Positions 1-57,912 of a DNA stretch of 57,912 nt are shown one piece after another; the first letter of the stretch is position 1; every line of letters begins with the position of its first letter. The notes under the pieces are model-generated. The model was not told the DNA's origin, ran no database searches, and was given only the letters and a program-made list of their open reading frames with translations. Both the position numbers and the translations under genes were made by a program. This stretch comes from an uncultured Mucispirillum sp. (GTDB lineage Bacteria > Chrysiogenota > Deferribacteres > Deferribacterales > Mucispirillaceae). The stretch spans positions 1-57,912 of the forward strand of contig CALUZC010000018.1 of the NCBI GenBank assembly GCA_944325215.1. The letters run 5' to 3'.

Positions 1-77
1 ATATTATTTTATTTAAAGAGATTTAACAACCACTTTTTTATTTACTACTTTTTTCGCAATCGTTTTTAGAATTTACC
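1..77 (-). mobile_element. End of an IS30-family insertion sequence (inverted copy)
   Basis: Bases 1-77 are the exact reverse complement of 57209-57285, the non-coding leader of the IS30-family element at the right edge. The match stops between 77 and 78, which I take as the element boundary; its end reads GGTAAATTCTAAAAAC inwards. The transposase of this copy would lie off-window on the minus strand. Because only the repeated end is present, the window edge may simply be an assembly break in a repeat. Confidence 0.85.
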
Positions 78-1483
78 CATTAAATGGCGGAAATGGTACT
101 GGTGGAGAAAGTAGTCAATCTTCTGTATCTGGCGGTGATGGTAACACTTCCAATCCTAATGATAGTGGCGATACTGGCGGTAATGTACTTGTTGATATTG
201 ACCCAATTGACCCAGGTGGTAATACAGGTGATGTACTTGTTGATGTTGATCCAGGCGGTAATACAGGTGATGTAGTAGTAGATGTTGAAGCACCAGGAGA
301 TGGCTCTGATGTTGTAGTAATAATTCCACCTTCTACTGAAGACCCTGAATATAACAACTTTACAAATACAATTTTTGATTATATTAACAGAGATAATCTT
401 TATTACAGGTCTACTTTATCTGAACTTGAGAAAAAAGTTTATGACAGGTTATACGATTCATTTCAATCATTTTATGGAAGAAATGAAGAAAGTGAAGAAT
501 GTACAGCAGGTGTTTTATGTCATGCTACTGATGTTTTTGTAACTGCAAAATGTATAGATGATGAAACTGGATTTGAGCTGACTAATTTAAGTCAGGAAGA
601 TAAAGAATACTGCACACCTGAAGAAGTGCAGAAACAGTATAACGAATGGGCTGATACTCACTGTATCAATTCTGAAACTGGAGAACCTAGGATAGGTTCA
701 GATGGTAGTCCAGTTTGTGGCGAAGAAAATTATAACTATAAATATGCTGAGTGGCTTTATAAACAAACAACTGGTGTTCCTGTTGGTTTTCTTGATATGA
801 AAGATATTTTTGCTGCAATGGTATTCCAGAATTATACTCAAGGTAATATGATTTCAGTAAATGATATTATAAAATCAATTGAAGAAAAGCTGATGCTGGA
901 TTTAAGTAATTTATATCTTTTTAAAGCTGGTGGACAAGTTAGTAATACAAAATATGATATATTAAATTACTATAAAATACAGACTGTTCCTTCATTTAAT
1001 AATAATGATGAACTGAAAGCTCAGTGGGTAAGCCAAATGAATCAAATTCAGGAACGAGTGTATTATAGTATTAAAAACTATACTAGATTTAAATTTGATA
1101 CTTTTGATGATTTAGTTTATAATTATAAAGGAAGCAGTTATAGTAAAAAGTATAATGAAAATGGAGCTGCAGATATTACTGGTGTAATAACAGAGCAGTT
1201 TAATGGAAAAGGTCTGGCACGATTATTTGCTTTTGCCTGCCAGATATCTTCAAATTTCCAATGTGCCTATGTTGAAGGAAAAGCAAATTATTCAGATGGC
1301 TTTGGTAATCATGGCGGTCAGGAATTTGACCACGCATGGGTAAGAGTTAGAAATGATAATATTGCACCAGAATGTAGTGGAGCTATAATCATAGACCCTC
1401 TGCGATTTTATGAGGAAAAAACATTACCATATCTTTGCACAACAGATGCTGAAAATGCAGGGTATAAACCGTCTGTACAGTAA
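78..1483 (+). pseudogene. 5'-truncated transglutaminase-like protein, cut by the IS
   Basis: One open frame runs from the IS boundary to TAA at 1481-1483 with no ATG. The first conventional alternative start (GTG at 626) lies inside conserved-looking sequence, so the true start was lost to the IS. About 466 residues remain. The first ~75 are Gly/Asn/Asp-rich linker with a 13-residue tandem repeat, like the linker following the lipobox of the lipoprotein at 21929-23473; a lost lipoprotein signal is likely but inferred. The C-terminal part resembles the transglutaminase core: a G-x-x-LARLFAFACQ helix, YVEGKANY, then HAWVRV and IIDPLRF, where the catalytic His and Asp are expected. The usual catalytic Cys position (GxC) reads GKG, so the domain may be non-catalytic. 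Family assignment is moderate. Confidence 0.6.
212..289 (+). repeat. Two 39-bp tandem repeats coding a Gly/Asp-rich linker
   Basis: Units 212-250 and 251-289 code PGGNTGDVLVDVD and PGGNTGDVVVDVE. A degenerate partial unit precedes them (GGNVLVDID). The in-frame 39-bp period suits a variable-length surface linker. Confidence 0.7.
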
Positions 1484-1532
1484 CTCATAAGATTAAAGCT
1501 GTTAATTTTAAGTTATAATAAAATGATGTAAT

Positions 1533-1565
1533 AAGAGCTCTGTAATATTGCAGAGCTCTTTTTTT
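1533..1565 (+). terminator. Rho-independent terminator
   Basis: A perfect 10-bp stem (AAGAGCTCTG / CAGAGCTCTT) with an 8-base loop is followed directly by a T run. It separates the truncated gene from the hcp promoter. Confidence 0.85.
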
Positions 1566-1583
1566 ATAAAAAATTTTCATTTC

Positions 1584-1624
1584 TTGATTTATATCATTTT
1601 TCCTTTTTATTTTTTTAGTATATT
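1584..1624 (+). promoter_or_regulatory. FNR/HcpR-type operator and -10 box of hcp
   Basis: TTGATTTATATCAT (1584-1597) differs by one base from the FNR consensus TTGAT-N4-ATCAA. A TATATT -10 candidate lies at 1619-1624, putting the start near 1631 and the operator centre near -40.5, the class II position for CRP/FNR activators. No good -35 is seen, as expected for an activated promoter. The regulator (FNR, HcpR or DNR type) is not in the window. Confidence 0.55.
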
Positions 1625-1651
1625 TATATATATTTTAAAACGGAGGAAAAA

Positions 1652-3484
1652 ATGGAAACTAAAATGTTTTGTTATCAATGTCAGGAAACTGCAGGAAATA
1701 AAGGCTGCACTATTAATGGTGTTTGTGGAAAAAATAATATAACTTCAAATTTACAGGATTTACTTGTATTTGCTACAAAGTCTTTATCATACGTATTAAG
1801 GTTAGCTAGAAAAGAAGGTATTAATATTCCAAAAGAAGTTAATCATATAATATCTGAAAATTTATTTATTACTATTACTAATGCTAATTTTGATGATGAA
1901 GCAATTTGTGATGCCATAGATTATACATTAAGTATTAAAAGGGATTATATAAATAAATTAGGTGAAATCTCTTTACCAGAATATGTAAAAAGAGATTATA
2001 AAAGGGAAGAATATGATGAAGTGGCAAAACATACTTCATTTATGGAAATAGAAAATGAAGATGTTAGAAGTTTAAGAGCATTAATCACTTTTGGTTTAAA
2101 GGGAATGGCTGCTTATTTAAAACACGCAAACACATTATTAGCAGAAGATGAAAATATTGATATTTTTATGCAGTCGGCTCTAGCTGATACATTAGATGAT
2201 AAAAAAACAGTTGATGAATTAATAGCAAAAACATTAGAAACTGGAAAATACGGCGTAAATGTTATGGCTTTATTAGATGAGGCAAATACATCTCACTACG
2301 GCAATCCAGAAATAAGTGAAGTAAATATTGGCGTTAGAAATAACCCTGCCATATTAGTATCTGGCCATGATTTAAAAGATTTAGAAATGCTTTTACAGCA
2401 GACAGAAGGCACAGGGGTAGATGTATATACTCACTCTGAAATGCTGCCAGCTCATTATTACCCTGCTTTTAAAAAATACAGCCATTTTGTTGGAAACTAT
2501 GGAAGTGCATGGCATAACCAAAAGGAAGATTTTGAAAACTTTAATGGTCCAATTCTTTTAACCACAAACTGCCTTGTGCCACCAAAAGAAAGTTATAAAA
2601 ACAGAGTATATACAACAGGTGCTGTTGGGTTTAAAGGCTGCACTCATATTAAAGGTAAAATTGGTGAGCAAAAAGATTTTTCACCTATTATAGAGCACGC
2701 AAAAAAATGCCCAAGCCCAAAAGAGATTGAAACTGGAAAAATAGTTGGCGGGTTTGCTCATCATCAGGTATTATCACTAGCAGATAAGGTGGTGGAAGCA
2801 GTTAAAAGTGGTGCTGTTAAAAAGTTTGTAGTAATGGCAGGCTGTGACGGCAGACAAAAAAGCCGTTCATATTATACAGATTTTGCAAAAGCACTGCCAG
2901 AAGATACTATTATATTAACAGCAGGTTGTGCAAAATACAGGTATAATAAGCTTAATTTAGGAAATATTGGCGGTATTCCTAGGGTTTTAGATGCAGGGCA
3001 GTGTAACGACAGCTATTCTTTAGCAGTAATAGCTTTAAAATTAAAAGAAGTGTTTGCTTTAGATGATATAAATAAACTGCCTATTATATATAATATTGCA
3101 TGGTATGAGCAAAAAGCTGCTATTGTATTACTTGCATTACTTCATCTTGGAGTAAAAAATATCCATTTAGGACCAACACTGCCAGCATTTTTATCACCAA
3201 ATGTTATAAAAGTTCTTGTAGACAATTTTGGTATTGGTGGTATATCATCAGTTAGTGAAGATATGAAAATGTTTTTTGGAGAAGGTTGTGTTCAAAAATC
3301 AGGTATTACAAAAGATATGATAATATCTGACATATTAAAAAATAACCCTAATGCTGAAAAAGTATTTAAAGAAATGGGTATGATGTGCTTAGGCTGCCCA
3401 GCTTCTCAAGCTGAAAGTTTGTTTGATGCCTGTCAGGTGCATAATGTATCATGTGATGAAGTTTTAGAGAAATTAAATAAATAG
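1652..3484 (+). CDS. hcp: Hybrid cluster protein (Hcp) with C-terminal DUF1858 domain
   Basis: Fe-S protein that reduces nitric oxide or hydroxylamine and handles nitrosative stress in the cytoplasm of anaerobes. The N-terminus has the Desulfovibrio-type cubane motif C7-x2-C10-x8-C19-x5-C25. Hybrid-cluster ligand segments are present: [22 protein letters not shown] and WYEQKA (Glu and Lys). At 610 residues it is ~60 longer than usual; the extra tail ([13 protein letters not shown]...MMCLGCPAS) matches the DUF1858/ScdA N-terminal type with a CLGC motif. GGAGG at 1642-1646 fixes the ATG. First gene of hcp-unknown-hemerythrin, behind an FNR-like box. Confidence 0.93.
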
Positions 3485-3496
3485 AGGTATAAAATA

Positions 3497-4114
3497 ATGA
3501 GTGCATTTTTAGGTCCTATCCACTTTATGATGTATAATAAAATACAAAAGCAAAATGATTTGCTTGATGAGGTCATTGCATATATGCAGGATAATAATAT
3601 TATCACTGATTTATCATCTAAATTAAAGGAAAAATATGGTGAAAATGAAAGGGAAGCATTGGAAAGTGTGATAGACCAAAATGCCATTCATTCTTGGCTT
3701 AATAATCAAGTAAACATTGCTGAAGGCAGGCTTGCATATGCTTTAAAGCTGATACTTGAAAAAGATAAAGTGTTATTAGAAAAGGTGGCGGATATATTTT
3801 ATTCTAATGGTATGGATAATCGTTTAGAATGTGCTGATATAATTGTGGTGCAAGAGCTTTTTAAAATATTACAAATAAACTTGCTAGATGGTATGCCTTG
3901 TGATGGTGGTATAATTATACAAAATGATGACGGCTCAGAAATTATGTGGGAAGTAAATTTAGAAGTGCATAAGCCATATTATGATAATGAAAATATTGAT
4001 GTGGAGCATTTTTTTACTATGCGTGATAAGTGGCTTCAAGGTTTTTTTGCAGGAAGCTTTAATATAGAGTATTCCCGCCTTGGATTAAATTTATTTAAAA
4101 TAATGGAAGTGTAA
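3497..4114 (+). CDS. Conserved protein of unknown function, hcp-linked
   Basis: 205 residues, no signal peptide or membrane segment, probably cytoplasmic. I do not recognise a named domain, but the opening MSAFLGPIHFMMYNKIQ looks like a conserved family signature. The middle is helical and acidic (a LNNQVNIAEGRLAYALKLI helix), and an MPCDGG segment carries a Cys. It starts 12 bases after hcp with GAGG at 3484-3487, and its stop is one base before the hemerythrin ATG, so it is co-transcribed with two nitrosative/oxidative stress proteins. A role in that response is inferred from position only. Confidence 0.8.
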   Translation: MSAFLGPIHFMMYNKIQKQNDLLDEVIAYMQDNNIITDLSSKLKEKYGENEREALESVIDQNAIHSWLNNQVNIAEGRLAYALKLILEKDKVLLEKVADIFYSNGMDNRLECADIIVVQELFKILQINLLDGMPCDGGIIIQNDDGSEIMWEVNLEVHKPYYDNENIDVEHFFTMRDKWLQGFFAGSFNIEYSRLGLNLFKIMEV

Positions 4115-4115
4115 A

Positions 4116-4616
4116 ATGAGTAAAGTTATAGAAATATTAATGAATGAGCATAAAGAAATAATTAAGTTTGTGGGCAGTCTTCGTTTGATGTGCTTAGAGT
4201 TTATTAATAACAATAAAATAGATATTGAAGAATTTAGAAAAAGTGTCCATTTTATTAGAACATATGCAGATGAAAGGCACCACCAAAAAGAAGAACAGCT
4301 TTTATTTAAATCAATGGTAGAACACTTAGGTGTTCGTGCTGAAAATATAGTAAAATATGGCATGCTTATAGAGCATGATTTAGCAAGATACCATGTTAAT
4401 TCTCTTGATGAGGCATTAAATAAGTATGAAACAAATCCAAATGATGATAATAAACTGGATATATTAACTCATGCTTTATCATACTGCGACCTGCTTATAC
4501 GCCATGCATATAAAGAAGATAATGTGGTATATCCTTTTGGCAGGAAAAATCTGCCACAGGAAGAATTAGACAGGCTTGATATTTTAGCAGAAGAATACGA
4601 AGCAAAATATAAATAG
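4116..4616 (+). CDS. Hemerythrin (HHE) domain protein
   Basis: 166-residue four-helix protein with the HHE pattern: His in MNEHKEI, HFIRTYADERHHQKEEQLLF, LIEHDLARYH and a late HAYKEDNVVYP. These supply the expected His/Glu ligands of a non-haem di-iron site that can bind O2 or NO. Together with Hcp this suggests sensing, scavenging or repair after NO/O2 exposure (ScdA/YtfE-like idea; the DUF1858 piece of ScdA is here fused to Hcp instead). Follows the upstream gene by one base and ends 10 bases from a convergent kinase gene. Confidence 0.85.
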   Translation: MSKVIEILMNEHKEIIKFVGSLRLMCLEFINNNKIDIEEFRKSVHFIRTYADERHHQKEEQLLFKSMVEHLGVRAENIVKYGMLIEHDLARYHVNSLDEALNKYETNPNDDNKLDILTHALSYCDLLIRHAYKEDNVVYPFGRKNLPQEELDRLDILAEEYEAKYK

Positions 4617-4625
4617 TGGGTTAGT

Positions 4626-5882
4626 TTATTCAACATTATTTTGTGGTGGAGTAAAAGGTAATTCCAATTGGAATATACTTAACTCCCCATCTTTTTTTAT
4701 AAAAAGTTTACCATTTATATGCTGTTCTACTAGCATTTTTGTAAAGAAAAGCCCAACTCCTTCACTACTGAACCTGTTTTCTCCAAGCGCATAATATGGC
4801 TCAAAGCAATGTTTGATTTCATTGTCTGTAAGCTGTATGCCATTATGACTAACCTGTATGATAATATTGTTGTTAGTAGTATAAAGTTTTATTTTTATAA
4901 GACCTTTAAAATCATCATCAACACATGATTTTTGGTATGCTTGAATCAAGTGGTTTGCAGTAATAACTATTTTTGTAACAATCTGCCTTAAGGCTGCTGG
5001 TTCTGATTCTATAATTAAATCGATTGTAGAAATATCAGCATATTTTAAATAATCTACACCGTTAATAGTGCATGTAACATGAGAAAGCTCAAGAATATCT
5101 TTAATTGTAATTAAAGCTTCACGCATTAAAGCAGGAATATGAATAGTTTCAAGAACGCTGTCGTTTTCAGCATCAATTATACTTTGAAAGCTGTCAATAA
5201 TATTAGACATAAAATCAATATGTCTCATAGACTGGTCCACACTTTCTTTTAAATAGCTTTCTGAAAGTTCGTTATGAATATATGCATCATAAATATCCTG
5301 CACTGTAATACCAAGTGCATTAAGTGGCTGCCTCCAGTAGTGAGCAATAGATATAATCATATCACTCATGGAAATAAGCCGTTCTTGGTTTTGGATATAT
5401 TTTTCCTGTTCTAATCGTTTTTTGATTTCACTTTCCACAAGTTCTGTTAATGATAAATTACGTTCTTCACTGCGTTTAAGCCTTGTGAATACTGTTACTT
5501 TTGCAAGAAGTTCATTACCAACGAAAGGTTTTATCATATAATCATCAGTGCCAAGCTCGTAACCTTTTAACCTTTCATTAATATCACTTTTAGAAGAAAG
5601 AAGAATAATGCGAATATATTTAAGTTTTTCATTACTTCGAATACGAGTTAAAACCTCAAAACCGTCCATTCTACCCATTATTATATCAAGCAGAATAATA
5701 TCTGGCATAACATCTGGCAGTATTTCTAAAGCCATTTCTCCGCTGTCAGCTTCCACCACATTAAAATCTTTATTTAAAAAGACTGATTTAATAAGCCCTC
5801 TAATAACAGGGTCATCATCAACTACTAAGATAGTCGCTGTTTTCTTTTCCTGCTGTTCCATATTAGAAATAATATACTCCAT
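4626..5882 (-). CDS. Receiver-histidine kinase hybrid
   Basis: 418 residues. An N-terminal receiver (ILVVDDDP, DIILLDIIMGRMDGF with the phospho-Asp, IILLSSKS, Lys in MIKPF) is followed by a coiled coil and a kinase H-box, SIAHYWRQPLNALGI, of the WRQPLN type. The ATPase domain has an N-box-like TANHLIQAY and a good G2 box (SEGVGLFFTK), but the G1 box reads SHNGIQL where DxGxG is expected. It may bind ATP weakly or act as a phosphotransfer scaffold. No membrane segment, so cytoplasmic. Two ATGs (codons 1 and 8) are possible; neither has a well-spaced ribosome site. Confidence 0.85.
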   Translation of the reverse strand: MEYIISNMEQQEKKTATILVVDDDPVIRGLIKSVFLNKDFNVVEADSGEMALEILPDVMPDIILLDIIMGRMDGFEVLTRIRSNEKLKYIRIILLSSKSDINERLKGYELGTDDYMIKPFVGNELLAKVTVFTRLKRSEERNLSLTELVESEIKKRLEQEKYIQNQERLISMSDMIISIAHYWRQPLNALGITVQDIYDAYIHNELSESYLKESVDQSMRHIDFMSNIIDSFQSIIDAENDSVLETIHIPALMREALITIKDILELSHVTCTINGVDYLKYADISTIDLIIESEPAALRQIVTKIVITANHLIQAYQKSCVDDDFKGLIKIKLYTTNNNIIIQVSHNGIQLTDNEIKHCFEPYYALGENRFSSEGVGLFFTKMLVEQHINGKLFIKKDGELSIFQLELPFTPPQNNVE

Positions 5883-6021
5883 ATGTTTTCAAATCATTAT
5901 TGCATAAATTTATAAAATTTAAAAGTAATATTTATGTAAAATTTATAGAAAAAGAAAATATAAATAAAATTTTCTATAATTATTCATTGCCTTTTTAAAT
6001 AAAGCAATATAAATATATAGT

Positions 6022-6699
6022 ATGAATAAAGGTTATGAAGATATTGGTTTTGCAAAAATAGACCACGATAGAGAAAACAGGCAGGGATATCCTGAAGTTA
6101 TATTTGGTGCTGGTAAAACTAAAGAACAAACAGCAGAGATTTTTAAAAGAATTGTAAAAAATGGCAGCACTGCAATATGTACAAGAGCAAACAAAGAAAT
6201 GGCAGAATACGTTTTATCACAAGTTAATGGAGCAAAATATATACAGGAAGCCTCCATTATAATTTATGAAACGGAGCAAAAAGAATTAATAGGCCAAGTT
6301 TGTATTGCAACAGGTGGCACTTCAGATATTTTTGTAGCAGAAGAAGCTGCCGTTGTATTAGAAAGTTTTGGCAGTAAAGTAGTTCGTCTTTATGATGTTG
6401 GTGTTGCAGGTATTCACAGGCTTATGGATAATGTTGATATTCTCCGTTCATCTAACTGCATTATAGCTGTTGCTGGTATGGAGGGAGCATTACCATCTGT
6501 TATAGCTGGCCTTGTATCAGTACCTGTTATAGCAGTGCCAACATCAGTTGGTTATGGTGCAAATTTAGGAGGTATTGCTGCATTACTTGGAATGTTAAAT
6601 TCCTGTGCCTCTGGAGTTAGTGTTGTAAATATAGATAATGGTTTTGGTGCAGCAAATCAAGCTCATCTTATAAATAAACTGGCAGAAGGGAAGAGATAG
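6022..6699 (+). CDS. larB: LarB, pyridinium-3,5-biscarboxylate mononucleotide synthase
   Basis: LarB carboxylates and hydrolyses nicotinate adenine dinucleotide, the first step of the nickel-pincer cofactor of lactate racemase (LarA). Family signatures: DIGFAKIDHDRENRQGYPEVIFG, GGTSDIFVAEEAA, DVGVAGIHRL, MEGALPSV and a C-terminal NIDNGFGAA preceded by Cys195, the candidate catalytic Cys. At 225 residues it lacks the ~20-residue N-terminal helix common in LarB; an in-frame stop at 6010 excludes a longer start. larA, larC and larE are not in the window. A lactate operon lies 21 kb away. First gene of a four-gene plus-strand run. Confidence 0.88.
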   Translation: MNKGYEDIGFAKIDHDRENRQGYPEVIFGAGKTKEQTAEIFKRIVKNGSTAICTRANKEMAEYVLSQVNGAKYIQEASIIIYETEQKELIGQVCIATGGTSDIFVAEEAAVVLESFGSKVVRLYDVGVAGIHRLMDNVDILRSSNCIIAVAGMEGALPSVIAGLVSVPVIAVPTSVGYGANLGGIAALLGMLNSCASGVSVVNIDNGFGAANQAHLINKLAEGKR

Positions 6700-6702
6700 C
6701 AT

Positions 6703-7932
6703 ATGAATACAGCATGGATTTTTGAACAGCTAGATATTATATCGTCCATTGGTGAAAGTGTAGAAGGTGGTCAAAACAGGCTTGCTTTTTCAGAAAACGA
6801 TATGAAAGCTAGGGAGTTTTTAAAACATCTTATTAACCAAATAGGCTTAGAATACAGGGAAGATACTTTTGGTAATATATTTGCCCTTTATAATACTGGC
6901 AGTGAAAATCAGATTGTGGCAACAGGTTCTCATATTGATACAGTGCCAAACGGTGGCAGGTATGATGGCACACTGGGTGTTATTACAAGCCTTGCCGCTA
7001 TTAAAGAAATTAAAGAAAATAAAGAAAACATACGCCACCCCTTAGAGTTAATAGTTTTTCAAGCAGAAGAATCCAGCCGTTTTGGTCATTCTACTATGGG
7101 TTCTAAAATTATATCTGGAAAACTGGAAAATTTTGTTCAGTGGGAACAAAGTAGAGATAATGATGGTATATCACTTGTTCAGGCAATGAAAGATACAGGC
7201 TATAATTTTTATGATATTAATAAAAGTGTTATAGAAAAGGACAGGTATAAATATTTTCTTGAATTACATATTGACCAAAGTAAAACATTAATGAATGCTA
7301 ATGTGCCTGTTGCTGTTGTAGATGGTATTGCAGCTCCACTTCGTGTTCGTGTTACTATTTTTGGAGAAGCTGCTCACTCTGGTTCTACGGCTATGAGAGA
7401 CAGAAAAGATGCTTTAGTTATTGCAAGTGAATTAATACTTGCAATACGCAATATATCTTTAGCATATGATGAACGTCAGGCAGTTGCTACTGTTGGGAAA
7501 ATTGATATTTTCCCCAATGCTATAAATGTTGTGCCCGGCACTGCTGTAATGTATGTTGATATTAGGGGAATCCATGCAAAAACTATCGAAGAACTTTTTG
7601 GATTAATTAGGGCAGAATCTTCTAAAATTGCACTTCGTTACAAAGCTTCATCTGAAATAGAACTGCTAAGTTCTGAAAAGCCTTGTGCATTAAATAATAT
7701 TGTAACAGATACTATTGAGCAGTCATGTATTGATTTAAATATACCATATATACACACAATTAGCGGGGCAGGTCATGACACTATGAATATGGCAGAATTA
7801 GCCGAGTGTGGAATGATATTTGTTAGAAATGTAAGTGGTATTAGCCACCATAAAAATGAATCAATTTTAAATGAAGATATAGAAAAGGGTGCATTAGTGC
7901 TGCATGATGCATTACTAAAATTATCAAGATAG
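6703..7932 (+). CDS. M20-family amidohydrolase (N-carbamoyl-amino-acid hydrolase / allantoate deiminase type)
   Basis: 409 residues, the usual length of the HyuC/AllC subgroup of zinc M20 hydrolases, which cleave N-carbamoyl amino acids, ureidoglycine or allantoate. Metal-site motifs: GSHIDTVPNGGRYDGTLGV, QAEESSRFG and a late HHKNESI; the dimerisation-domain segment GEAAHSGSTAMRDRKDA and SGAGHDTMNMA also fit. The substrate cannot be read from sequence. Begins 4 bases after larB and ends inside the ribosome site of the next gene. Confidence 0.85.
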   Translation: MNTAWIFEQLDIISSIGESVEGGQNRLAFSENDMKAREFLKHLINQIGLEYREDTFGNIFALYNTGSENQIVATGSHIDTVPNGGRYDGTLGVITSLAAIKEIKENKENIRHPLELIVFQAEESSRFGHSTMGSKIISGKLENFVQWEQSRDNDGISLVQAMKDTGYNFYDINKSVIEKDRYKYFLELHIDQSKTLMNANVPVAVVDGIAAPLRVRVTIFGEAAHSGSTAMRDRKDALVIASELILAIRNISLAYDERQAVATVGKIDIFPNAINVVPGTAVMYVDIRGIHAKTIEELFGLIRAESSKIALRYKASSEIELLSSEKPCALNNIVTDTIEQSCIDLNIPYIHTISGAGHDTMNMAELAECGMIFVRNVSGISHHKNESILNEDIEKGALVLHDALLKLSR

Positions 7933-7939
7933 GAAGTTT

Positions 7940-8488
7940 ATGAAGTATTATTATTTTCATGGTTATAAAAGTTCACCAATGGCAGAAAAAGCTAAAGCCA
8001 TGAGAGAAGTTTTAGGAAGTGATAATGTTATAGTTCCTGATTTTAATTTATCTGCTGAGGAAATTTCTGATTTATTTGATAAACTGTGTGATGAAATATC
8101 ATCATCAAAAGAAGAAGTATGTATAGTAGGAAGCTCATTAGGTGGGCTTTTCGCTTTAAATATTGCTTCAAGAGTAAAATGTAACACTATATTATTAAAT
8201 CCAGCACTTATTCCTATGGTAATTATTCCAAAAGTTACCGATGTTATTGACGTGAAATCTGTTGTTTTAGTGCAGAAACTTTCTCTTTATGCTTATGAAT
8301 ATTATGAGGCTGAAAAAACATCAATATGGGTTACGCATGACCCACTTATTAACCATGATGATTTAACAAAACCTTACTTTTACAAAGGTTGTAAAGAGTA
8401 TATTAAGTTTGATGAAGATATCGCTTCAGGCCATGAGTTTACAGGGTTTAAAGATGTATTTGCAAAATATATTAAAAATAACAGCTAG
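7940..8488 (+). CDS. YqiA-like alpha/beta-hydrolase esterase
   Basis: 182 residues; the opening YYFHGYKSSP, nucleophile elbow VGSSLGGLFAL (G-x-S-x-G) and final SGHEFTGFKD match the YqiA/UPF0227 esterases, with HDPL as the likely acid segment. Small cytoplasmic esterase of unknown substrate. AGGAAG at 7931-7936 precedes the ATG. Its 3' end overlaps the next gene by 35 bases in another frame. Confidence 0.8.
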   Translation: MKYYYFHGYKSSPMAEKAKAMREVLGSDNVIVPDFNLSAEEISDLFDKLCDEISSSKEEVCIVGSSLGGLFALNIASRVKCNTILLNPALIPMVIIPKVTDVIDVKSVVLVQKLSLYAYEYYEAEKTSIWVTHDPLINHDDLTKPYFYKGCKEYIKFDEDIASGHEFTGFKDVFAKYIKNNS

Positions 8489-10220
8489 TATTATCACTAT
8501 ATTTTTTATAAGTTTTCAAGGGTTTGCTGCCAGTAGAATTATAAATGGAGAATTTATTTCTTTAGAAGCAAAACTTATAGTTTTAGCAGATATTAATAAC
8601 AATAAAAAACTTATCCCAATAGATTTAAGAACCTGCGACCAGTCTAAAGGTTTTCAAGTTCCTAATACCACAAGAACTATGGTTATTTCAGAATATATAT
8701 CATCATATGCATTACTTGGTGGCAAAGGGCTTTTCGTTTACAATATGCAAAATGGAAAAGTTGTGCAGACTTTTGATGATTATATAAGAAGTGTTTATTT
8801 AATAAGCCAGTCAGATATGGGAGAGTTTGTTGCAGCCAGTGACGGATTATCAGTTGTATTATACCAGTTTAAAAAAGAAGGGCTTACAAAGTTATTTTCA
8901 AAAGAATTTTCTGGAAGTATAAGTGCCATTTATCCTGATACGGAATCAAATTCACTATATGTATTTGAAAGAAATGGAAAAATATCTGTATGGTCATTTT
9001 CTGGTAAATTAATGAAAAATGCATCTGTTGATTTATCTATATCCAGTATAATTTATGATGAAAAAACAGGTAAATTTTTAGCTGCATCTTCGAAAGGTTT
9101 GTATTACCTTTCAAAAGATAGTTTTACTTTGGAGAAATTGCTTAATGGCAAAATAATTTCTGCCTTTATTGAAAATTTTTCAAGCAGGCTGCAGGTAATG
9201 ACGGATAGAGGGTTTAACGTTTATGATTACCCTGTTATGCGTGAAGTGCTGTCGCTTAGTGGTGCTAATGGCAGTATTATAAAAAGTGATGGTGCAAATT
9301 TTGCTGCTTTTAGTGGGCTTAATTATATAAGAATATATGATTTAAAACAGAATATACATATAGGCACTATTGCTGTAGATAGTCTAGGTGTTGTAAACTT
9401 TTTCTCACCAGATACGCCTTATGGCACAAATATTTCAGCTTCATTTATTGCAGCAGCAGCCAATTCTACTGTTGAAAAAAGTGAATATAATAAGGATAAA
9501 GTATGTGCTCCAATTGCTGCTATGGTATCAGGAGTATATTCACCAAATAATTTAGATATTGGTAAGGTAGAAATAGACAGCGTGCCAGATGTTCAAATAG
9601 CACCAGTTGCAGAGGTGGCACAGCCAAAACAAGTTAATATTCCACAAATATCTTTTTCTGGTGGTAATATATCTGTTCCAGAAGTTGAGCCTGTAAAAAA
9701 TGTAGGTGATGTTACTATTGCAGAACACAAACCTAATGTTACATCTCCAAACACTACTTTGAATCCAGCAGAGCCAAAAGTTAAAGAGATTGATGATTTA
9801 CTGGCATCAAAAGTTCCAAACTGGGTGGCAAACAGGAAAAACCTTCCACAAAATAATTCTGTAGGTTCTGCAGGCAGTGAGGCAGATGCATTAATTTCTG
9901 CTAAAACCAGCCTTAAAAATAATATGGTTAGAAAAGCTCTGGAATCTATTGTAAAAGACGATACATTATCACCAGTAAAAGATGTAAATGTGAAAAAAAG
10001 AATATTGTGGCAGTCTGCAGCTAAGGCAGTAAATAGTTTAGACAGTAAAATTTTAACAGTAGATACATGGGTTTCGCCTGCAGGGCAGAATTTTATACAT
10101 TTAGTTATGGACGATAGCTCATTAAGCAGTAAATCTAAAGAATATTTAGCACAAGAATTAAAAAAATATTATGCAATAAAAGATAAAGCATATATGGCAG
10201 AAAAACCAGAAAGTTTTTAA
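8454..10220 (+). CDS. Exported beta-propeller-like protein, unknown function
   Basis: ATG at 8454 is chosen: AGGG lies 7 bases upstream and the protein then opens with a clean signal peptide (NILKITASIITIFFISF...GFAAS). Residues ~25-330 are a run of ~40-residue beta-rich blocks (LLGGKGLFVYNMQNGK, LYVFERNGKISVWSFSGK, LAASSKGLYYL) like a WD40/quinoprotein-type propeller. A Pro/Val-rich linker (~360-450) leads to a helical C-terminal ~120 residues with no recognised domain. Predicted periplasmic. It overlaps the esterase gene, so it is translationally linked to larB-M20-yqiA, though no functional link is evident. Confidence 0.75.
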   Translation: MYLQNILKITASIITIFFISFQGFAASRIINGEFISLEAKLIVLADINNNKKLIPIDLRTCDQSKGFQVPNTTRTMVISEYISSYALLGGKGLFVYNMQNGKVVQTFDDYIRSVYLISQSDMGEFVAASDGLSVVLYQFKKEGLTKLFSKEFSGSISAIYPDTESNSLYVFERNGKISVWSFSGKLMKNASVDLSISSIIYDEKTGKFLAASSKGLYYLSKDSFTLEKLLNGKIISAFIENFSSRLQVMTDRGFNVYDYPVMREVLSLSGANGSIIKSDGANFAAFSGLNYIRIYDLKQNIHIGTIAVDSLGVVNFFSPDTPYGTNISASFIAAAANSTVEKSEYNKDKVCAPIAAMVSGVYSPNNLDIGKVEIDSVPDVQIAPVAEVAQPKQVNIPQISFSGGNISVPEVEPVKNVGDVTIAEHKPNVTSPNTTLNPAEPKVKEIDDLLASKVPNWVANRKNLPQNNSVGSAGSEADALISAKTSLKNNMVRKALESIVKDDTLSPVKDVNVKKRILWQSAAKAVNSLDSKILTVDTWVSPAGQNFIHLVMDDSSLSSKSKEYLAQELKKYYAIKDKAYMAEKPESF

Positions 10221-10379
10221 AATATGTATAAAAAAGTTTTTACTTTCAGGTATTATTGAAAACAATGATAATTTATATGGGTTTACATTAAATACCAATA
10301 TGGCAGGAATTAAAAAAAGCAGTAAACCTATTAATTACTTAAAAAAAGCTATAGATAAACTTTTACTATGTATATAAAA

Positions 10380-10973
10380 TTACTTGTTATTTAGTATAAA
10401 CTTAATAAATTTTTTAATTTCTGGCAGTTTAGCAGTTTGTGCTTTATCAATTAATATGAGAGTAAATTTATCTAACACATTTAATGTTCTATGCTCCAGT
10501 TTTAAATAATGCAGTGCTTCACATGTTTTCTTTTCTAAATCACAGGGCACAGCAAGGCAGGCATATTTTGCCATAGATATTAGCTCATAAGTGCCTACAA
10601 GCTTATATGTAAACATTTCAACCCCTGCAGACATATCACAAAGAATAGACGCAACAACGGCAGCTTTTTTTTGGTCATCTTTAAAAAGTTCACGGCAGTA
10701 TCTGCGAACATCTTTATGTTCATCATCTTTAAAAAGCCTTGGGCTTTCTTCACTGAAACATTCAAGGCTAATAGGCTCTATTAAATAATATTTTTCTTTA
10801 TCAGGATATACTGTCACCAAATGAGGAAGTGGGGAAGAATAATCAACTCCACTTAAAAGAACTTTTAACCCCATGTATCGCATGGTAGAAGCAATAGTTT
10901 TTATAAAATTATTTTTTGTAACAATTTCCTTATTATTATCCATACTTATATTTTCCTGCACTATATATTGCAT
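10380..10973 (-). CDS. Hypothetical protein downstream of the LRV protein
   Basis: 197 residues, no signal or membrane segment, no family recognised. Cysteines are scattered and the C-terminus is basic and helical. The first ATG lies one base after the LRV gene stop (translational coupling); a second ATG at codon 11 has GGA 10 bases upstream, so either could be used. The pairing suggests it works with the LRV protein, for example as a cytoplasmic partner, but that is inference. Confidence 0.65.
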   Translation of the reverse strand: MQYIVQENISMDNNKEIVTKNNFIKTIASTMRYMGLKVLLSGVDYSSPLPHLVTVYPDKEKYYLIEPISLECFSEESPRLFKDDEHKDVRRYCRELFKDDQKKAAVVASILCDMSAGVEMFTYKLVGTYELISMAKYACLAVPCDLEKKTCEALHYLKLEHRTLNVLDKFTLILIDKAQTAKLPEIKKFIKFILNNK

Positions 10974-10974
10974 A

Positions 10975-13347
10975 TTAAAACATCTTTTTTAATTGGTCAA
11001 TCTCTCTGCATGCATTTTCATATATTTTTTTATTTTTTCCACTTAACTGCTGGTTATAAGGTATGCTTTGCCCTGTAGATAGACCACCTAATCCATTTGG
11101 AACATCTGCTAAAGAACTGCCATTATTTTGTTCAGAGCCACCGTTATTATTAAAAGATGGAGAGTTCAGGGCTTTTTCAATACCTGCAACAGAATCATTC
11201 ATCATACTTTCAATAATATTATCTGCCGTTTTTAATGCTTGTTTTTCAGCTTCTGGGTTATATGAAACAGCACCTTTACTTAATGGAGGCAGTGGCATAG
11301 ATGAAAATAATTCTGGTGCATTGCCATTTTTATCAAGAATTGATGATGAGACAGTTTCACTTCCTGGCACTATGCTGTTACTTCCACCACTATTACCAGC
11401 ATTATTTCCTGTATTTGCTGCAGTATTTACACCATTATTTTTTAAGTTATTTTTCTTATTGCTTGAAGGTATTCTTCTCATATCTTCAATTAATTCATAA
11501 GGATCATAAACATTTTCCACAAATTTTTTATTCATAAGCCTTCTAACTGGCTTTTCTAAGGCTTCTTTATTTTGTTCCATCTGTTTTTTTATTTCTGCTA
11601 ATTCTTTTGGGTTATTTTTAATATTATCAATATCATATAAAAGTTTATGGACACCTTTTTTGCCTTGAGCCATATTTTTCATTTTATTAATTAATTCTGG
11701 GCTTGTAGCTTTATTTGTTGCTACTGCCATGCCATATTTTTCAGGCTCCATAAACACTGCTTTTTTCCGTATTTCTGGGCTAATATTAGGGTTTTCTAAT
11801 GCTGCTAAACGTTCAGCTTCTTTCATAGCACTATCAGGCTCTCTAACCCAGTTTTCAGGAAACAGTTGGTTTAATTTTTCTTGTGGCATATTTTTATGTT
11901 TATATGCTGCACTTTTTACAACAGGGTTTTTATCTTCTGATAATTTTTCTATTGCTTCAGCTGGAGTATTAGGGTTTAAAGCAATGCCTTCCCTAATACA
12001 TTCATCAGGGTTATTAAGGTTATACAGCAGTTCTTCAGTTGGTATGCATGGGTTAGACATATATCTTTTATTAAATTCACAGTCTCTGTTTTTTCCTGCC
12101 GTAATTTTTCGCATTATTTCAGGTGTAAGGGCAGGGTTTTCCATCATATCATTATGCAGCCCTGAATAATTACTTAAATTATCCATCATTTCATTCGATA
12201 TAGATGGATTTTTAGCCAATGATTTTAATACCTTATTTGATTTATCTTTATATAATTCTTCTAGAACATCTTTAGGAGTATTTGGGTTTTCTGCAACGGC
12301 TGCCCTAATGGATTCATTATCTGATTTAGCTTTTTCTCGTAATAAATTTTCATCTGCAGAGCTGTTTTTTAAAGCCGATGTCTGCACTGGAGTATTAGCT
12401 AGTTCATTAATATATTCTTGGGCAAGGTTTGGATTTTCAGAAATTAATTTTAAAAGCTCATCATTTTCATCAAACCCATTTTTTATACCGTCAAAATATT
12501 TTTCTGCTGCTTTTTCCAGCACTTCTTTTTCTATTTGTGCTTCTTTAGGTGTTGAGTATTTATTAAGCTGAGAGCTAATTTCTGGAGCAGCTACAGCACC
12601 AGCACCAATTGCAGTTCCTAAAAGAGCAGCAGCGGCTAGTTTTTTTGCAAATGAAGAATTTGGTTTTGGTTTATCTTTATTTACTGGTTTTTGTTCTTTT
12701 ATGTTTTGTTTTTGTGGTTTCTCACTAACTTTGTTTGGTTTTTTATTTTCTATATTAGAAAGAGAATTTAAAGTTTCTGCCTTTTTTTTCTCAATATCTT
12801 CTACTTTATTATCAACAGGTTTTTCTGCCTGTTTTTTTTCTTCTTTTTTTACTGGTAAAGGTTCATTATTTTTACTAGTTTCTTCTTTTTTTTGTTCTTC
12901 TTTCTTTCTTTCATTTTCTTTTCTATTATTATAATCTTTAACAAGTTTTGCAGTATCTTTTTTATTAATACCAGCAACCACATAACCTGGAAAAAGTTGA
13001 TATACAGAGGGGGAAAGTCCTTTATTAATAAGCATTTTTTCAACGGCATCAATATCTTTTGATGGAACAATCAAGGCAGAAGCAGGTGATGAGGAAGCAT
13101 TATTTTCATTTACTAAAGTAGGCAGTAAATCATTTTCAATAATATTTTCCCATTCTTTTACTGCTGTTTTACCTGCTGGTTTTTCAACAGCAACAGCTAC
13201 ATAACCAGAATCATGTATGCTGTCATACATTTCAAATTTTTGTGTATTTTTTGAAGTTCCTTTTTCAGATAGTCTTGTTTGTATTCCAAAACGATTAAAA
13301 CTATCTGTAATATCATCTATAAATTTACCATTGCTTTTAAATAGCAT
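10975..13347 (-). CDS. Membrane-anchored LRV (leucine-rich variant) repeat protein
   Basis: 790 residues. Order: soluble N-terminal domain (~1-150), highly charged Lys/Glu/Pro-rich linker (~150-235), one hydrophobic segment (~236-256, AAAALLGTAIGAGAVAA), then ~300-560 with about eight ~24-residue repeats of the type NPNTPKDVLEELYKD...VLKSLAKNP, the LRV helical repeat. The C-terminal third is Asn/Gly/Ser-rich and ends in a short helix. GGAG 5 bases before the ATG fixes the start. Topology is probably N-terminus inside, repeats in the periplasm. Known LRV proteins have no common function; a binding scaffold is likely. Follows glgA after a hairpin. Confidence 0.75.
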   Translation of the reverse strand: MLFKSNGKFIDDITDSFNRFGIQTRLSEKGTSKNTQKFEMYDSIHDSGYVAVAVEKPAGKTAVKEWENIIENDLLPTLVNENNASSSPASALIVPSKDIDAVEKMLINKGLSPSVYQLFPGYVVAGINKKDTAKLVKDYNNRKENERKKEEQKKEETSKNNEPLPVKKEEKKQAEKPVDNKVEDIEKKKAETLNSLSNIENKKPNKVSEKPQKQNIKEQKPVNKDKPKPNSSFAKKLAAAALLGTAIGAGAVAAPEISSQLNKYSTPKEAQIEKEVLEKAAEKYFDGIKNGFDENDELLKLISENPNLAQEYINELANTPVQTSALKNSSADENLLREKAKSDNESIRAAVAENPNTPKDVLEELYKDKSNKVLKSLAKNPSISNEMMDNLSNYSGLHNDMMENPALTPEIMRKITAGKNRDCEFNKRYMSNPCIPTEELLYNLNNPDECIREGIALNPNTPAEAIEKLSEDKNPVVKSAAYKHKNMPQEKLNQLFPENWVREPDSAMKEAERLAALENPNISPEIRKKAVFMEPEKYGMAVATNKATSPELINKMKNMAQGKKGVHKLLYDIDNIKNNPKELAEIKKQMEQNKEALEKPVRRLMNKKFVENVYDPYELIEDMRRIPSSNKKNNLKNNGVNTAANTGNNAGNSGGSNSIVPGSETVSSSILDKNGNAPELFSSMPLPPLSKGAVSYNPEAEKQALKTADNIIESMMNDSVAGIEKALNSPSFNNNGGSEQNNGSSLADVPNGLGGLSTGQSIPYNQQLSGKNKKIYENACREIDQLKKMF

Positions 13348-13381
13348 ATCTACTCCAAAGTAATACTATCATAATCATAAA

Positions 13382-13404
13382 TTTTGGGGCATAACGCCCC
13401 AAAA
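13382..13404 (-). terminator. Hairpin after glgA, probable terminator
   Basis: TTTTGGGGC / GCCCCAAAA with a 5-base loop lies 9 bases past the glgA stop on the minus strand. The following tract (TTTATG) is short, so termination into the LRV gene may be partial. Confidence 0.55.
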
Positions 13405-13412
13405 AATAAAAT

Positions 13413-14873
13413 TTATTTTGCACAGAGTTCTTTATATATACCAATATAAAGTTCTGCAGAAACTGACCATGAATAATCTTTTTTCATAGCCTGCTTAATC
13501 ATATTTTCCATATGTTTTGGTCTGTCAAAATAAGTAGATACTGCCCAGCCCATAGTGTTATATAAAGCGTGTGGGTCAATATCATAAAATTTAAAGCCTG
13601 TTCCTGTGCCGTTATATTCATCATACTGTTCAATAGTATCATCAAGGCCGCCAGTTGCCCTAACTACAGGAAGGGTGCCATATACTTGGCTGTATAACTG
13701 GTTTAAGCCGCATGGTTCATATAAGGAAGGCATAAGGAAAAAGTCAGCCCCTGCTTCAATTAAGTGGGAACGTGGCTCATCATAACCAATATAAGCACCA
13801 ATTCTGCCCGGATATCTTGCAGGAAGTCCACCAAAATACCATTGAGCATCTTCATCTCCTGAGCCTAAAATTACCACTTGGCACACCATAGAGTTTACAG
13901 CACGTTCCACAGCACCAGCTAAAAGCCCTAAGCCTTTTTGGGAAGCAAAACGCCCAATAAATGCAAAAAGCGGCACATTTGGAGCATCATTTAAATCAAA
14001 CATTTTTTGCAGTGCTTTTTTATTGGCTTTTTTGCCAGTTTTATACGTTTTTATATTATACTGTTTTGGTATTAAAGTATCTACTTCCGGGTTCCACACA
14101 TTTGTATCTATACCGTTTAATATACCGCATAAATCAGCTGAACGGCTTCTAAGCAAATCATGTAAACCACCTGAGCCAATAGGGCCCATTATTTCTCTAG
14201 CGTAAGTTGGGCTTACTGTTGTAATTTTATCTGCAAATGCTAAACCACCTTTTAGGATATTAAGCCTTCCAAAAGATTCAAATGCACCTGCATTAAAATC
14301 ATTTAAATAGATTTTTGCATAGTCTAAAACTGAAGCATCAAAATTACCTTGATACCCAATATTATGTATTGTAATTACTGAACGAGTGCCCCAAAAGAAA
14401 GCATCTTCGCCGCATTTAATGTAATATGGGATAAAGGCAGTCTGCCAGTCATTTGTGTGTATTATATCTGGCTGAAATTCTAAATCTTTTGCAAGCTGCA
14501 TAGCAGCACGGCAGAAAAATGCATACCTGTATGGGTTATCACCATATTCGCCACCACTGTCGTGATAAATACCGGGCCTGTCAAAATATTTATTAAACTC
14601 AATAAAATAAACATCATTACCAAAAGGCTCTGTAGTGTGGTAAACGCTATACCATTCTTCACAGTTACCCATATGGCAGCAGGCAGAATCCATAACTTTT
14701 TTAAGTTTATATTTATCTCTGTTTACTTTAGAGTATAATGGCATTACAGATATTACATCAATACCTTTTTCTTTTAATGCAATGGGCAGGGCAGAAGAAA
14801 CATCAGCTAAACCGCCAGTTTTAGCATATGGTGCTATTTCGCTTGCAACAAATAATACTTTAATCTTGCTCAT
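13413..14873 (-). CDS. glgA: Glycogen (starch) synthase, GT5
   Basis: 486 residues, normal for bacterial GlgA, which transfers glucose from ADP-glucose to the growing alpha-1,4-glucan. N-terminal KTGGLADV is the ADP-glucose-binding loop; HTNDWQTAFIPYY, ILNGIDTNVWNPE, FIGRFASQKGLG and the C-terminal LYEPCGLNQLYS...RATGGLDDT match the GT5 core. AGGGG precedes the ATG. No other glg genes are nearby. Confidence 0.95.
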   Translation of the reverse strand: MSKIKVLFVASEIAPYAKTGGLADVSSALPIALKEKGIDVISVMPLYSKVNRDKYKLKKVMDSACCHMGNCEEWYSVYHTTEPFGNDVYFIEFNKYFDRPGIYHDSGGEYGDNPYRYAFFCRAAMQLAKDLEFQPDIIHTNDWQTAFIPYYIKCGEDAFFWGTRSVITIHNIGYQGNFDASVLDYAKIYLNDFNAGAFESFGRLNILKGGLAFADKITTVSPTYAREIMGPIGSGGLHDLLRSRSADLCGILNGIDTNVWNPEVDTLIPKQYNIKTYKTGKKANKKALQKMFDLNDAPNVPLFAFIGRFASQKGLGLLAGAVERAVNSMVCQVVILGSGDEDAQWYFGGLPARYPGRIGAYIGYDEPRSHLIEAGADFFLMPSLYEPCGLNQLYSQVYGTLPVVRATGGLDDTIEQYDEYNGTGTGFKFYDIDPHALYNTMGWAVSTYFDRPKHMENMIKQAMKKDYSWSVSAELYIGIYKELCAK

Positions 14874-14914
14874 TTACCCCTCCGAACAATATTATTTTTA
14901 CCTTTATATCATAC

Positions 14915-16282
14915 TTACACACATTTTACAAGATTAGTATTAATATCCCTTATAACTTTTGTATTTTTCCATAAGTAATATGCAAGAAGTATTGTTATAA
15001 ATTCAGCAACTGGTACTGCTAAATAAAGCCCTGTTTCCTGTAATAGATATGGCAGTTGGAATATACATATTACAGGAAGTATAAGTCCCCTTAAAGCAGC
15101 AACCACTATTGAATGAAATGGTTTTTGTAATGCAGTAAAAGATGAGCTAAATACAATATTTAAACCAATAAATAAAAAGGCATATTTAGTATATTCAGCA
15201 AAAGCTAATGCAATTGCAAAGGCTTCTTTATTAACATTTCCATCTAGTAAAGTGGAGATTATTATTTCTGGTATAAAAGTAAATAATAAAAATGCGGCTC
15301 CACCAATTATCAGCACAGAAACACGTGAAAGCATTAATATTTTTGTAATTCTATTATATTGACCTGCACCATAGTTTATGGAAATCAGTGGCACTAACGA
15401 ATCCCCAATAGCATAGCAGAGCATATTAACAGTCCATAATGAAATATTTATAACAGCAAAAGCTTCCACACCATAAGTGCCAAGGCTTTCAACCATTATA
15501 TGGTTAAAAATATATGCAACAATAGCAACAGATGCTTCACTGAAAAGCTCTGAAGAGCCATTATATGCTGCAAAAAATATTTCTTCCCATTTGCCTATAT
15601 ATTTCGTTAGTTTTAGATTGCCTTTTTTTAATATAAAATGAAAAAGCAGTATAAAAGTTGAAACCATAAAAGATAAGCCTGTACCAAGGGCTGCTCCCTC
15701 TATACCCATATTCATTTTTACTATAAATATATAATCTAATATAAAGTTTAGTATAGCACCAGTAAGCACAGCAACAGAAGCTAGATATGGGTTGCCGTCT
15801 GTTCTAATCATAACAGATAAGGAATATTCTAAAGCCTGAAATAAGAAAAATAATGATACCATTTCAAGATATGGTTTTGCATACACCATTATTTCATCAT
15901 TAGCATGTAAAAACGATGCTACTTCATAACTAAAAAAGTAGCACACTACGGAAAAGAAAAGTGAAATAGTGGAAATAGATATCATCACTTTTGTAAAAAC
16001 AGCTCTTGCTTTAACTATTTTTTGCTCGCCAAGATATGTGCCAACAAGCACAGCAGCACCAATAGTAAGCATAATAGCAATACCAAATACTATTGTAATA
16101 AGCGGCATAATAATATTAACAGCAGCCAAAGCCACAGGGCTGACGTATTCGCTTACAAAATAAGCATCCACTAACGTAACAGAGCTCATAGCCATAATCC
16201 CAACCATATTAGGCAGGCTAAATTTTAAGAAAGTTTTATATATATTGCCTGAAGCAATTTCTAAATCATTATTTTTTATCAT
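14915..16282 (-). CDS. MATE-family efflux transporter (second of pair)
   Basis: 455 residues, about 12 membrane helices. MATE features: duplicated six-helix halves, FSLPNMVGIMAMSSVTLVDAYFVSEYV at the start, AALGTGLSF, and INYGAGQ at the half-boundary. Cation-coupled export of drugs or metabolites. AGGTGA sits 5 bases before the ATG; the gap to the upstream MATE gene is 4 bases, so both share one message. The paralogs may form a functional pair or have different substrates. Confidence 0.9.
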   Translation of the reverse strand: MIKNNDLEIASGNIYKTFLKFSLPNMVGIMAMSSVTLVDAYFVSEYVSPVALAAVNIIMPLITIVFGIAIMLTIGAAVLVGTYLGEQKIVKARAVFTKVMISISTISLFFSVVCYFFSYEVASFLHANDEIMVYAKPYLEMVSLFFLFQALEYSLSVMIRTDGNPYLASVAVLTGAILNFILDYIFIVKMNMGIEGAALGTGLSFMVSTFILLFHFILKKGNLKLTKYIGKWEEIFFAAYNGSSELFSEASVAIVAYIFNHIMVESLGTYGVEAFAVINISLWTVNMLCYAIGDSLVPLISINYGAGQYNRITKILMLSRVSVLIIGGAAFLLFTFIPEIIISTLLDGNVNKEAFAIALAFAEYTKYAFLFIGLNIVFSSSFTALQKPFHSIVVAALRGLILPVICIFQLPYLLQETGLYLAVPVAEFITILLAYYLWKNTKVIRDINTNLVKCV

Positions 16283-16286
16283 AATA

Positions 16287-17630
16287 TCACCTTTTTAATA
16301 AAAATTTGTAGCTTAAAACAAATAATGTTAAAGCCGTAATAAAAGTAACAATTTCACTAACTGGTATGGTTAAATATACACCTTTAATTTCCAGTAGTTT
16401 TGGAAGCAGTAAAAGCATAAAATAGGGCATAATTAATGAACGCAGGGAAGCTATCACTGCTGATTCTTTTGGTCTAAGCATCGCAGTAAAGTATGATGAA
16501 AACACCATATTAATACCGCTTAAAAAGAACGCCCATTTTACATAGCTCATAAATTCAATAGATATATTATAAGCATTAGATGATGTATCTTTAATAAATA
16601 AAGAAGTAAGCTCATGGCTGAAAAACAGTATTGTTAAAAATATTCCAAACCCATTTAACAGCGTGAAAAAAGCACCAGTTTTTAATATGTTTTTTATGCG
16701 GTCAAATTTTCCTGCCCCGTAATTTGTAGAAATAAGCGGGTTTAAAGTATCAGCAGCACCGTAGTTTACCATATTCCCAAGCCACATAATATAGTTTATA
16801 GCTGCAAAAGCTGCCACCCCTTCTTCCTGAGCATATTTCATCATTATTATATTAAATAGTGCCATAGTAATACCCACAGATATTTCATTTAAAAATTCTG
16901 ATAATCCATTGTAGCTTGTTTTAATAATATGGCTGAAATTACGCAGTTGAAGTGTAATTCTTAAATTTCCTTTTTTTCTTGCAAAGTGGATAAAAAGTAT
17001 TAAAAAGCTTACAATAAAAGAAATACCTGTAGCATAGGCTGCACCTTTTACACCCATATTTAGCACAGCAATAAATATGGCATCTAATATAATATTAGTT
17101 AATGCACCCATTATTAATGCAAGTGAAGCAAGCATAGGAAATCCGTCAACTCTTGCAAAAACAGATAGCCCATAACCTATGGTTGTAAAAAGAATAAAAG
17201 GTATTATGGTTTTTAAATATAAAGCTGCAATAGGTGTTGTTTTTTCGCTTCCACCAATAAGCATTATTATATTTTCAGTAAAAATAAATATAATAAGAGA
17301 TACAACAACAGTAATTAAAAATACTGCTATAATAGAGTTTGTAAAAACTTCATTAGCTGCTTTTATATTTTTTTCTCCAAAATATTTGCCTGCAGCAACA
17401 GCTCCACCTATCATTATCATCATAGATAAGCCCCATATAAAACTATATACAGGGTTTGCAGTGTTTACTGCTGCCAAACTTATTTCATCTACATAATTAC
17501 CAATAAATATGGCATCTACAATACCAGCAGATGATAAAAGCACAAGGCTTAATATATTTGGAACGGCAAACTTGTAAAAAAGTTTCGTTTCATTTATTAA
17601 TAAAATATTTGATTGTTTCTTCGTTTCCAT
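16287..17630 (-). CDS. MATE-family efflux transporter (first of pair)
   Basis: 447 residues from the ATG at 17630, about 12 helices, with MATE features FAVPNILSLVLLSSAGIVDAIFIGNYV, AAYATGISF and STNYGAGKFDR. A TTG seven codons upstream is open, but the ATG has AAGTGAT 4 bases before it, the same arrangement as the paralog. Preceded by a ~200-base leader with its own promoter, a 26-codon ORF and a hairpin, which suggests inducible translation. Confidence 0.9.
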   Translation of the reverse strand: METKKQSNILLINETKLFYKFAVPNILSLVLLSSAGIVDAIFIGNYVDEISLAAVNTANPVYSFIWGLSMMIMIGGAVAAGKYFGEKNIKAANEVFTNSIIAVFLITVVVSLIIFIFTENIIMLIGGSEKTTPIAALYLKTIIPFILFTTIGYGLSVFARVDGFPMLASLALIMGALTNIILDAIFIAVLNMGVKGAAYATGISFIVSFLILFIHFARKKGNLRITLQLRNFSHIIKTSYNGLSEFLNEISVGITMALFNIIMMKYAQEEGVAAFAAINYIMWLGNMVNYGAADTLNPLISTNYGAGKFDRIKNILKTGAFFTLLNGFGIFLTILFFSHELTSLFIKDTSSNAYNISIEFMSYVKWAFFLSGINMVFSSYFTAMLRPKESAVIASLRSLIMPYFMLLLLPKLLEIKGVYLTIPVSEIVTFITALTLFVLSYKFLLKR

Positions 17631-17649
17631 GATTATCACTTTTTTAGGC

Positions 17650-17677
17650 AAAATAGACGCAAAAAAGGCGCTATTTT
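17650..17677 (-). promoter_or_regulatory. Hairpin just upstream of the MATE ribosome site
   Basis: On the minus strand AAAATAGCGC and GCG-T-CTATTTT pair with one bulged T around a 7-base loop. It ends 8 bases before the weak ribosome site (17635-17641) of the first MATE gene. It could block initiation or be the attenuator element of the leader. Confidence 0.45.
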
Positions 17678-17737
17678 AACCCTTAATAAAATTTAATGCT
17701 TAAAATTTAAAAATTAAAATAAGATACAAAAATATTG

Positions 17738-17818
17738 TCAGATACAAAGTGGTGGTTTAATAAAAAACCTGTCAAAAGAAAGTTTTGAATAGTATGAGTC
17801 CTGTGGATATAAATTCAT
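17738..17818 (-). CDS. Putative leader peptide of the MATE operon
   Basis: A 26-codon ORF (ATG at 17818, TGA ending at 17738) with a perfect AGGTGA five bases upstream, a better ribosome site than that of the MATE gene itself. It starts with MNLYPQDSYY and ends with FFIKPPLCI; the Pro-Pro pair near the end is a known type of stall site. It lies ~13 bases after the predicted transcription start and 107 bases ahead of the MATE ATG. I infer a regulatory leader, as seen before several antibiotic-resistance genes; a plain small protein is the alternative. Confidence 0.5.
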   Translation of the reverse strand: MNLYPQDSYYSKLSFDRFFIKPPLCI

Positions 17819-17837
17819 AGTAGTCACCTATTTACTA

Positions 17838-17866
17838 ATTATATTATAAAAAAAGATAAAAGTCAA
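17838..17866 (-). promoter_or_regulatory. Promoter of the MATE-glgA run
   Basis: TTGACT (17861-17866) and TATAAT (17838-17843) on the minus strand with exactly 17 bases between; start expected near 17831, ~13 bases before the leader ORF. Confidence 0.65.
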
Positions 17867-17903
17867 ACTAAAAAAAATAAATTTAAAAAGCGTGCTTTTT
17901 TTG

Positions 17904-17932
17904 TTGACATAATGCTCATATATTTGTATCTT
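17904..17932 (+). promoter_or_regulatory. Promoter of the transketolase operon
   Basis: TTGACA (17904-17909), 17-base spacer, TATCTT (17927-17932). It diverges from the MATE promoter 38 bases away, leaving a ~50-base 5' leader before AGGGA and the tkt ATG. Confidence 0.6.
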
Positions 17933-17990
17933 CCATTTCAAGTAGTTATATTTAAAAACTGCAAAATAGGAAAATATTTTAGGGAATGAA

Positions 17991-19916
17991 ATGAATTTTC
18001 AAGATTTTTCAAATAGAATTGCTAATATTGATTATGATAAATTACAGCAGGAAGCACTTATTTGCCGTGGTGATATTCTTACTATGACTACACTAGCAGC
18101 AAGCGGCCACCCAGGTGGTTCTATGTCTACTATTGATGCTTTATTGACGGTTTACCATATAGCAAATATAAATAAATTTAATCTGCATGATTTATCAAGA
18201 GACAGGGTGATAGTATCTCATGGTCATATTTCCCCTGCTGTATATTCAAGCCTTGCCCGTATTGGTATATTACCACAGGAAGAATATATTGCATATTTTA
18301 GAAAGGCTGGCAGTATGTATGAAGGTCATATTGAGCGTTCTATTCCCGGTGTTGAGTGGACTACTGGTAATTTAGGTCAGGGCTTATCTGCAGCTTGTGG
18401 TATGGCTGTTGCAGGCAGGGTTTCTGGTCATGAGTTTGATATTTTTGTGTTCATGGGTGATGGTGAACATGAAAAGGGGCAGATTACTGAAGCAAGGCGT
18501 TTTGCTTCTAAATATAACCTTTCTAATATTACTGTTATTGTAGATTATAACTGCTTACAAATTTCTGGCGATATTGCAGAAGTTATGCCTGCTATGAATA
18601 TTGCAGAAAGTTATAAATCAGATGGCTGGGAAGTTATTAGTATTGACGGTCATAATTTTAAAGATATTACAGGTGCTTTATTAAAAGCAAAATCATGCCC
18701 AAAACCTGTTTGTATTATAGCAAATACAAAAATGGGTTCTGGAGTTTCATTTATGGAGCATGTGGCTTCATATCACGGTGCACCACTTTCAGAAGAATTA
18801 TATTATAAAGCTATGGAAGAGTTAAAACTTGAACCGAAGCTTGAATATTATAAAGAAATGCGTAAAGGTTTTATGTGGGCAGCACCTCATATTCGAGCAG
18901 AAAACCCAAAAATGAATATTGATACAGGTAATAGAATATTATATGCAGCAGATGTAAAAACTGATAATAGAAGTGCATTTGGTGCAGCTTTATTAGATTT
19001 AGTAACACTTAATAAAAAAGAAGGTCAAACAGATATAATTGTTTTTGACTGTGATTTGGCAGGCTCTGTTAAAACAAATGGTGTTGAAAAAAAATACCCT
19101 GAAAACTTTTTCCAAAGTGGTATAGCAGAACACCATACGGCAGTTTGTGCAGGGGCAGCTTCAGTTAATGGTGTTATTAGTTTTTTTGCTGATTTTGGTA
19201 TGTTTGGTGTTGATGAAGTTTATAACCAGCATAGGTTAAATGAAATAAACTCTACTAATTTAAAAGTTGTTACAACACATGTGGGTATAGATGTTGGTGA
19301 AGATGGTAAAACTCATATGTGTATAGACTATATAGGGCTTTTAAGAAACATATTTGGTTTTAATATTATTTGCCCTGCAGACCCTAATGAAGTAGATGTG
19401 GTAATTAGGCATGTGGCAAAAGAAAGCGGTAATTTTCATGTGGCTATGGGCAGGTCTAAAGTGCCTGTAATTACTAAAGAAGACGGCTCAATATTCTTTG
19501 ATGAAAACTATGAATTTAAATATGGTGAAGTTAGCACTGTTAGGCAGGGTAAAGATAATGTTATATTAGCCTATGGTGCTACATTATATAGAGCTTGTGC
19601 AGTGCATGATATATTAAAGGCAGAAGGTATTGAATGTGCAGTTATAAATGTTCCAACACCTGCATATTTATCTGATAATGCTTTTGAAAATATATCAGCC
19701 TATAAAAATATTTTTATATATGAGGACCATATTTTATCTACAGGGCTTTTTTCAACACTTGCTAATTTATCATTAAGGAAAAAGCAAATGTTGAATATTA
19801 TTCCATATGCTATAGAGGAATTTCCAGTATCTGGCAGTGCCGATGAAGTGTATGATATGCTTGGCTTAAGCCCTGCAAAAGTAGCTGAAAAAATATTAAA
19901 AGAACTGGGCAGATAA
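17991..19916 (+). CDS. tkt: Transketolase
   Basis: 641 residues. Thiamine-diphosphate enzyme moving two-carbon units between sugar phosphates in the pentose phosphate pathway. Motifs: SGHPGGSMS, SRDRVIVSHGH, GNLGQGLSAACG, the ThDP motif GDGEHEKGQ...NC, and in the second half SGIAEHHTAVCAGAA and VGEDGKTHMCIDY. Single-chain form joining the PP, Pyr and C-terminal domains. AGGGA precedes the ATG. Head of tkt-rlmB-rlmH-dksA, with gaps of 1-6 bases. Confidence 0.93.
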   Translation: MNFQDFSNRIANIDYDKLQQEALICRGDILTMTTLAASGHPGGSMSTIDALLTVYHIANINKFNLHDLSRDRVIVSHGHISPAVYSSLARIGILPQEEYIAYFRKAGSMYEGHIERSIPGVEWTTGNLGQGLSAACGMAVAGRVSGHEFDIFVFMGDGEHEKGQITEARRFASKYNLSNITVIVDYNCLQISGDIAEVMPAMNIAESYKSDGWEVISIDGHNFKDITGALLKAKSCPKPVCIIANTKMGSGVSFMEHVASYHGAPLSEELYYKAMEELKLEPKLEYYKEMRKGFMWAAPHIRAENPKMNIDTGNRILYAADVKTDNRSAFGAALLDLVTLNKKEGQTDIIVFDCDLAGSVKTNGVEKKYPENFFQSGIAEHHTAVCAGAASVNGVISFFADFGMFGVDEVYNQHRLNEINSTNLKVVTTHVGIDVGEDGKTHMCIDYIGLLRNIFGFNIICPADPNEVDVVIRHVAKESGNFHVAMGRSKVPVITKEDGSIFFDENYEFKYGEVSTVRQGKDNVILAYGATLYRACAVHDILKAEGIECAVINVPTPAYLSDNAFENISAYKNIFIYEDHILSTGLFSTLANLSLRKKQMLNIIPYAIEEFPVSGSADEVYDMLGLSPAKVAEKILKELGR

Positions 19917-19917
19917 A

Positions 19918-20604
19918 TTGATAATATCAGGCAGAAACCCAGTAATAGAAGCTAAAAAATGCGGCTTGGCAAAGAAGATTATTGTCCGGCAGGGTGCAAG
20001 TATTCATTTTGATAATATAAATGTTCCTTTTGAGGTTTTAGGAAGACGTGCTTTTGAAGAAAAGTATGGCACAGAAACTCAAGGGGTAGTTTGTGAAATA
20101 GATGATTTTAAGTATACTGATTTAAAAGATATGCTTAAAACAGGAAAAAATATGGAAGGTGTTGTATTTCTAGATAAAATACAGGACCCACATAATTTTG
20201 GGGCAATTATAAGGGCATGCCATTGTTTTGGTATTAGAAATATAGTAATCCCAAGACATGACCAGGCTCAAGTAGGCCCTGCTGTTTATAAATCTAGTGC
20301 TGGAGCATTATTTTATACAAATATTGCCCAAGTGGTAAATTTAGGGCAGGCAGTTGATGAATTTAAGAAAATTGGTTTTAAAATTGCTGCTGCTGATATT
20401 AATGGAGATGTTAATCTAAAAGAAACATCATCTATTGTAAAATTTCCACTTGGCGTTATAATAGGCTCAGAAGGCAAAGGTATTAGGGAAAGTATATTAG
20501 AGCGTGCTGATTATAAGTTAAAGATTAGTATGCAGTCAGATATTGATTCTCTTAATGCATCTATGAGCTGTGCTGTTATCCTTTATGAGCTTTTTAGCAG
20601 GTAG
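19918..20604 (+). CDS. rlmB: 23S rRNA 2'-O-methyltransferase RlmB (SpoU family)
   Basis: 228 residues. Opens ISGRNPVIEA, the normal RlmB N-terminus, and carries the three SPOUT motifs: DKIQDPHNFGAIIRA, GVIIGSEGKGI and LNASMSCAVILYE. Modifies the 2'-O of a guanosine in 23S rRNA (Gm2251 in E. coli). The start is TTG at 19918, one base after the tkt stop; the next ATG would delete the conserved N-terminus, so TTG is almost certainly used. Confidence 0.88.
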   Translation: MIISGRNPVIEAKKCGLAKKIIVRQGASIHFDNINVPFEVLGRRAFEEKYGTETQGVVCEIDDFKYTDLKDMLKTGKNMEGVVFLDKIQDPHNFGAIIRACHCFGIRNIVIPRHDQAQVGPAVYKSSAGALFYTNIAQVVNLGQAVDEFKKIGFKIAAADINGDVNLKETSSIVKFPLGVIIGSEGKGIRESILERADYKLKISMQSDIDSLNASMSCAVILYELFSR

Positions 20605-20607
20605 CTT

Positions 20608-21036
20608 ATGGTTGTAAAGCTGGCTGTTGAAGGAAAAGTGAAGGATAGGGAAGTATTAGATTTTATAAAAGAATACCAAAAGCGGCTTTCACCTTATTTT
20701 AAATTGGAGCTGGCAGAAATTGGTGAGGGTGGCAGGTATTTTGAAAAGGTAAATAAACAAAACACTGCTGAAATATTTATTGCAATGGACGCAGGTGGTA
20801 AAAAGTTTACAAGTGAAGGGTTTGCAGAGTGGTTTAAAGAAAAACGCAGCCTTTCAAAAAATATAACTTTTGTAATAGGTGAGGCAACTGGGTTAACACA
20901 GGCAGCACGTAAGGCTGCAACTGAGTTTTTGTCACTTTCTGATATGACATTTTCCTATAAGCTTAGTCTTATGGTAATGGCAGAACAGATATACAGAGCA
21001 GTAACCATAATTACTGGGCACCCCTATCACAAGTAG
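20608..21036 (+). CDS. rlmH: 23S rRNA pseudouridine1915 N3-methyltransferase RlmH
   Basis: 142 residues, slightly shorter than the usual ~156. LAVEGKVKD at the start, the SAM-binding FVIGEATGL in place of the commoner FVIGGADGL, and the invariant C-terminal GHPYHK identify RlmH. Three bases downstream of rlmB. Confidence 0.88.
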   Translation: MVVKLAVEGKVKDREVLDFIKEYQKRLSPYFKLELAEIGEGGRYFEKVNKQNTAEIFIAMDAGGKKFTSEGFAEWFKEKRSLSKNITFVIGEATGLTQAARKAATEFLSLSDMTFSYKLSLMVMAEQIYRAVTIITGHPYHK

Positions 21037-21042
21037 GAGCGT

Positions 21043-21408
21043 ATGATGGATAAGGCGACTAAAGAGCACTTCCGTGAGAAACTTCTTGCTATGAAAAAAG
21101 AGTTAATAGAAACTCTTAACAGCAAGTATAATGAAGCATTAGAGCTTGGCTCTGATGGTATTCAAGATACTGCCGATGAGGCATATAATATTTATAATAA
21201 AAATATTATGCTTGGCAGAGTTGAAACTGATGCTCTTAAACTAAGACTTGTTGATCAAGCATTACAGCGTATTGAAAATGATACATATGGCGTCTGCATT
21301 GAATGTGAGGACGAAATCAGCCCTAAAAGGCTTGAATATGTGCCATTTGCAAGATACTGCACTGAATGCAAAAATGAACTGGAGCAAAAAGGCTTAATTA
21401 AAATGTAG
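21043..21408 (+). CDS. DksA/TraR-type zinc-finger protein
   Basis: 121 residues. N-terminal coiled coil (FREKLLAMKKELIETLNSKYNEA) followed by the C4 zinc finger CIEC...CTEC. DksA-family proteins insert in the RNA polymerase secondary channel and modulate transcription with ppGpp. The tip residues differ from E. coli DksA, so it could be a shorter paralog. TAGGAGC precedes a double ATG; the first is chosen. Last gene of the tkt run. Confidence 0.85.
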   Translation: MMDKATKEHFREKLLAMKKELIETLNSKYNEALELGSDGIQDTADEAYNIYNKNIMLGRVETDALKLRLVDQALQRIENDTYGVCIECEDEISPKRLEYVPFARYCTECKNELEQKGLIKM

Positions 21409-21421
21409 ATAAGTCTTTTTT

Positions 21422-21446
21422 AAGGGGCTTATTTTCCCCCTTTTGA
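21422..21446 (+). terminator. Terminator-like hairpin after dksA
   Basis: AAGGGG (21423-21428) pairs with CCCCCTT around an 8-base AT-rich loop and is followed by TTTTG. A second hairpin, CTGCCTTATA / TATAAGGCAG at 21457-21480, follows and could act with it. Confidence 0.55.
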
Positions 21447-21867
21447 ATATATAAAACTGCCTTATAATTTTATAAGGCAGCCTTTTATATCCCACCAGTT
21501 TTCTCACGTATTATCCCCTTATATAATACGTAAGGGTTCTTATGCCTATTTTTTCCTAAAAATTTATATTTTTAGTAACTCTTTTGTGTCCTTAAAATTA
21601 ATATCATACTAACTTACTAGGATATGAAGGTATGTATATGTATGCATATACATTCATACTATTAAAAAAAATTGATTACTTTTATAAAAGAAATATTAGC
21701 TTTATTAAAAATAAATCTATTGAACTAAATTTAAAGCCTGTATCCAAGTTAAGTTACCCTTGTAGCTTAATAAAATGCGTTGAGTATATTATAGAAAGAT
21801 ACTTTTTGACAACTAAAATAAGGATAAATAAGAAAAAGTAGCTTACAAGCATTATTAGGCTGATAAA
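21447..21867. other. Convergent intergenic region with inverted repeats
   Basis: About 420 bases between a plus and a minus gene. Besides the hairpin at 21457-21480 it holds ACGTATTAT (21506-21514) / ATAATACGT (21523-21531), which competes with CCCTTA / TAAGGG around the same centre, and a near-palindromic GTATG...CATAC tract from ~21630 to 21660. An ORF at 21632-21841 has a Lys/Ile/Tyr-rich product with no recognisable motif and I do not call it a gene. Confidence 0.4.
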
Positions 21868-21902
21868 AGACTGTAGAAAAAAGTATTTTTTTTCCACAGT
21901 CT
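21868..21902 (-). terminator. Hairpin terminator after the metallopeptidase gene
   Basis: On the minus strand AGACTGT / ACAGTCT (7 bp) extends inwards through an A/T-rich stem after one mismatch and is followed by TTTTATC, 27 bases past the stop of the lipoprotein gene. Confidence 0.5.
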
Positions 21903-21928
21903 GCAATATTATATATTTTTTGCCAATA

Positions 21929-23473
21929 TTAGAATAAAGTATAAAAAGTATTGGTATATGTGCCTTGAAGTTTTATAGTTTCTGGCATAGTAAGCCATTT
22001 TTTATACTGAAAAGTATATGGTGGGACATTTTTTGCATCATATCCATATGTTGTAGTAAATGTTTCATCAAAAGGTGGGGTAGCTATAAAAATATCCATC
22101 ATTTCTGCAAGAGAAATATAGCTTTTTTCATATTCTGCTGTGCCTTCTTTGTGATTAAATTCGTCCACATTATAGCGAGCATCAGTAGTGACATTTCTAC
22201 CAGTTACAAGAACCATTTTTAAGAAATCTTTATATAAATCATTAAAAGCCATGCCACTTCCTGCTTCAATTGCTCTATAATCTGTATATGGAGAATTAAT
22301 TAATTTTTGAAGTCCTGCATCGCCAAATCTGTAATAAAAATAACGCATGAAAAGATATGAATAACCATAGCTTAAGTTTTGTGTATTATTTACAAGTGGT
22401 CTATCCATTTCGTATGCGAAGAAATTTAAAACATAATCACGCATTACATCAGCATAACCAGTATAATAGGCAGTTAAAGTAGAAAGCCCTTCATTAACAA
22501 AGTAATCCATAAATGCATCATAACCCTGCCTTGAACGAACATCAAATAAAGCCATATGATGAAACTCATGGATTAATGTGGAAATCAAAAGCCTTTTATT
22601 TGCTTGAAAATCTGTAGTTTTTAGTAAAAATGAAGAATTAATATACATTATTTCTGATTCATTAGAATATATACCACTTTGGATTGTCATATTATTAGCA
22701 TATTTATCAGCAGTGTAGAAAAAACCTAAAACATTACCACTTATTGGGGTAAATAAAAAGATTATTTTGCCGTTATTATCAATATCTGATTCACTGCCGC
22801 ATTTTTCATGGACCAATAAATATCCCTTCTCAAATTCTGTTTTTATATCATTTAGACGAGTTGTATCTATTTGACTTCTATCTATCCTATCATCTATAAA
22901 AAAATAAACATTATTAGATATATCAATACATGTAGCTGTAACAGCAGTTTGAACTTGTGTTGCAGGGTCATTTATTACATATACATTTTTCCATTTAGTG
23001 TCAATTTGTATATTTGATGGCACTGTTTTATAATTTATATTATCATTTTCAGTAATAGGTTTATAATTATTAGCTTTTGCAGTATTATTAAAATCTATCT
23101 GCTGTTTTATTATATAGCGCATGGTATCATTATTTATGTTTTTATTTACTGCACTATTTTCAATAAATGCTTTCATAGATACATTAGGTGAGTTATAAAT
23201 ACCTGTAAGTGAGTAGTTAACAGTATTAGTATCATATGTAGGAGTTTGTGGTATATGGCTTGAAATCGTATAAAGAGATGCATTTTCTGGTGCAGGTGTA
23301 TCTGATGCTACACTGCCTGAAGATATATCTATTATACTTTCTGTTGGTAATTGAACACTGCCGTTATTACTACTGGAACTGTTGCCATTATTTGTGCTTT
23401 GTTTAATAGTTAAATCACTACTACAACCAATAAAAGATAGAATTATAAATGGTATAAATATTATTTTTTTCAT
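21929..23473 (-). CDS. M30-like zinc metallopeptidase lipoprotein
   Basis: 514 residues. A type II signal ends in SFIGC (lipobox), followed by a Ser/Asn/Gly linker. Around residue 300 HEFHH gives the HExxH zinc motif, followed ~20 residues later by NEGLSTLTAYY, supplying the third-ligand/Glu region as in hyicolysin-type (M30) peptidases. Predicted to be anchored in the outer membrane or exported to the surface; substrates unknown. AGGTGA-like site before the ATG. Monocistronic, with a terminator hairpin downstream. It could be active on host or mucus proteins if surface exposed; that is inference. Confidence 0.8.
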   Translation of the reverse strand: MKKIIFIPFIILSFIGCSSDLTIKQSTNNGNSSSSNNGSVQLPTESIIDISSGSVASDTPAPENASLYTISSHIPQTPTYDTNTVNYSLTGIYNSPNVSMKAFIENSAVNKNINNDTMRYIIKQQIDFNNTAKANNYKPITENDNINYKTVPSNIQIDTKWKNVYVINDPATQVQTAVTATCIDISNNVYFFIDDRIDRSQIDTTRLNDIKTEFEKGYLLVHEKCGSESDIDNNGKIIFLFTPISGNVLGFFYTADKYANNMTIQSGIYSNESEIMYINSSFLLKTTDFQANKRLLISTLIHEFHHMALFDVRSRQGYDAFMDYFVNEGLSTLTAYYTGYADVMRDYVLNFFAYEMDRPLVNNTQNLSYGYSYLFMRYFYYRFGDAGLQKLINSPYTDYRAIEAGSGMAFNDLYKDFLKMVLVTGRNVTTDARYNVDEFNHKEGTAEYEKSYISLAEMMDIFIATPPFDETFTTTYGYDAKNVPPYTFQYKKWLTMPETIKLQGTYTNTFYTLF

Positions 23474-23668
23474 AAATCACCTACTATATTTTATTGTAAT
23501 ATTAAAAAGTAATATATGCAAGGAAAAAGACAATATAAATAAGCCTTAATTAATAATAATTATTATATTAAAAAGCTGTATGAAATATTTATATGTATGA
23601 CTAGTTAAATATACATAATTTTATTGCAATATGCATTTTAAAATAGTAAATTGGACTAGGGAGCAAAT

Positions 23669-24100
23669 ATGAAAATAGTTTATACATTACTAATTATTTT
23701 ATTATTATCTATTAACAGTTTTGGAAAAAATAATGGAGAAAGTGAGCATATGTTTTATATATCATTTGATGAAAAAGAATTAGCTTGTGAGTTTGCAGAA
23801 AGCAGGGCAGCAGAAGAATTAAAGGAAATATTAAAAAACGGTGCTATCACCATAAACATGGAAAACTATGGTGGTTTTGAAAAGGTGGGTGAACTGCCTA
23901 AAAAGTTATCTAAAAAAGATGAGAGTATTAGTGCATCATCTGGTGATATTTTATTATATCAAGGCAGATATATGGTTATAATGTATGGTAATAACTCATG
24001 GAGCTATACAAGGCTTGGAAAAATAACAGGGCTTAGTAGCAGTGAAATATATAATATTTTATCAAAAGCAGGAAATAACATAAAGGTATATATGAAGTAA
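23669..24100 (+). CDS. Secreted cyclophilin-like domain protein
   Basis: 143 residues with a signal peptide (VYTLLIILLLSINSFG). The mature part, MFYISFDEKELACEFAESRAAEELKEIL...GDILLYQGRYMVIMYG...TRLGKITGL, follows the small cyclophilin-like fold family: paired beta-hairpins, a central Gly-rich loop and a late LGKI. Probably periplasmic. AGGGAG precedes the ATG. Lies 28 bases before the first of three paralogs, so perhaps one operon. Confidence 0.7.
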   Translation: MKIVYTLLIILLLSINSFGKNNGESEHMFYISFDEKELACEFAESRAAEELKEILKNGAITINMENYGGFEKVGELPKKLSKKDESISASSGDILLYQGRYMVIMYGNNSWSYTRLGKITGLSSSEIYNILSKAGNNIKVYMK

Positions 24101-24128
24101 ATTAAATAATAACATATTAGGATTTAAT

Positions 24129-25049
24129 ATGAGTGTATCATTTTTTATTGATGATATAAATAATGTTGGCAGTATATCAGTAGCGCAGGCATTACATATT
24201 GGGCAGTATTATTCTCAATATGTAGTAGAAAGTGATGATGAAGAATATGAGGAATTTTTAAAAGAAAAGCTTAGTAGTTTTGAATGTATACTACTTGGTA
24301 TTGAGAAAAAAAGTGCCAGAGGGTTTGAGCTTTCCTATAACATCACTAAAAAATGCTATATGGTAAGAATTTTGGCACTTTCCAGTGATGATGATTATTT
24401 AGCAGCATTTGATTATATAAAAAAGTTATGCAGTTTTTTAGGAAGTTATGAAATAATAACAGATAACAACGAAAAATATACTATTGATAATATACAGTCA
24501 TACCATTTTGAAGATAATATTAGGCATGATTTAGCAGTAGTATATACTAATCTATTAAAATCAGGCAATGATGATGCTTATTTTGAATTTAAAGGAATTT
24601 ATAGAAGTGTTACATTAAATACTGATTTTTTAGAAAATGTTATTATAAATGCTGAAAATGTAGTTGAAAAATTTAGTAATTTTGTAACAGGTTTACAGTA
24701 TATTAATGCATATTCAGCAAAGCAGAAATTTTATGAAGATAAAGAAGGCACTATATTTGGCAGTTATACAATAACAGCAACTGTGCCTACTATTTTACCA
24801 TTTACACCATGCATAGACTATGAAAACCAAGAAATAGTTAGAGAAGAAGAAGTTAGAAAATGGATAATTAATCTTGTTGTAATAAATGGCAGCCCAGAAG
24901 ATATGTCAAGTTATGAAAATATAGGGCAGGTTGATTATAATGAATTTATAAAAAGACTACCAAAAGAAAAATATGGCTTTATAGATGCAAAAAATATTTT
25001 AGTTCAGCCATTATATAATGAAGAATTAAAACAGATTTTAAATGGTTAA
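24129..25049 (+). CDS. DUF4299-like protein, paralog 1
   Basis: 306 residues, acidic, no signal peptide. Shares with the next two genes an N-terminal V(S/E)FFI(D/E)D, ARGFELSY, a FDYIKKLC-FL segment, TILPFTP and a C-terminal LPKEKYGFIDAKNILV. I believe this is the DUF4299 family, from memory and not checked. Function unknown; tandem copies suggest diversification of a binding or immunity-type protein. AGGA precedes the ATG. Confidence 0.7.
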   Translation: MSVSFFIDDINNVGSISVAQALHIGQYYSQYVVESDDEEYEEFLKEKLSSFECILLGIEKKSARGFELSYNITKKCYMVRILALSSDDDYLAAFDYIKKLCSFLGSYEIITDNNEKYTIDNIQSYHFEDNIRHDLAVVYTNLLKSGNDDAYFEFKGIYRSVTLNTDFLENVIINAENVVEKFSNFVTGLQYINAYSAKQKFYEDKEGTIFGSYTITATVPTILPFTPCIDYENQEIVREEEVRKWIINLVVINGSPEDMSSYENIGQVDYNEFIKRLPKEKYGFIDAKNILVQPLYNEELKQILNG

Positions 25050-25092
25050 TAAAAACATAATATAAAGTGTAACAGCAATGGGAGAAGTAAAA

Positions 25093-26091
25093 ATGGAAGT
25101 AACTTTTTATATTGAAGATAACAAGTATAAAGGGGATATTACAAGAAAGCAGATATTAGAAGTAGTAAAGCCTGTTACTCAGTGTGACCATGATGAAGAT
25201 TTTGCATATTTACATGTATATTTGGATAAAAAAATGAACGAAAAACAGCCATGTTTTCTAGGAATTAAGGGAGTAAGTGCCAGGGGGTTTGATTTTTCTT
25301 ATGATGAAGAAAAAAAAAGTTACTGTATAAAATTGCAGCTTCCATGCAGTTATGATGATTTTCAAGTAGTCTTTGATTTTATAAAAAAACTATGTGTGTT
25401 TTTAGGAAATAATAAAGTGGTAACTGGTGATGGAAAAGAATATAGTTCAGAAAAAGACGGCTTTAAGGGAGTTTTTAGTTTTGTAAACAGCATTGCTTCT
25501 GCTTTAGGAAAAAGTAATGGGCAGGAACAGGAAGTAAATGATATTACCTATATAGAATACTATCCATTTCATAAGCAGATTATATTAAGCTTAAATGAAA
25601 TGCTGGAAACTATAAAAAAACAGGTAAATAATAAGCCAGTGGAGATTGCAGGTATTAAAAGAGTTGTGGCATTTAATGAAAAAATAATACAAGATATTAT
25701 TAATTCTGAAGACCCAGTGAAAAGTTTTTCAGATTTTTTTACTAATATTCAGAATTTAGATGCATTTTCTGCTAATCAAAAATTATATCGTGGTAAATAT
25801 ATTGCAACCTACAAATTAAGAGAAAATGAAGCTACTGTGCTTCCTTTTAAGCCAAAATTAAGTAAAGATGCAGTATTTAGAGGAAAAATAGAAGATATAA
25901 GCCATTTTGAAGTAAACCTTATATTTATTGACGGTGATATAAATGATGAAAAAACTCACCATAAAATAGGCAGTATAAAATACCCAGAATTTATTGAAAA
26001 ACTGCCAAAAGAAAAATATAAATTTATTGATGCAAACCAGATTTTAATAGAAGCTTTAAGCCGTCAAGAAATGGAAAATCTATTACCATAA
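25093..26091 (+). CDS. DUF4299-like protein, paralog 2
   Basis: 332 residues from the ATG at 25093. An upstream in-frame ATG at 25078 is possible, but GGAG at 25081-25084 is well spaced for 25093 and the product then opens MEVTFYIED like its paralogs. Shares SARGFDFSYDEEKKSYCIKLQLPCS, FDFIKKLCVFLG, VLPFKP and LPKEKYKFIDANQILIEAL. About 35 residues longer than its neighbours through an insertion near residue 125-160. Function unknown. Confidence 0.7.
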   Translation: MEVTFYIEDNKYKGDITRKQILEVVKPVTQCDHDEDFAYLHVYLDKKMNEKQPCFLGIKGVSARGFDFSYDEEKKSYCIKLQLPCSYDDFQVVFDFIKKLCVFLGNNKVVTGDGKEYSSEKDGFKGVFSFVNSIASALGKSNGQEQEVNDITYIEYYPFHKQIILSLNEMLETIKKQVNNKPVEIAGIKRVVAFNEKIIQDIINSEDPVKSFSDFFTNIQNLDAFSANQKLYRGKYIATYKLRENEATVLPFKPKLSKDAVFRGKIEDISHFEVNLIFIDGDINDEKTHHKIGSIKYPEFIEKLPKEKYKFIDANQILIEALSRQEMENLLP

Positions 26092-26112
26092 TAAGAGTAT
26101 TAGGGGCAAGAT

Positions 26113-27000
26113 ATGAGTGTAGAGTTTTTTATAGAAGATTTAAAATATAATGGTAATCTTACATTAGGGCAGATGGTAGAAATAGGGCAAAATATTTCTC
26201 ATTATGATGGCTTTGCTGAATATAGTCATCATAAAATAAAACAATATGTATCTATTTTTTTAGGTCAAGAAAATGTAAGTGCTATGGGCTTTGAACTTTC
26301 TTATAAATCTAAGAAAAAAAGCTACTGTATAAAACTAGATATTCCATGCAGCACAGGTGATTTTAAAGTAGTTTTTGATTATATAAAAAGATTATGTGCA
26401 TTTTTAGAAAGTAATAAGGTGATTACAAAAAAAGGCGAAGAATATACACCAGAAAATATTGAAGAATACCCATATATTGAGCAAATAATGGCTAGCTTAA
26501 AGCAGACAATGAGAGCTTTTAATAAACAAAAAGAGCCAGATACCATAGAGTTTTCAGGAATAAATAGAGATGTATCATTTAATGAAGAAATATTTAAAGA
26601 AATTATGGAATCAAATGACCCTGTTGATAGTTTTTCAGAATATGTAACAAATATTCAGAAAATAAAAGCTGCTACCCCTAGGCAGGAGATACACCTTGGC
26701 TCATATATTGGTGTATATACTTTAACTGAAACTGTAAGAACAATTCTTCCATTTAAACCAGTAGTAAATAAAGAAAATCAACAAATATTAATAAGAGATG
26801 ATATGATTGATTACTGGGACTTAAATTTAGTAGTAATAGATGGCAACCCTGATGATATAAAGTCATATAAAGTATTAGGCAGTATTAAATATTCAGATTT
26901 TATAGCTAATATTCCAAAAGATAAGTATTCCTTTATTGATGCAAGCTATATTTTAGTGGAAGGGTTAAATAGAGAAGAAATTGAAAATTTACTAAAGTAA
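26113..27000 (+). CDS. DUF4299-like protein, paralog 3
   Basis: 295 residues, closest in sequence to paralog 2 (KKKSYCIKLDIPCSTGDFKVVFDYIKRLCAFLE) with TILPFKP and PKDKYSFIDASYILVEGL near the end. AGGGGC precedes the ATG, 21 bases after paralog 2. The C-terminal half is the best-conserved part across the three. Function unknown. Confidence 0.7.
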   Translation: MSVEFFIEDLKYNGNLTLGQMVEIGQNISHYDGFAEYSHHKIKQYVSIFLGQENVSAMGFELSYKSKKKSYCIKLDIPCSTGDFKVVFDYIKRLCAFLESNKVITKKGEEYTPENIEEYPYIEQIMASLKQTMRAFNKQKEPDTIEFSGINRDVSFNEEIFKEIMESNDPVDSFSEYVTNIQKIKAATPRQEIHLGSYIGVYTLTETVRTILPFKPVVNKENQQILIRDDMIDYWDLNLVVIDGNPDDIKSYKVLGSIKYSDFIANIPKDKYSFIDASYILVEGLNREEIENLLK

Positions 27001-27009
27001 TGAAAGCTT

Positions 27010-27657
27010 ATGAACAAATTAAATAATGATGAAATAATAATATCTGAAAGCAATCAGGCAATTTTATATAGAGAGCAAAAGAAATATAGTAAAGCATATA
27101 AATGTATAGAAAAAGTAATAAAGCTTGGCAGAAATGACGGCTGGGTATATTCTGAAGCAGGGCTTAACCTTTATGAGCTTGAAAAGTATGAAAAAGCACT
27201 AGATAATTTTGAAAAAGCAATAAATCTCGGAAAGAATGAAAGCTGGATATATTATTATTCTTTTTGGAGTGCTGGAAGTTTAGGTTATAAGGAAAAAGCA
27301 CAGGAATTTATTGAAAAAGGGCTTGAATTATACCCAGATGATGTAGACTTAAATTTTTCAGCAGGGCTATATTATGAATCTATTAAAGAATATAAAAAAG
27401 CATTAACATATTTAGATAAATTAAATGATGATTATGATGATAAGTACACTTTATATTTAACCCTTGGTATTTGTAATGAGAAATCAGGCAAATACGATAT
27501 AGCTGCAGATTATTATCAAAAAGCAAAATCTGTTAATGACTGCTTAGAAATTAGAAAACAAATCTCTACTTTGAAAAAAAAGAGAATATTTTTTTATATC
27601 TTGGAAATATTATTCTTACTTTTTATAATAAAAATTATACTGGGAATAATTTTTTAA
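27010..27657 (+). CDS. TPR protein with C-terminal membrane anchor
   Basis: 215 residues. About five tetratricopeptide-like units (AILYREQKKYSKAYKCIEKV, YELEKYEKALDNFEKAI, ESIKEYKKALTYLDKL, EKSGKYDIAADYYQKA), then a Lys-rich stretch and a hydrophobic tail (~195-215). Predicted tail-anchored in the inner membrane with TPRs in the cytoplasm. Starts 9 bases after paralog 3 and closes the cluster before a strong terminator, so it probably scaffolds the DUF4299-like proteins (inference). Confidence 0.75.
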   Translation: MNKLNNDEIIISESNQAILYREQKKYSKAYKCIEKVIKLGRNDGWVYSEAGLNLYELEKYEKALDNFEKAINLGKNESWIYYYSFWSAGSLGYKEKAQEFIEKGLELYPDDVDLNFSAGLYYESIKEYKKALTYLDKLNDDYDDKYTLYLTLGICNEKSGKYDIAADYYQKAKSVNDCLEIRKQISTLKKKRIFFYILEILFLLFIIKIILGIIF

Positions 27658-27680
27658 CTTTCCTATTAACTAGATACAAA

Positions 27681-27704
27681 AAAGCAGGCTTTTACGCCTG
27701 CTTT
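27681..27704. terminator. Bidirectional terminator between convergent operons
   Basis: AAAGCAGGC / GCCTGCTTT with a 6-base loop. A run of A before and T-rich sequence after let it serve both the TPR gene (plus) and lutC (minus). Confidence 0.8.
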
Positions 27705-27713
27705 AATTTATTT

Positions 27714-28340
27714 CTAATATAATATTACATATACAATTTGTGGGCCATGCACCCCTAGAACTACTTTAAATTCAATATCGGCAGTTCGTGATGGGCCTGC
27801 AATAAATAAAATATTAGTAGGAAGTTTATCTTTATTTGCTTCCTTATATGCTTTTAATGTGGTGGCTAAATTTTCTTTAATATTTTCTTTTTTCAAAAGA
27901 ACTATATTATATTTTGTTATTAAAGATAAAAGCCTTGGCTGGTCGCTGCTTGAAGCAACAGAGAAAATGCCAAGATTACTTACTCCGTAATTTGCTTCAA
28001 ATATACCACATTCCACTTGGAAAAGCGTATCCCTTAATTCATCAACAGGCTTATTGTAAATTATTTTTTCCTGACTAATATTAATATTTTCTAAAGATAC
28101 AGGAAGTAAAACCTGTTTTATATTCTCTTTTTCAAGAATACTTTTAATAGTGCTTTCAAGTTCATCTTTAGTGCTTTCTATTAATATTGCCTTATTAACT
28201 TCCTGCCCTCTTTTATACTCACTTAAAATATCATTTTCAATAGGCTTTAAAATATCAGTATAAACACCTCTTTCATTTTGCTGCAGAGGGTTTTGTTTTA
28301 ATGCTTCTTGAACCTTATTTAATATAGTTTCTTTACTCAT
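27714..28340 (-). CDS. lutC: LutC, LUD-domain lactate utilisation protein
   Basis: 208 residues, LUD domain: VECGIFEANYGVSNLGIFSVASSSDQPRLLSL and the final FIAGPSRTADIEFKVVLGVHGP typical of LutC/YkgG. Part of the LutABC iron-sulfur L-lactate oxidation complex. Start overlaps the end of lutB by 8 bases. Confidence 0.93.
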   Translation of the reverse strand: MSKETILNKVQEALKQNPLQQNERGVYTDILKPIENDILSEYKRGQEVNKAILIESTKDELESTIKSILEKENIKQVLLPVSLENINISQEKIIYNKPVDELRDTLFQVECGIFEANYGVSNLGIFSVASSSDQPRLLSLITKYNIVLLKKENIKENLATTLKAYKEANKDKLPTNILFIAGPSRTADIEFKVVLGVHGPQIVYVILY

Positions 28341-29760
28341 ATTTTACCCCTTGCATATTTTTAATTTTGTCTTGGAAAGAAGCGTCCATTTTAGGATATG
28401 CCCTGCAGCTTGTCCACTGTTTTAAACCATTAATAAATGGAGCAAAAGGTTTACCAAGTGATGCAAACTTATCTATAAACCACATAAGACGCTGCCATTT
28501 TTTAGGGTTAATAGTCATATTAGTAAACATTTCAATATTTCTTTTTTCTGCTTTGCTAGCATGAACATTTTGGATACCTAAAATAGTATTATCTTTATTA
28601 TCTTTTACTTTTTCATTACGTAAATCCCTTATCATATCTGTAAGAGGAATTTTCACAGGGCAAACTTCTGCACAGTTACCACAAAGAGAGCAAAGGTTTA
28701 AAGTATATCCATACTTATCTATTCCAAAAAGTAATGGTGATATAACTTCGCCAATAGGTCCAGGATATGTAGCACCATAAGCATGACCACCTATTTTATG
28801 ATATACTGGGCAGTGGTTCATACATGTTCCACAGCGTATGCATCTTAAAGAACCAGCATATCTTTTTTTAGATAATATATTACTTCTGCCATTATCTAAC
28901 AATACCACATGGACTTCTTTTGGACCATCTAAATCACCATCTTTTCTAGGGGAAGAAATAATATTATTGTAAGTTGTAACACTTTGCCCAGTAGCAGAAG
29001 GAATTAATAGTGTATTTAAAAGCACTGCATTATCAAATGTTTCTACTATTTTTTCAATACCACATATAGCCACATGGATATCTGATATAGTAGTGCTCAT
29101 TCTGCCATTTCCTTCGTTTTCTAAAAGCCAGATAGCACCCTCATCAGCAATAGCAAAATTAACACCTGATAACCCCATTTTTAACTGGTGGAACTCATCA
29201 CGTAAATATGTTCTTGCAACACGGTTTAAGTCTTCAATTTCAGTATATTTTTCCACATGAAGATGTTTTTCAAATATTTCGCCAACTTCAAAACGGTTTT
29301 TATGAATAGCAGGGACAACAATATGAACAGGTGGTTCACCAATAAGCTGAATAATAACTTCACCTAAGTCTGTTTCAATAGCTTTTATCCCTTTCTTTTC
29401 AAGGTAATGGTTTAAGCCTATCTCTTCACTGGCCATAGACTTACCCTTTAATATTTTATTAACATTATTTTCTTTTGCAATATTTAGGATAATCTCATTA
29501 GCTTCATCATTATTGCTTGCCCAGTGGACTTTTATGCCATTTGCTGTGGCGTTTTTTTCAAACTTTTCTAAAAGTTCAGGCAGGTGAGAAAGGGCATACT
29601 GTTTTACTTTTTTACCTTCTTCTCTTAATGCCTCCCAGTCGCCATATCTTTCAGCTAAAAGATTTTTTCTATTTCCTTGAAGCTGATACATAACATATTC
29701 AAGGTTTTTATTTAATTGTTTATCGTTTACTTTTTCATGTATTAATTGCCTTGGGTTCAT
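28333..29760 (-). CDS. lutB: LutB, iron-sulfur lactate utilisation protein
   Basis: 475 residues. An LUD-type N-terminal domain is followed by two ferredoxin-type clusters, CIRCGTCMNHCP and CSLCGNCAEVCP, joined by GGHAYGATYPGPIGEVISPLL, the LutB/YkgF signature. Transfers electrons during lactate to pyruvate oxidation. GGAGCAGGAT precedes the ATG. Confidence 0.95.
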   Translation of the reverse strand: MNPRQLIHEKVNDKQLNKNLEYVMYQLQGNRKNLLAERYGDWEALREEGKKVKQYALSHLPELLEKFEKNATANGIKVHWASNNDEANEIILNIAKENNVNKILKGKSMASEEIGLNHYLEKKGIKAIETDLGEVIIQLIGEPPVHIVVPAIHKNRFEVGEIFEKHLHVEKYTEIEDLNRVARTYLRDEFHQLKMGLSGVNFAIADEGAIWLLENEGNGRMSTTISDIHVAICGIEKIVETFDNAVLLNTLLIPSATGQSVTTYNNIISSPRKDGDLDGPKEVHVVLLDNGRSNILSKKRYAGSLRCIRCGTCMNHCPVYHKIGGHAYGATYPGPIGEVISPLLFGIDKYGYTLNLCSLCGNCAEVCPVKIPLTDMIRDLRNEKVKDNKDNTILGIQNVHASKAEKRNIEMFTNMTINPKKWQRLMWFIDKFASLGKPFAPFINGLKQWTSCRAYPKMDASFQDKIKNMQGVKYE

Positions 29761-29769
29761 ATCCTGCTC

Positions 29770-30498
29770 CTATGCAATACCTATTCGTTTTGCTAAAAAT
29801 TCAAAAAGATACATAGTTTTTACTTTAGCATTACATTTTTCTAAAGCACCAGAAATATTTAATAAGCAGCCACCATCACCAGTTATTAAATATTCTACAT
29901 TTTGGTTTAAAATATCTTTAACTTTACTTTCAACCATAGCTTTACTAATTTCTGGTTCTTTTACACTAAACGTACCCCCAAAACCACAACAGGTAGTTTC
30001 TCTTTCAAGTTCAATTAATTCCACATGATTTAAGCTTTTCAGTAAAGCTTTAGAAGAAGCAACACTTTTTGAAACTCGCAAAGAATGGCAGTTTGAATGC
30101 CACGTAACTTTTACAGGGTTTCCTTTGTCTTCCAGCTTTACATTTAATTCTTTATGCAGAAAATCACTTAATTCATACACTCTTTGGCAGAATTCTTTAG
30201 CCATATTTTCATATTCTGTGCCTTCAAAAAGTGTAAGGTAATCATGTTTCATCATACCAGCACAAGAACCAGATGGCACAATAACAGGGTATGGTTCATT
30301 AAAAAGCTGCATATGGTAAAGAGCTGTTTTTTTGGTCTCTTCATAATAGCCATTATTAAAACTTGGCTGACCACAGCATGTCTGGTCTTTTTTATAAATT
30401 ACTTCCACCCCATAATGCTGTAAAAGTTTAATAGAGCATATAAGGCTTTCAGAAAACGCTGCTGAGCCTATGCATGTTCCAAAAAAATATACTTTCAT
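29770..30498 (-). CDS. lutA: LutA, CCG-domain lactate utilisation protein
   Basis: 242 residues with two CCG (Cys-rich) domains: KKDQTCCGQPSFNNGYYEE and ETTCCGFGGTFSVKEP. The opening GTCIGSAAF and PSGSCAGMMKHDY also match LutA/YkgE. Third subunit of the lactate oxidation complex; 17 bases downstream of the permease gene and 9 upstream of lutB. Confidence 0.95.
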   Translation of the reverse strand: MKVYFFGTCIGSAAFSESLICSIKLLQHYGVEVIYKKDQTCCGQPSFNNGYYEETKKTALYHMQLFNEPYPVIVPSGSCAGMMKHDYLTLFEGTEYENMAKEFCQRVYELSDFLHKELNVKLEDKGNPVKVTWHSNCHSLRVSKSVASSKALLKSLNHVELIELERETTCCGFGGTFSVKEPEISKAMVESKVKDILNQNVEYLITGDGGCLLNISGALEKCNAKVKTMYLFEFLAKRIGIA

Positions 30499-30515
30499 CT
30501 TACAACCTCATATTT

Positions 30516-32144
30516 TTATAATAAAAACATTGCCACAATTATTGCAACAATGCAATATATAAAACTTGGGGTAATGTTATATGTTAAAAGTTTATGCTCT
30601 CCCTTACCTATTAAACCGACAGTTGCACAAACTGCTACAATATTATTTATACATATCATATTACCAGCTGCACCACCAACATTTTGTAATGCCATAATCA
30701 CTTGAGTTTTTAAACCAACAAGTGAAGCTGCTTCATATTGCAGTGGAGCAAAAAGAATGTTTGATACTGTGTTAGAACCAGAGAAAAACGCACCTAATAC
30801 ACCAATAAATGGAGCAACAAAAGTATAAGATTCCCCAGAAATATTTGCAAAAAATGTAGCCATCATTCTAAGCATAGAATCATAACTTTGTGGGTTATTA
30901 TCTGTATTTAATATAAGCTGCACAAGACCAACACCAGCACAAAGCGGGATAATAGCAGCACTAACCTGCTTAAATGTTAAATTCCACGCTTTTTTAACTT
31001 CATCTTTACTCATTTTATGTATGAAAATAGTAAGAATAGCCACTAAAATAAAAGGTATAATACCCGGAAGATAAGCGTATGAAAAACTGTAAGCTGTTTT
31101 TTCTACACCAAAAATCGGCGGAAAATTAAGTGTCATTGCAACAAGTTTTTGTTTTAAGCCTATTTCTGGTATTCTTGTTAAAACTAATATTAAAGAGATA
31201 ATAAGATATGGAATCCATGCAACAAAAACATGTATATTTTTGTTGCTGTAATCTTTTTGAGCACTTTGAGAACCAATCCATGATGAATCCCATTTAGAAG
31301 TTTCATCAAAATCCCATACTGTTTTAGGTGTTAAAAAGCCTACTTTTGCACTTAAAACTAAAATCCCTAAACATACTAAACCACCAATTAATGATGGTAT
31401 TTCATAACCACCAAATTTTGCAATTAATAAGTATGGAATAATAAACACAATAGATGCAAAAATTGAAAATGGTATAATAGGTAATGCATCTTTAAAACTT
31501 TTATTTTTACCGAAAAATTTTGTAAGCATAAATACTACAAGAGTAGGTATAAACATGGCACCAAATGAGTGGATAAGAGCAGTATATACCGTAACATCTT
31601 GAATATAAGCTGATATTTCACCTTTGCCTACAAGGCTTGCAATTGATGTTTGAATACCGTTTGTAGGTGTTCCAACTGCACCAAAACTAACAGGGCTTGA
31701 GTTTAATATTAATGTACTCATAGCAGCAGCAAGGGCAGGAAAGCCAAGACCTACAAGCAGTGGGGCAGCAAGAGCAGCAGGTGTTCCAAAGCCTGAAGCA
31801 CCCTCAATAAATGCACCAAATGCCCAGCCTATGATAATAACTTGAACACGCCTGTCCTTTGATATGGAACTAAATGCATGGTTAATAGAATCCATACCAC
31901 CACTAAACTTTAATGTATTTAAAATTAAAATAGCACCAAAAACTATTACTAAAATATCGAATGCTTTTAAAAAACCAAAAAGCACATACGCTGCAACATT
32001 GACTATATTCATTTTCCAAAAAAATAAAGAAATAAGCACAGCCAAAAATAATGCAGTACTTAAAGATATCTTTGAAGATTTTTTAAAACCAATCATCATA
32101 ACAAGTATAAATATAATTGGTAAAAATGATAGAATTGTATACAT
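30516..32144 (-). CDS. lctP: L-lactate permease (LctP family)
   Basis: 542 residues from the ATG at 32144, with GGGGG about 8 bases upstream; an in-frame TTG at 32159 is less likely. About 13 membrane helices. GASGFGTPAALAAPLLVGLGFPALAAA, FGAVGTPTNGI, SGSNTVSNILFAPLQ and QNVGGAAGNMICINNIVA are LctP/GlcA signatures. Imports lactate for LutABC directly downstream on the same message. Confidence 0.93.
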   Translation of the reverse strand: MYTILSFLPIIFILVMMIGFKKSSKISLSTALFLAVLISLFFWKMNIVNVAAYVLFGFLKAFDILVIVFGAILILNTLKFSGGMDSINHAFSSISKDRRVQVIIIGWAFGAFIEGASGFGTPAALAAPLLVGLGFPALAAAMSTLILNSSPVSFGAVGTPTNGIQTSIASLVGKGEISAYIQDVTVYTALIHSFGAMFIPTLVVFMLTKFFGKNKSFKDALPIIPFSIFASIVFIIPYLLIAKFGGYEIPSLIGGLVCLGILVLSAKVGFLTPKTVWDFDETSKWDSSWIGSQSAQKDYSNKNIHVFVAWIPYLIISLILVLTRIPEIGLKQKLVAMTLNFPPIFGVEKTAYSFSYAYLPGIIPFILVAILTIFIHKMSKDEVKKAWNLTFKQVSAAIIPLCAGVGLVQLILNTDNNPQSYDSMLRMMATFFANISGESYTFVAPFIGVLGAFFSGSNTVSNILFAPLQYEAASLVGLKTQVIMALQNVGGAAGNMICINNIVAVCATVGLIGKGEHKLLTYNITPSFIYCIVAIIVAMFLL

Positions 32145-32215
32145 TATACGTACCCCCAATATTTTTATATTTATAAGCTATATAATAGAACTATTTTTTA
32201 AATTAATCAAGCTTT

Positions 32216-32243
32216 ATAATATCTTGTTTACATATTTTTTCAA
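32216..32243 (-). promoter_or_regulatory. Candidate promoter of lctP-lutABC
   Basis: On the minus strand TTGAAA (32238-32243), 16-base spacer, TATTAT (32216-32221). The 9-bp inverted repeat around it could be the operator of a lactate-responsive repressor; the regulator is not in the window. Confidence 0.4.
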
Positions 32244-32383
32244 TATTATAAACATTATAGGTGTTATTTGTAATTATAAAAGTGTTATATTATTATGAAA
32301 AATATAGGTATTACTAGATGTAAATATTACTGTAAAAAATATATTAAAATTTTATAATATAATTTTATAAATTTATATATTTA

Positions 32384-32402
32384 TTTTTGATATTATCAAA
32401 AA
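32384..32402. promoter_or_regulatory. Perfect 9-1-9 palindrome, candidate operator
   Basis: TTTTTGATA-T-TATCAAAAA. Resembles an FNR half-site pair but with a 3-base spacer (TTGAT-ATT-ATCAA) rather than 4. It lies ~85 bases before the small exported gene and ~240 before lctP. Confidence 0.4.
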
Positions 32403-32484
32403 ACCTTTAAAATATTAGATATTGCTAAAAATATTATATTCTAGTATGCTGCTTAAATATATATATAAAAACATGTGGTGTGTT

Positions 32485-32835
32485 ATGAAAATTTTATTAA
32501 TACCTTTTTTTATTGTGTCTTTTTTTACTGCTGCAAAAGCTGCCATTATGGAAAAATGCTCATATGAAACTGATGATTTATGGATAAAGATTATTAACTT
32601 ATGTGAAGAAGGTGAGATGTCCTGTGATAAAATGGTATATATTGGGCTTAATAAAAAAACAGGTGATTATATTACATTAGGTGGAAAATCTGTTATTTCT
32701 AAAAGTAATTATAGTTTTTTATATTATGAGTTTATAAATAATGATACTAAATATTTAGTAAAACGAGATAATTTTTTAGAAGTTTGGAATAATGGTAAAG
32801 TAATACTTTCTAAAGAGTTAAAAAGCTGCTATTAA
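32485..32835 (+). CDS. Small exported cysteine-containing protein, unknown
   Basis: 116 residues. The ATG at 32485 begins a clear signal peptide (LLIPFFIVSFFTAAKA); the longer frame opened by TTG at 32422 is rejected. The mature ~97 residues start with MEKCSYETDDLWIKIINLC and carry four Cys (two early pairs, one near the end), suiting disulfides in the periplasm; beta-rich with YIGLNKKTGDYITLGGK. No family named. Confidence 0.65.
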   Translation: MKILLIPFFIVSFFTAAKAAIMEKCSYETDDLWIKIINLCEEGEMSCDKMVYIGLNKKTGDYITLGGKSVISKSNYSFLYYEFINNDTKYLVKRDNFLEVWNNGKVILSKELKSCY

Positions 32836-32921
32836 TTTTAAATATAAATTATTTTCTATTTACAAATATATATTTTTAGTGCAATATTTACTTAAAATTT
32901 AATTTGTGGAGCAAATTATAA

Positions 32922-33773
32922 ATGAGTATTGCAAATATTTTAAGCACTAGAAAGCCTTCTATTTCCTTTGAGTTTTTTCCACCAAAAACTTTAGCTATTG
33001 AAAAAGTGCTTTTTGATACAATAGATTCTTTACATGAAGAACATGCAGATTTTTCTTCAGTTACTTTTGGAGCAGGTGGCTCTACTGCTGATAAAACTTT
33101 TGACTGGATAAAATATATTAAAGATACATGCAGTTATGAAACTATGATGCATATTACATGTGTTGGTTTTAATAAAGCAACACTTGATGGCATACTTGAT
33201 AAATTGGAGCAGGCAGGTATTGAAAATGTGCTTGCTTTACGTGGTGATTTACCAAAAGATACAAATATGCCAGTAGGGGATTTTAAATATGCTTCTGATT
33301 TAGTTAAATATATTGCATCAAGAAATAAATTTTGTATAGGGGTGGCAGGTTACCCTGAAAAACATCCAGAATCGAAAGATTTTGAAGAAGATATTAAAAT
33401 GCTTAAACATAAAGTGGATATGGGAGCATCATTTATTATTACACAGCTTTTTTTCAATAATGAATATTTTTACATGTTTAGGGAACGTTGTGAAAAAGCT
33501 GGTATTAATGTGCCTATTGTTGCAGGTATTATGCCTATTATAAACTATTCTCAAATTGAAAGATTTCAAGTTATGTGCTCAAGCCATATACCTAGTGAAT
33601 TAATTAAAAGTATGGAAGGCAAAAGCGAAGAAGATATTGCAAAAATAGGCATTGATTATGCAGTTAATCAATGCGAAGATTTAGTGGCAAATGGAACAGC
33701 AGGGCTTCATTTCTATACTTTAAACCGTTCTACTGCCACTAAAAAAATATTAGATAAGCTGCATTTTTTATAA
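32922..33773 (+). CDS. metF: Methylenetetrahydrofolate reductase
   Basis: 283 residues, the usual length of bacterial MetF, an FAD barrel enzyme making 5-methyl-tetrahydrofolate for methionine synthesis. SFEFFPPKT at the start with the catalytic Glu, TFGAGGST, HITCVG, LALRGDLP, AGYPEKHPES and the late AGLHFYTLNRS are signatures. The 86-base gap upstream is too short for a full SAM riboswitch and none is seen. Confidence 0.95.
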   Translation: MSIANILSTRKPSISFEFFPPKTLAIEKVLFDTIDSLHEEHADFSSVTFGAGGSTADKTFDWIKYIKDTCSYETMMHITCVGFNKATLDGILDKLEQAGIENVLALRGDLPKDTNMPVGDFKYASDLVKYIASRNKFCIGVAGYPEKHPESKDFEEDIKMLKHKVDMGASFIITQLFFNNEYFYMFRERCEKAGINVPIVAGIMPIINYSQIERFQVMCSSHIPSELIKSMEGKSEEDIAKIGIDYAVNQCEDLVANGTAGLHFYTLNRSTATKKILDKLHFL

Positions 33774-33817
33774 ACAAGTAAGTATATAAGTTTTTATATT
33801 ATAAAATAAATTTAAAG

Positions 33818-33862
33818 GTCAGTAAATTATAAGTATTTTCTTTTATTTACTGGCTTTTTTTT
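33818..33862 (+). terminator. Rho-independent terminator of metF
   Basis: GTCAGTAAAT (33818-33827) pairs with ATTTACTGGC (33845-33854) with one G-U, followed by eight T. Confidence 0.8.
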
Positions 33863-33870
33863 ATATTCTA

Positions 33871-34119
33871 TTAACATATATCTACAATATTACCACTTTT
33901 TCTAGTTCTGTATATATAAATTATATTGACTATATCTATTGCAGCAGCTATTAAAATACACAAAATACCAAAGTATAAAGAAAGAAATTTTGGAAAAAGT
34001 GCAGTAAAAATACCTAAAGTCATACAATAAATTCCAATTTTTTTGATTAGTTTGTATCTAAATCTTTGTTTTGCAAGCATATGAGCAAAAGATAAAATTT
34101 TCCATGACATAAAAATCAT
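33871..34119 (-). CDS. 3' half of a split HdeD/DUF308-like membrane protein
   Basis: 82 residues with two hydrophobic helices. It aligns without gaps to the second half of the intact paralog at 34490-35008 (FPKFLSLYFGILCILIAAAIDI against FPKIVSIYISFILGIAFIAVGI). Its ATG overlaps the stop of the 5' half by one base, but the frame stays open upstream to the T6 run where the frames could join. See the slippery heptamer entry. Confidence 0.6.
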   Translation of the reverse strand: MIFMSWKILSFAHMLAKQRFRYKLIKKIGIYCMTLGIFTALFPKFLSLYFGILCILIAAAIDIVNIIYIYRTRKSGNIVDIC

Positions 34120-34412
34120 TAATAACCCTGTAAAAAATGTATATAATTTTTTATGATTTCGTTATCACTGATTATAAGGGTAGATATGGAAATGACAACA
34201 GAAGCATTTATTAAATAATTTAAAGATTTTATATTTTTTTCTGAATAGATAAGATTAAGAATATTAAAGCAGGCATAAACAAATGCCATATAGACAACCA
34301 TATAAGTAACTATTTTCATTACAAATTCTGGATTTATAATAATAAATATACCAGCAGCTATGAAAGTAAGTGATAAAATAATAGAGCCTATTAAATATCT
34401 TAGATATCTCAT
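34119..34412 (-). CDS. 5' half of a split HdeD/DUF308-like membrane protein
   Basis: 97 residues, about three to four membrane helices, aligning to the first half of the paralog upstream (IIKNYIHFLQGY against ALKNFVPLLIGF). Ends at TAA two codons after the point where a -1 shift would continue into the second half. HdeD-type proteins are small inner-membrane proteins linked to stress in other bacteria. Separated from the intact paralog by a terminator. Confidence 0.6.
   Translation of the reverse strand: MRYLRYLIGSIILSLTFIAAGIFIIINPEFVMKIVTYMVVYMAFVYACFNILNLIYSEKNIKSLNYLINASVVISISTLIISDNEIIKNYIHFLQGY
34131..34137 (-). promoter_or_regulatory. T-TTT-TTA heptamer at the HdeD frame break
   Basis: On the minus strand the 0-frame codons are CAT TTT TTA CAG, an X-XXY-YYZ slippery site. 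A -1 slip gives ...HFLTGLLMIF..., which aligns gap-free with the paralog (PLLIGFWIAL), and a ~180-residue product against 172. A simple one-base indel in T6 would look identical. No clear downstream pseudoknot or upstream stimulatory ribosome site was seen. Confidence 0.4.
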
Positions 34413-34451
34413 TTCTCACCATTACAGTAAAAGAATGATAGTATATGAGTT

Positions 34452-34480
34452 ATAAAAAAAGTGGGCTTTTATACCCACTT
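34452..34480 (-). terminator. Rho-independent terminator after the intact HdeD gene
   Basis: On the minus strand AAGTGGG / CCCACTT with an 8-base loop is followed by a run of seven T, 10 bases past the stop at 34490. Confidence 0.85.
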
Positions 34481-34489
34481 AATCTATTA

Positions 34490-35008
34490 TTATTTACGCA
34501 TTTTATAAGCAAAAAATATAATAAAAATACCTACTGCAATAAATGCAATCCCTAAAATAAAGCTTATGTAAATAGAAACAATTTTAGGAAAGGCAGCTAT
34601 TAATAAAGTAAGGGCAATACCTAAAACACCACCAGTTAAAACAGGCTTATAGTTTGGGTTATCACCTTTTTTAAATTCAACAGCCGTAATGATAGCTGTG
34701 GCAGATTTTAGAGCTATCCAAAAACCAATAAGTAGTGGAACAAAGTTTTTTAAAGCTTCAGCACTGCTTAAAAGTAAAATAGCAATAATAATTGAAACAG
34801 CACCTTCTATTAAGTAATAGATTGAGCCTTTAAATTCTTTCATGGAACGGTATAATGTAATATTAAATATTCCTGTAATTATCATGATAATACTAATAAA
34901 TACGGCAAAGGCTGCCATAGTCCCTTCAGGGTTTGCAATAATTATACCGCCAAAAATTATTAAGAGAACTGAGAATATAATAGTTGAAATATAATTAAAA
35001 TTATTCAT
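34490..35008 (-). CDS. HdeD/DUF308-family inner-membrane protein
   Basis: 172 residues, six membrane helices arranged as repeated two-helix units with IIIANPEGTMAAFAVFISIIMIITGIFNI at the start, typical of DUF308. Likely an envelope-stress or acid-stress membrane protein by family analogy. Nine bases downstream of the beta-barrel gene. Confidence 0.82.
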   Translation of the reverse strand: MNNFNYISTIIFSVLLIIFGGIIIANPEGTMAAFAVFISIIMIITGIFNITLYRSMKEFKGSIYYLIEGAVSIIIAILLLSSAEALKNFVPLLIGFWIALKSATAIITAVEFKKGDNPNYKPVLTGGVLGIALTLLIAAFPKIVSIYISFILGIAFIAVGIFIIFFAYKMRK

Positions 35009-35017
35009 AATATCACC

Positions 35018-35674
35018 TTAAAAATGGTATGAAAAACCAACTGTATATTTAAATCTTTGAGTATCAAGCTTATCAGAAACAGCACCTATTCCTGAAATAT
35101 TTAAGTTTATATTTGGCACTTGTGAATAAGTATATCTAAATTCAAAAAAAGCACCCCATCTACCATCTTTTGTAAAAAGATATTCTAACCCTGCAAAAGC
35201 ATCAACACCAATTAACTGGGCAGACTGGCTGCCTTGAGCTCCATAAGCTGTATTGTTATATGTGCCACCTGTAATATCAAATGTGGCAAAATTATAAGAA
35301 AAACCAACACCAGCCCATGCGTTTACCACATTAGAAGATGTCATATAAGCAAGGTTTAATGCAAGTGGTGCCATATGTGTTTTACCTTTTATACCATTTT
35401 TTGTAGTAAATTCTCCACCAACGTAATCAGCACTAATACCAATAGATACATTGCCCCAAAATTTATTAAATATATTATAATAAGCAAAAGCACCACCACC
35501 GGGAGATAAATCACCCCATTCTTTTCCTATGTAATCAGATAAATGACCATATAAACCAACCATACCATATCGTTTTGCATAGCCTATGTTATATGGCTTA
35601 TCAGTTCTATCATCTGCATAGGAAAAATTAGCAGTAAATAAAAATAATAATATAAAAAGTGTAAATTTTTTCAT
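35018..35674 (-). CDS. Outer-membrane beta-barrel protein
   Basis: 218 residues from the ATG at 35674 (the preceding TTG is less likely). Signal peptide FTLFILLFLFTANFSYA, then alternating amphipathic strands rich in Gly/Tyr/Phe (GISADYVGGEF, WAGVGFSYNFATF, GVDAFAGLEYLF, FFEFRYTYS) and a C-terminal Phe (FKYTVGFSYHF), the outer-membrane sorting signature. Size suits an eight-stranded OmpA/OmpW-like barrel. Nine bases after purF, so perhaps cotranscribed. Confidence 0.8.
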   Translation of the reverse strand: MKKFTLFILLFLFTANFSYADDRTDKPYNIGYAKRYGMVGLYGHLSDYIGKEWGDLSPGGGAFAYYNIFNKFWGNVSIGISADYVGGEFTTKNGIKGKTHMAPLALNLAYMTSSNVVNAWAGVGFSYNFATFDITGGTYNNTAYGAQGSQSAQLIGVDAFAGLEYLFTKDGRWGAFFEFRYTYSQVPNINLNISGIGAVSDKLDTQRFKYTVGFSYHF

Positions 35675-35683
35675 CAATATATA

Positions 35684-37069
35684 TTAATCCTCTATTAAAT
35701 CAGCAGGGTCAATAGGGTATTTTCCTGTAAAGCATGCAAAGCAAAAGTTATGGTCCTTTAAAACGCTTTTCATACCTTCTAAAGAAATATAACCCAGTGA
35801 ATCAGCCCCTATAAATTTTCTAATTTCTTCTTCAGTATGAGTATTTGATATTAACTCTTTTTTAGTAGGTGTATCAATACCATAGTAACAAGGGTAACTT
35901 GTAGGTGGTGCTGATATTCTCATATGTATCTCTTTTGCTCCAGCATCACGAAGAAGTTTTACTATTTTTTTACTTGTTGTGCCGCGAACAATAGAATCAT
36001 CTATTACTACAACACGTTTATCTTTTATAATACTTTTAACAGGGTTTAATTTAACTTTTACACCAAAATCTCGTATATTTTGAGATGGTTCAATAAAAGT
36101 TCTTCCAACATAATGGTTTCTAATAATACCCATTTCAAAAGGGATTTTACTTTCTTCAGAATAACCAATTGTGGCAGTAATACCAGAATCAGGCACAGGT
36201 ATTACAATATCTGCTTCCACTGGGCATTCTTTTGCAAGCATTCTTCCAAAATCTTTACGAACTTCATAAACAGACTGGCCAAACATAAAAGAATCAGGTC
36301 GCGCAAAGTAAACATGTTCAAATACACATGGGGTAGGGTTTTCGTTTTTGCCACTAGGAAAAACTGATTTAACACCAGATGCATCAACAATTACCATTTC
36401 CCCAGGTTCCACTTCCCTAATAAAATGTGCATCTATTAAATCAAGAGCTACAGTTTCACTAACAAATACATAACCATCTTTCATCATACCCATAGCAAGC
36501 GGACGAACACCGTGTGGGTCACGCATAGCGATTAATTTATTATCTGCCATAAATACCATAGAATATGAGCCAGTAATCTCTTTCATAACATTTGAAAGGG
36601 CAGTAACTAAATCTTCATTTTTTAATCTTTTTGCAAGCAGGTGCATAATTGTTTCAGAATCTGTCCCTGTTGAAAATATAGAGCCTTCTTTTATAAGCTG
36701 TTTTCTAATTTTAAAGGCATTTACTAAGTTACCATTATAAGCAAGAGCACAATCACCAATAGGCAGTTCTGCAATAACTGGCTGTAAATTTCTTGCTGAA
36801 AAAATACCATCAGTAGGGTATCTGTTATGACCTATGGCAATTTTACCCGATAATTTTTTAAGACGTTTTTTAGTATAAACATCAGCCACAAGCCCTTCAC
36901 GTTTTTCACTATGGATATGCTCCCCATCATAAGCTGCAATACCTGTTCCCTGCTGACCTCTGTGCTGCAAAGCATATAAGCAAAGATAAACTAGTTTTGC
37001 TGCCTCATGGTTGCCATAAACACCAGCTATGGCACATTCATCGTGAAATTTATCAAGACTATCAGTCAT
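35684..37069 (-). CDS. purF: Amidophosphoribosyltransferase
   Basis: 461 residues; first committed step of purine synthesis (PRPP plus glutamine to phosphoribosylamine). An 11-residue propeptide precedes the catalytic Cys12 (DECAIAGVYG). Glutaminase signatures HRGQQGTGI, GHNRYPTDG and YNGNL; PRPP motif VVIDDSIVRGTTSKK. The four Cys of the [4Fe-4S]-type enzyme are present (TPCVFEH, SYPCYYG, CFACFTG), i.e. the oxygen-sensitive Bacillus type. AGGTG precedes the ATG. Confidence 0.96.
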   Translation of the reverse strand: MTDSLDKFHDECAIAGVYGNHEAAKLVYLCLYALQHRGQQGTGIAAYDGEHIHSEKREGLVADVYTKKRLKKLSGKIAIGHNRYPTDGIFSARNLQPVIAELPIGDCALAYNGNLVNAFKIRKQLIKEGSIFSTGTDSETIMHLLAKRLKNEDLVTALSNVMKEITGSYSMVFMADNKLIAMRDPHGVRPLAMGMMKDGYVFVSETVALDLIDAHFIREVEPGEMVIVDASGVKSVFPSGKNENPTPCVFEHVYFARPDSFMFGQSVYEVRKDFGRMLAKECPVEADIVIPVPDSGITATIGYSEESKIPFEMGIIRNHYVGRTFIEPSQNIRDFGVKVKLNPVKSIIKDKRVVVIDDSIVRGTTSKKIVKLLRDAGAKEIHMRISAPPTSYPCYYGIDTPTKKELISNTHTEEEIRKFIGADSLGYISLEGMKSVLKDHNFCFACFTGKYPIDPADLIED

Positions 37070-37202
37070 TATAACACCTGCTTAAATAAGATTTACTCCC
37101 CTTATATCATAAGCTTATATAAATGTCATTAAATTTTATAAAAAATAATTGCTTTTTTTCATAATTAGTAGTAGTTAAGAAAAAAATCATTTTCGGTATA
37201 TT

Positions 37203-38120
37203 ATGGCATTAATAAAAAATAAAAAACTTGCGTTAACCCTTTTTTGTATTATAGCCTTATATTCTACATGGGGAGTGGTGTATTTAAGCATTAAATTTGC
37301 TTTAGAATCATTTCCACCTGTATTGCTTTCAGGTATCCGTTATATTTCAGCAGGCAGCGTATTTTTATTATTTTCTTTTTTTATTAAAAAGGACAGGGTG
37401 CTTCCTACAAAATCTCAAATGACTACAATATTTTTTGCGTCTTTTATGATGATAGTAATAGGTGGAGCATTTCTTAATATATCAGGTCAATATATTAATT
37501 CTGGAACAATTGCATTAATCATGGGTTCTATTCCATTATGGATGGTAATTGTAAGCTGGCTTTTAAGTTATGATGCAAGACCATCTTTTTCTGTTGTTGT
37601 TGGTTTGATAGGTGGCTTTTTAGGTGTTGGAGTGCTTGCAGTATCCACAGGAGTGCATGGGGGTAATGATGCTGTTATGGGTATTATTACATTATTTATA
37701 TCTATGGCAGGCTGGGTGGCAGGCTCTATTTATTTAAAACGCAGACATTCTAACATGTATATGATAAAAAGCTTGGGCTTTCAAATGGTAACAGGTGGTA
37801 TAATTATGGTTATTCTTGCCTTTTTTATAGGGGAAGTTAATAGTTTTAATATTAATGATGTTACATTAAAAGCATTTTTAAGCACATTACACTTAATATT
37901 TTTTGGTTCTATTATAGGTTATACTTGCTATGTATGGTTATTATATAATACTCCAACACACATTGCCATATCATATGCTTATGTTGAGCCAATAGTAGCT
38001 GTAATTGTTGGTGCATTATTTGGTGGAGAATCTATTAATAATGTAACAATTTTTGCATGTGTTTTTATAATTATATCAGTATTTTTTGTAATTAGAGATA
38101 AAGGTAAAAGTAAAAATTAA
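37203..38120 (+). CDS. EamA/DMT-family transporter
   Basis: 305 residues, ten membrane helices in two EamA halves; ALYSTWGVVYLSIKFALESFPPVLLSGIRYISAG and IAISYAYVEPIVAVIVGALFGGE are characteristic. Exporter of amino acids or metabolites (YdcZ/RhaT-like superfamily); the substrate is not predictable. Weak ribosome site. Lies 58 bases before the sigma factor. Confidence 0.88.
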   Translation: MALIKNKKLALTLFCIIALYSTWGVVYLSIKFALESFPPVLLSGIRYISAGSVFLLFSFFIKKDRVLPTKSQMTTIFFASFMMIVIGGAFLNISGQYINSGTIALIMGSIPLWMVIVSWLLSYDARPSFSVVVGLIGGFLGVGVLAVSTGVHGGNDAVMGIITLFISMAGWVAGSIYLKRRHSNMYMIKSLGFQMVTGGIIMVILAFFIGEVNSFNINDVTLKAFLSTLHLIFFGSIIGYTCYVWLLYNTPTHIAISYAYVEPIVAVIVGALFGGESINNVTIFACVFIIISVFFVIRDKGKSKN

Positions 38121-38129
38121 TAATAATTT

Positions 38130-38157
38130 TGAACAAAATAAAATTTATACTGTCTAG
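38130..38157 (+). promoter_or_regulatory. Candidate ECF-sigma promoter of the rpoE operon
   Basis: TGAACAA (38130-38136) and TCTAG (38153-38157) spaced by 16 bases resemble the sigma-E pattern GGAACTT-N16-TCTGA with mismatches. If real it would give autoregulation. Confidence 0.3.
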
Positions 38158-38178
38158 CATATATAATGGGGAATAGTA

Positions 38179-38757
38179 ATGAATGATAAACAAGTGATTG
38201 AAAGGGTTTTAGCTAGTGATAGCTCTGCTTTTGAAATATTAATTTTAAAGTATCAGTCCCAGATTTTTTATTCTGCATTAAATATTGTAAAAAATAGAGA
38301 ATATGCAGAAGATATTTGCCAAGATGCTTTTTTAAAAGCTTATGAAAAACTGGACACATTGCAGGATAGAGAACATTTTTATGCATGGCTTAAGCGTATT
38401 GCTGTAAATCTTTCTTTAAACCATTACGAAAGAGATAAACGTCTTGTAGATGTTGAAGATGAAGAAGATGATGTTGATTATTTTGAAAGGTTATCTACAG
38501 GGGAATGCCCTGAAGATTTTATTATAAAAGATGAGCTTAGGAAATACGTTAGGTTTTTTGTTGATGCACTACCAGAAAGGCTTAGAACTGTTGTTATATT
38601 AAGAGAAGTGGAAGACTTAAGCTATGAGGAAATATCTGATATGCTTAAAATTCCTCTGGGAACAGTTAGAAGCAGGCTTTTTAATGCAAGGCAGATTATA
38701 AAAGAAAGGCTTATTAAGCAGGGCTTAACAGATGAAGTAATGATGGAGGCAAGGTAA
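38179..38757 (+). CDS. rpoE: ECF sigma factor, RpoE/AlgU-like
   Basis: 192 residues. Region 2 (FEILILKYQSQIFYSALNIVKNREYAEDICQDAFLKAYEKLDTLQ) and region 4 (LPERLRTVVILREVEDLSYEEISDMLKIPLGTVRSRLFNARQIIKE) are standard ECF. Followed by a zinc-finger anti-sigma, RseB-like and DegP-like genes, the same order as algU-mucA-mucB-mucD of Pseudomonas, so an envelope-stress sigma factor is well supported. GGGGA precedes the ATG. Confidence 0.92.
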   Translation: MNDKQVIERVLASDSSAFEILILKYQSQIFYSALNIVKNREYAEDICQDAFLKAYEKLDTLQDREHFYAWLKRIAVNLSLNHYERDKRLVDVEDEEDDVDYFERLSTGECPEDFIIKDELRKYVRFFVDALPERLRTVVILREVEDLSYEEISDMLKIPLGTVRSRLFNARQIIKERLIKQGLTDEVMMEAR

Positions 38758-38758
38758 T

Positions 38759-39286
38759 ATGAACAGCAAAAGTAATAATAAATGTTTAAATATTCAACCT
38801 CTTTTATATGCTTATGTAGATAATGAGCTTACAGACGAGCAATTTGATGAGGTTTCTTCTCATTTATCTGAATGTGCCCATTGTAGAAATACTATTGCAA
38901 ATATATATAAAGTAAAAGATATGGTAAAAATGTCATATATGCCAAAAGAGGAAGTAGATTTTTCTAAAAAAATAATGGCAAACATTCAGTTTAATAATAA
39001 ATATAGTGAAAAGAGTAAAGTTAAAGTAAATAAATCATATGGAAAAGTATCATCTATTTCAAAAATAGTAGCAGGTAAGTTAATATATGTTTCTGCAGTG
39101 GCTGCTCTCATTGTTTTTGTAATAGGTGCAACGGTTACTTATTTTGAAAAAACAAAACCAGTTTCTGCTGAAGTTGTAGCACAAACTTATGATAAATATG
39201 AAGAATATGTTATAGAGCATTATGCAAATTCATATTCTGGACCTACAGCTCAGGCATCTGTTTTATCGGTTAATTTTGAGAAATGA
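38759..39286 (+). CDS. Zinc-finger anti-sigma factor (RseA/MucA-like role)
   Basis: 175 residues. The N-terminal cytoplasmic anti-sigma domain has the ZAS motif HLSECAHCR (H-x3-C-x2-C); one membrane helix at ~103-122 (LIYVSAVAALIVFVIGATV) is followed by a periplasmic tail. Sequesters the sigma factor until proteolysis. One base after rpoE, GGAGG-type site upstream; stop overlaps rseB by ATGA. Confidence 0.88.
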   Translation: MNSKSNNKCLNIQPLLYAYVDNELTDEQFDEVSSHLSECAHCRNTIANIYKVKDMVKMSYMPKEEVDFSKKIMANIQFNNKYSEKSKVKVNKSYGKVSSISKIVAGKLIYVSAVAALIVFVIGATVTYFEKTKPVSAEVVAQTYDKYEEYVIEHYANSYSGPTAQASVLSVNFEK

Positions 39287-40107
39287 AAAAATTTTTATTT
39301 ATTTTTACATTGCTTTTTGCTTTGCATGTAAGTGCATATGCAGGGCAGAAAGCTATAGTATTTAAATTTTTAAATCAAGATAGATATGAAGTATATATGA
39401 ATATGCAGGAAGATTATCGTAAGGATCCTTCCATGCTTGGTTCTATTTCTCGTCAGCTTTTACGTGGTTTTTTTTCAGTTGATAGAATACCATCTCAGTA
39501 TTATGATGTTATCAAGTCTGATAATATTTCATATTTTGGTTTTAATATTTCCCAGTATGTAATAACCCCTAAAGATAAGGACAGGTTTAAATCTATATTA
39601 TGGCTTGATGATAAGGATCATATTGTAAAACTTGAAGTTTATGATAATACTGATACGTTAATGTTTGCCTTTAGTGGCTTTGATTATGTTGATGGTGCAA
39701 TGCATGGTTATAAAAACAGAGAACATTCAAAAAAGGCATTAAAAAAAGGCAGAAGTGGTCATAAATTTAAGTTTTGGGATACGCCAGAATTTTATAAAGG
39801 TTTTAGTCATTTTCACACAACAGTTTTTAATACTAATGTTATAGATTTATCTTTTGAAGATGGTGTTAACAGGTTTTCAGTATTTATTAAGCCTGCAATG
39901 AATAATAATATATCTGCAGTAAGTAAAATTGTTTATGGAAATTATTTATTCTCAAGAGTAATTGATGATACAGAATATACGGTATATGGAACGGTTTCTT
40001 TTGGGTTTATGGAAGAAATTGTGGATATAATACATAGAAATAAAAAAAATATAGTTGCTATGGCTTCATCTGGTAATATATTAACATCAGATGTAATAAA
40101 AAAATAA
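39283..40107 (+). CDS. rseB: RseB/MucB-like periplasmic regulator
   Basis: 274 residues with a signal peptide (FLFIFTLLFALHVSAYA). The LolA-like N-terminal part (LKVEVYDNTDTLMFAFSGFDY) and C-terminal part (NRFSVFIKPAMNNN, SKIVYGNYLFSRVIDDTEYTVYGTVSFGFMEEIVDII) match the two RseB/MucB domains, which bind the anti-sigma tail and sense envelope damage. Sequence divergent; operon position strengthens the call. The ATG overlaps the anti-sigma stop. Confidence 0.82.
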   Translation: MKKFLFIFTLLFALHVSAYAGQKAIVFKFLNQDRYEVYMNMQEDYRKDPSMLGSISRQLLRGFFSVDRIPSQYYDVIKSDNISYFGFNISQYVITPKDKDRFKSILWLDDKDHIVKLEVYDNTDTLMFAFSGFDYVDGAMHGYKNREHSKKALKKGRSGHKFKFWDTPEFYKGFSHFHTTVFNTNVIDLSFEDGVNRFSVFIKPAMNNNISAVSKIVYGNYLFSRVIDDTEYTVYGTVSFGFMEEIVDIIHRNKKNIVAMASSGNILTSDVIKK

Positions 40108-40150
40108 GTATAGTAAATAGAAATACTTTATCAAGGAGGATATTATTTTG

Positions 40151-41509
40151 ATGAAAAAAATATTTCTATTAGTATGTATAATGGCATTATTAAGTGTAAA
40201 TGCTTATGCTATGCCGGAAAGTTTTGCACCAGTTGTTAAAAAAGCAGCACCTAGTGTTGTAAATATAAGTACAACGAAAATGGTAACACGCCAAATAGAT
40301 CCATTTTTTGATGATTTTTTTGGTGGTTTTTTTGGTGGTAATCCCCATGGTAATGGTGGTGGACAAAAATTTAAATCTTCAGCTTTAGGCTCAGGGTTTA
40401 TTATTGATATGAATGGGTATATTGTTACAAATAACCATGTTATTGAAGGGGCTGATGAAATTATTGTAAAACTGCAAGATGAAAGAGAGTATAAAGCAAG
40501 TGTGATAGGAACAGATCCTTTAACAGATTTAGCACTTTTAAAAATAGATACGAAAGGCGCTTCTATTACCCCTATTTTATTAGGTGATTCTGACAGTGCA
40601 GAAATTGGAGACTGGGTTGTGGCAATTGGTAACCCATTAGGTCTTGGTGGAACAGTAACAGCAGGTATATTATCAGCTAAGGGCAGAGTGCTAGGTGATG
40701 GACCATATGATAATTTTATACAGACAGATGTATCCATTAACCCGGGTAACTCTGGCGGCCCACTTATTAATATGAATGGTGAAGTAATAGGTATTAATAC
40801 GGCAATTATCCAGTCTGCTCAAGGGCTTGGTTTTGCAGTGCCTGTAAATATGCTTAAAAATATTATCCCTAAATTAAAACAGGGGAAAGTTACTAGAGGC
40901 TGGATAGGTGTAACTCTGCAGCCACTTGATGAAAAACTTGCTAAATCTTTTGGTTTAAGTGATACAAAAGGCGTTTTAATTGCTGATGTTTCCCCTGGAG
41001 AGCCAGGTGATAAAGCAGGGCTTAAAGCAGGTGATATTGTAATTGCAGTTGATGGTAAAAAAGCAGATGATTCAAGAACATTAGTAGGGATTATCGGTTC
41101 TAAAAGCCCTAACGATAGGGTAGTGCTTACTATTATAAGAGACGGCAAGCAAAGAAATATTACTGTAACACTTGGTGAAAGACCAGTGGAAGGGCAAGTT
41201 GCCAGCAATTATGGTAATAATAAAAAACAGGAAAAACGAGCAGGTGATATTACTGTTACAGCATTAAGTAATGAAGATGCAAGAAGCCTTGGAGTATCTA
41301 GTGGTGTTGTTATTACAGATATTGATACAAAATCAAATGCTTATGGTGCAGGTTTAAGAAAAGGTGATGTAATAGTGTGGGTAAATAGAAAATCTATTGC
41401 TAACCCTGATGAATTTTATCAAACATATAATAAAGTGAAAAAAGGCGATTTAGTAGCCTTTAAAATCCTTTCCCGTAGTGGTTCAAGGTTTATAGCATTC
41501 AATAAGTAA
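40151..41509 (+). CDS. degP: Periplasmic serine protease/chaperone DegP (HtrA, MucD)
   Basis: 452 residues with signal peptide (FLLVCIMALLSVNAYA). Catalytic triad His (VTNNHVIEGAD), Asp (DPLTDLALLKI) and Ser (NPGNSGGPLIN); two PDZ domains (VTRGWIGVTLQPL..., ITVTALSNEDARSLGV...). A Gly/Phe-rich LA loop (DDFFGGFFGGNPHG) precedes the protease. GGAGG at 40134-40138 is ideally spaced for a TTG at 40148 and 12 bases from the ATG at 40151, so the start may be one codon earlier. Closes the sigma-E operon. Confidence 0.94.
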   Translation: MKKIFLLVCIMALLSVNAYAMPESFAPVVKKAAPSVVNISTTKMVTRQIDPFFDDFFGGFFGGNPHGNGGGQKFKSSALGSGFIIDMNGYIVTNNHVIEGADEIIVKLQDEREYKASVIGTDPLTDLALLKIDTKGASITPILLGDSDSAEIGDWVVAIGNPLGLGGTVTAGILSAKGRVLGDGPYDNFIQTDVSINPGNSGGPLINMNGEVIGINTAIIQSAQGLGFAVPVNMLKNIIPKLKQGKVTRGWIGVTLQPLDEKLAKSFGLSDTKGVLIADVSPGEPGDKAGLKAGDIVIAVDGKKADDSRTLVGIIGSKSPNDRVVLTIIRDGKQRNITVTLGERPVEGQVASNYGNNKKQEKRAGDITVTALSNEDARSLGVSSGVVITDIDTKSNAYGAGLRKGDVIVWVNRKSIANPDEFYQTYNKVKKGDLVAFKILSRSGSRFIAFNK

Positions 41510-41518
41510 TCTTTTATA

Positions 41519-41550
41519 TTAGGGGAGCTTTTAAGCTTCCCTAATTTTTT
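41519..41550 (+). terminator. Rho-independent terminator of the sigma-E operon
   Basis: TTAGGGGAGCTT / AAGCTTCCCTAA (12 pairs, one G-U) with a tight loop, followed by six T. Confidence 0.88.
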
Positions 41551-41744
41551 ATATTAAACAAAATATCTTTTGCTAGTCTTTTAATTAATTTTTAATGCAG
41601 TAAATATTTATTTCAAATAAAAAATAATAAATAGCTTTTTCAAGGGTATGATAATTTTTCTATGATTATATTTATTTAATAAAAATAAGCATTTTATATG
41701 TTTTATGGTATATTTATTGCTATATGCTTATTAAAGGGAAATAT

Positions 41745-42263
41745 ATGAAAATAGAAAGTATTCAGCTTAACATTCAAAACAATGTGCAAAATATTAAAAA
41801 AAGTAGTAATAATAGTATAAATACGCCCATAAATATTAGTATGGATACTTTTGTAAAAAGTGTAAATGAAGATTTTAATATATCAAACCCTTATAATTTT
41901 AAAAGCACTCAGGAAAAATCTTCCACCATTGAAAGTGATAAGTTTAATGTAAATGATTTACAGGCATTGTTATTTCATACTACTTTTCAAACAAATCCAT
42001 CAACATTAGATGATGATTTACTTCCAGAGAACCAAAAACTTAAAAAGCAATTAGAAGAACAGCTAAATACTTTATTAGAAAATGGTGATTTAAGTGATGA
42101 AAAAACACGTGCTTTAATAAAAGAACTGCAGGAAAAACTTGCTCTTTTAGAAAAATATGGTAATGAAGAGATACTAACTGAAGAAAAACTTAAAGAATTA
42201 GTGGCTGCAAATAAAACAAATACATACGATAAAAGTAGGCAGGACGTAAAAAAATTAATATAA
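41745..42263 (+). CDS. Hypothetical coiled-coil protein
   Basis: 172 residues from the ATG at 41745, chosen because AGGGA lies 6 bases before it; an upstream ATG at 41724 has no ribosome site. The N-terminal ~80 residues are Asn/Ser-rich and disordered; ~85-160 form a charged coiled coil (ENQKLKKQLEEQLNTLLEN, KTRALIKELQEKLALLEKYG). No signal, no family recognised. Ends 6 bases from a convergent kinase gene. Confidence 0.65.
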   Translation: MKIESIQLNIQNNVQNIKKSSNNSINTPINISMDTFVKSVNEDFNISNPYNFKSTQEKSSTIESDKFNVNDLQALLFHTTFQTNPSTLDDDLLPENQKLKKQLEEQLNTLLENGDLSDEKTRALIKELQEKLALLEKYGNEEILTEEKLKELVAANKTNTYDKSRQDVKKLI

Positions 42264-42269
42264 CTTTCT

Positions 42270-43604
42270 TTAAAAATGCACTCTAAAAGTTGTGCCAGTT
42301 TTACCGTCGCTTTCTACTTCTATTTTCCAGTGGTGTGCATCTGCAATATTTTTTACAATAGAAAGACCAAGCCCAGCACCACCCGTATTTCTATTTCTTG
42401 ATTTTTCCACTCTGTAAAACCTTTCAAATATTTTTTCTTTATCATCATCTGTTAAGCCAACCCCAGTATCGCTTACTTCAAAAACTGCATGGTCATCTTT
42501 ATGCATATAAGTTTTAACTGTTACTTTTCCACTATCAGTATATTTTAATGCATTAGAGATTATATTAATAACAAGCTGTTTTAATTTATCTTCCTGAGCT
42601 TTTACAATTATGCCTTTTTTAATCTGCACAACAAGTGCAATATTTTTTCTCTGAAATGCAGCTTCAAAAGTAGTGCATACATTCTCAACTACATTAGCAA
42701 GCTTTACATCTTTTATAATAGGTATAAAATCACTTGATTCTATAGCTGAAATATTTTCTAACTCTGCTACTAAACTTGTAAGGCGTATAACTTCCTGCAG
42801 TATTCCATCAAGCCTTTCTGGAGTAGGCTCAAATATTCCATCAATTATAGCTTCTAACTGGTTTTGCAGCACATTAAGTGGCGTTCTTAATTCGTGAGAT
42901 ATATTTGATGCAAGCTGTTTTCTTAAGTCTTCCTGTTGAGCAAGAGATTTCCTTAACCTGTCAAGAGAGGCTGAAAGTTTTATTATTTCTAATGATGATG
43001 CTGGAGCACGTATTTCTGTATGTAAATCACCTTTAATCATATTTTCTGCTGATTTTTGAAGATATAATATAGGTGTAGAAAGCATAGATGAAAGTATCAT
43101 AATAAATGGCAGTAAAATTAATAATGATGCAAGTAATGAAATAAGAATGTATGTATATACTTCTTCTTTAAAAAGCATATCATTTGGTGTATATATTTTA
43201 TCAGTAAACTGCCCAATATACACTTTACCCTGCATTTGATTATGAAAGTTTACTGGGTAAATATTTCGCCAGTATCTGTATGATGTATCAGGGCTGTTAC
43301 CTATAATATGTTCAGAAGTCCATATTAGTTCGCCATTATTATCTATTAAAGTAAAATAACAGCCTTCTTTCATGGCAAGTTTGGCAAGTTCATTGCCATT
43401 AAAGCCTTTCCATGATTTATGTTCGGCATAGTATGTTTCAAGACGAGATACTATTAAATCAAAAATTTTACTTTGCTCTGCCCACTTATAATCATAAAAA
43501 CAGTTCTCCACTGTATTTCTTAATAAAAAGGAGAGCAAAGTTAAAGATACTAAAAGCACAAGCAGAAAAAGCAAAAGAAACTGCTTTTTAATGCTTAATT
43601 TCAT
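42270..43604 (-). CDS. Membrane sensor histidine kinase
   Basis: 444 residues: membrane helix (~8-28), periplasmic sensor (~30-150) containing WTSEHIIGNSPDTSYRYWRNIYPV, second helix (~150-172), HAMP, H-box NISHELRTPLNVLQNQ, N-box INIISNALKYTD, G1 VSDTGVGLTD and G2 GGAGLGLSIVK. All ATP-binding motifs intact. BaeS/PhoR-like class. Start overlaps the regulator stop by ATGA. The signal is unknown; the metal-efflux operon diverging next door makes metal or envelope stress plausible. Confidence 0.92.
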   Translation of the reverse strand: MKLSIKKQFLLLFLLVLLVSLTLLSFLLRNTVENCFYDYKWAEQSKIFDLIVSRLETYYAEHKSWKGFNGNELAKLAMKEGCYFTLIDNNGELIWTSEHIIGNSPDTSYRYWRNIYPVNFHNQMQGKVYIGQFTDKIYTPNDMLFKEEVYTYILISLLASLLILLPFIMILSSMLSTPILYLQKSAENMIKGDLHTEIRAPASSLEIIKLSASLDRLRKSLAQQEDLRKQLASNISHELRTPLNVLQNQLEAIIDGIFEPTPERLDGILQEVIRLTSLVAELENISAIESSDFIPIIKDVKLANVVENVCTTFEAAFQRKNIALVVQIKKGIIVKAQEDKLKQLVINIISNALKYTDSGKVTVKTYMHKDDHAVFEVSDTGVGLTDDDKEKIFERFYRVEKSRNRNTGGAGLGLSIVKNIADAHHWKIEVESDGKTGTTFRVHF

Positions 43605-44296
43605 GCTTTTGTCCCAGCAAACTTATAGCCAACACCATATTGTGTAACAATATATTTTGGTGTTTTAGGGTTATCCTCAATTTTTTGACGTAAGTTTTTT
43701 ATGTGAGAATCAACTGCTCTATCATAACCATCATACTTAGCACCAATTGCTCCCTCTATTAAATCCTCCCGAGAGAAATATCTGCCAGCATTTTGAGCTA
43801 AAAACTTAAGCAGTTTATACTCATTTGGTGTGAGAGTAATCTCTACATCATTTTTCTTAACTGTCCTTGAGTTAAAGTCAATAGAAAGCCCATCATTATA
43901 CTGCACAGCACTATTTTCACTAAAAAGCCCTGCACGGCGTAAAACAGCTTTTACCCTTGCCACAAGCTCCCTAGGGGAAACTGGCTTAATAAGGTAATCA
44001 TCTGCACCAGTGTTTAATACATTTACTTTAGAATCTTCACTACTTTTTGCAGTTAACACAATTATAGGAACATCACTTGTTTTCCTAACCATTTTACAAA
44101 TCTCTTCACCAGACATATCAGGAAGCATAAGGTCAAGAATAATCAAATTAAATGTTTTCTCATTTAAAATGTTAACAGCAGCAGAGCCTAAAATAGCAAA
44201 TGACGCACTAAACCCTTCTTTTTCCAGATAGGATTTGATGGTTTCTGCAACTTTAATTTCGTCTTCAATAATTAGTATATTAATTTTATCACTCAT
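43601..44296 (-). CDS. OmpR-family response regulator
   Basis: 231 residues: receiver (IIEDE, LIILDLMLPDMSG with phospho-Asp, IIVLTAKS, Lys in LIKPVSP) and a winged-helix domain (LTPNEYKLLKFLAQNAGRYFSREDLIE...YDRAVDSHIKNLRQKIEDNP...YGVGYKF). No ribosome site precedes the ATG; instead a -10 box ends exactly 6 bases before it, pointing to a leaderless message. Confidence 0.93.
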   Translation of the reverse strand: MSDKINILIIEDEIKVAETIKSYLEKEGFSASFAILGSAAVNILNEKTFNLIILDLMLPDMSGEEICKMVRKTSDVPIIVLTAKSSEDSKVNVLNTGADDYLIKPVSPRELVARVKAVLRRAGLFSENSAVQYNDGLSIDFNSRTVKKNDVEITLTPNEYKLLKFLAQNAGRYFSREDLIEGAIGAKYDGYDRAVDSHIKNLRQKIEDNPKTPKYIVTQYGVGYKFAGTKA

Positions 44297-44302
44297 AAAT
44301 TA

Positions 44303-44331
44303 TATATACTATTTTTTTTTCTACTTGACAA
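44303..44331 (-). promoter_or_regulatory. Leaderless promoter of the response regulator
   Basis: On the minus strand TTGTCA (44326-44331), 17-base spacer, TATATA (44303-44308), then six bases and the ATG at 44296. Its -35 overlaps the -35 of the divergent arsR promoter. Confidence 0.5.
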
Positions 44332-44353
44332 GTATTACTTTTAGATTTATATA
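44325..44353 (+). promoter_or_regulatory. Promoter of arsR-zinc ATPase operon
   Basis: TTGACA (44325-44330), 17-base spacer, TATATA (44348-44353). The -10 abuts the operator palindrome, as expected for repression. Confidence 0.6.
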
Positions 44354-44374
44354 TCATCATATAATGATATGATG
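44351..44374. promoter_or_regulatory. Candidate ArsR/SmtB-type operator
   Basis: Overlapping inverted repeats: CATCATAT-aatg-ATATGATG (44355-44374) and ATATCAT-catata-ATGATAT (44351-44370). AT-rich palindromes of this kind are bound by SmtB/CzrA repressors. It covers the -10 and start region of the plus-strand promoter. Confidence 0.55.
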
Positions 44375-44410
44375 AAATGATGTTATGAAATTGTGTAAAG
44401 GGAGTAAAAA

Positions 44411-44758
44411 ATGGGTGATGATGGGAAAATAATTGATGCAGAAGCAGTGCAGGCAGCAAAAGACGGGCTGCCATCGGAATATTCCATAGTATCTTTAGAG
44501 CTTTTTTATAAAGTATTTGCTGATACTACAAGGATAAAAATACTTTTTGCCCTAAAGGAAGTAGAATTATGTGTTTATGATATATGTGCAGCATTATCAT
44601 TAAAGCAGTCTACAGTATCGCAGCAGCTTAGGTTTTTAAGGCAGACAGGTATTGTAAAATCAAGACAGGAAGGTAAAAACGTATATTACAGCCTTGATGA
44701 TGACCATATTACAGGTGTTCTACTAATGGGTTTAGAACATATTAATGAAAAGAGGTAG
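44411..44758 (+). CDS. ArsR/SmtB-family metal-sensing repressor
   Basis: 115 residues, winged helix LCVYDICAALSLKQSTVSQQLRFLRQTGIVKSRQEGKNVYYSL. The C-terminal DDDHITGVLLMGLEHINE carries D-x-H ... H-x2-E with the SmtB/CzrA alpha-5 spacing (11 residues between the two His), a zinc/cobalt site. The recognition-helix ELCVYD retains one Cys of the CadC-type ELCVCD. Predicted to release the operator on zinc binding and derepress the ATPase gene 2 bases downstream. GGAG precedes the ATG. Confidence 0.9.
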   Translation: MGDDGKIIDAEAVQAAKDGLPSEYSIVSLELFYKVFADTTRIKILFALKEVELCVYDICAALSLKQSTVSQQLRFLRQTGIVKSRQEGKNVYYSLDDDHITGVLLMGLEHINEKR

Positions 44759-44760
44759 TT

Positions 44761-46833
44761 ATGAAAAAATATATATTAAATAATTTAGACTGCCCAATGT
44801 GTGCTGCAAAAATAGAGGCAGGTATTAAAGATTTAAGCTGTGTTAAAGATGCTAAAGTGGTTTTTGCTACAAAAACTTTATTAATAGATACTGATAATAT
44901 TGAAAAAGTCCAGTCTACTATAGATAATATTGAAAAGGGTGTAACACTTACAGAAAACAAAAAAAATGAAGAACAGGAATTTAATGTAAAAAAAGAAATA
45001 ATATTACTTGTTATTTTACTTGCTGCATTTATTGCTGGTATATTTTTAAAGCATACTTTTACTGACACACCTTTAAGTTATATTAGTTACGGAATATTAA
45101 TAATAGTTTACTTTGCAGCAGGTATAGATGTTATAAAAATATCGTTAAAAAATATCCTTCACGGCAAAATATTTGATGAAAACTTTTTAATGACTTTTGC
45201 TACAATTGCAGCCTGGACAATAGGAAGTTATGAAGAAGCTGTTGGTGTTATGATATTTTATAGAGCAGGTGAGTTTTTTCAAGACTTAGCAGTTCATAGA
45301 AGCAGGCGTTCCATAAAATCACTTCTTGAAATTCGCCCAGATTATGCCGTTACTTTAAGAGATAACAAGGAAGTAACAGTTCACCCAGATGAAGTTGCAA
45401 TTGGTGAAATAATCGTTATAAAAGCAGGGGAGAAAATAGCACTAGATGGTATAGTAATTGATGGTAAAACTACTCTTGATACACGAGCATTAACAGGAGA
45501 ATCTGTGCCAAGAAGTGTAGAAATAGGTGATAAGGTTTTATCAGGTATGGTAAGTTTAACAGGTATTATAAAAGTGCAGGTTGAAAAATCTTTTGCTGAA
45601 AGTTCTGCATCTAAAATATTAGATATGGTAGAAAATGCAGCAGCTAATAAAGCAAAAACTGAAAATTTTATTACTAAATTTGCTTTTTACTATACACCAT
45701 TAGTATTTTTCATTGCTTTAATTATAGCTTTACTGCCACCACTTTTTAATATGGGAAGTTTCCAAGAGTGGTTATATAGAGCGTTAGTTGTGCTTGTGGT
45801 ATCATGCCCTTGTGCTTTAATTATAAGTGTGCCACTTGGTTATTTTGGCGGCATTGGAGGTGCTTCTAAAAAGGGTATACTTGTAAAAGGTGCAAATTAT
45901 CTTGAAGCATTATCAAATGTATCTGCCATAGCGTGTGATAAAACTGGAACATTAACAAAAGGTATTTTTACTGTTACAGAAGTTAGGTCTATGAGCAAAT
46001 ACAGCAGGGAAGAAATAATCAAATATGCAGCTATGGCAGAAAGTAAATCAAACCACCCTATTGCAAAATCCATTGTGGAATATGCAGGTAAAATTGATTT
46101 TACAATTAAAGATTATGAAGAAATAAGTGGAAGGGGTATTAGAGTATCTATTGAAGATAAGGAAATAATGATAGGTAACGACAGCCTTCTCCATTTTGCA
46201 GATATTACTCATGATGAAGCAGTTTGTAATATTTTAGGAAGTGTAGCCCATGTAGTTATTGATAAAGAGTATGCAGGCTATATAATCATAAGTGATGAAT
46301 TAAAAGACGATACAATAGAAGCATTAAAAGAACTTAATAATATGGGCATAAATAATATAACTGTTCTAACAGGGGATAATAAATATGCTACAGAAACCAT
46401 ATTAAAAGATACAAGTATAAAAGAATATTATCATGATTTATTACCAGCAGATAAGGCAGACAAATTTAAAGAGTTTGCTTCTAAATATAGAAAAAATGGC
46501 AGTGTTATATATGTAGGTGATGGAATAAATGATGCTCCAGTTTTAGCGCTGGCTGATGTGGGAGTATCTATGGGGGCAGCAGGAAGTGATGCTGCCATAG
46601 AAACAGCTGATGTGGTTATAATGAATGATTCTTTATTAAAACTTTCAGAAGCAATAAAAACAGCCAAAAGAACAAAAACAATTATTTGGCAGAATGTAAT
46701 ATTTGCACTGGGTATAAAACTTGTATTTATAATACTTGGTTTATTTGGTGTTGCTTCTATGTGGGAAGCAGTATTTGGAGATGTAGGTGTAGCACTGCTT
46801 GCCCTGCTTAATTCTATGCGTTCACTAAAATAA
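44761..46833 (+). CDS. zntA: P1B-type zinc/cadmium-exporting ATPase
   Basis: 690 residues. An N-terminal metal-binding domain carries a CxxC in LDCPMCAAKIE; the transmembrane CPC (SCPCALIISVPLGYFGGIG, ~349) is of the P1B-2 zinc/cadmium/lead class; phosphorylation motif DKTGTLTKG (~394), SNHPIAKS and hinge GDGINDAPVLALADVGVSMG complete the ATPase. Exports toxic divalent cations. Cotranscribed with the ArsR repressor, whose zinc-type site supports zinc as inducer. Confidence 0.93.
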   Translation: MKKYILNNLDCPMCAAKIEAGIKDLSCVKDAKVVFATKTLLIDTDNIEKVQSTIDNIEKGVTLTENKKNEEQEFNVKKEIILLVILLAAFIAGIFLKHTFTDTPLSYISYGILIIVYFAAGIDVIKISLKNILHGKIFDENFLMTFATIAAWTIGSYEEAVGVMIFYRAGEFFQDLAVHRSRRSIKSLLEIRPDYAVTLRDNKEVTVHPDEVAIGEIIVIKAGEKIALDGIVIDGKTTLDTRALTGESVPRSVEIGDKVLSGMVSLTGIIKVQVEKSFAESSASKILDMVENAAANKAKTENFITKFAFYYTPLVFFIALIIALLPPLFNMGSFQEWLYRALVVLVVSCPCALIISVPLGYFGGIGGASKKGILVKGANYLEALSNVSAIACDKTGTLTKGIFTVTEVRSMSKYSREEIIKYAAMAESKSNHPIAKSIVEYAGKIDFTIKDYEEISGRGIRVSIEDKEIMIGNDSLLHFADITHDEAVCNILGSVAHVVIDKEYAGYIIISDELKDDTIEALKELNNMGINNITVLTGDNKYATETILKDTSIKEYYHDLLPADKADKFKEFASKYRKNGSVIYVGDGINDAPVLALADVGVSMGAAGSDAAIETADVVIMNDSLLKLSEAIKTAKRTKTIIWQNVIFALGIKLVFIILGLFGVASMWEAVFGDVGVALLALLNSMRSLK

Positions 46834-46838
46834 TAAAT

Positions 46839-46872
46839 AAATGAGAATATAATTATAATTATATTCTCATTT
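46839..46872 (+). terminator. Perfect 15-bp hairpin after the zinc ATPase
   Basis: AAATGAGAATATAAT / ATTATATTCTCATTT with a 4-base loop, 5 bases past the stop. No long T tract follows apart from the T-rich end of the stem, so termination is likely but not certain. Confidence 0.6.
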
Positions 46873-47001
46873 ATACAAATTTAATGTAACTTTTTTTACT
46901 AAATATACGACTTATTATATTAATGCATATAAATAATATTGAACTTTTATATTTTATATTAATCTATTATGTTAATATGCTTTCATTATGGAGTTTGTAA
47001 A

Positions 47002-48084
47002 ATGAAAAAAAAAATTATACTTTTTGTTTTGCTTATTATTCCCATAGTAGTATTAGCTCAAACAAAACAGTCTGGCAGTCAGGCACAAAAAGAGCGTGTA
47101 GTTCTTGTAACAGTAGAGAAAGTAACAGAAGGTATGACATCTCCCACCATGATGATAACAGGTTCAGCATATTTTAGTGAAAGTTCTCAAGTAGCAGCAG
47201 AAAGTGCAGGCAAGGTATTAAAAGTATATGTTCAGGAAGGCGATGCAGTAGAAATAGGTCAACCCCTTGCAAGTTTAGATGATACATTATTATCTTTTAG
47301 TGTAGAAAGTGCAAAATCGGCCACAAGTCAAGCAAAAGCAAATTTAGATAAAGCAAAGCGAGATTATACAAGAAGTAAGAATTTATATGCTCAAAAATCC
47401 ATAGCACAGCAGGCGTATCAAGATGCTTTAACAACCTATACCAACGCTCAAGCATCATATAATTCAGCCTTAGCATCTCAAAAACAGTTGGAAGTAGAAA
47501 AAGAAAAGATGTTAATTAAATCACCATTAAAAGGTGTAGTAATAAGTAAAGATGTTGAAGTAGGCGAATGGGTAACAACAGGCGGCCAGGTAGCAGGTGT
47601 AGCCACTTTAACTTATGAAGCCAAAGTATATATTCCAGAAAGTGTTCTACCTTATATAAAGGCAGGTCAGCAGGTAGTAGTTCGCACAAGCAGGAAGGAA
47701 TATACAGGCAAAGTGTTATCAATTAATTCTAAAGGCGACCCAGCCACACGTTTATTTTTAACAAGGATAGATTTAGGTCAGGACCCAGATTTAAAAGAGG
47801 GTATATTAACAACAGCATTAATACCATCAGGTTCAAAAATAAACTCATTATTAGTTCCACGAGATGCAGTAGTGGAACGCAACAATGTAAAGGGAGTATT
47901 TAAGGTAGTAGAAGATGATAGAGTTAGGTTTGTGCCAGTGAAAGTAATAGGTTATAACGGAGGTTATTCTGCAGTTAGTTCTATAACAGAAGGCACATTG
48001 AAAAAAGATGATATAATAGTGTTAGATGGCAACAACGTTGTAAATAACGGCGTTAAAGTTAAAATAACCTCTAAAATAGGCTAA
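47002..48084 (+). CDS. RND periplasmic adaptor (membrane fusion protein), copy 1
   Basis: 360 residues from the ATG at 47002 (GGAG 8 bases upstream; the ATG at 46969 is rejected). Signal peptide then lipoyl-like half (GKVLKVYVQEGDAVEIGQPLASLD), a coiled-coil hairpin (~95-165) and lipoyl return (KSPLKGVVISKDVEVGEWVTTGG), the HlyD/AcrA fold. Links the RND pump to an outer-membrane channel. From 47035 to past its stop it is 99.7% identical to the adaptor at 51374-52459. Confidence 0.93.
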   Translation: MKKKIILFVLLIIPIVVLAQTKQSGSQAQKERVVLVTVEKVTEGMTSPTMMITGSAYFSESSQVAAESAGKVLKVYVQEGDAVEIGQPLASLDDTLLSFSVESAKSATSQAKANLDKAKRDYTRSKNLYAQKSIAQQAYQDALTTYTNAQASYNSALASQKQLEVEKEKMLIKSPLKGVVISKDVEVGEWVTTGGQVAGVATLTYEAKVYIPESVLPYIKAGQQVVVRTSRKEYTGKVLSINSKGDPATRLFLTRIDLGQDPDLKEGILTTALIPSGSKINSLLVPRDAVVERNNVKGVFKVVEDDRVRFVPVKVIGYNGGYSAVSSITEGTLKKDDIIVLDGNNVVNNGVKVKITSKIG

Positions 48085-48085
48085 G
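47035..48085 (+). repeat. 1051-bp direct repeat, copy 1
   Basis: Matches 51410-52460 without gaps at a fixed offset of 4375. By eye only three differences: 47098, 47958 and 48022 (one Val/Ile, two silent). Identity stops abruptly at both ends, 33 bases into the gene and one base past the stop. Confidence 0.92.
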
Positions 48086-48086
48086 T

Positions 48087-51000
48087 ATGATAAAGTATGC
48101 TTTAGAAAACCCTGTAAAAGTATTAGTTGGTATATTTTTCGTAGTATTATTTGGCGTGCAGGCAGCATTCAATATGCCATACCGTCTTATTCCAAACATT
48201 GAATATCCACAAATTACTATTAGAACCACATGGACAGGTGCTTCACCATACGATATGGAAAAGGAAGTTATAGACAGGCAGGAACGTGTTTTAAAAAGTA
48301 TTCCTGGTTTAACAGAGTTTGAAAGCACAGCTATGGAAGGAAGATGTAATGTTAAGCTTACTTTTGATTTATCTGTTAATGTAGATGATGCAATACTGCT
48401 TGTTTCTAATAAATTAGATGAAGTTCGTGGTTATCCTGATGATATAGATAAACCAACAATTCGTTCAGCAGACAGCGATTCTTTTGCTTCTGTAGAATTA
48501 ATGCTTACAACAACAGATAATAACCCTAGAAATGTTGATGAGTATTTAAGTTATTTTGAAGAAGTAATTAAGCCATATATTGAACGTGTTCAAGGTGTGG
48601 CAGATTTATGGTACTGGGGTGGCAGGTCTAAACAAATTCAAATTACAGTAGACCCATATAGAATGGGTTCATATAATATTAATCTTTCAACTATTATAAA
48701 TGCCATAGATAAAGAGAATTTAGATGTATCAGCAGGAACCAGGTCATATGGTGCTAAAGATTACCGTTTTCGAACTATGGGCGAAGGACAGACACCTGAA
48801 GAAATTGCAAATATTGTAATTATTAGTGGTGAAAATAACAGGCTTACATTAGGCGATGTGGCTGATGTTGATTATGGATATGAGAAAAAAGATGCATTTG
48901 TTAGATATAACAATAGAAACGCTATGAATATAGGTGTAATAGCTCAAGCAGGTTATAATATTTTAGATTTAACAAATGATTTAGAAAAAGTAATAAATGA
49001 TTTAAATGCAACTGTTTTAAAGGATAATGGATTACAGTTTATTTGGCTTGCAGACCAGCGTGGTTATATTTTAAATGCTGTAAGCTTAGTAAAATCAAAT
49101 ATTATTGATGGTGGTTTATTAGCAATACTGGTACTTTTAGTGTTTTTAAGAAGTATTCGTTCTACAATAGTTATTGCAACTACTATTCCAATTAGTATAA
49201 TAGGGACATTTTTTATAATGGACGCCTTTGGCAGAACATTAAATGTTATAAGCCTTGCAGGTATTGCCTTTTCTGTAGGTATGCTTATAGATAACTCTAT
49301 TGTGGTGCTGGAAAATATCGACAGGCATATGAAAATGGGTAAAAAAGCTGTTCAGGCAGCTTATGACGCAGTCCGTGAAGTATGGGGTGCTATACTTGCT
49401 TCTACATTAACAACTATTGCAGTATTTTTACCTGTTGCATTTATAAAGGAAGAGGCAGGGCAGCTTTTTGGAGATATTGCCATAGCAGTAAGCTCATCTG
49501 TTGGGTTAAGTTTAATAGCATCAGTTTTAGTTATTCCTGTTGCCACAAAAGTAATCTATGAAAAAACTGATAAAATGAAATTTAAAGGCAATAAAAATAT
49601 ACAGGAAAAAGTACATAAATTTAATGAAAAAATAGGCGATATTGGCTCAATTGTTGTAGATTTTACAGTTAATCTTTCAGATAAAATTAATTCTAAAGTA
49701 AGTACAAGGTTAATTGTTATTATAGGGCTTACCGCTTCATCACTGATTAGTGCATATTTATTAATGCCTAAAATGGACTATTTACCACTTGGTAATAAAA
49801 ACATGATAGAAACACGGCTGACAGTTCCACCGGGTATTTCATTATCAGAAAGAAGAAATATTGGTAACTATTTTTATGAAAAACTGCAACCATATATGGA
49901 GCAGGATAAAGATGGATACCCACAAATACAAAACTATGGTTTTGCAGGTGGCTCAAATGTCCGTGTTTTTTTAACCAGCACAGATGAGCAGCGAGCAGGG
50001 GATTATAAACCACTACTTCAAAGTATAGTTAATCAAATACCCGGTATTCGTGGCTCTACTTCTCAAGCACCATTATTTAAAGTTGGTGGTGGACAGGGTA
50101 ATGAGTATAAGTTAAATATTTCTGGAAATATGAGCTATGATGAATTAATAAATACTGTTCAGCTTATTCAGTCACGTATTTATCAAGAAATGCCAGATGT
50201 TCAGATGCAGATAAGCCCATCTGCTACTCCAGTATATCCTGAAGTTCAGCTTAAGCCTGATAGAGAAGCCATACTTGCTTCAGGGCTTTCCACAGAGGAA
50301 GTAGGTATTGCTATAGATGTATATCTTGATGGTAGAAAAGTAGGCGAGTTTAAAGATCCAGAAATAGGCACAATTGATATTTCTTTACGTGGGCCATATG
50401 AAGAAAGAGAAACTGGCAATTTTAATTCAAACCCTACAGAAGTAAAAGAATTTGTAGTTAATTCAAAAACTGGGCTTGCAGTTCCTATTTCAAATTTAGT
50501 GGAAGCAAAGGAAGTAATGGGTGTTGAAAGAATAAGAAGATTTAATTCTCAGCGTTCTTTTGAATTTAAAATAACACTACAAAAAGGTATGGTTTTAGAG
50601 GAATTAAATGATATGATAATGAATAAAGTAATTAACCCTATGCGTGAAGAAGGTTTATTACAAGGCATTATTTACACTACAAGCGGCGCATCATCAAAAT
50701 TAGAAAGTGCAAAAAACGCATTATCTGGTAACTTTATTTTAGCTATTATTATTACATACTTTTTAATGGCTGCCTTACTTAATAATTTCTTATATCCATT
50801 AATAATATTATTTTCTGTTCCACTTGCAGCAACAGGTGGTTTTATTGGGCTTGCATTAACAGACCAATTTATTGCAGAACAGCCTTTAGATATTATTACA
50901 ATGCTTGGCTTTATTATGCTTGTGGGAACAGTTGTAAATAACCCAATATTGCTTGTGTATCAGGCATTAAACTATATAAAACTAGGGATGAATGGAAAAG

Positions 51001-51257
51001 CAGCCGTAAGGCTTTCTTTAAAAACACGTATTCGCCCAATTAGTATGAGTACAGCCACATCGCTTTTTGGTATGCTGCCACTTGTGGTAGCTCCCGGTGC
51101 CGGCAGCGAACTTTATCGTGGTATGGGTAGTGTAATATTAGGGGGACTTGCACTTTCAACAGTATTTACTATGTTTATAATACCTGCATTGCTTTCATTC
51201 TTTTTAGAAAAAGTAGAAGGAAACGACCACTTACCAGAAGGGTATATTGACGATTAA
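48087..51257 (+). CDS. RND efflux pump, HAE1-like, copy 1
   Basis: 1056 residues, AcrB/MexB-type architecture with two large periplasmic loops. Opening MIKYALENPVKVLVGIFFVVLFG, NMPYRLIPNIEYPQI; helix-4 motif GMLIDNSIVVLENIDRH with Asp-Asn where AcrB has Asp-Asp, as common in the SwrC-like branch; ATSLFGMLPLVVAPGAGSELYRG near the end. Proton-driven export of drugs, bile salts or lipids. Two bases after its adaptor. No outer-membrane channel gene is in the window. Confidence 0.94.
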   Translation: MIKYALENPVKVLVGIFFVVLFGVQAAFNMPYRLIPNIEYPQITIRTTWTGASPYDMEKEVIDRQERVLKSIPGLTEFESTAMEGRCNVKLTFDLSVNVDDAILLVSNKLDEVRGYPDDIDKPTIRSADSDSFASVELMLTTTDNNPRNVDEYLSYFEEVIKPYIERVQGVADLWYWGGRSKQIQITVDPYRMGSYNINLSTIINAIDKENLDVSAGTRSYGAKDYRFRTMGEGQTPEEIANIVIISGENNRLTLGDVADVDYGYEKKDAFVRYNNRNAMNIGVIAQAGYNILDLTNDLEKVINDLNATVLKDNGLQFIWLADQRGYILNAVSLVKSNIIDGGLLAILVLLVFLRSIRSTIVIATTIPISIIGTFFIMDAFGRTLNVISLAGIAFSVGMLIDNSIVVLENIDRHMKMGKKAVQAAYDAVREVWGAILASTLTTIAVFLPVAFIKEEAGQLFGDIAIAVSSSVGLSLIASVLVIPVATKVIYEKTDKMKFKGNKNIQEKVHKFNEKIGDIGSIVVDFTVNLSDKINSKVSTRLIVIIGLTASSLISAYLLMPKMDYLPLGNKNMIETRLTVPPGISLSERRNIGNYFYEKLQPYMEQDKDGYPQIQNYGFAGGSNVRVFLTSTDEQRAGDYKPLLQSIVNQIPGIRGSTSQAPLFKVGGGQGNEYKLNISGNMSYDELINTVQLIQSRIYQEMPDVQMQISPSATPVYPEVQLKPDREAILASGLSTEEVGIAIDVYLDGRKVGEFKDPEIGTIDISLRGPYEERETGNFNSNPTEVKEFVVNSKTGLAVPISNLVEAKEVMGVERIRRFNSQRSFEFKITLQKGMVLEELNDMIMNKVINPMREEGLLQGIIYTTSGASSKLESAKNALSGNFILAIIITYFLMAALLNNFLYPLIILFSVPLAATGGFIGLALTDQFIAEQPLDIITMLGFIMLVGTVVNNPILLVYQALNYIKLGMNGKAAVRLSLKTRIRPISMSTATSLFGMLPLVVAPGAGSELYRGMGSVILGGLALSTVFTMFIIPALLSFFLEKVEGNDHLPEGYIDD

Positions 51258-51373
51258 AACAGGGATATTTAACAGTTAAATTTTTAGTTTTAATGTAAAT
51301 ATTAAAAAATTTTTGTTTTCTTTTTTGTAATTTTCTTGTATTATTAAAGGAATATTATATATTAAGGTGTGTT

Positions 51374-52459
51374 ATGTTAAAAAACCTGTTTATATTATTT
51401 TTAGTATTAATTATTCCCATAGTAGTATTAGCTCAAACAAAACAGTCTGGCAGTCAGGCACAAAAAGAGCGTATAGTTCTTGTAACAGTAGAGAAAGTAA
51501 CAGAAGGTATGACATCTCCCACCATGATGATAACAGGTTCAGCATATTTTAGTGAAAGTTCTCAAGTAGCAGCAGAAAGTGCAGGCAAGGTATTAAAAGT
51601 ATATGTTCAGGAAGGCGATGCAGTAGAAATAGGTCAACCCCTTGCAAGTTTAGATGATACATTATTATCTTTTAGTGTAGAAAGTGCAAAATCGGCCACA
51701 AGTCAAGCAAAAGCAAATTTAGATAAAGCAAAGCGAGATTATACAAGAAGTAAGAATTTATATGCTCAAAAATCCATAGCACAGCAGGCGTATCAAGATG
51801 CTTTAACAACCTATACCAACGCTCAAGCATCATATAATTCAGCCTTAGCATCTCAAAAACAGTTGGAAGTAGAAAAAGAAAAGATGTTAATTAAATCACC
51901 ATTAAAAGGTGTAGTAATAAGTAAAGATGTTGAAGTAGGCGAATGGGTAACAACAGGCGGCCAGGTAGCAGGTGTAGCCACTTTAACTTATGAAGCCAAA
52001 GTATATATTCCAGAAAGTGTTCTACCTTATATAAAGGCAGGTCAGCAGGTAGTAGTTCGCACAAGCAGGAAGGAATATACAGGCAAAGTGTTATCAATTA
52101 ATTCTAAAGGCGACCCAGCCACACGTTTATTTTTAACAAGGATAGATTTAGGTCAGGACCCAGATTTAAAAGAGGGTATATTAACAACAGCATTAATACC
52201 ATCAGGTTCAAAAATAAACTCATTATTAGTTCCACGAGATGCAGTAGTGGAACGCAACAATGTAAAGGGAGTATTTAAGGTAGTAGAAGATGATAGAGTT
52301 AGGTTTGTGCCAGTGAAAGTAATAGGTTATAATGGAGGTTATTCTGCAGTTAGTTCTATAACAGAAGGCACATTGAAAAAAGATGATATAATAGTGCTAG
52401 ATGGCAACAACGTTGTAAATAACGGCGTTAAAGTTAAAATAACCTCTAAAATAGGCTAA
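51374..52459 (+). CDS. RND periplasmic adaptor, copy 2
   Basis: 361 residues, identical to copy 1 except for one Val/Ile (KERIVL) and a different first ~12 residues of the signal peptide. AAGGTG precedes the ATG. Same adaptor fold. The unique promoter region and 5' end show it is an old duplicate whose body was homogenised recently, not a fresh block duplication. Confidence 0.93.
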   Translation: MLKNLFILFLVLIIPIVVLAQTKQSGSQAQKERIVLVTVEKVTEGMTSPTMMITGSAYFSESSQVAAESAGKVLKVYVQEGDAVEIGQPLASLDDTLLSFSVESAKSATSQAKANLDKAKRDYTRSKNLYAQKSIAQQAYQDALTTYTNAQASYNSALASQKQLEVEKEKMLIKSPLKGVVISKDVEVGEWVTTGGQVAGVATLTYEAKVYIPESVLPYIKAGQQVVVRTSRKEYTGKVLSINSKGDPATRLFLTRIDLGQDPDLKEGILTTALIPSGSKINSLLVPRDAVVERNNVKGVFKVVEDDRVRFVPVKVIGYNGGYSAVSSITEGTLKKDDIIVLDGNNVVNNGVKVKITSKIG

Positions 52460-52460
52460 G
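51410..52460 (+). repeat. 1051-bp direct repeat, copy 2
   Basis: Second copy of the repeat at 47035-48085. Differences lie at 51473, 52333 and 52397. Confidence 0.92.
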
Positions 52461-52473
52461 GTTTAGTTTTTAT

Positions 52474-55400
52474 ATGATTAAGTTTGCAGTAGAAAATCCA
52501 GTAAAAGTATTAGTAGGTATATGTTTTCTTGTAATATTTGGTGTTCAGGCTTTTTTAAATATGCCATATCGCTTAATTCCAAGTATAGAATATCCTCAAA
52601 TTTCAGTAAGCACTTATTGGCGTGGTGCTTCCCCCTATGAAGTAGAAAAAGAGATTATAGACAGGCAGGAACGAGTATTAAAAACAATTCCTGGTTTAAT
52701 AGACTGTGAAAGTTCTGCCAAAGAAAGTTCTGCTTATATTACTTTAATGTTTGATATTGATGTATCAGTTAGTGATGCTATGCTTTTAGTATCAAATAAA
52801 TTAAATGAAGTAAGTGGATATCCTGATAATATGAATCAGCCAACTATTAGGGCAGCAAATACTGATGCTGTATCTGTAGTTGATTTAATGCTTTTAACAG
52901 ACGATACAAACAGACGTTCTATTGATGAATATTTAAGTTTTTTTGAAGAAACTATAAAACCATATTTTGACAGGATTAACGGTGTTGCAGATGTAAGCTA
53001 CTGGGGTGGCAGAGCAAGGCAGATGCAAATAGAAGTAGACCCTTACAGGCTTAGTGCATATAATATTACTTTATCATCAATAGTTAGTGCATTAAATAAC
53101 GAAAATGTTAATATATCAGCAGGTAATGTAGATTTTGGTGCAAAAGACTACCGTTTTAGAACGGTGGCAGAAGCAAAAACACCACAGGATATACGTGATA
53201 TTGTAGTTATTTCTGGAGATAACTCAAGAATAAAACTTGGTGATATTGCATATGTTGATTACGGTTTTTCTAAAAGAAGCACAATAGTAAGTTATGGTAA
53301 TACAAATGCATTAAGTATAGGTATTATAGCTCAAGCTGGTGCCAATGTTCTTGATGTTACAAATGATGTGGAAAAGGTTATAGAAAATTTAAATAATGGT
53401 ATATTAAAGTATAATGGCTTGAAAATAGTAAAAATTGCAGACCAAAAAAATTACATATTACAGGCAATAGAGCTTGTTAAATCAAATATTATTACGGGTG
53501 GTATTTTAGCTGTTATTGTACTTTTAGTATTTTTAAGAAGCATTAAAGCCACATTAATCATTGCTGTAACAATTCCAGTATGTATAGTAGGAACATTTGT
53601 AATTATGAACCTGCTGGGCAGAACATTAAATGTTATAAGTCTTGCGGGTATTGCCTTTTCTGTAGGTATGCTTATAGATAACTCTATTGTAGTCCTTGAA
53701 AATATTGACAGGCACATGCGTTTAGGAAAAAATGCATTTACAGCATCTATTACAGCTACGAAGGAAGTCTGGGGAGCAGTTCTTGCTTCAACATTGACTA
53801 CAATTGCAGTATTTTTACCAGTTGTTTTTATAAAAGAAGAGGCAGGGCAGCTTTTTGGTGATATTGCCATAGCAGTAAGTGCTGCCGTTGGGTTAAGCTT
53901 AATAACTTCTATTACAGTAATACCTGTTCTTGCAAAAATATTTTTTAATAAAAAAGAAAAACAGGAAGAAAGTGAAAATACTCTATTAAGCATTTATAAA
54001 AATAAATTAAAAAATAAAAAAGAAGCTGTTTTTAATAAAATATCACTTAAAATTAACCCAAAAATAAATGAAAAAATCAAGAATTTTAGTATCGATAAAA
54101 CCCTTGTTAATGCAGGTGATTTTTGTGTTAATAAAATCACAGCTTTATCAGATAAAATTAATTCATCATTAATTATAAAAGTTTCATTTATTATATCTGT
54201 AACAGTATTTTCCATATTAATTGCATATATTTTAATGCCAAAAATGGACTATCTGCCACTTGGCAATAAAAACATGATGGAATCACGTTTTACACCACCA
54301 CCAGGTATCTCATATAATGAACGTAAAGCAATGGGAGATTTTATATATAGAGAGTTAAAGCCATACATGGAATCAGAAAAAGATGGTTACCCACAAATAG
54401 ATAATTATGTATTTATTGCAAGCTCTACATATGTTGCCATGCGAGCAACAAGTAAAGATGAAGCAAGGGTATCAGAATTACAACCATTAATGGCATCAGT
54501 TGCTGCAAAAATCCCCGGTATTACAGCATCTACTTCTCAAGTGCCGCTTTTTAATATTGGCAGGGGTTCTTCTAATACATTTTTAATGAATGTAGCAGGT
54601 GATATGGAGTATGAAAGCCTTATTAATACTGTTAAACTTATTCAAGAAAGAATTATGACTGTTATGCCTGATGTGCAGCTTAGGTTAAACCCAGCATCTA
54701 ACCCAGTATATCCTGAAGTGCAAATTACTCCACGAAGAGAAGCATTAAAATCAGCAGGAATAACTGCAACTGAGCTTGGTATTTCTGTAGATGTATATCT
54801 TGATGGTAGGAAGGTAGGGGAATTTAAAGACCCGTCTGTAGGCACAATAGATATAATGCTGCAAGGGGAACAAAAAAAGTTTGAAAACCCACAAGATGTA
54901 TATTCAATACTAGTAAATTCTACATCTGGGCTTCCTGTGCCAATATCCGGCCTATCAGAAAGTAAAGAGTTAATGGGTATAGAAAGAATTAGACGATATA
55001 ATTACCAAAGGGCATTTTTATTTATTATAACTATTCCAAAAGATATGGTTTTGGAACAGCTGCAGGAAAAAATGGAAAATGAAGTGCTTGGACCAATGAG
55101 AGAAGAAGGACTGCTGCAAGGTATCACTTACTATACAAGTGGTGCTTCATCTAAGCTGGAAGATGCTAAAAATGCACTATCAGGTAATTTTTTACTGGCA
55201 GTATTAATTACATATTTATTAATGGCAGCATTACTTAATAATTTCTTATACCCTTTAATAATTCTTTTTTCTGTACCGCTTGCTGCAACTGGCGGGTTTA
55301 TTGGGCTTGATTTTGTAAATAAATTTATTGCCACCCAGTCATTAGATGTAATTACTATGCTTGGGTTTATTATGCTTATTGGTTCTGTTGTTAATAACCC

Positions 55401-55704
55401 TATATTAATAGTTTACCAAACATTGAATAATATCCAGTATGGTATGAGTGGTAAAACTTCCATTAGTTATGCATTAAAGACACGTATTCGTCCAATATTT
55501 ATGAGCACTGCTACATCACTTTTTGGTATGCTGCCACTTGTTGTTGCACCGGGGGCAGGTAGTGAGCTTTATCGTGGTATGGGTAGTGTAATACTTGGTG
55601 GTATGGCATTATCTACCATATTTACGTTATTTTTAATACCTGCATTACTTTCATTATTTTTAAGCAGAGTAAAAGGAAGTGATGAAATTATTGAAAATGA
55701 ATAA
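52474..55704 (+). CDS. RND efflux pump, HAE1-like, copy 2
   Basis: 1076 residues, clearly paralogous to 48087-51257 over its length (MIKFAVENPVKVLVGICFLVIFG, NMPYRLIPSIEYPQI, GMLIDNSIVVLENIDRH, ATSLFGMLPLVVAPGAGSELYRG) but well diverged, most in the periplasmic loops, so substrate range probably differs. It has ~20-25 extra Lys/Asn-rich residues in the cytoplasmic central loop (~495-550). 14 bases after its adaptor. Confidence 0.94.
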   Translation: MIKFAVENPVKVLVGICFLVIFGVQAFLNMPYRLIPSIEYPQISVSTYWRGASPYEVEKEIIDRQERVLKTIPGLIDCESSAKESSAYITLMFDIDVSVSDAMLLVSNKLNEVSGYPDNMNQPTIRAANTDAVSVVDLMLLTDDTNRRSIDEYLSFFEETIKPYFDRINGVADVSYWGGRARQMQIEVDPYRLSAYNITLSSIVSALNNENVNISAGNVDFGAKDYRFRTVAEAKTPQDIRDIVVISGDNSRIKLGDIAYVDYGFSKRSTIVSYGNTNALSIGIIAQAGANVLDVTNDVEKVIENLNNGILKYNGLKIVKIADQKNYILQAIELVKSNIITGGILAVIVLLVFLRSIKATLIIAVTIPVCIVGTFVIMNLLGRTLNVISLAGIAFSVGMLIDNSIVVLENIDRHMRLGKNAFTASITATKEVWGAVLASTLTTIAVFLPVVFIKEEAGQLFGDIAIAVSAAVGLSLITSITVIPVLAKIFFNKKEKQEESENTLLSIYKNKLKNKKEAVFNKISLKINPKINEKIKNFSIDKTLVNAGDFCVNKITALSDKINSSLIIKVSFIISVTVFSILIAYILMPKMDYLPLGNKNMMESRFTPPPGISYNERKAMGDFIYRELKPYMESEKDGYPQIDNYVFIASSTYVAMRATSKDEARVSELQPLMASVAAKIPGITASTSQVPLFNIGRGSSNTFLMNVAGDMEYESLINTVKLIQERIMTVMPDVQLRLNPASNPVYPEVQITPRREALKSAGITATELGISVDVYLDGRKVGEFKDPSVGTIDIMLQGEQKKFENPQDVYSILVNSTSGLPVPISGLSESKELMGIERIRRYNYQRAFLFIITIPKDMVLEQLQEKMENEVLGPMREEGLLQGITYYTSGASSKLEDAKNALSGNFLLAVLITYLLMAALLNNFLYPLIILFSVPLAATGGFIGLDFVNKFIATQSLDVITMLGFIMLIGSVVNNPILIVYQTLNNIQYGMSGKTSISYALKTRIRPIFMSTATSLFGMLPLVVAPGAGSELYRGMGSVILGGMALSTIFTLFLIPALLSLFLSRVKGSDEIIENE

Positions 55705-56233
55705 TATAATACTGGAAACCACAAGGCTTTATCTTCGCCCTTTAAACCAAGATGATTTGTGTAATTTACATGCACTATTACAAGATAGGAAAGTAATGTA
55801 TGCTTATGAGCATGGCTTTTCTGAAGAAGAAGTAATCTCTTGGTATAATAAGCAGATAGAAAGATATAATAAAGATGGCTTTGGGCTTTGGGCTGTTATA
55901 TTAAAAAGTAATGGTAAGTTTATAGGTCAGTGTGGTATAACTTATCAAGAATATAAAGAAAATCAAGTTTATGAAACAGGTTATCTTTTAAAAAAAGAAT
56001 ACTGGCATAAAGGGTATGCCATAGAAAGTGCAAAAGCATGTAAAGATTATGCTTTTAATGTGCTCTATGCTGATGAAGTATATTCTATAATACGCACTAA
56101 TAATGCACCAAGTATACAAGTAGCCATAAAAAATGGTATGACATTAAAAGATACTATTATAAAACATTACTATAATATAGATATGCCCCATAATGTTTAC
56201 AGCATAACAAAAGAAAAATATGAAAAAATATAA
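55697..56233 (+). CDS. GNAT-family N-acetyltransferase (RimJ/RimL type)
   Basis: 178 residues from the ATG at 55697, giving the usual opening NIILETTRLYLRPLNQDDL; GTG 55679 and ATG 55682 are in frame but sit deep in the pump gene. GNAT core ETGYLLKKEYWHKGYAIESAKACKDYAF (acetyl-CoA loop), RTNNAPSIQVAIKNGMTL. Acetylates a protein N-terminus or small molecule. Overlaps the pump stop by 8 bases and the next gene by 14. Confidence 0.85.
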   Translation: MNNIILETTRLYLRPLNQDDLCNLHALLQDRKVMYAYEHGFSEEEVISWYNKQIERYNKDGFGLWAVILKSNGKFIGQCGITYQEYKENQVYETGYLLKKEYWHKGYAIESAKACKDYAFNVLYADEVYSIIRTNNAPSIQVAIKNGMTLKDTIIKHYYNIDMPHNVYSITKEKYEKI

Positions 56234-57179
56234 AAAATCTATATTAATTACTGCTCTTACTGTCTTTATTATTTTATTATTTTTTGCCCTTTATGCTCCG
56301 TTAGTGGAAAAAACTTATTCTTTTGGAAAAGGTAATATAAAAGTGGCCTTAATTACAGATTATCATTCTGCTACCTTATATTATGAAAGCCTTGTAAATA
56401 AATTAATAAATAATACACCTGATATAATACTGTTAGGTGGAGATATTATTGATGATGAAGAAGATGTTTACGGTGCAGAATTATTATTAAAAACACTAAG
56501 CGAATCACCCTTTAGTAATATTCCAAAGTTTTATGTTACAGGAAACCATGAGTTTTGGAGCAACAGGATAGTAGAATTTAAAGATTTAGTAAAAAAATAT
56601 AATATAGTAGTTTTAGATAATTTAAGCCCCTCATTTTTAATCAATATTAAAGATGAAAATATACTCATTTCTGGTATATGCGACCCATATGTTATAAAAT
56701 ATGATAATCTTGGCAGGTTTATAAAAAAGGATTATGAAGAAAACTGGCAGGATAAATGGGTGGAAGATTATCTTTATAATAATTTCTTAACATATGATAA
56801 TATTTTAAAAAAGATTAATAATATAAATGGTTATGAAAATATATTATGGCTTAAAAATATTATAGTTGAAAACGCAGATATTAAAAAAATAGAAAACAGC
56901 CATAAAGTGTTATTAACCCACAGACCAGAATTTGTGGAAAGCTATAGTAAACTGCCATATGAATATATTTTATCAGGGCATACTCATGGCGGGCAGGTAA
57001 ATATTCCATTTATATTAAACGGACTTTATGCTCCAAACCAAGGCTTATTTCCAAAATATGCAGGTGGGTTATATAATATTGATAATGGTAAAAATTTAAT
57101 TGTATCAAGGGGCTTAAGTTTTAACCCCATAATGCCACGTATATTTAATAAGGCAGAATTAGTTTGGGTTTATTTTTAG
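56220..57179 (+). CDS. Membrane-anchored metallophosphoesterase (YkuE/YaeI-like)
   Basis: 319 residues with an N-terminal membrane anchor (ILITALTVFIILLFFALYA). Calcineurin-type metal motifs in order: TDYHS, GGDIID, GNHEFW, LTHRPEF and SGHTHGGQ. Known relatives act on the outer face of the membrane on lipid or peptidoglycan-linked substrates. It has ~70 extra residues (Asn/Asp/Tyr-rich) between GNHE and the late His motifs. Ends 29 bases before the IS. Confidence 0.88.
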   Translation: MKKYKKSILITALTVFIILLFFALYAPLVEKTYSFGKGNIKVALITDYHSATLYYESLVNKLINNTPDIILLGGDIIDDEEDVYGAELLLKTLSESPFSNIPKFYVTGNHEFWSNRIVEFKDLVKKYNIVVLDNLSPSFLINIKDENILISGICDPYVIKYDNLGRFIKKDYEENWQDKWVEDYLYNNFLTYDNILKKINNINGYENILWLKNIIVENADIKKIENSHKVLLTHRPEFVESYSKLPYEYILSGHTHGGQVNIPFILNGLYAPNQGLFPKYAGGLYNIDNGKNLIVSRGLSFNPIMPRIFNKAELVWVYF

Positions 57180-57183
57180 TATA

Positions 57184-57224
57184 GGTAAATTCTAAAAACA
57201 TAAAAATTGGTAAATTCTAAAAAC
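57184..57224 (+). repeat. 16-bp direct repeat at the IS boundary
   Basis: GGTAAATTCTAAAAAC occurs at 57184-57199 and again at 57209-57224, where it is the IS terminus. The outer copy is not part of the left IS copy (no match beyond position 77). Confidence 0.8.
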
Positions 57225-57912
57225 GATTGCGAAAAAAGTAGTAAATAAAAAAGTGGTTGTTAAATCTCTTTAAATAAAATAATATTTTTTAGCCAAAAAA
57301 ATAAATAAGGAGACAACAACCACTAATGAATAGTACACTAAAAAATTTAAAAAATAAACACTTAACTTCATCGGAGTGTCATAAATTAGAAATTTTATTG
57401 AAATCTAAGATGAAAGTGGAAGAGATAGCAAAGTTATTAGATAGAGCTATAAGCACAATATACCGAGAAATCAAACGTGGGACAGTAGAATTTCGCAACA
57501 GTGATTGGAGTGTAAGAAAAGAATACAGTGCCTATTATTCATTAATCATAAGGGAACAGTTAATGAGTAAAACTGGCAGGAAATTATTATATAAAGAATT
57601 AGACCCCGAGTTATTATCTTACATTCAGAAAAAATTAGATGATAAATACTCCCCAGATGCAATATCTGGGGAGCTAAAGAAAGCAGGAATATATGCAATA
57701 TGTACCCAAACGATTTATAATTATATGTCGTTAGGTATACTGAAGAGTGCTGGTTATAAGAGACGAGTAAAGAAAGTAAAAAATAAGTCAAGAATAGCTT
57801 ATAATAACACACGTGGCAGAAGTATAGAAGAACGCCCATTTGAGTTAACAGAGCGAATATATGGTAACTGGGAGATGGATACAGTAGTAGGTAAGCAGGG
57901 CAGTAAAGCAGC
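57209..57912 (+). mobile_element. IS30-family insertion sequence, 5' part
   Basis: Left terminus GGTAAATTCTAAAAAC at 57209, ~117 bases of non-coding leader, then an IS30 transposase that runs off the edge. The leader is repeated in inverse orientation at 1-77. Confidence 0.9.
57326..57912 (+). CDS. IS30-family transposase, C-terminus off-window
   Basis: 195 codons visible. N-terminal helix-turn-helix (SECHKLEILLKSKMKVEEIAKLLDRAISTIYREIKRG), a middle domain with KYSPDAISGELKK and TIYNYMSLGILKS, and the beginning of the DDE core with the first Asp in GNWEMDTVVGKQG. All are IS30 features. GGAG lies ~14 bases before the ATG, a long spacing that would keep expression low. The remaining Asp/Glu residues are beyond the edge. 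Confidence 0.93.
   Translation, partial: MNSTLKNLKNKHLTSSECHKLEILLKSKMKVEEIAKLLDRAISTIYREIKRGTVEFRNSDWSVRKEYSAYYSLIIREQLMSKTGRKLLYKELDPELLSYIQKKLDDKYSPDAISGELKKAGIYAICTQTIYNYMSLGILKSAGYKRRVKKVKNKSRIAYNNTRGRSIEERPFELTERIYGNWEMDTVVGKQGSKA

Follow-up and report, generated by a model that had tools for sequence, protein, structure and literature searches.

The analyzed window, a stretch of 57,912 nucleotides from a Mucispirillum genome, was found to carry a short ORF that opens the transcript of a tandem pair of MATE exporter genes. This ORF, in our view, probably encodes a leader peptide which acts in cis by ribosome arrest and controls the MATE1-MATE2 transcript. All named records with the same peptide core are likewise from Mucispirillum. 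The features of the locus are as follows.

17838..17866, minus strand: sigma-70-type promoter of the leader-MATE transcript, TTGACT-17-TATAAT, with 11 of 12 consensus matches (−35 box TTGACT at 17866-17861, 17-nt spacer, −10 box TATAAT at 17843-17838)
17824..17829, minus strand: ribosome site of the leader ORF, AGGTGA, read from the sequence
17738..17818, minus strand: leader ORF of 26 codons plus stop, MNLYPQDSYYSKLSFDRFFIKPPLCI (ATG at 17818, stop TGA at 17740-17738), conserved in nine of ten Mucispirillum species
17750..17776, minus strand: invariant core F15-D-R-F18-F-I20-K-P22-P23, with the same spacing as the arrest peptide FXXYXIWPP
17754..17769, minus strand: inverted repeat GGTTT-TTTATT-AAACC in codons 17-22, invariant in nine species except for one loop base
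17714..17737, minus strand: U-rich box CAATATTTTTGTATCTTATTTTAA after the leader stop, identified by alignment, partly kept in all species and of low complexity
17646..17682, minus strand: bulged hairpin whose end lies 15 nt upstream of the MATE ATG (17630), −12.3 kcal/mol, with 0 of 30 shuffles as good
17636..17641, minus strand: ribosome site of the first MATE gene, AAGTGA, read from the sequence and weaker than that of the leader
16287..17630, minus strand: first MATE exporter, 447 aa, PF01554, E 2.1e-34
14915..16282, minus strand: second MATE exporter, 455 aa, following the first after 4 nt, PF01554, E 5e-27

These assignments bear out the layout given in the initial annotation, in which a near-consensus promoter, a 26-codon ORF with an AGGTGA site, a hairpin, a weaker MATE site and paired MATE genes had been described; all were recovered on the minus strand. 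The promoter lies 19 nt from the leader ATG in the window, and the expected 5′ UTR of the leader-MATE transcript is about 13 nt. Sites resembling TTGACT-17-TATAAT were found six times in the window compared with 5.6 expected in shuffles, such that the promoter, taken by itself, is no better than chance and the case rests on the comparison between species. By this comparison, a TTGAC[A/T]-17-(TATAAT-like) promoter was found to be conserved in all nine leader-bearing species, 19-23 nt 5′ of the leader ATG. In one of these (L003, genome G001), unrelated DNA starts just 5′ of the −35 box and everything 3′ of this point is kept. The same genome (reverse strand) lacks the divergent transketolase promoter region 5′ of the leader promoter, and the unrelated upstream DNA ends an ORF (...RTYKHKETQVSIEDFLCKYDRFAYL); this difference is probably an insertion, a rearrangement or a chimeric contig end. 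The promoter, the frame of the ORF and the MATE pair after it are shared by nine species, and this conservation, together with the synonymous-only change in 19 leader codons detailed below, places the layout as a whole above chance. The two MATE genes are likely co-transcribed. Their nearest NCBIfam models were PRK09575 and FepA, with scores well below the respective cut-offs, and the neighbors of the locus were found to be genes of a transketolase, a glycogen/starch synthase, a repeat protein and (by sequence) an rRNA methyltransferase.

The distribution of the leader was examined among relatives. Nine of ten Mucispirillum genomes (ten species) carry the first MATE gene, always with the second, and the eight orthologues of the first are 60-94% identical to that of the window. 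In each of the nine, the leader ORF is single-copy and is located directly before the MATE pair, with 99-202 nt between its stop and the MATE start (107 nt in the window), an invariant place at the 5′ end of the MATE transcript. The tenth species has only remote MATE proteins and is devoid of both the leader ORF and a close MATE orthologue. The tandem MATE pair is kept in the genus and the family; in the other genera of the family the pair is present, and no leader ORF of this type was found. When 46 genomes of the order were searched with a profile of the leader peptide, the nine orthologues were retrieved at E < 1e-17, followed by noise from 0.006 up; this search provided no second leader copy or wider regulon, and the weak recurring matches, which were inspected in part, had no matching small ORF. 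A DNA pattern for FDRFFIKPP applied to 84,980 species was matched in Mucispirillum only. The leader had no counterpart in plasmids, phages, PDB or Pfam, and Rfam gave no match at gathering score in the window. In a GC-richer relative of another genus (G011:C68, L010), the transketolase-MATE arrangement is kept and a strong hairpin ends 15 nt before the MATE start, yet there is no leader ORF of the Mucispirillum kind.

The nine leader sequences, which encode peptides of 26-28 residues, were found to align gap-free over 24 codons. Of the first 24 codons, 19 (codons 1-6 and 12-24) specify amino acids that are invariant in all nine species (MNLYPQ ... KLSFDRFFIKPPL), with the peptide core remaining invariant while the MATE pumps diverge to 60% identity. 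When mapped on a tree of the MATE proteins, 11 nucleotide changes were inferred in these 19 codons and all were synonymous (P ~8e-8, given that about 23% of random changes are expected to be silent); the variable columns were distributed 1/0/9 over codon positions 1/2/3. Codons 7-11 displayed 18 changes and 9 amino-acid events and thus change freely in frame, so the region is not simply slow-evolving. The start codon and some ribosome site were kept in all nine species, the latter AGGTG or AAGGA-like in eight and GGGAT in L006. Because every change in the 19 codons is synonymous, the leader ORF is very likely translated and its peptide under selection. As a conserved in-frame short ORF at the 5′ end of a transcript, with translation deduced from selection, it is in this respect like the translated cis-acting leader peptides (uORF attenuators).

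A selected product of 26-28 aa could instead be a stable small protein that acts in trans, for example on the MATE pumps or some other partner to which it binds, and that only happens to share a transcript with the pumps. The amino-acid selection does extend to the N-terminal MNLYPQ, a segment that would have moved well along the exit tunnel by the time of a Pro-Pro stall, and trans-acting leader peptides are known, as described for peTrpL (PMC7298713). However, the leader was only ever found as the first element of the MATE transcript, its middle and tail are variable, it lacks an obvious transmembrane segment and matched nothing in Pfam or PDB, and the excess synonymous conservation of codons 12-24 is unexpected for a plain protein; we regard this explanation as unlikely. 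The peptide might also be processed into a signal or a ribosomally synthesized natural product that the MATE pumps export, given that the leader adjoins the pumps and that a role in natural-product export is associated with some MATE proteins (weak NCBIfam matches to WgkD, SolL, and GntT). To this reading we give the least credence, as no maturation enzyme or peptidase was recognized among the neighbor genes and the C-terminal tail of the peptide varies between species.

The codons themselves were likewise more conserved than expected. In codons 12-24, 8 of 13 codons were unchanged compared with 4.0 expected from amino-acid-matched positions of the MATE genes (P 0.001); AGG (Arg17) was invariant and GAC (Asp16) was present in eight of nine species, with AGG representing 25% of Arg codons and GAC 15% of Asp codons. 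The inverted repeat GGTTT-TTYATT-AAACC could serve as a small RNA hairpin or as a DNA/protein site; its stem (GGTTT-N6-AAACC) is invariant and hence provides no covariation signal either way. These findings would suit a locus that is mainly a nucleotide element, whether operator or RNA structure, in which the frame is incidental. From such an element, however, no adherence to the genetic code would be expected at codons 2-6 and 12-24, and all variation in the 19 codons is synonymous, with the start codon and ribosome site retained in all species. As a replacement for the peptide, a nucleotide element is thus quite improbable, though it may act in addition to it. Beyond the ORF, a U-rich box (AATATTTTTNTATNTT-like) was located 1-17 nt past the leader stop in all nine species and is a possible polymerase pause site, albeit of low complexity.

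The invariant peptide core was next compared with known arrest sequences. The peptide FXXYXIWPP was selected from random libraries in E. coli (Tanner et al. 2009, as presented in PMC13410324, PMC11669330, and PMC7897499) and is described as halting ribosomes of E. coli through a block of peptidyl transfer (PMC13410324; also PMC7897499), with little relief by EF-P reported for the full-length form (PMC11669330). The leader and FXXYXIWPP(P) share a short core that ends in Pro-Pro and has the spacing F-x-x-aromatic-x-I-x-P-P, with F15, F18, I20, P22, and P23 invariant in the nine species. They differ in that (i) FXXYXIWPP(P) is artificial and not a gene; (ii) the Trp before and the third Pro after its Pro pair are Lys21 and Leu24 in all nine leaders; and (iii) the leader has an invariant MNLYPQ start as well. 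Given Pro-Pro, the chance of the three other residues matching is ~4e-4, a value to be read as nearer 1e-2 since the match was a post hoc observation, with perhaps 20-30 known arrest motifs available for comparison. None of the 13 Pro-Pro sites in the proteins of the window match the FXXYXIWPP-like spacing. The likeness, to be expected about once in 100 by chance, is suggestive of arrest, and the Lys for Trp and Leu for third Pro replacements may make arrest weaker, or prevent it, in the absence of a ligand. After Leu24, the tail of the peptide varies (CI, FI, FTAD, HILF) as does the position of the stop codon, which places the critical site at Pro-Pro and not at the stop. The RAPP/RAPG arrest peptides ApdA, ApdP, and ApcA (PMC7897499) are similar to the leader in having Pro-Pro near the arrest point and in requiring upstream residues; by contrast, they are secreted or membrane-targeted proteins of 80-200 aa that monitor protein localization, whereas the leader has no such signal and carries IKPP, not RAPP. 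The EF-P of the organism (G000:C2:89233-89400) carries an Arg-type tip (HIKCGRGGA), which makes a lysyl-type modification as in E. coli improbable.

From the Pro-Pro pair and the FXXYXIWPP-like core, we infer a stall by which the leader would regulate the pumps. In the proposed mechanism, transcription would begin ~13 nt before the leader ORF and a ribosome would load at once. The nascent chain KLSFDRFFIKPP would slow or halt this ribosome once Pro22-Pro23 reach the peptidyl-transferase center, either intrinsically or in the presence of a small molecule or translation inhibitor. The stalled ribosome would then alter expression of the pumps across the spacer of 100-200 nt, with the output being (i) read-through of a spacer site at which transcription terminates or pauses; or (ii) access to the MATE start.

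The spacer was analyzed for elements that may connect such a stall to the MATE genes. The 10-bp bulged hairpin reported in the initial annotation is present, and was found to be the upper part of a longer hairpin (17682-17646) which ranks second among the 40 genes of the window at this pre-start position, with about one gene in eight having a comparable one. In seven of the nine species, the most stable hairpin of the spacer ends 14-26 nt before the MATE ATG, close to the MATE ribosome site, and surpasses nearly all shuffles in stability; L008 and L009 have a weak palindrome only. Its sequence differs between sub-clades with no compensatory pairs or covariation found, and folding of the whole leader-to-start region is not unusual (z −0.44). 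Conservation in relatives, on which the earlier proposal was to be judged, thus extends to the frame and the ribosome site of the leader and, in seven of nine species, to the position of the hairpin though not its sequence. Elsewhere in the window, the gene of an LRV-repeat protein (10975-13347), which follows glycogen synthase, has a stronger hairpin (−16.1 kcal/mol) 25 nt before its start.

Two attenuation mechanisms with defined RNA structures were considered for this hairpin. After the stem, a U-run is present in L005-L007 and six A in L001-L004, the window included; L008 and L009 have no hairpin with a U-run. A conserved intrinsic terminator was rejected on this basis, as the combination of hairpin and U-run is found in three species at most; transcription attenuation of this type, one of the two forms initially suggested, would fit L005-L007 at best and not the window. 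A conserved antiterminator was not found either. The other form, in which a stalled ribosome frees a structured downstream start, gained no support either. When a ribosome was modeled at Pro23, the predicted cost of opening the MATE ribosome site (AAGTGA or AGTGA in L001-L004; TAGGA in L005, L006, L008, and L009) was reduced by no more than ~1.2 kcal/mol, and mostly by less than 1, across the nine species. Complementarity between CACTTT (codons 23-25) and AAAGTG of the MATE site was found in L001, L003, and L004 only, with a change in opening energy of ~0.7-1.2 kcal/mol. By predicted folding, a downstream ribosome site that is unmasked by the stall or paired with the leader, as in erm-type translation attenuators, was not found, and erm-like unmasking was rejected as a conserved mechanism. 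What endures of the attenuation-leader reading is a translated and selected leader which heads the MATE transcript and has an arrest-like core, without the unmasking of a structured start.

Since no conserved pairing joins the leader and the MATE ribosome site, we lean slightly toward an output at the level of transcription. Rho-dependent or pausing-based control, as for mdtU (PMC7815308), would be conceivable, as Rho and EF-P are both encoded in the genome. The leader could alternatively sense nothing and only raise expression, through mRNA-protecting ribosome loading or through reinitiation; the strength of both the promoter and the ribosome site, right at the 5′ end, is consistent with this role, and leader genes have been proposed to help downstream translation by reinitiation (PMC4833913). 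Such a role does not require an invariant peptide core, however, and the stop-to-start distance of 99-202 nt is long for reinitiation, making this alternative very unlikely.

Among drug exporters, regulation by leader peptides is known from SMR, MFS, and ABC-type systems. The ribosome-arrest leader proposed here is similar to the mdtU uORF of mdtUJI in E. coli (PMC7815308), which controls an efflux pump, has 34 codons with a conserved C-terminal part and ends 106 nt before the exporter gene, as both uORFs end ~100 nt before the gene they precede. Unlike the MATE leader, mdtU belongs to an SMR spermidine exporter with a 278-nt 5′ UTR, is Rho-dependent and spermidine-responsive, and is predicted to pair with the ribosome site of its pump; there is no sequence likeness between the two. 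The BmrB leader of bmrCD in B. subtilis (PMC4191407) also heads a drug-exporter operon, but it is 53 aa in length, precedes an ABC exporter and has an intrinsic terminator inside the ORF, whereas the MATE leader is without a conserved terminator. The erm, msr(D), and mef leaders (PMC10314930, PMC4335068) share with the MATE leader a short ORF before a resistance determinant and stalling as a switch (proposed for the latter), yet have defined alternative hairpins or terminators that were not found at the MATE leader, and have no sequence likeness to it. In a search of the literature (open-licence papers), no leader peptide of a MATE pump was found, nor any in Mucispirillum, in agreement with the initial annotation, which knew of none for such pumps in this group.

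To our knowledge, arrest of the FxxYxIxPP type is otherwise known from laboratory selection only. We tentatively suggest, at somewhat less than even chances, that a natural arrest peptide of this type has evolved in Mucispirillum, where it would sense a tunnel-binding compound or proline-translation stress and switch on the MATE pair. The leader is short, very well conserved and from a gut organism, and it looks like a natural counterpart of the synthetic arrest peptide. If our interpretation is correct, this would be the first leader-peptide control of MATE pumps, in a little-studied phylum; and if stalling does occur, its inducer would reveal what the MATE pumps respond to.
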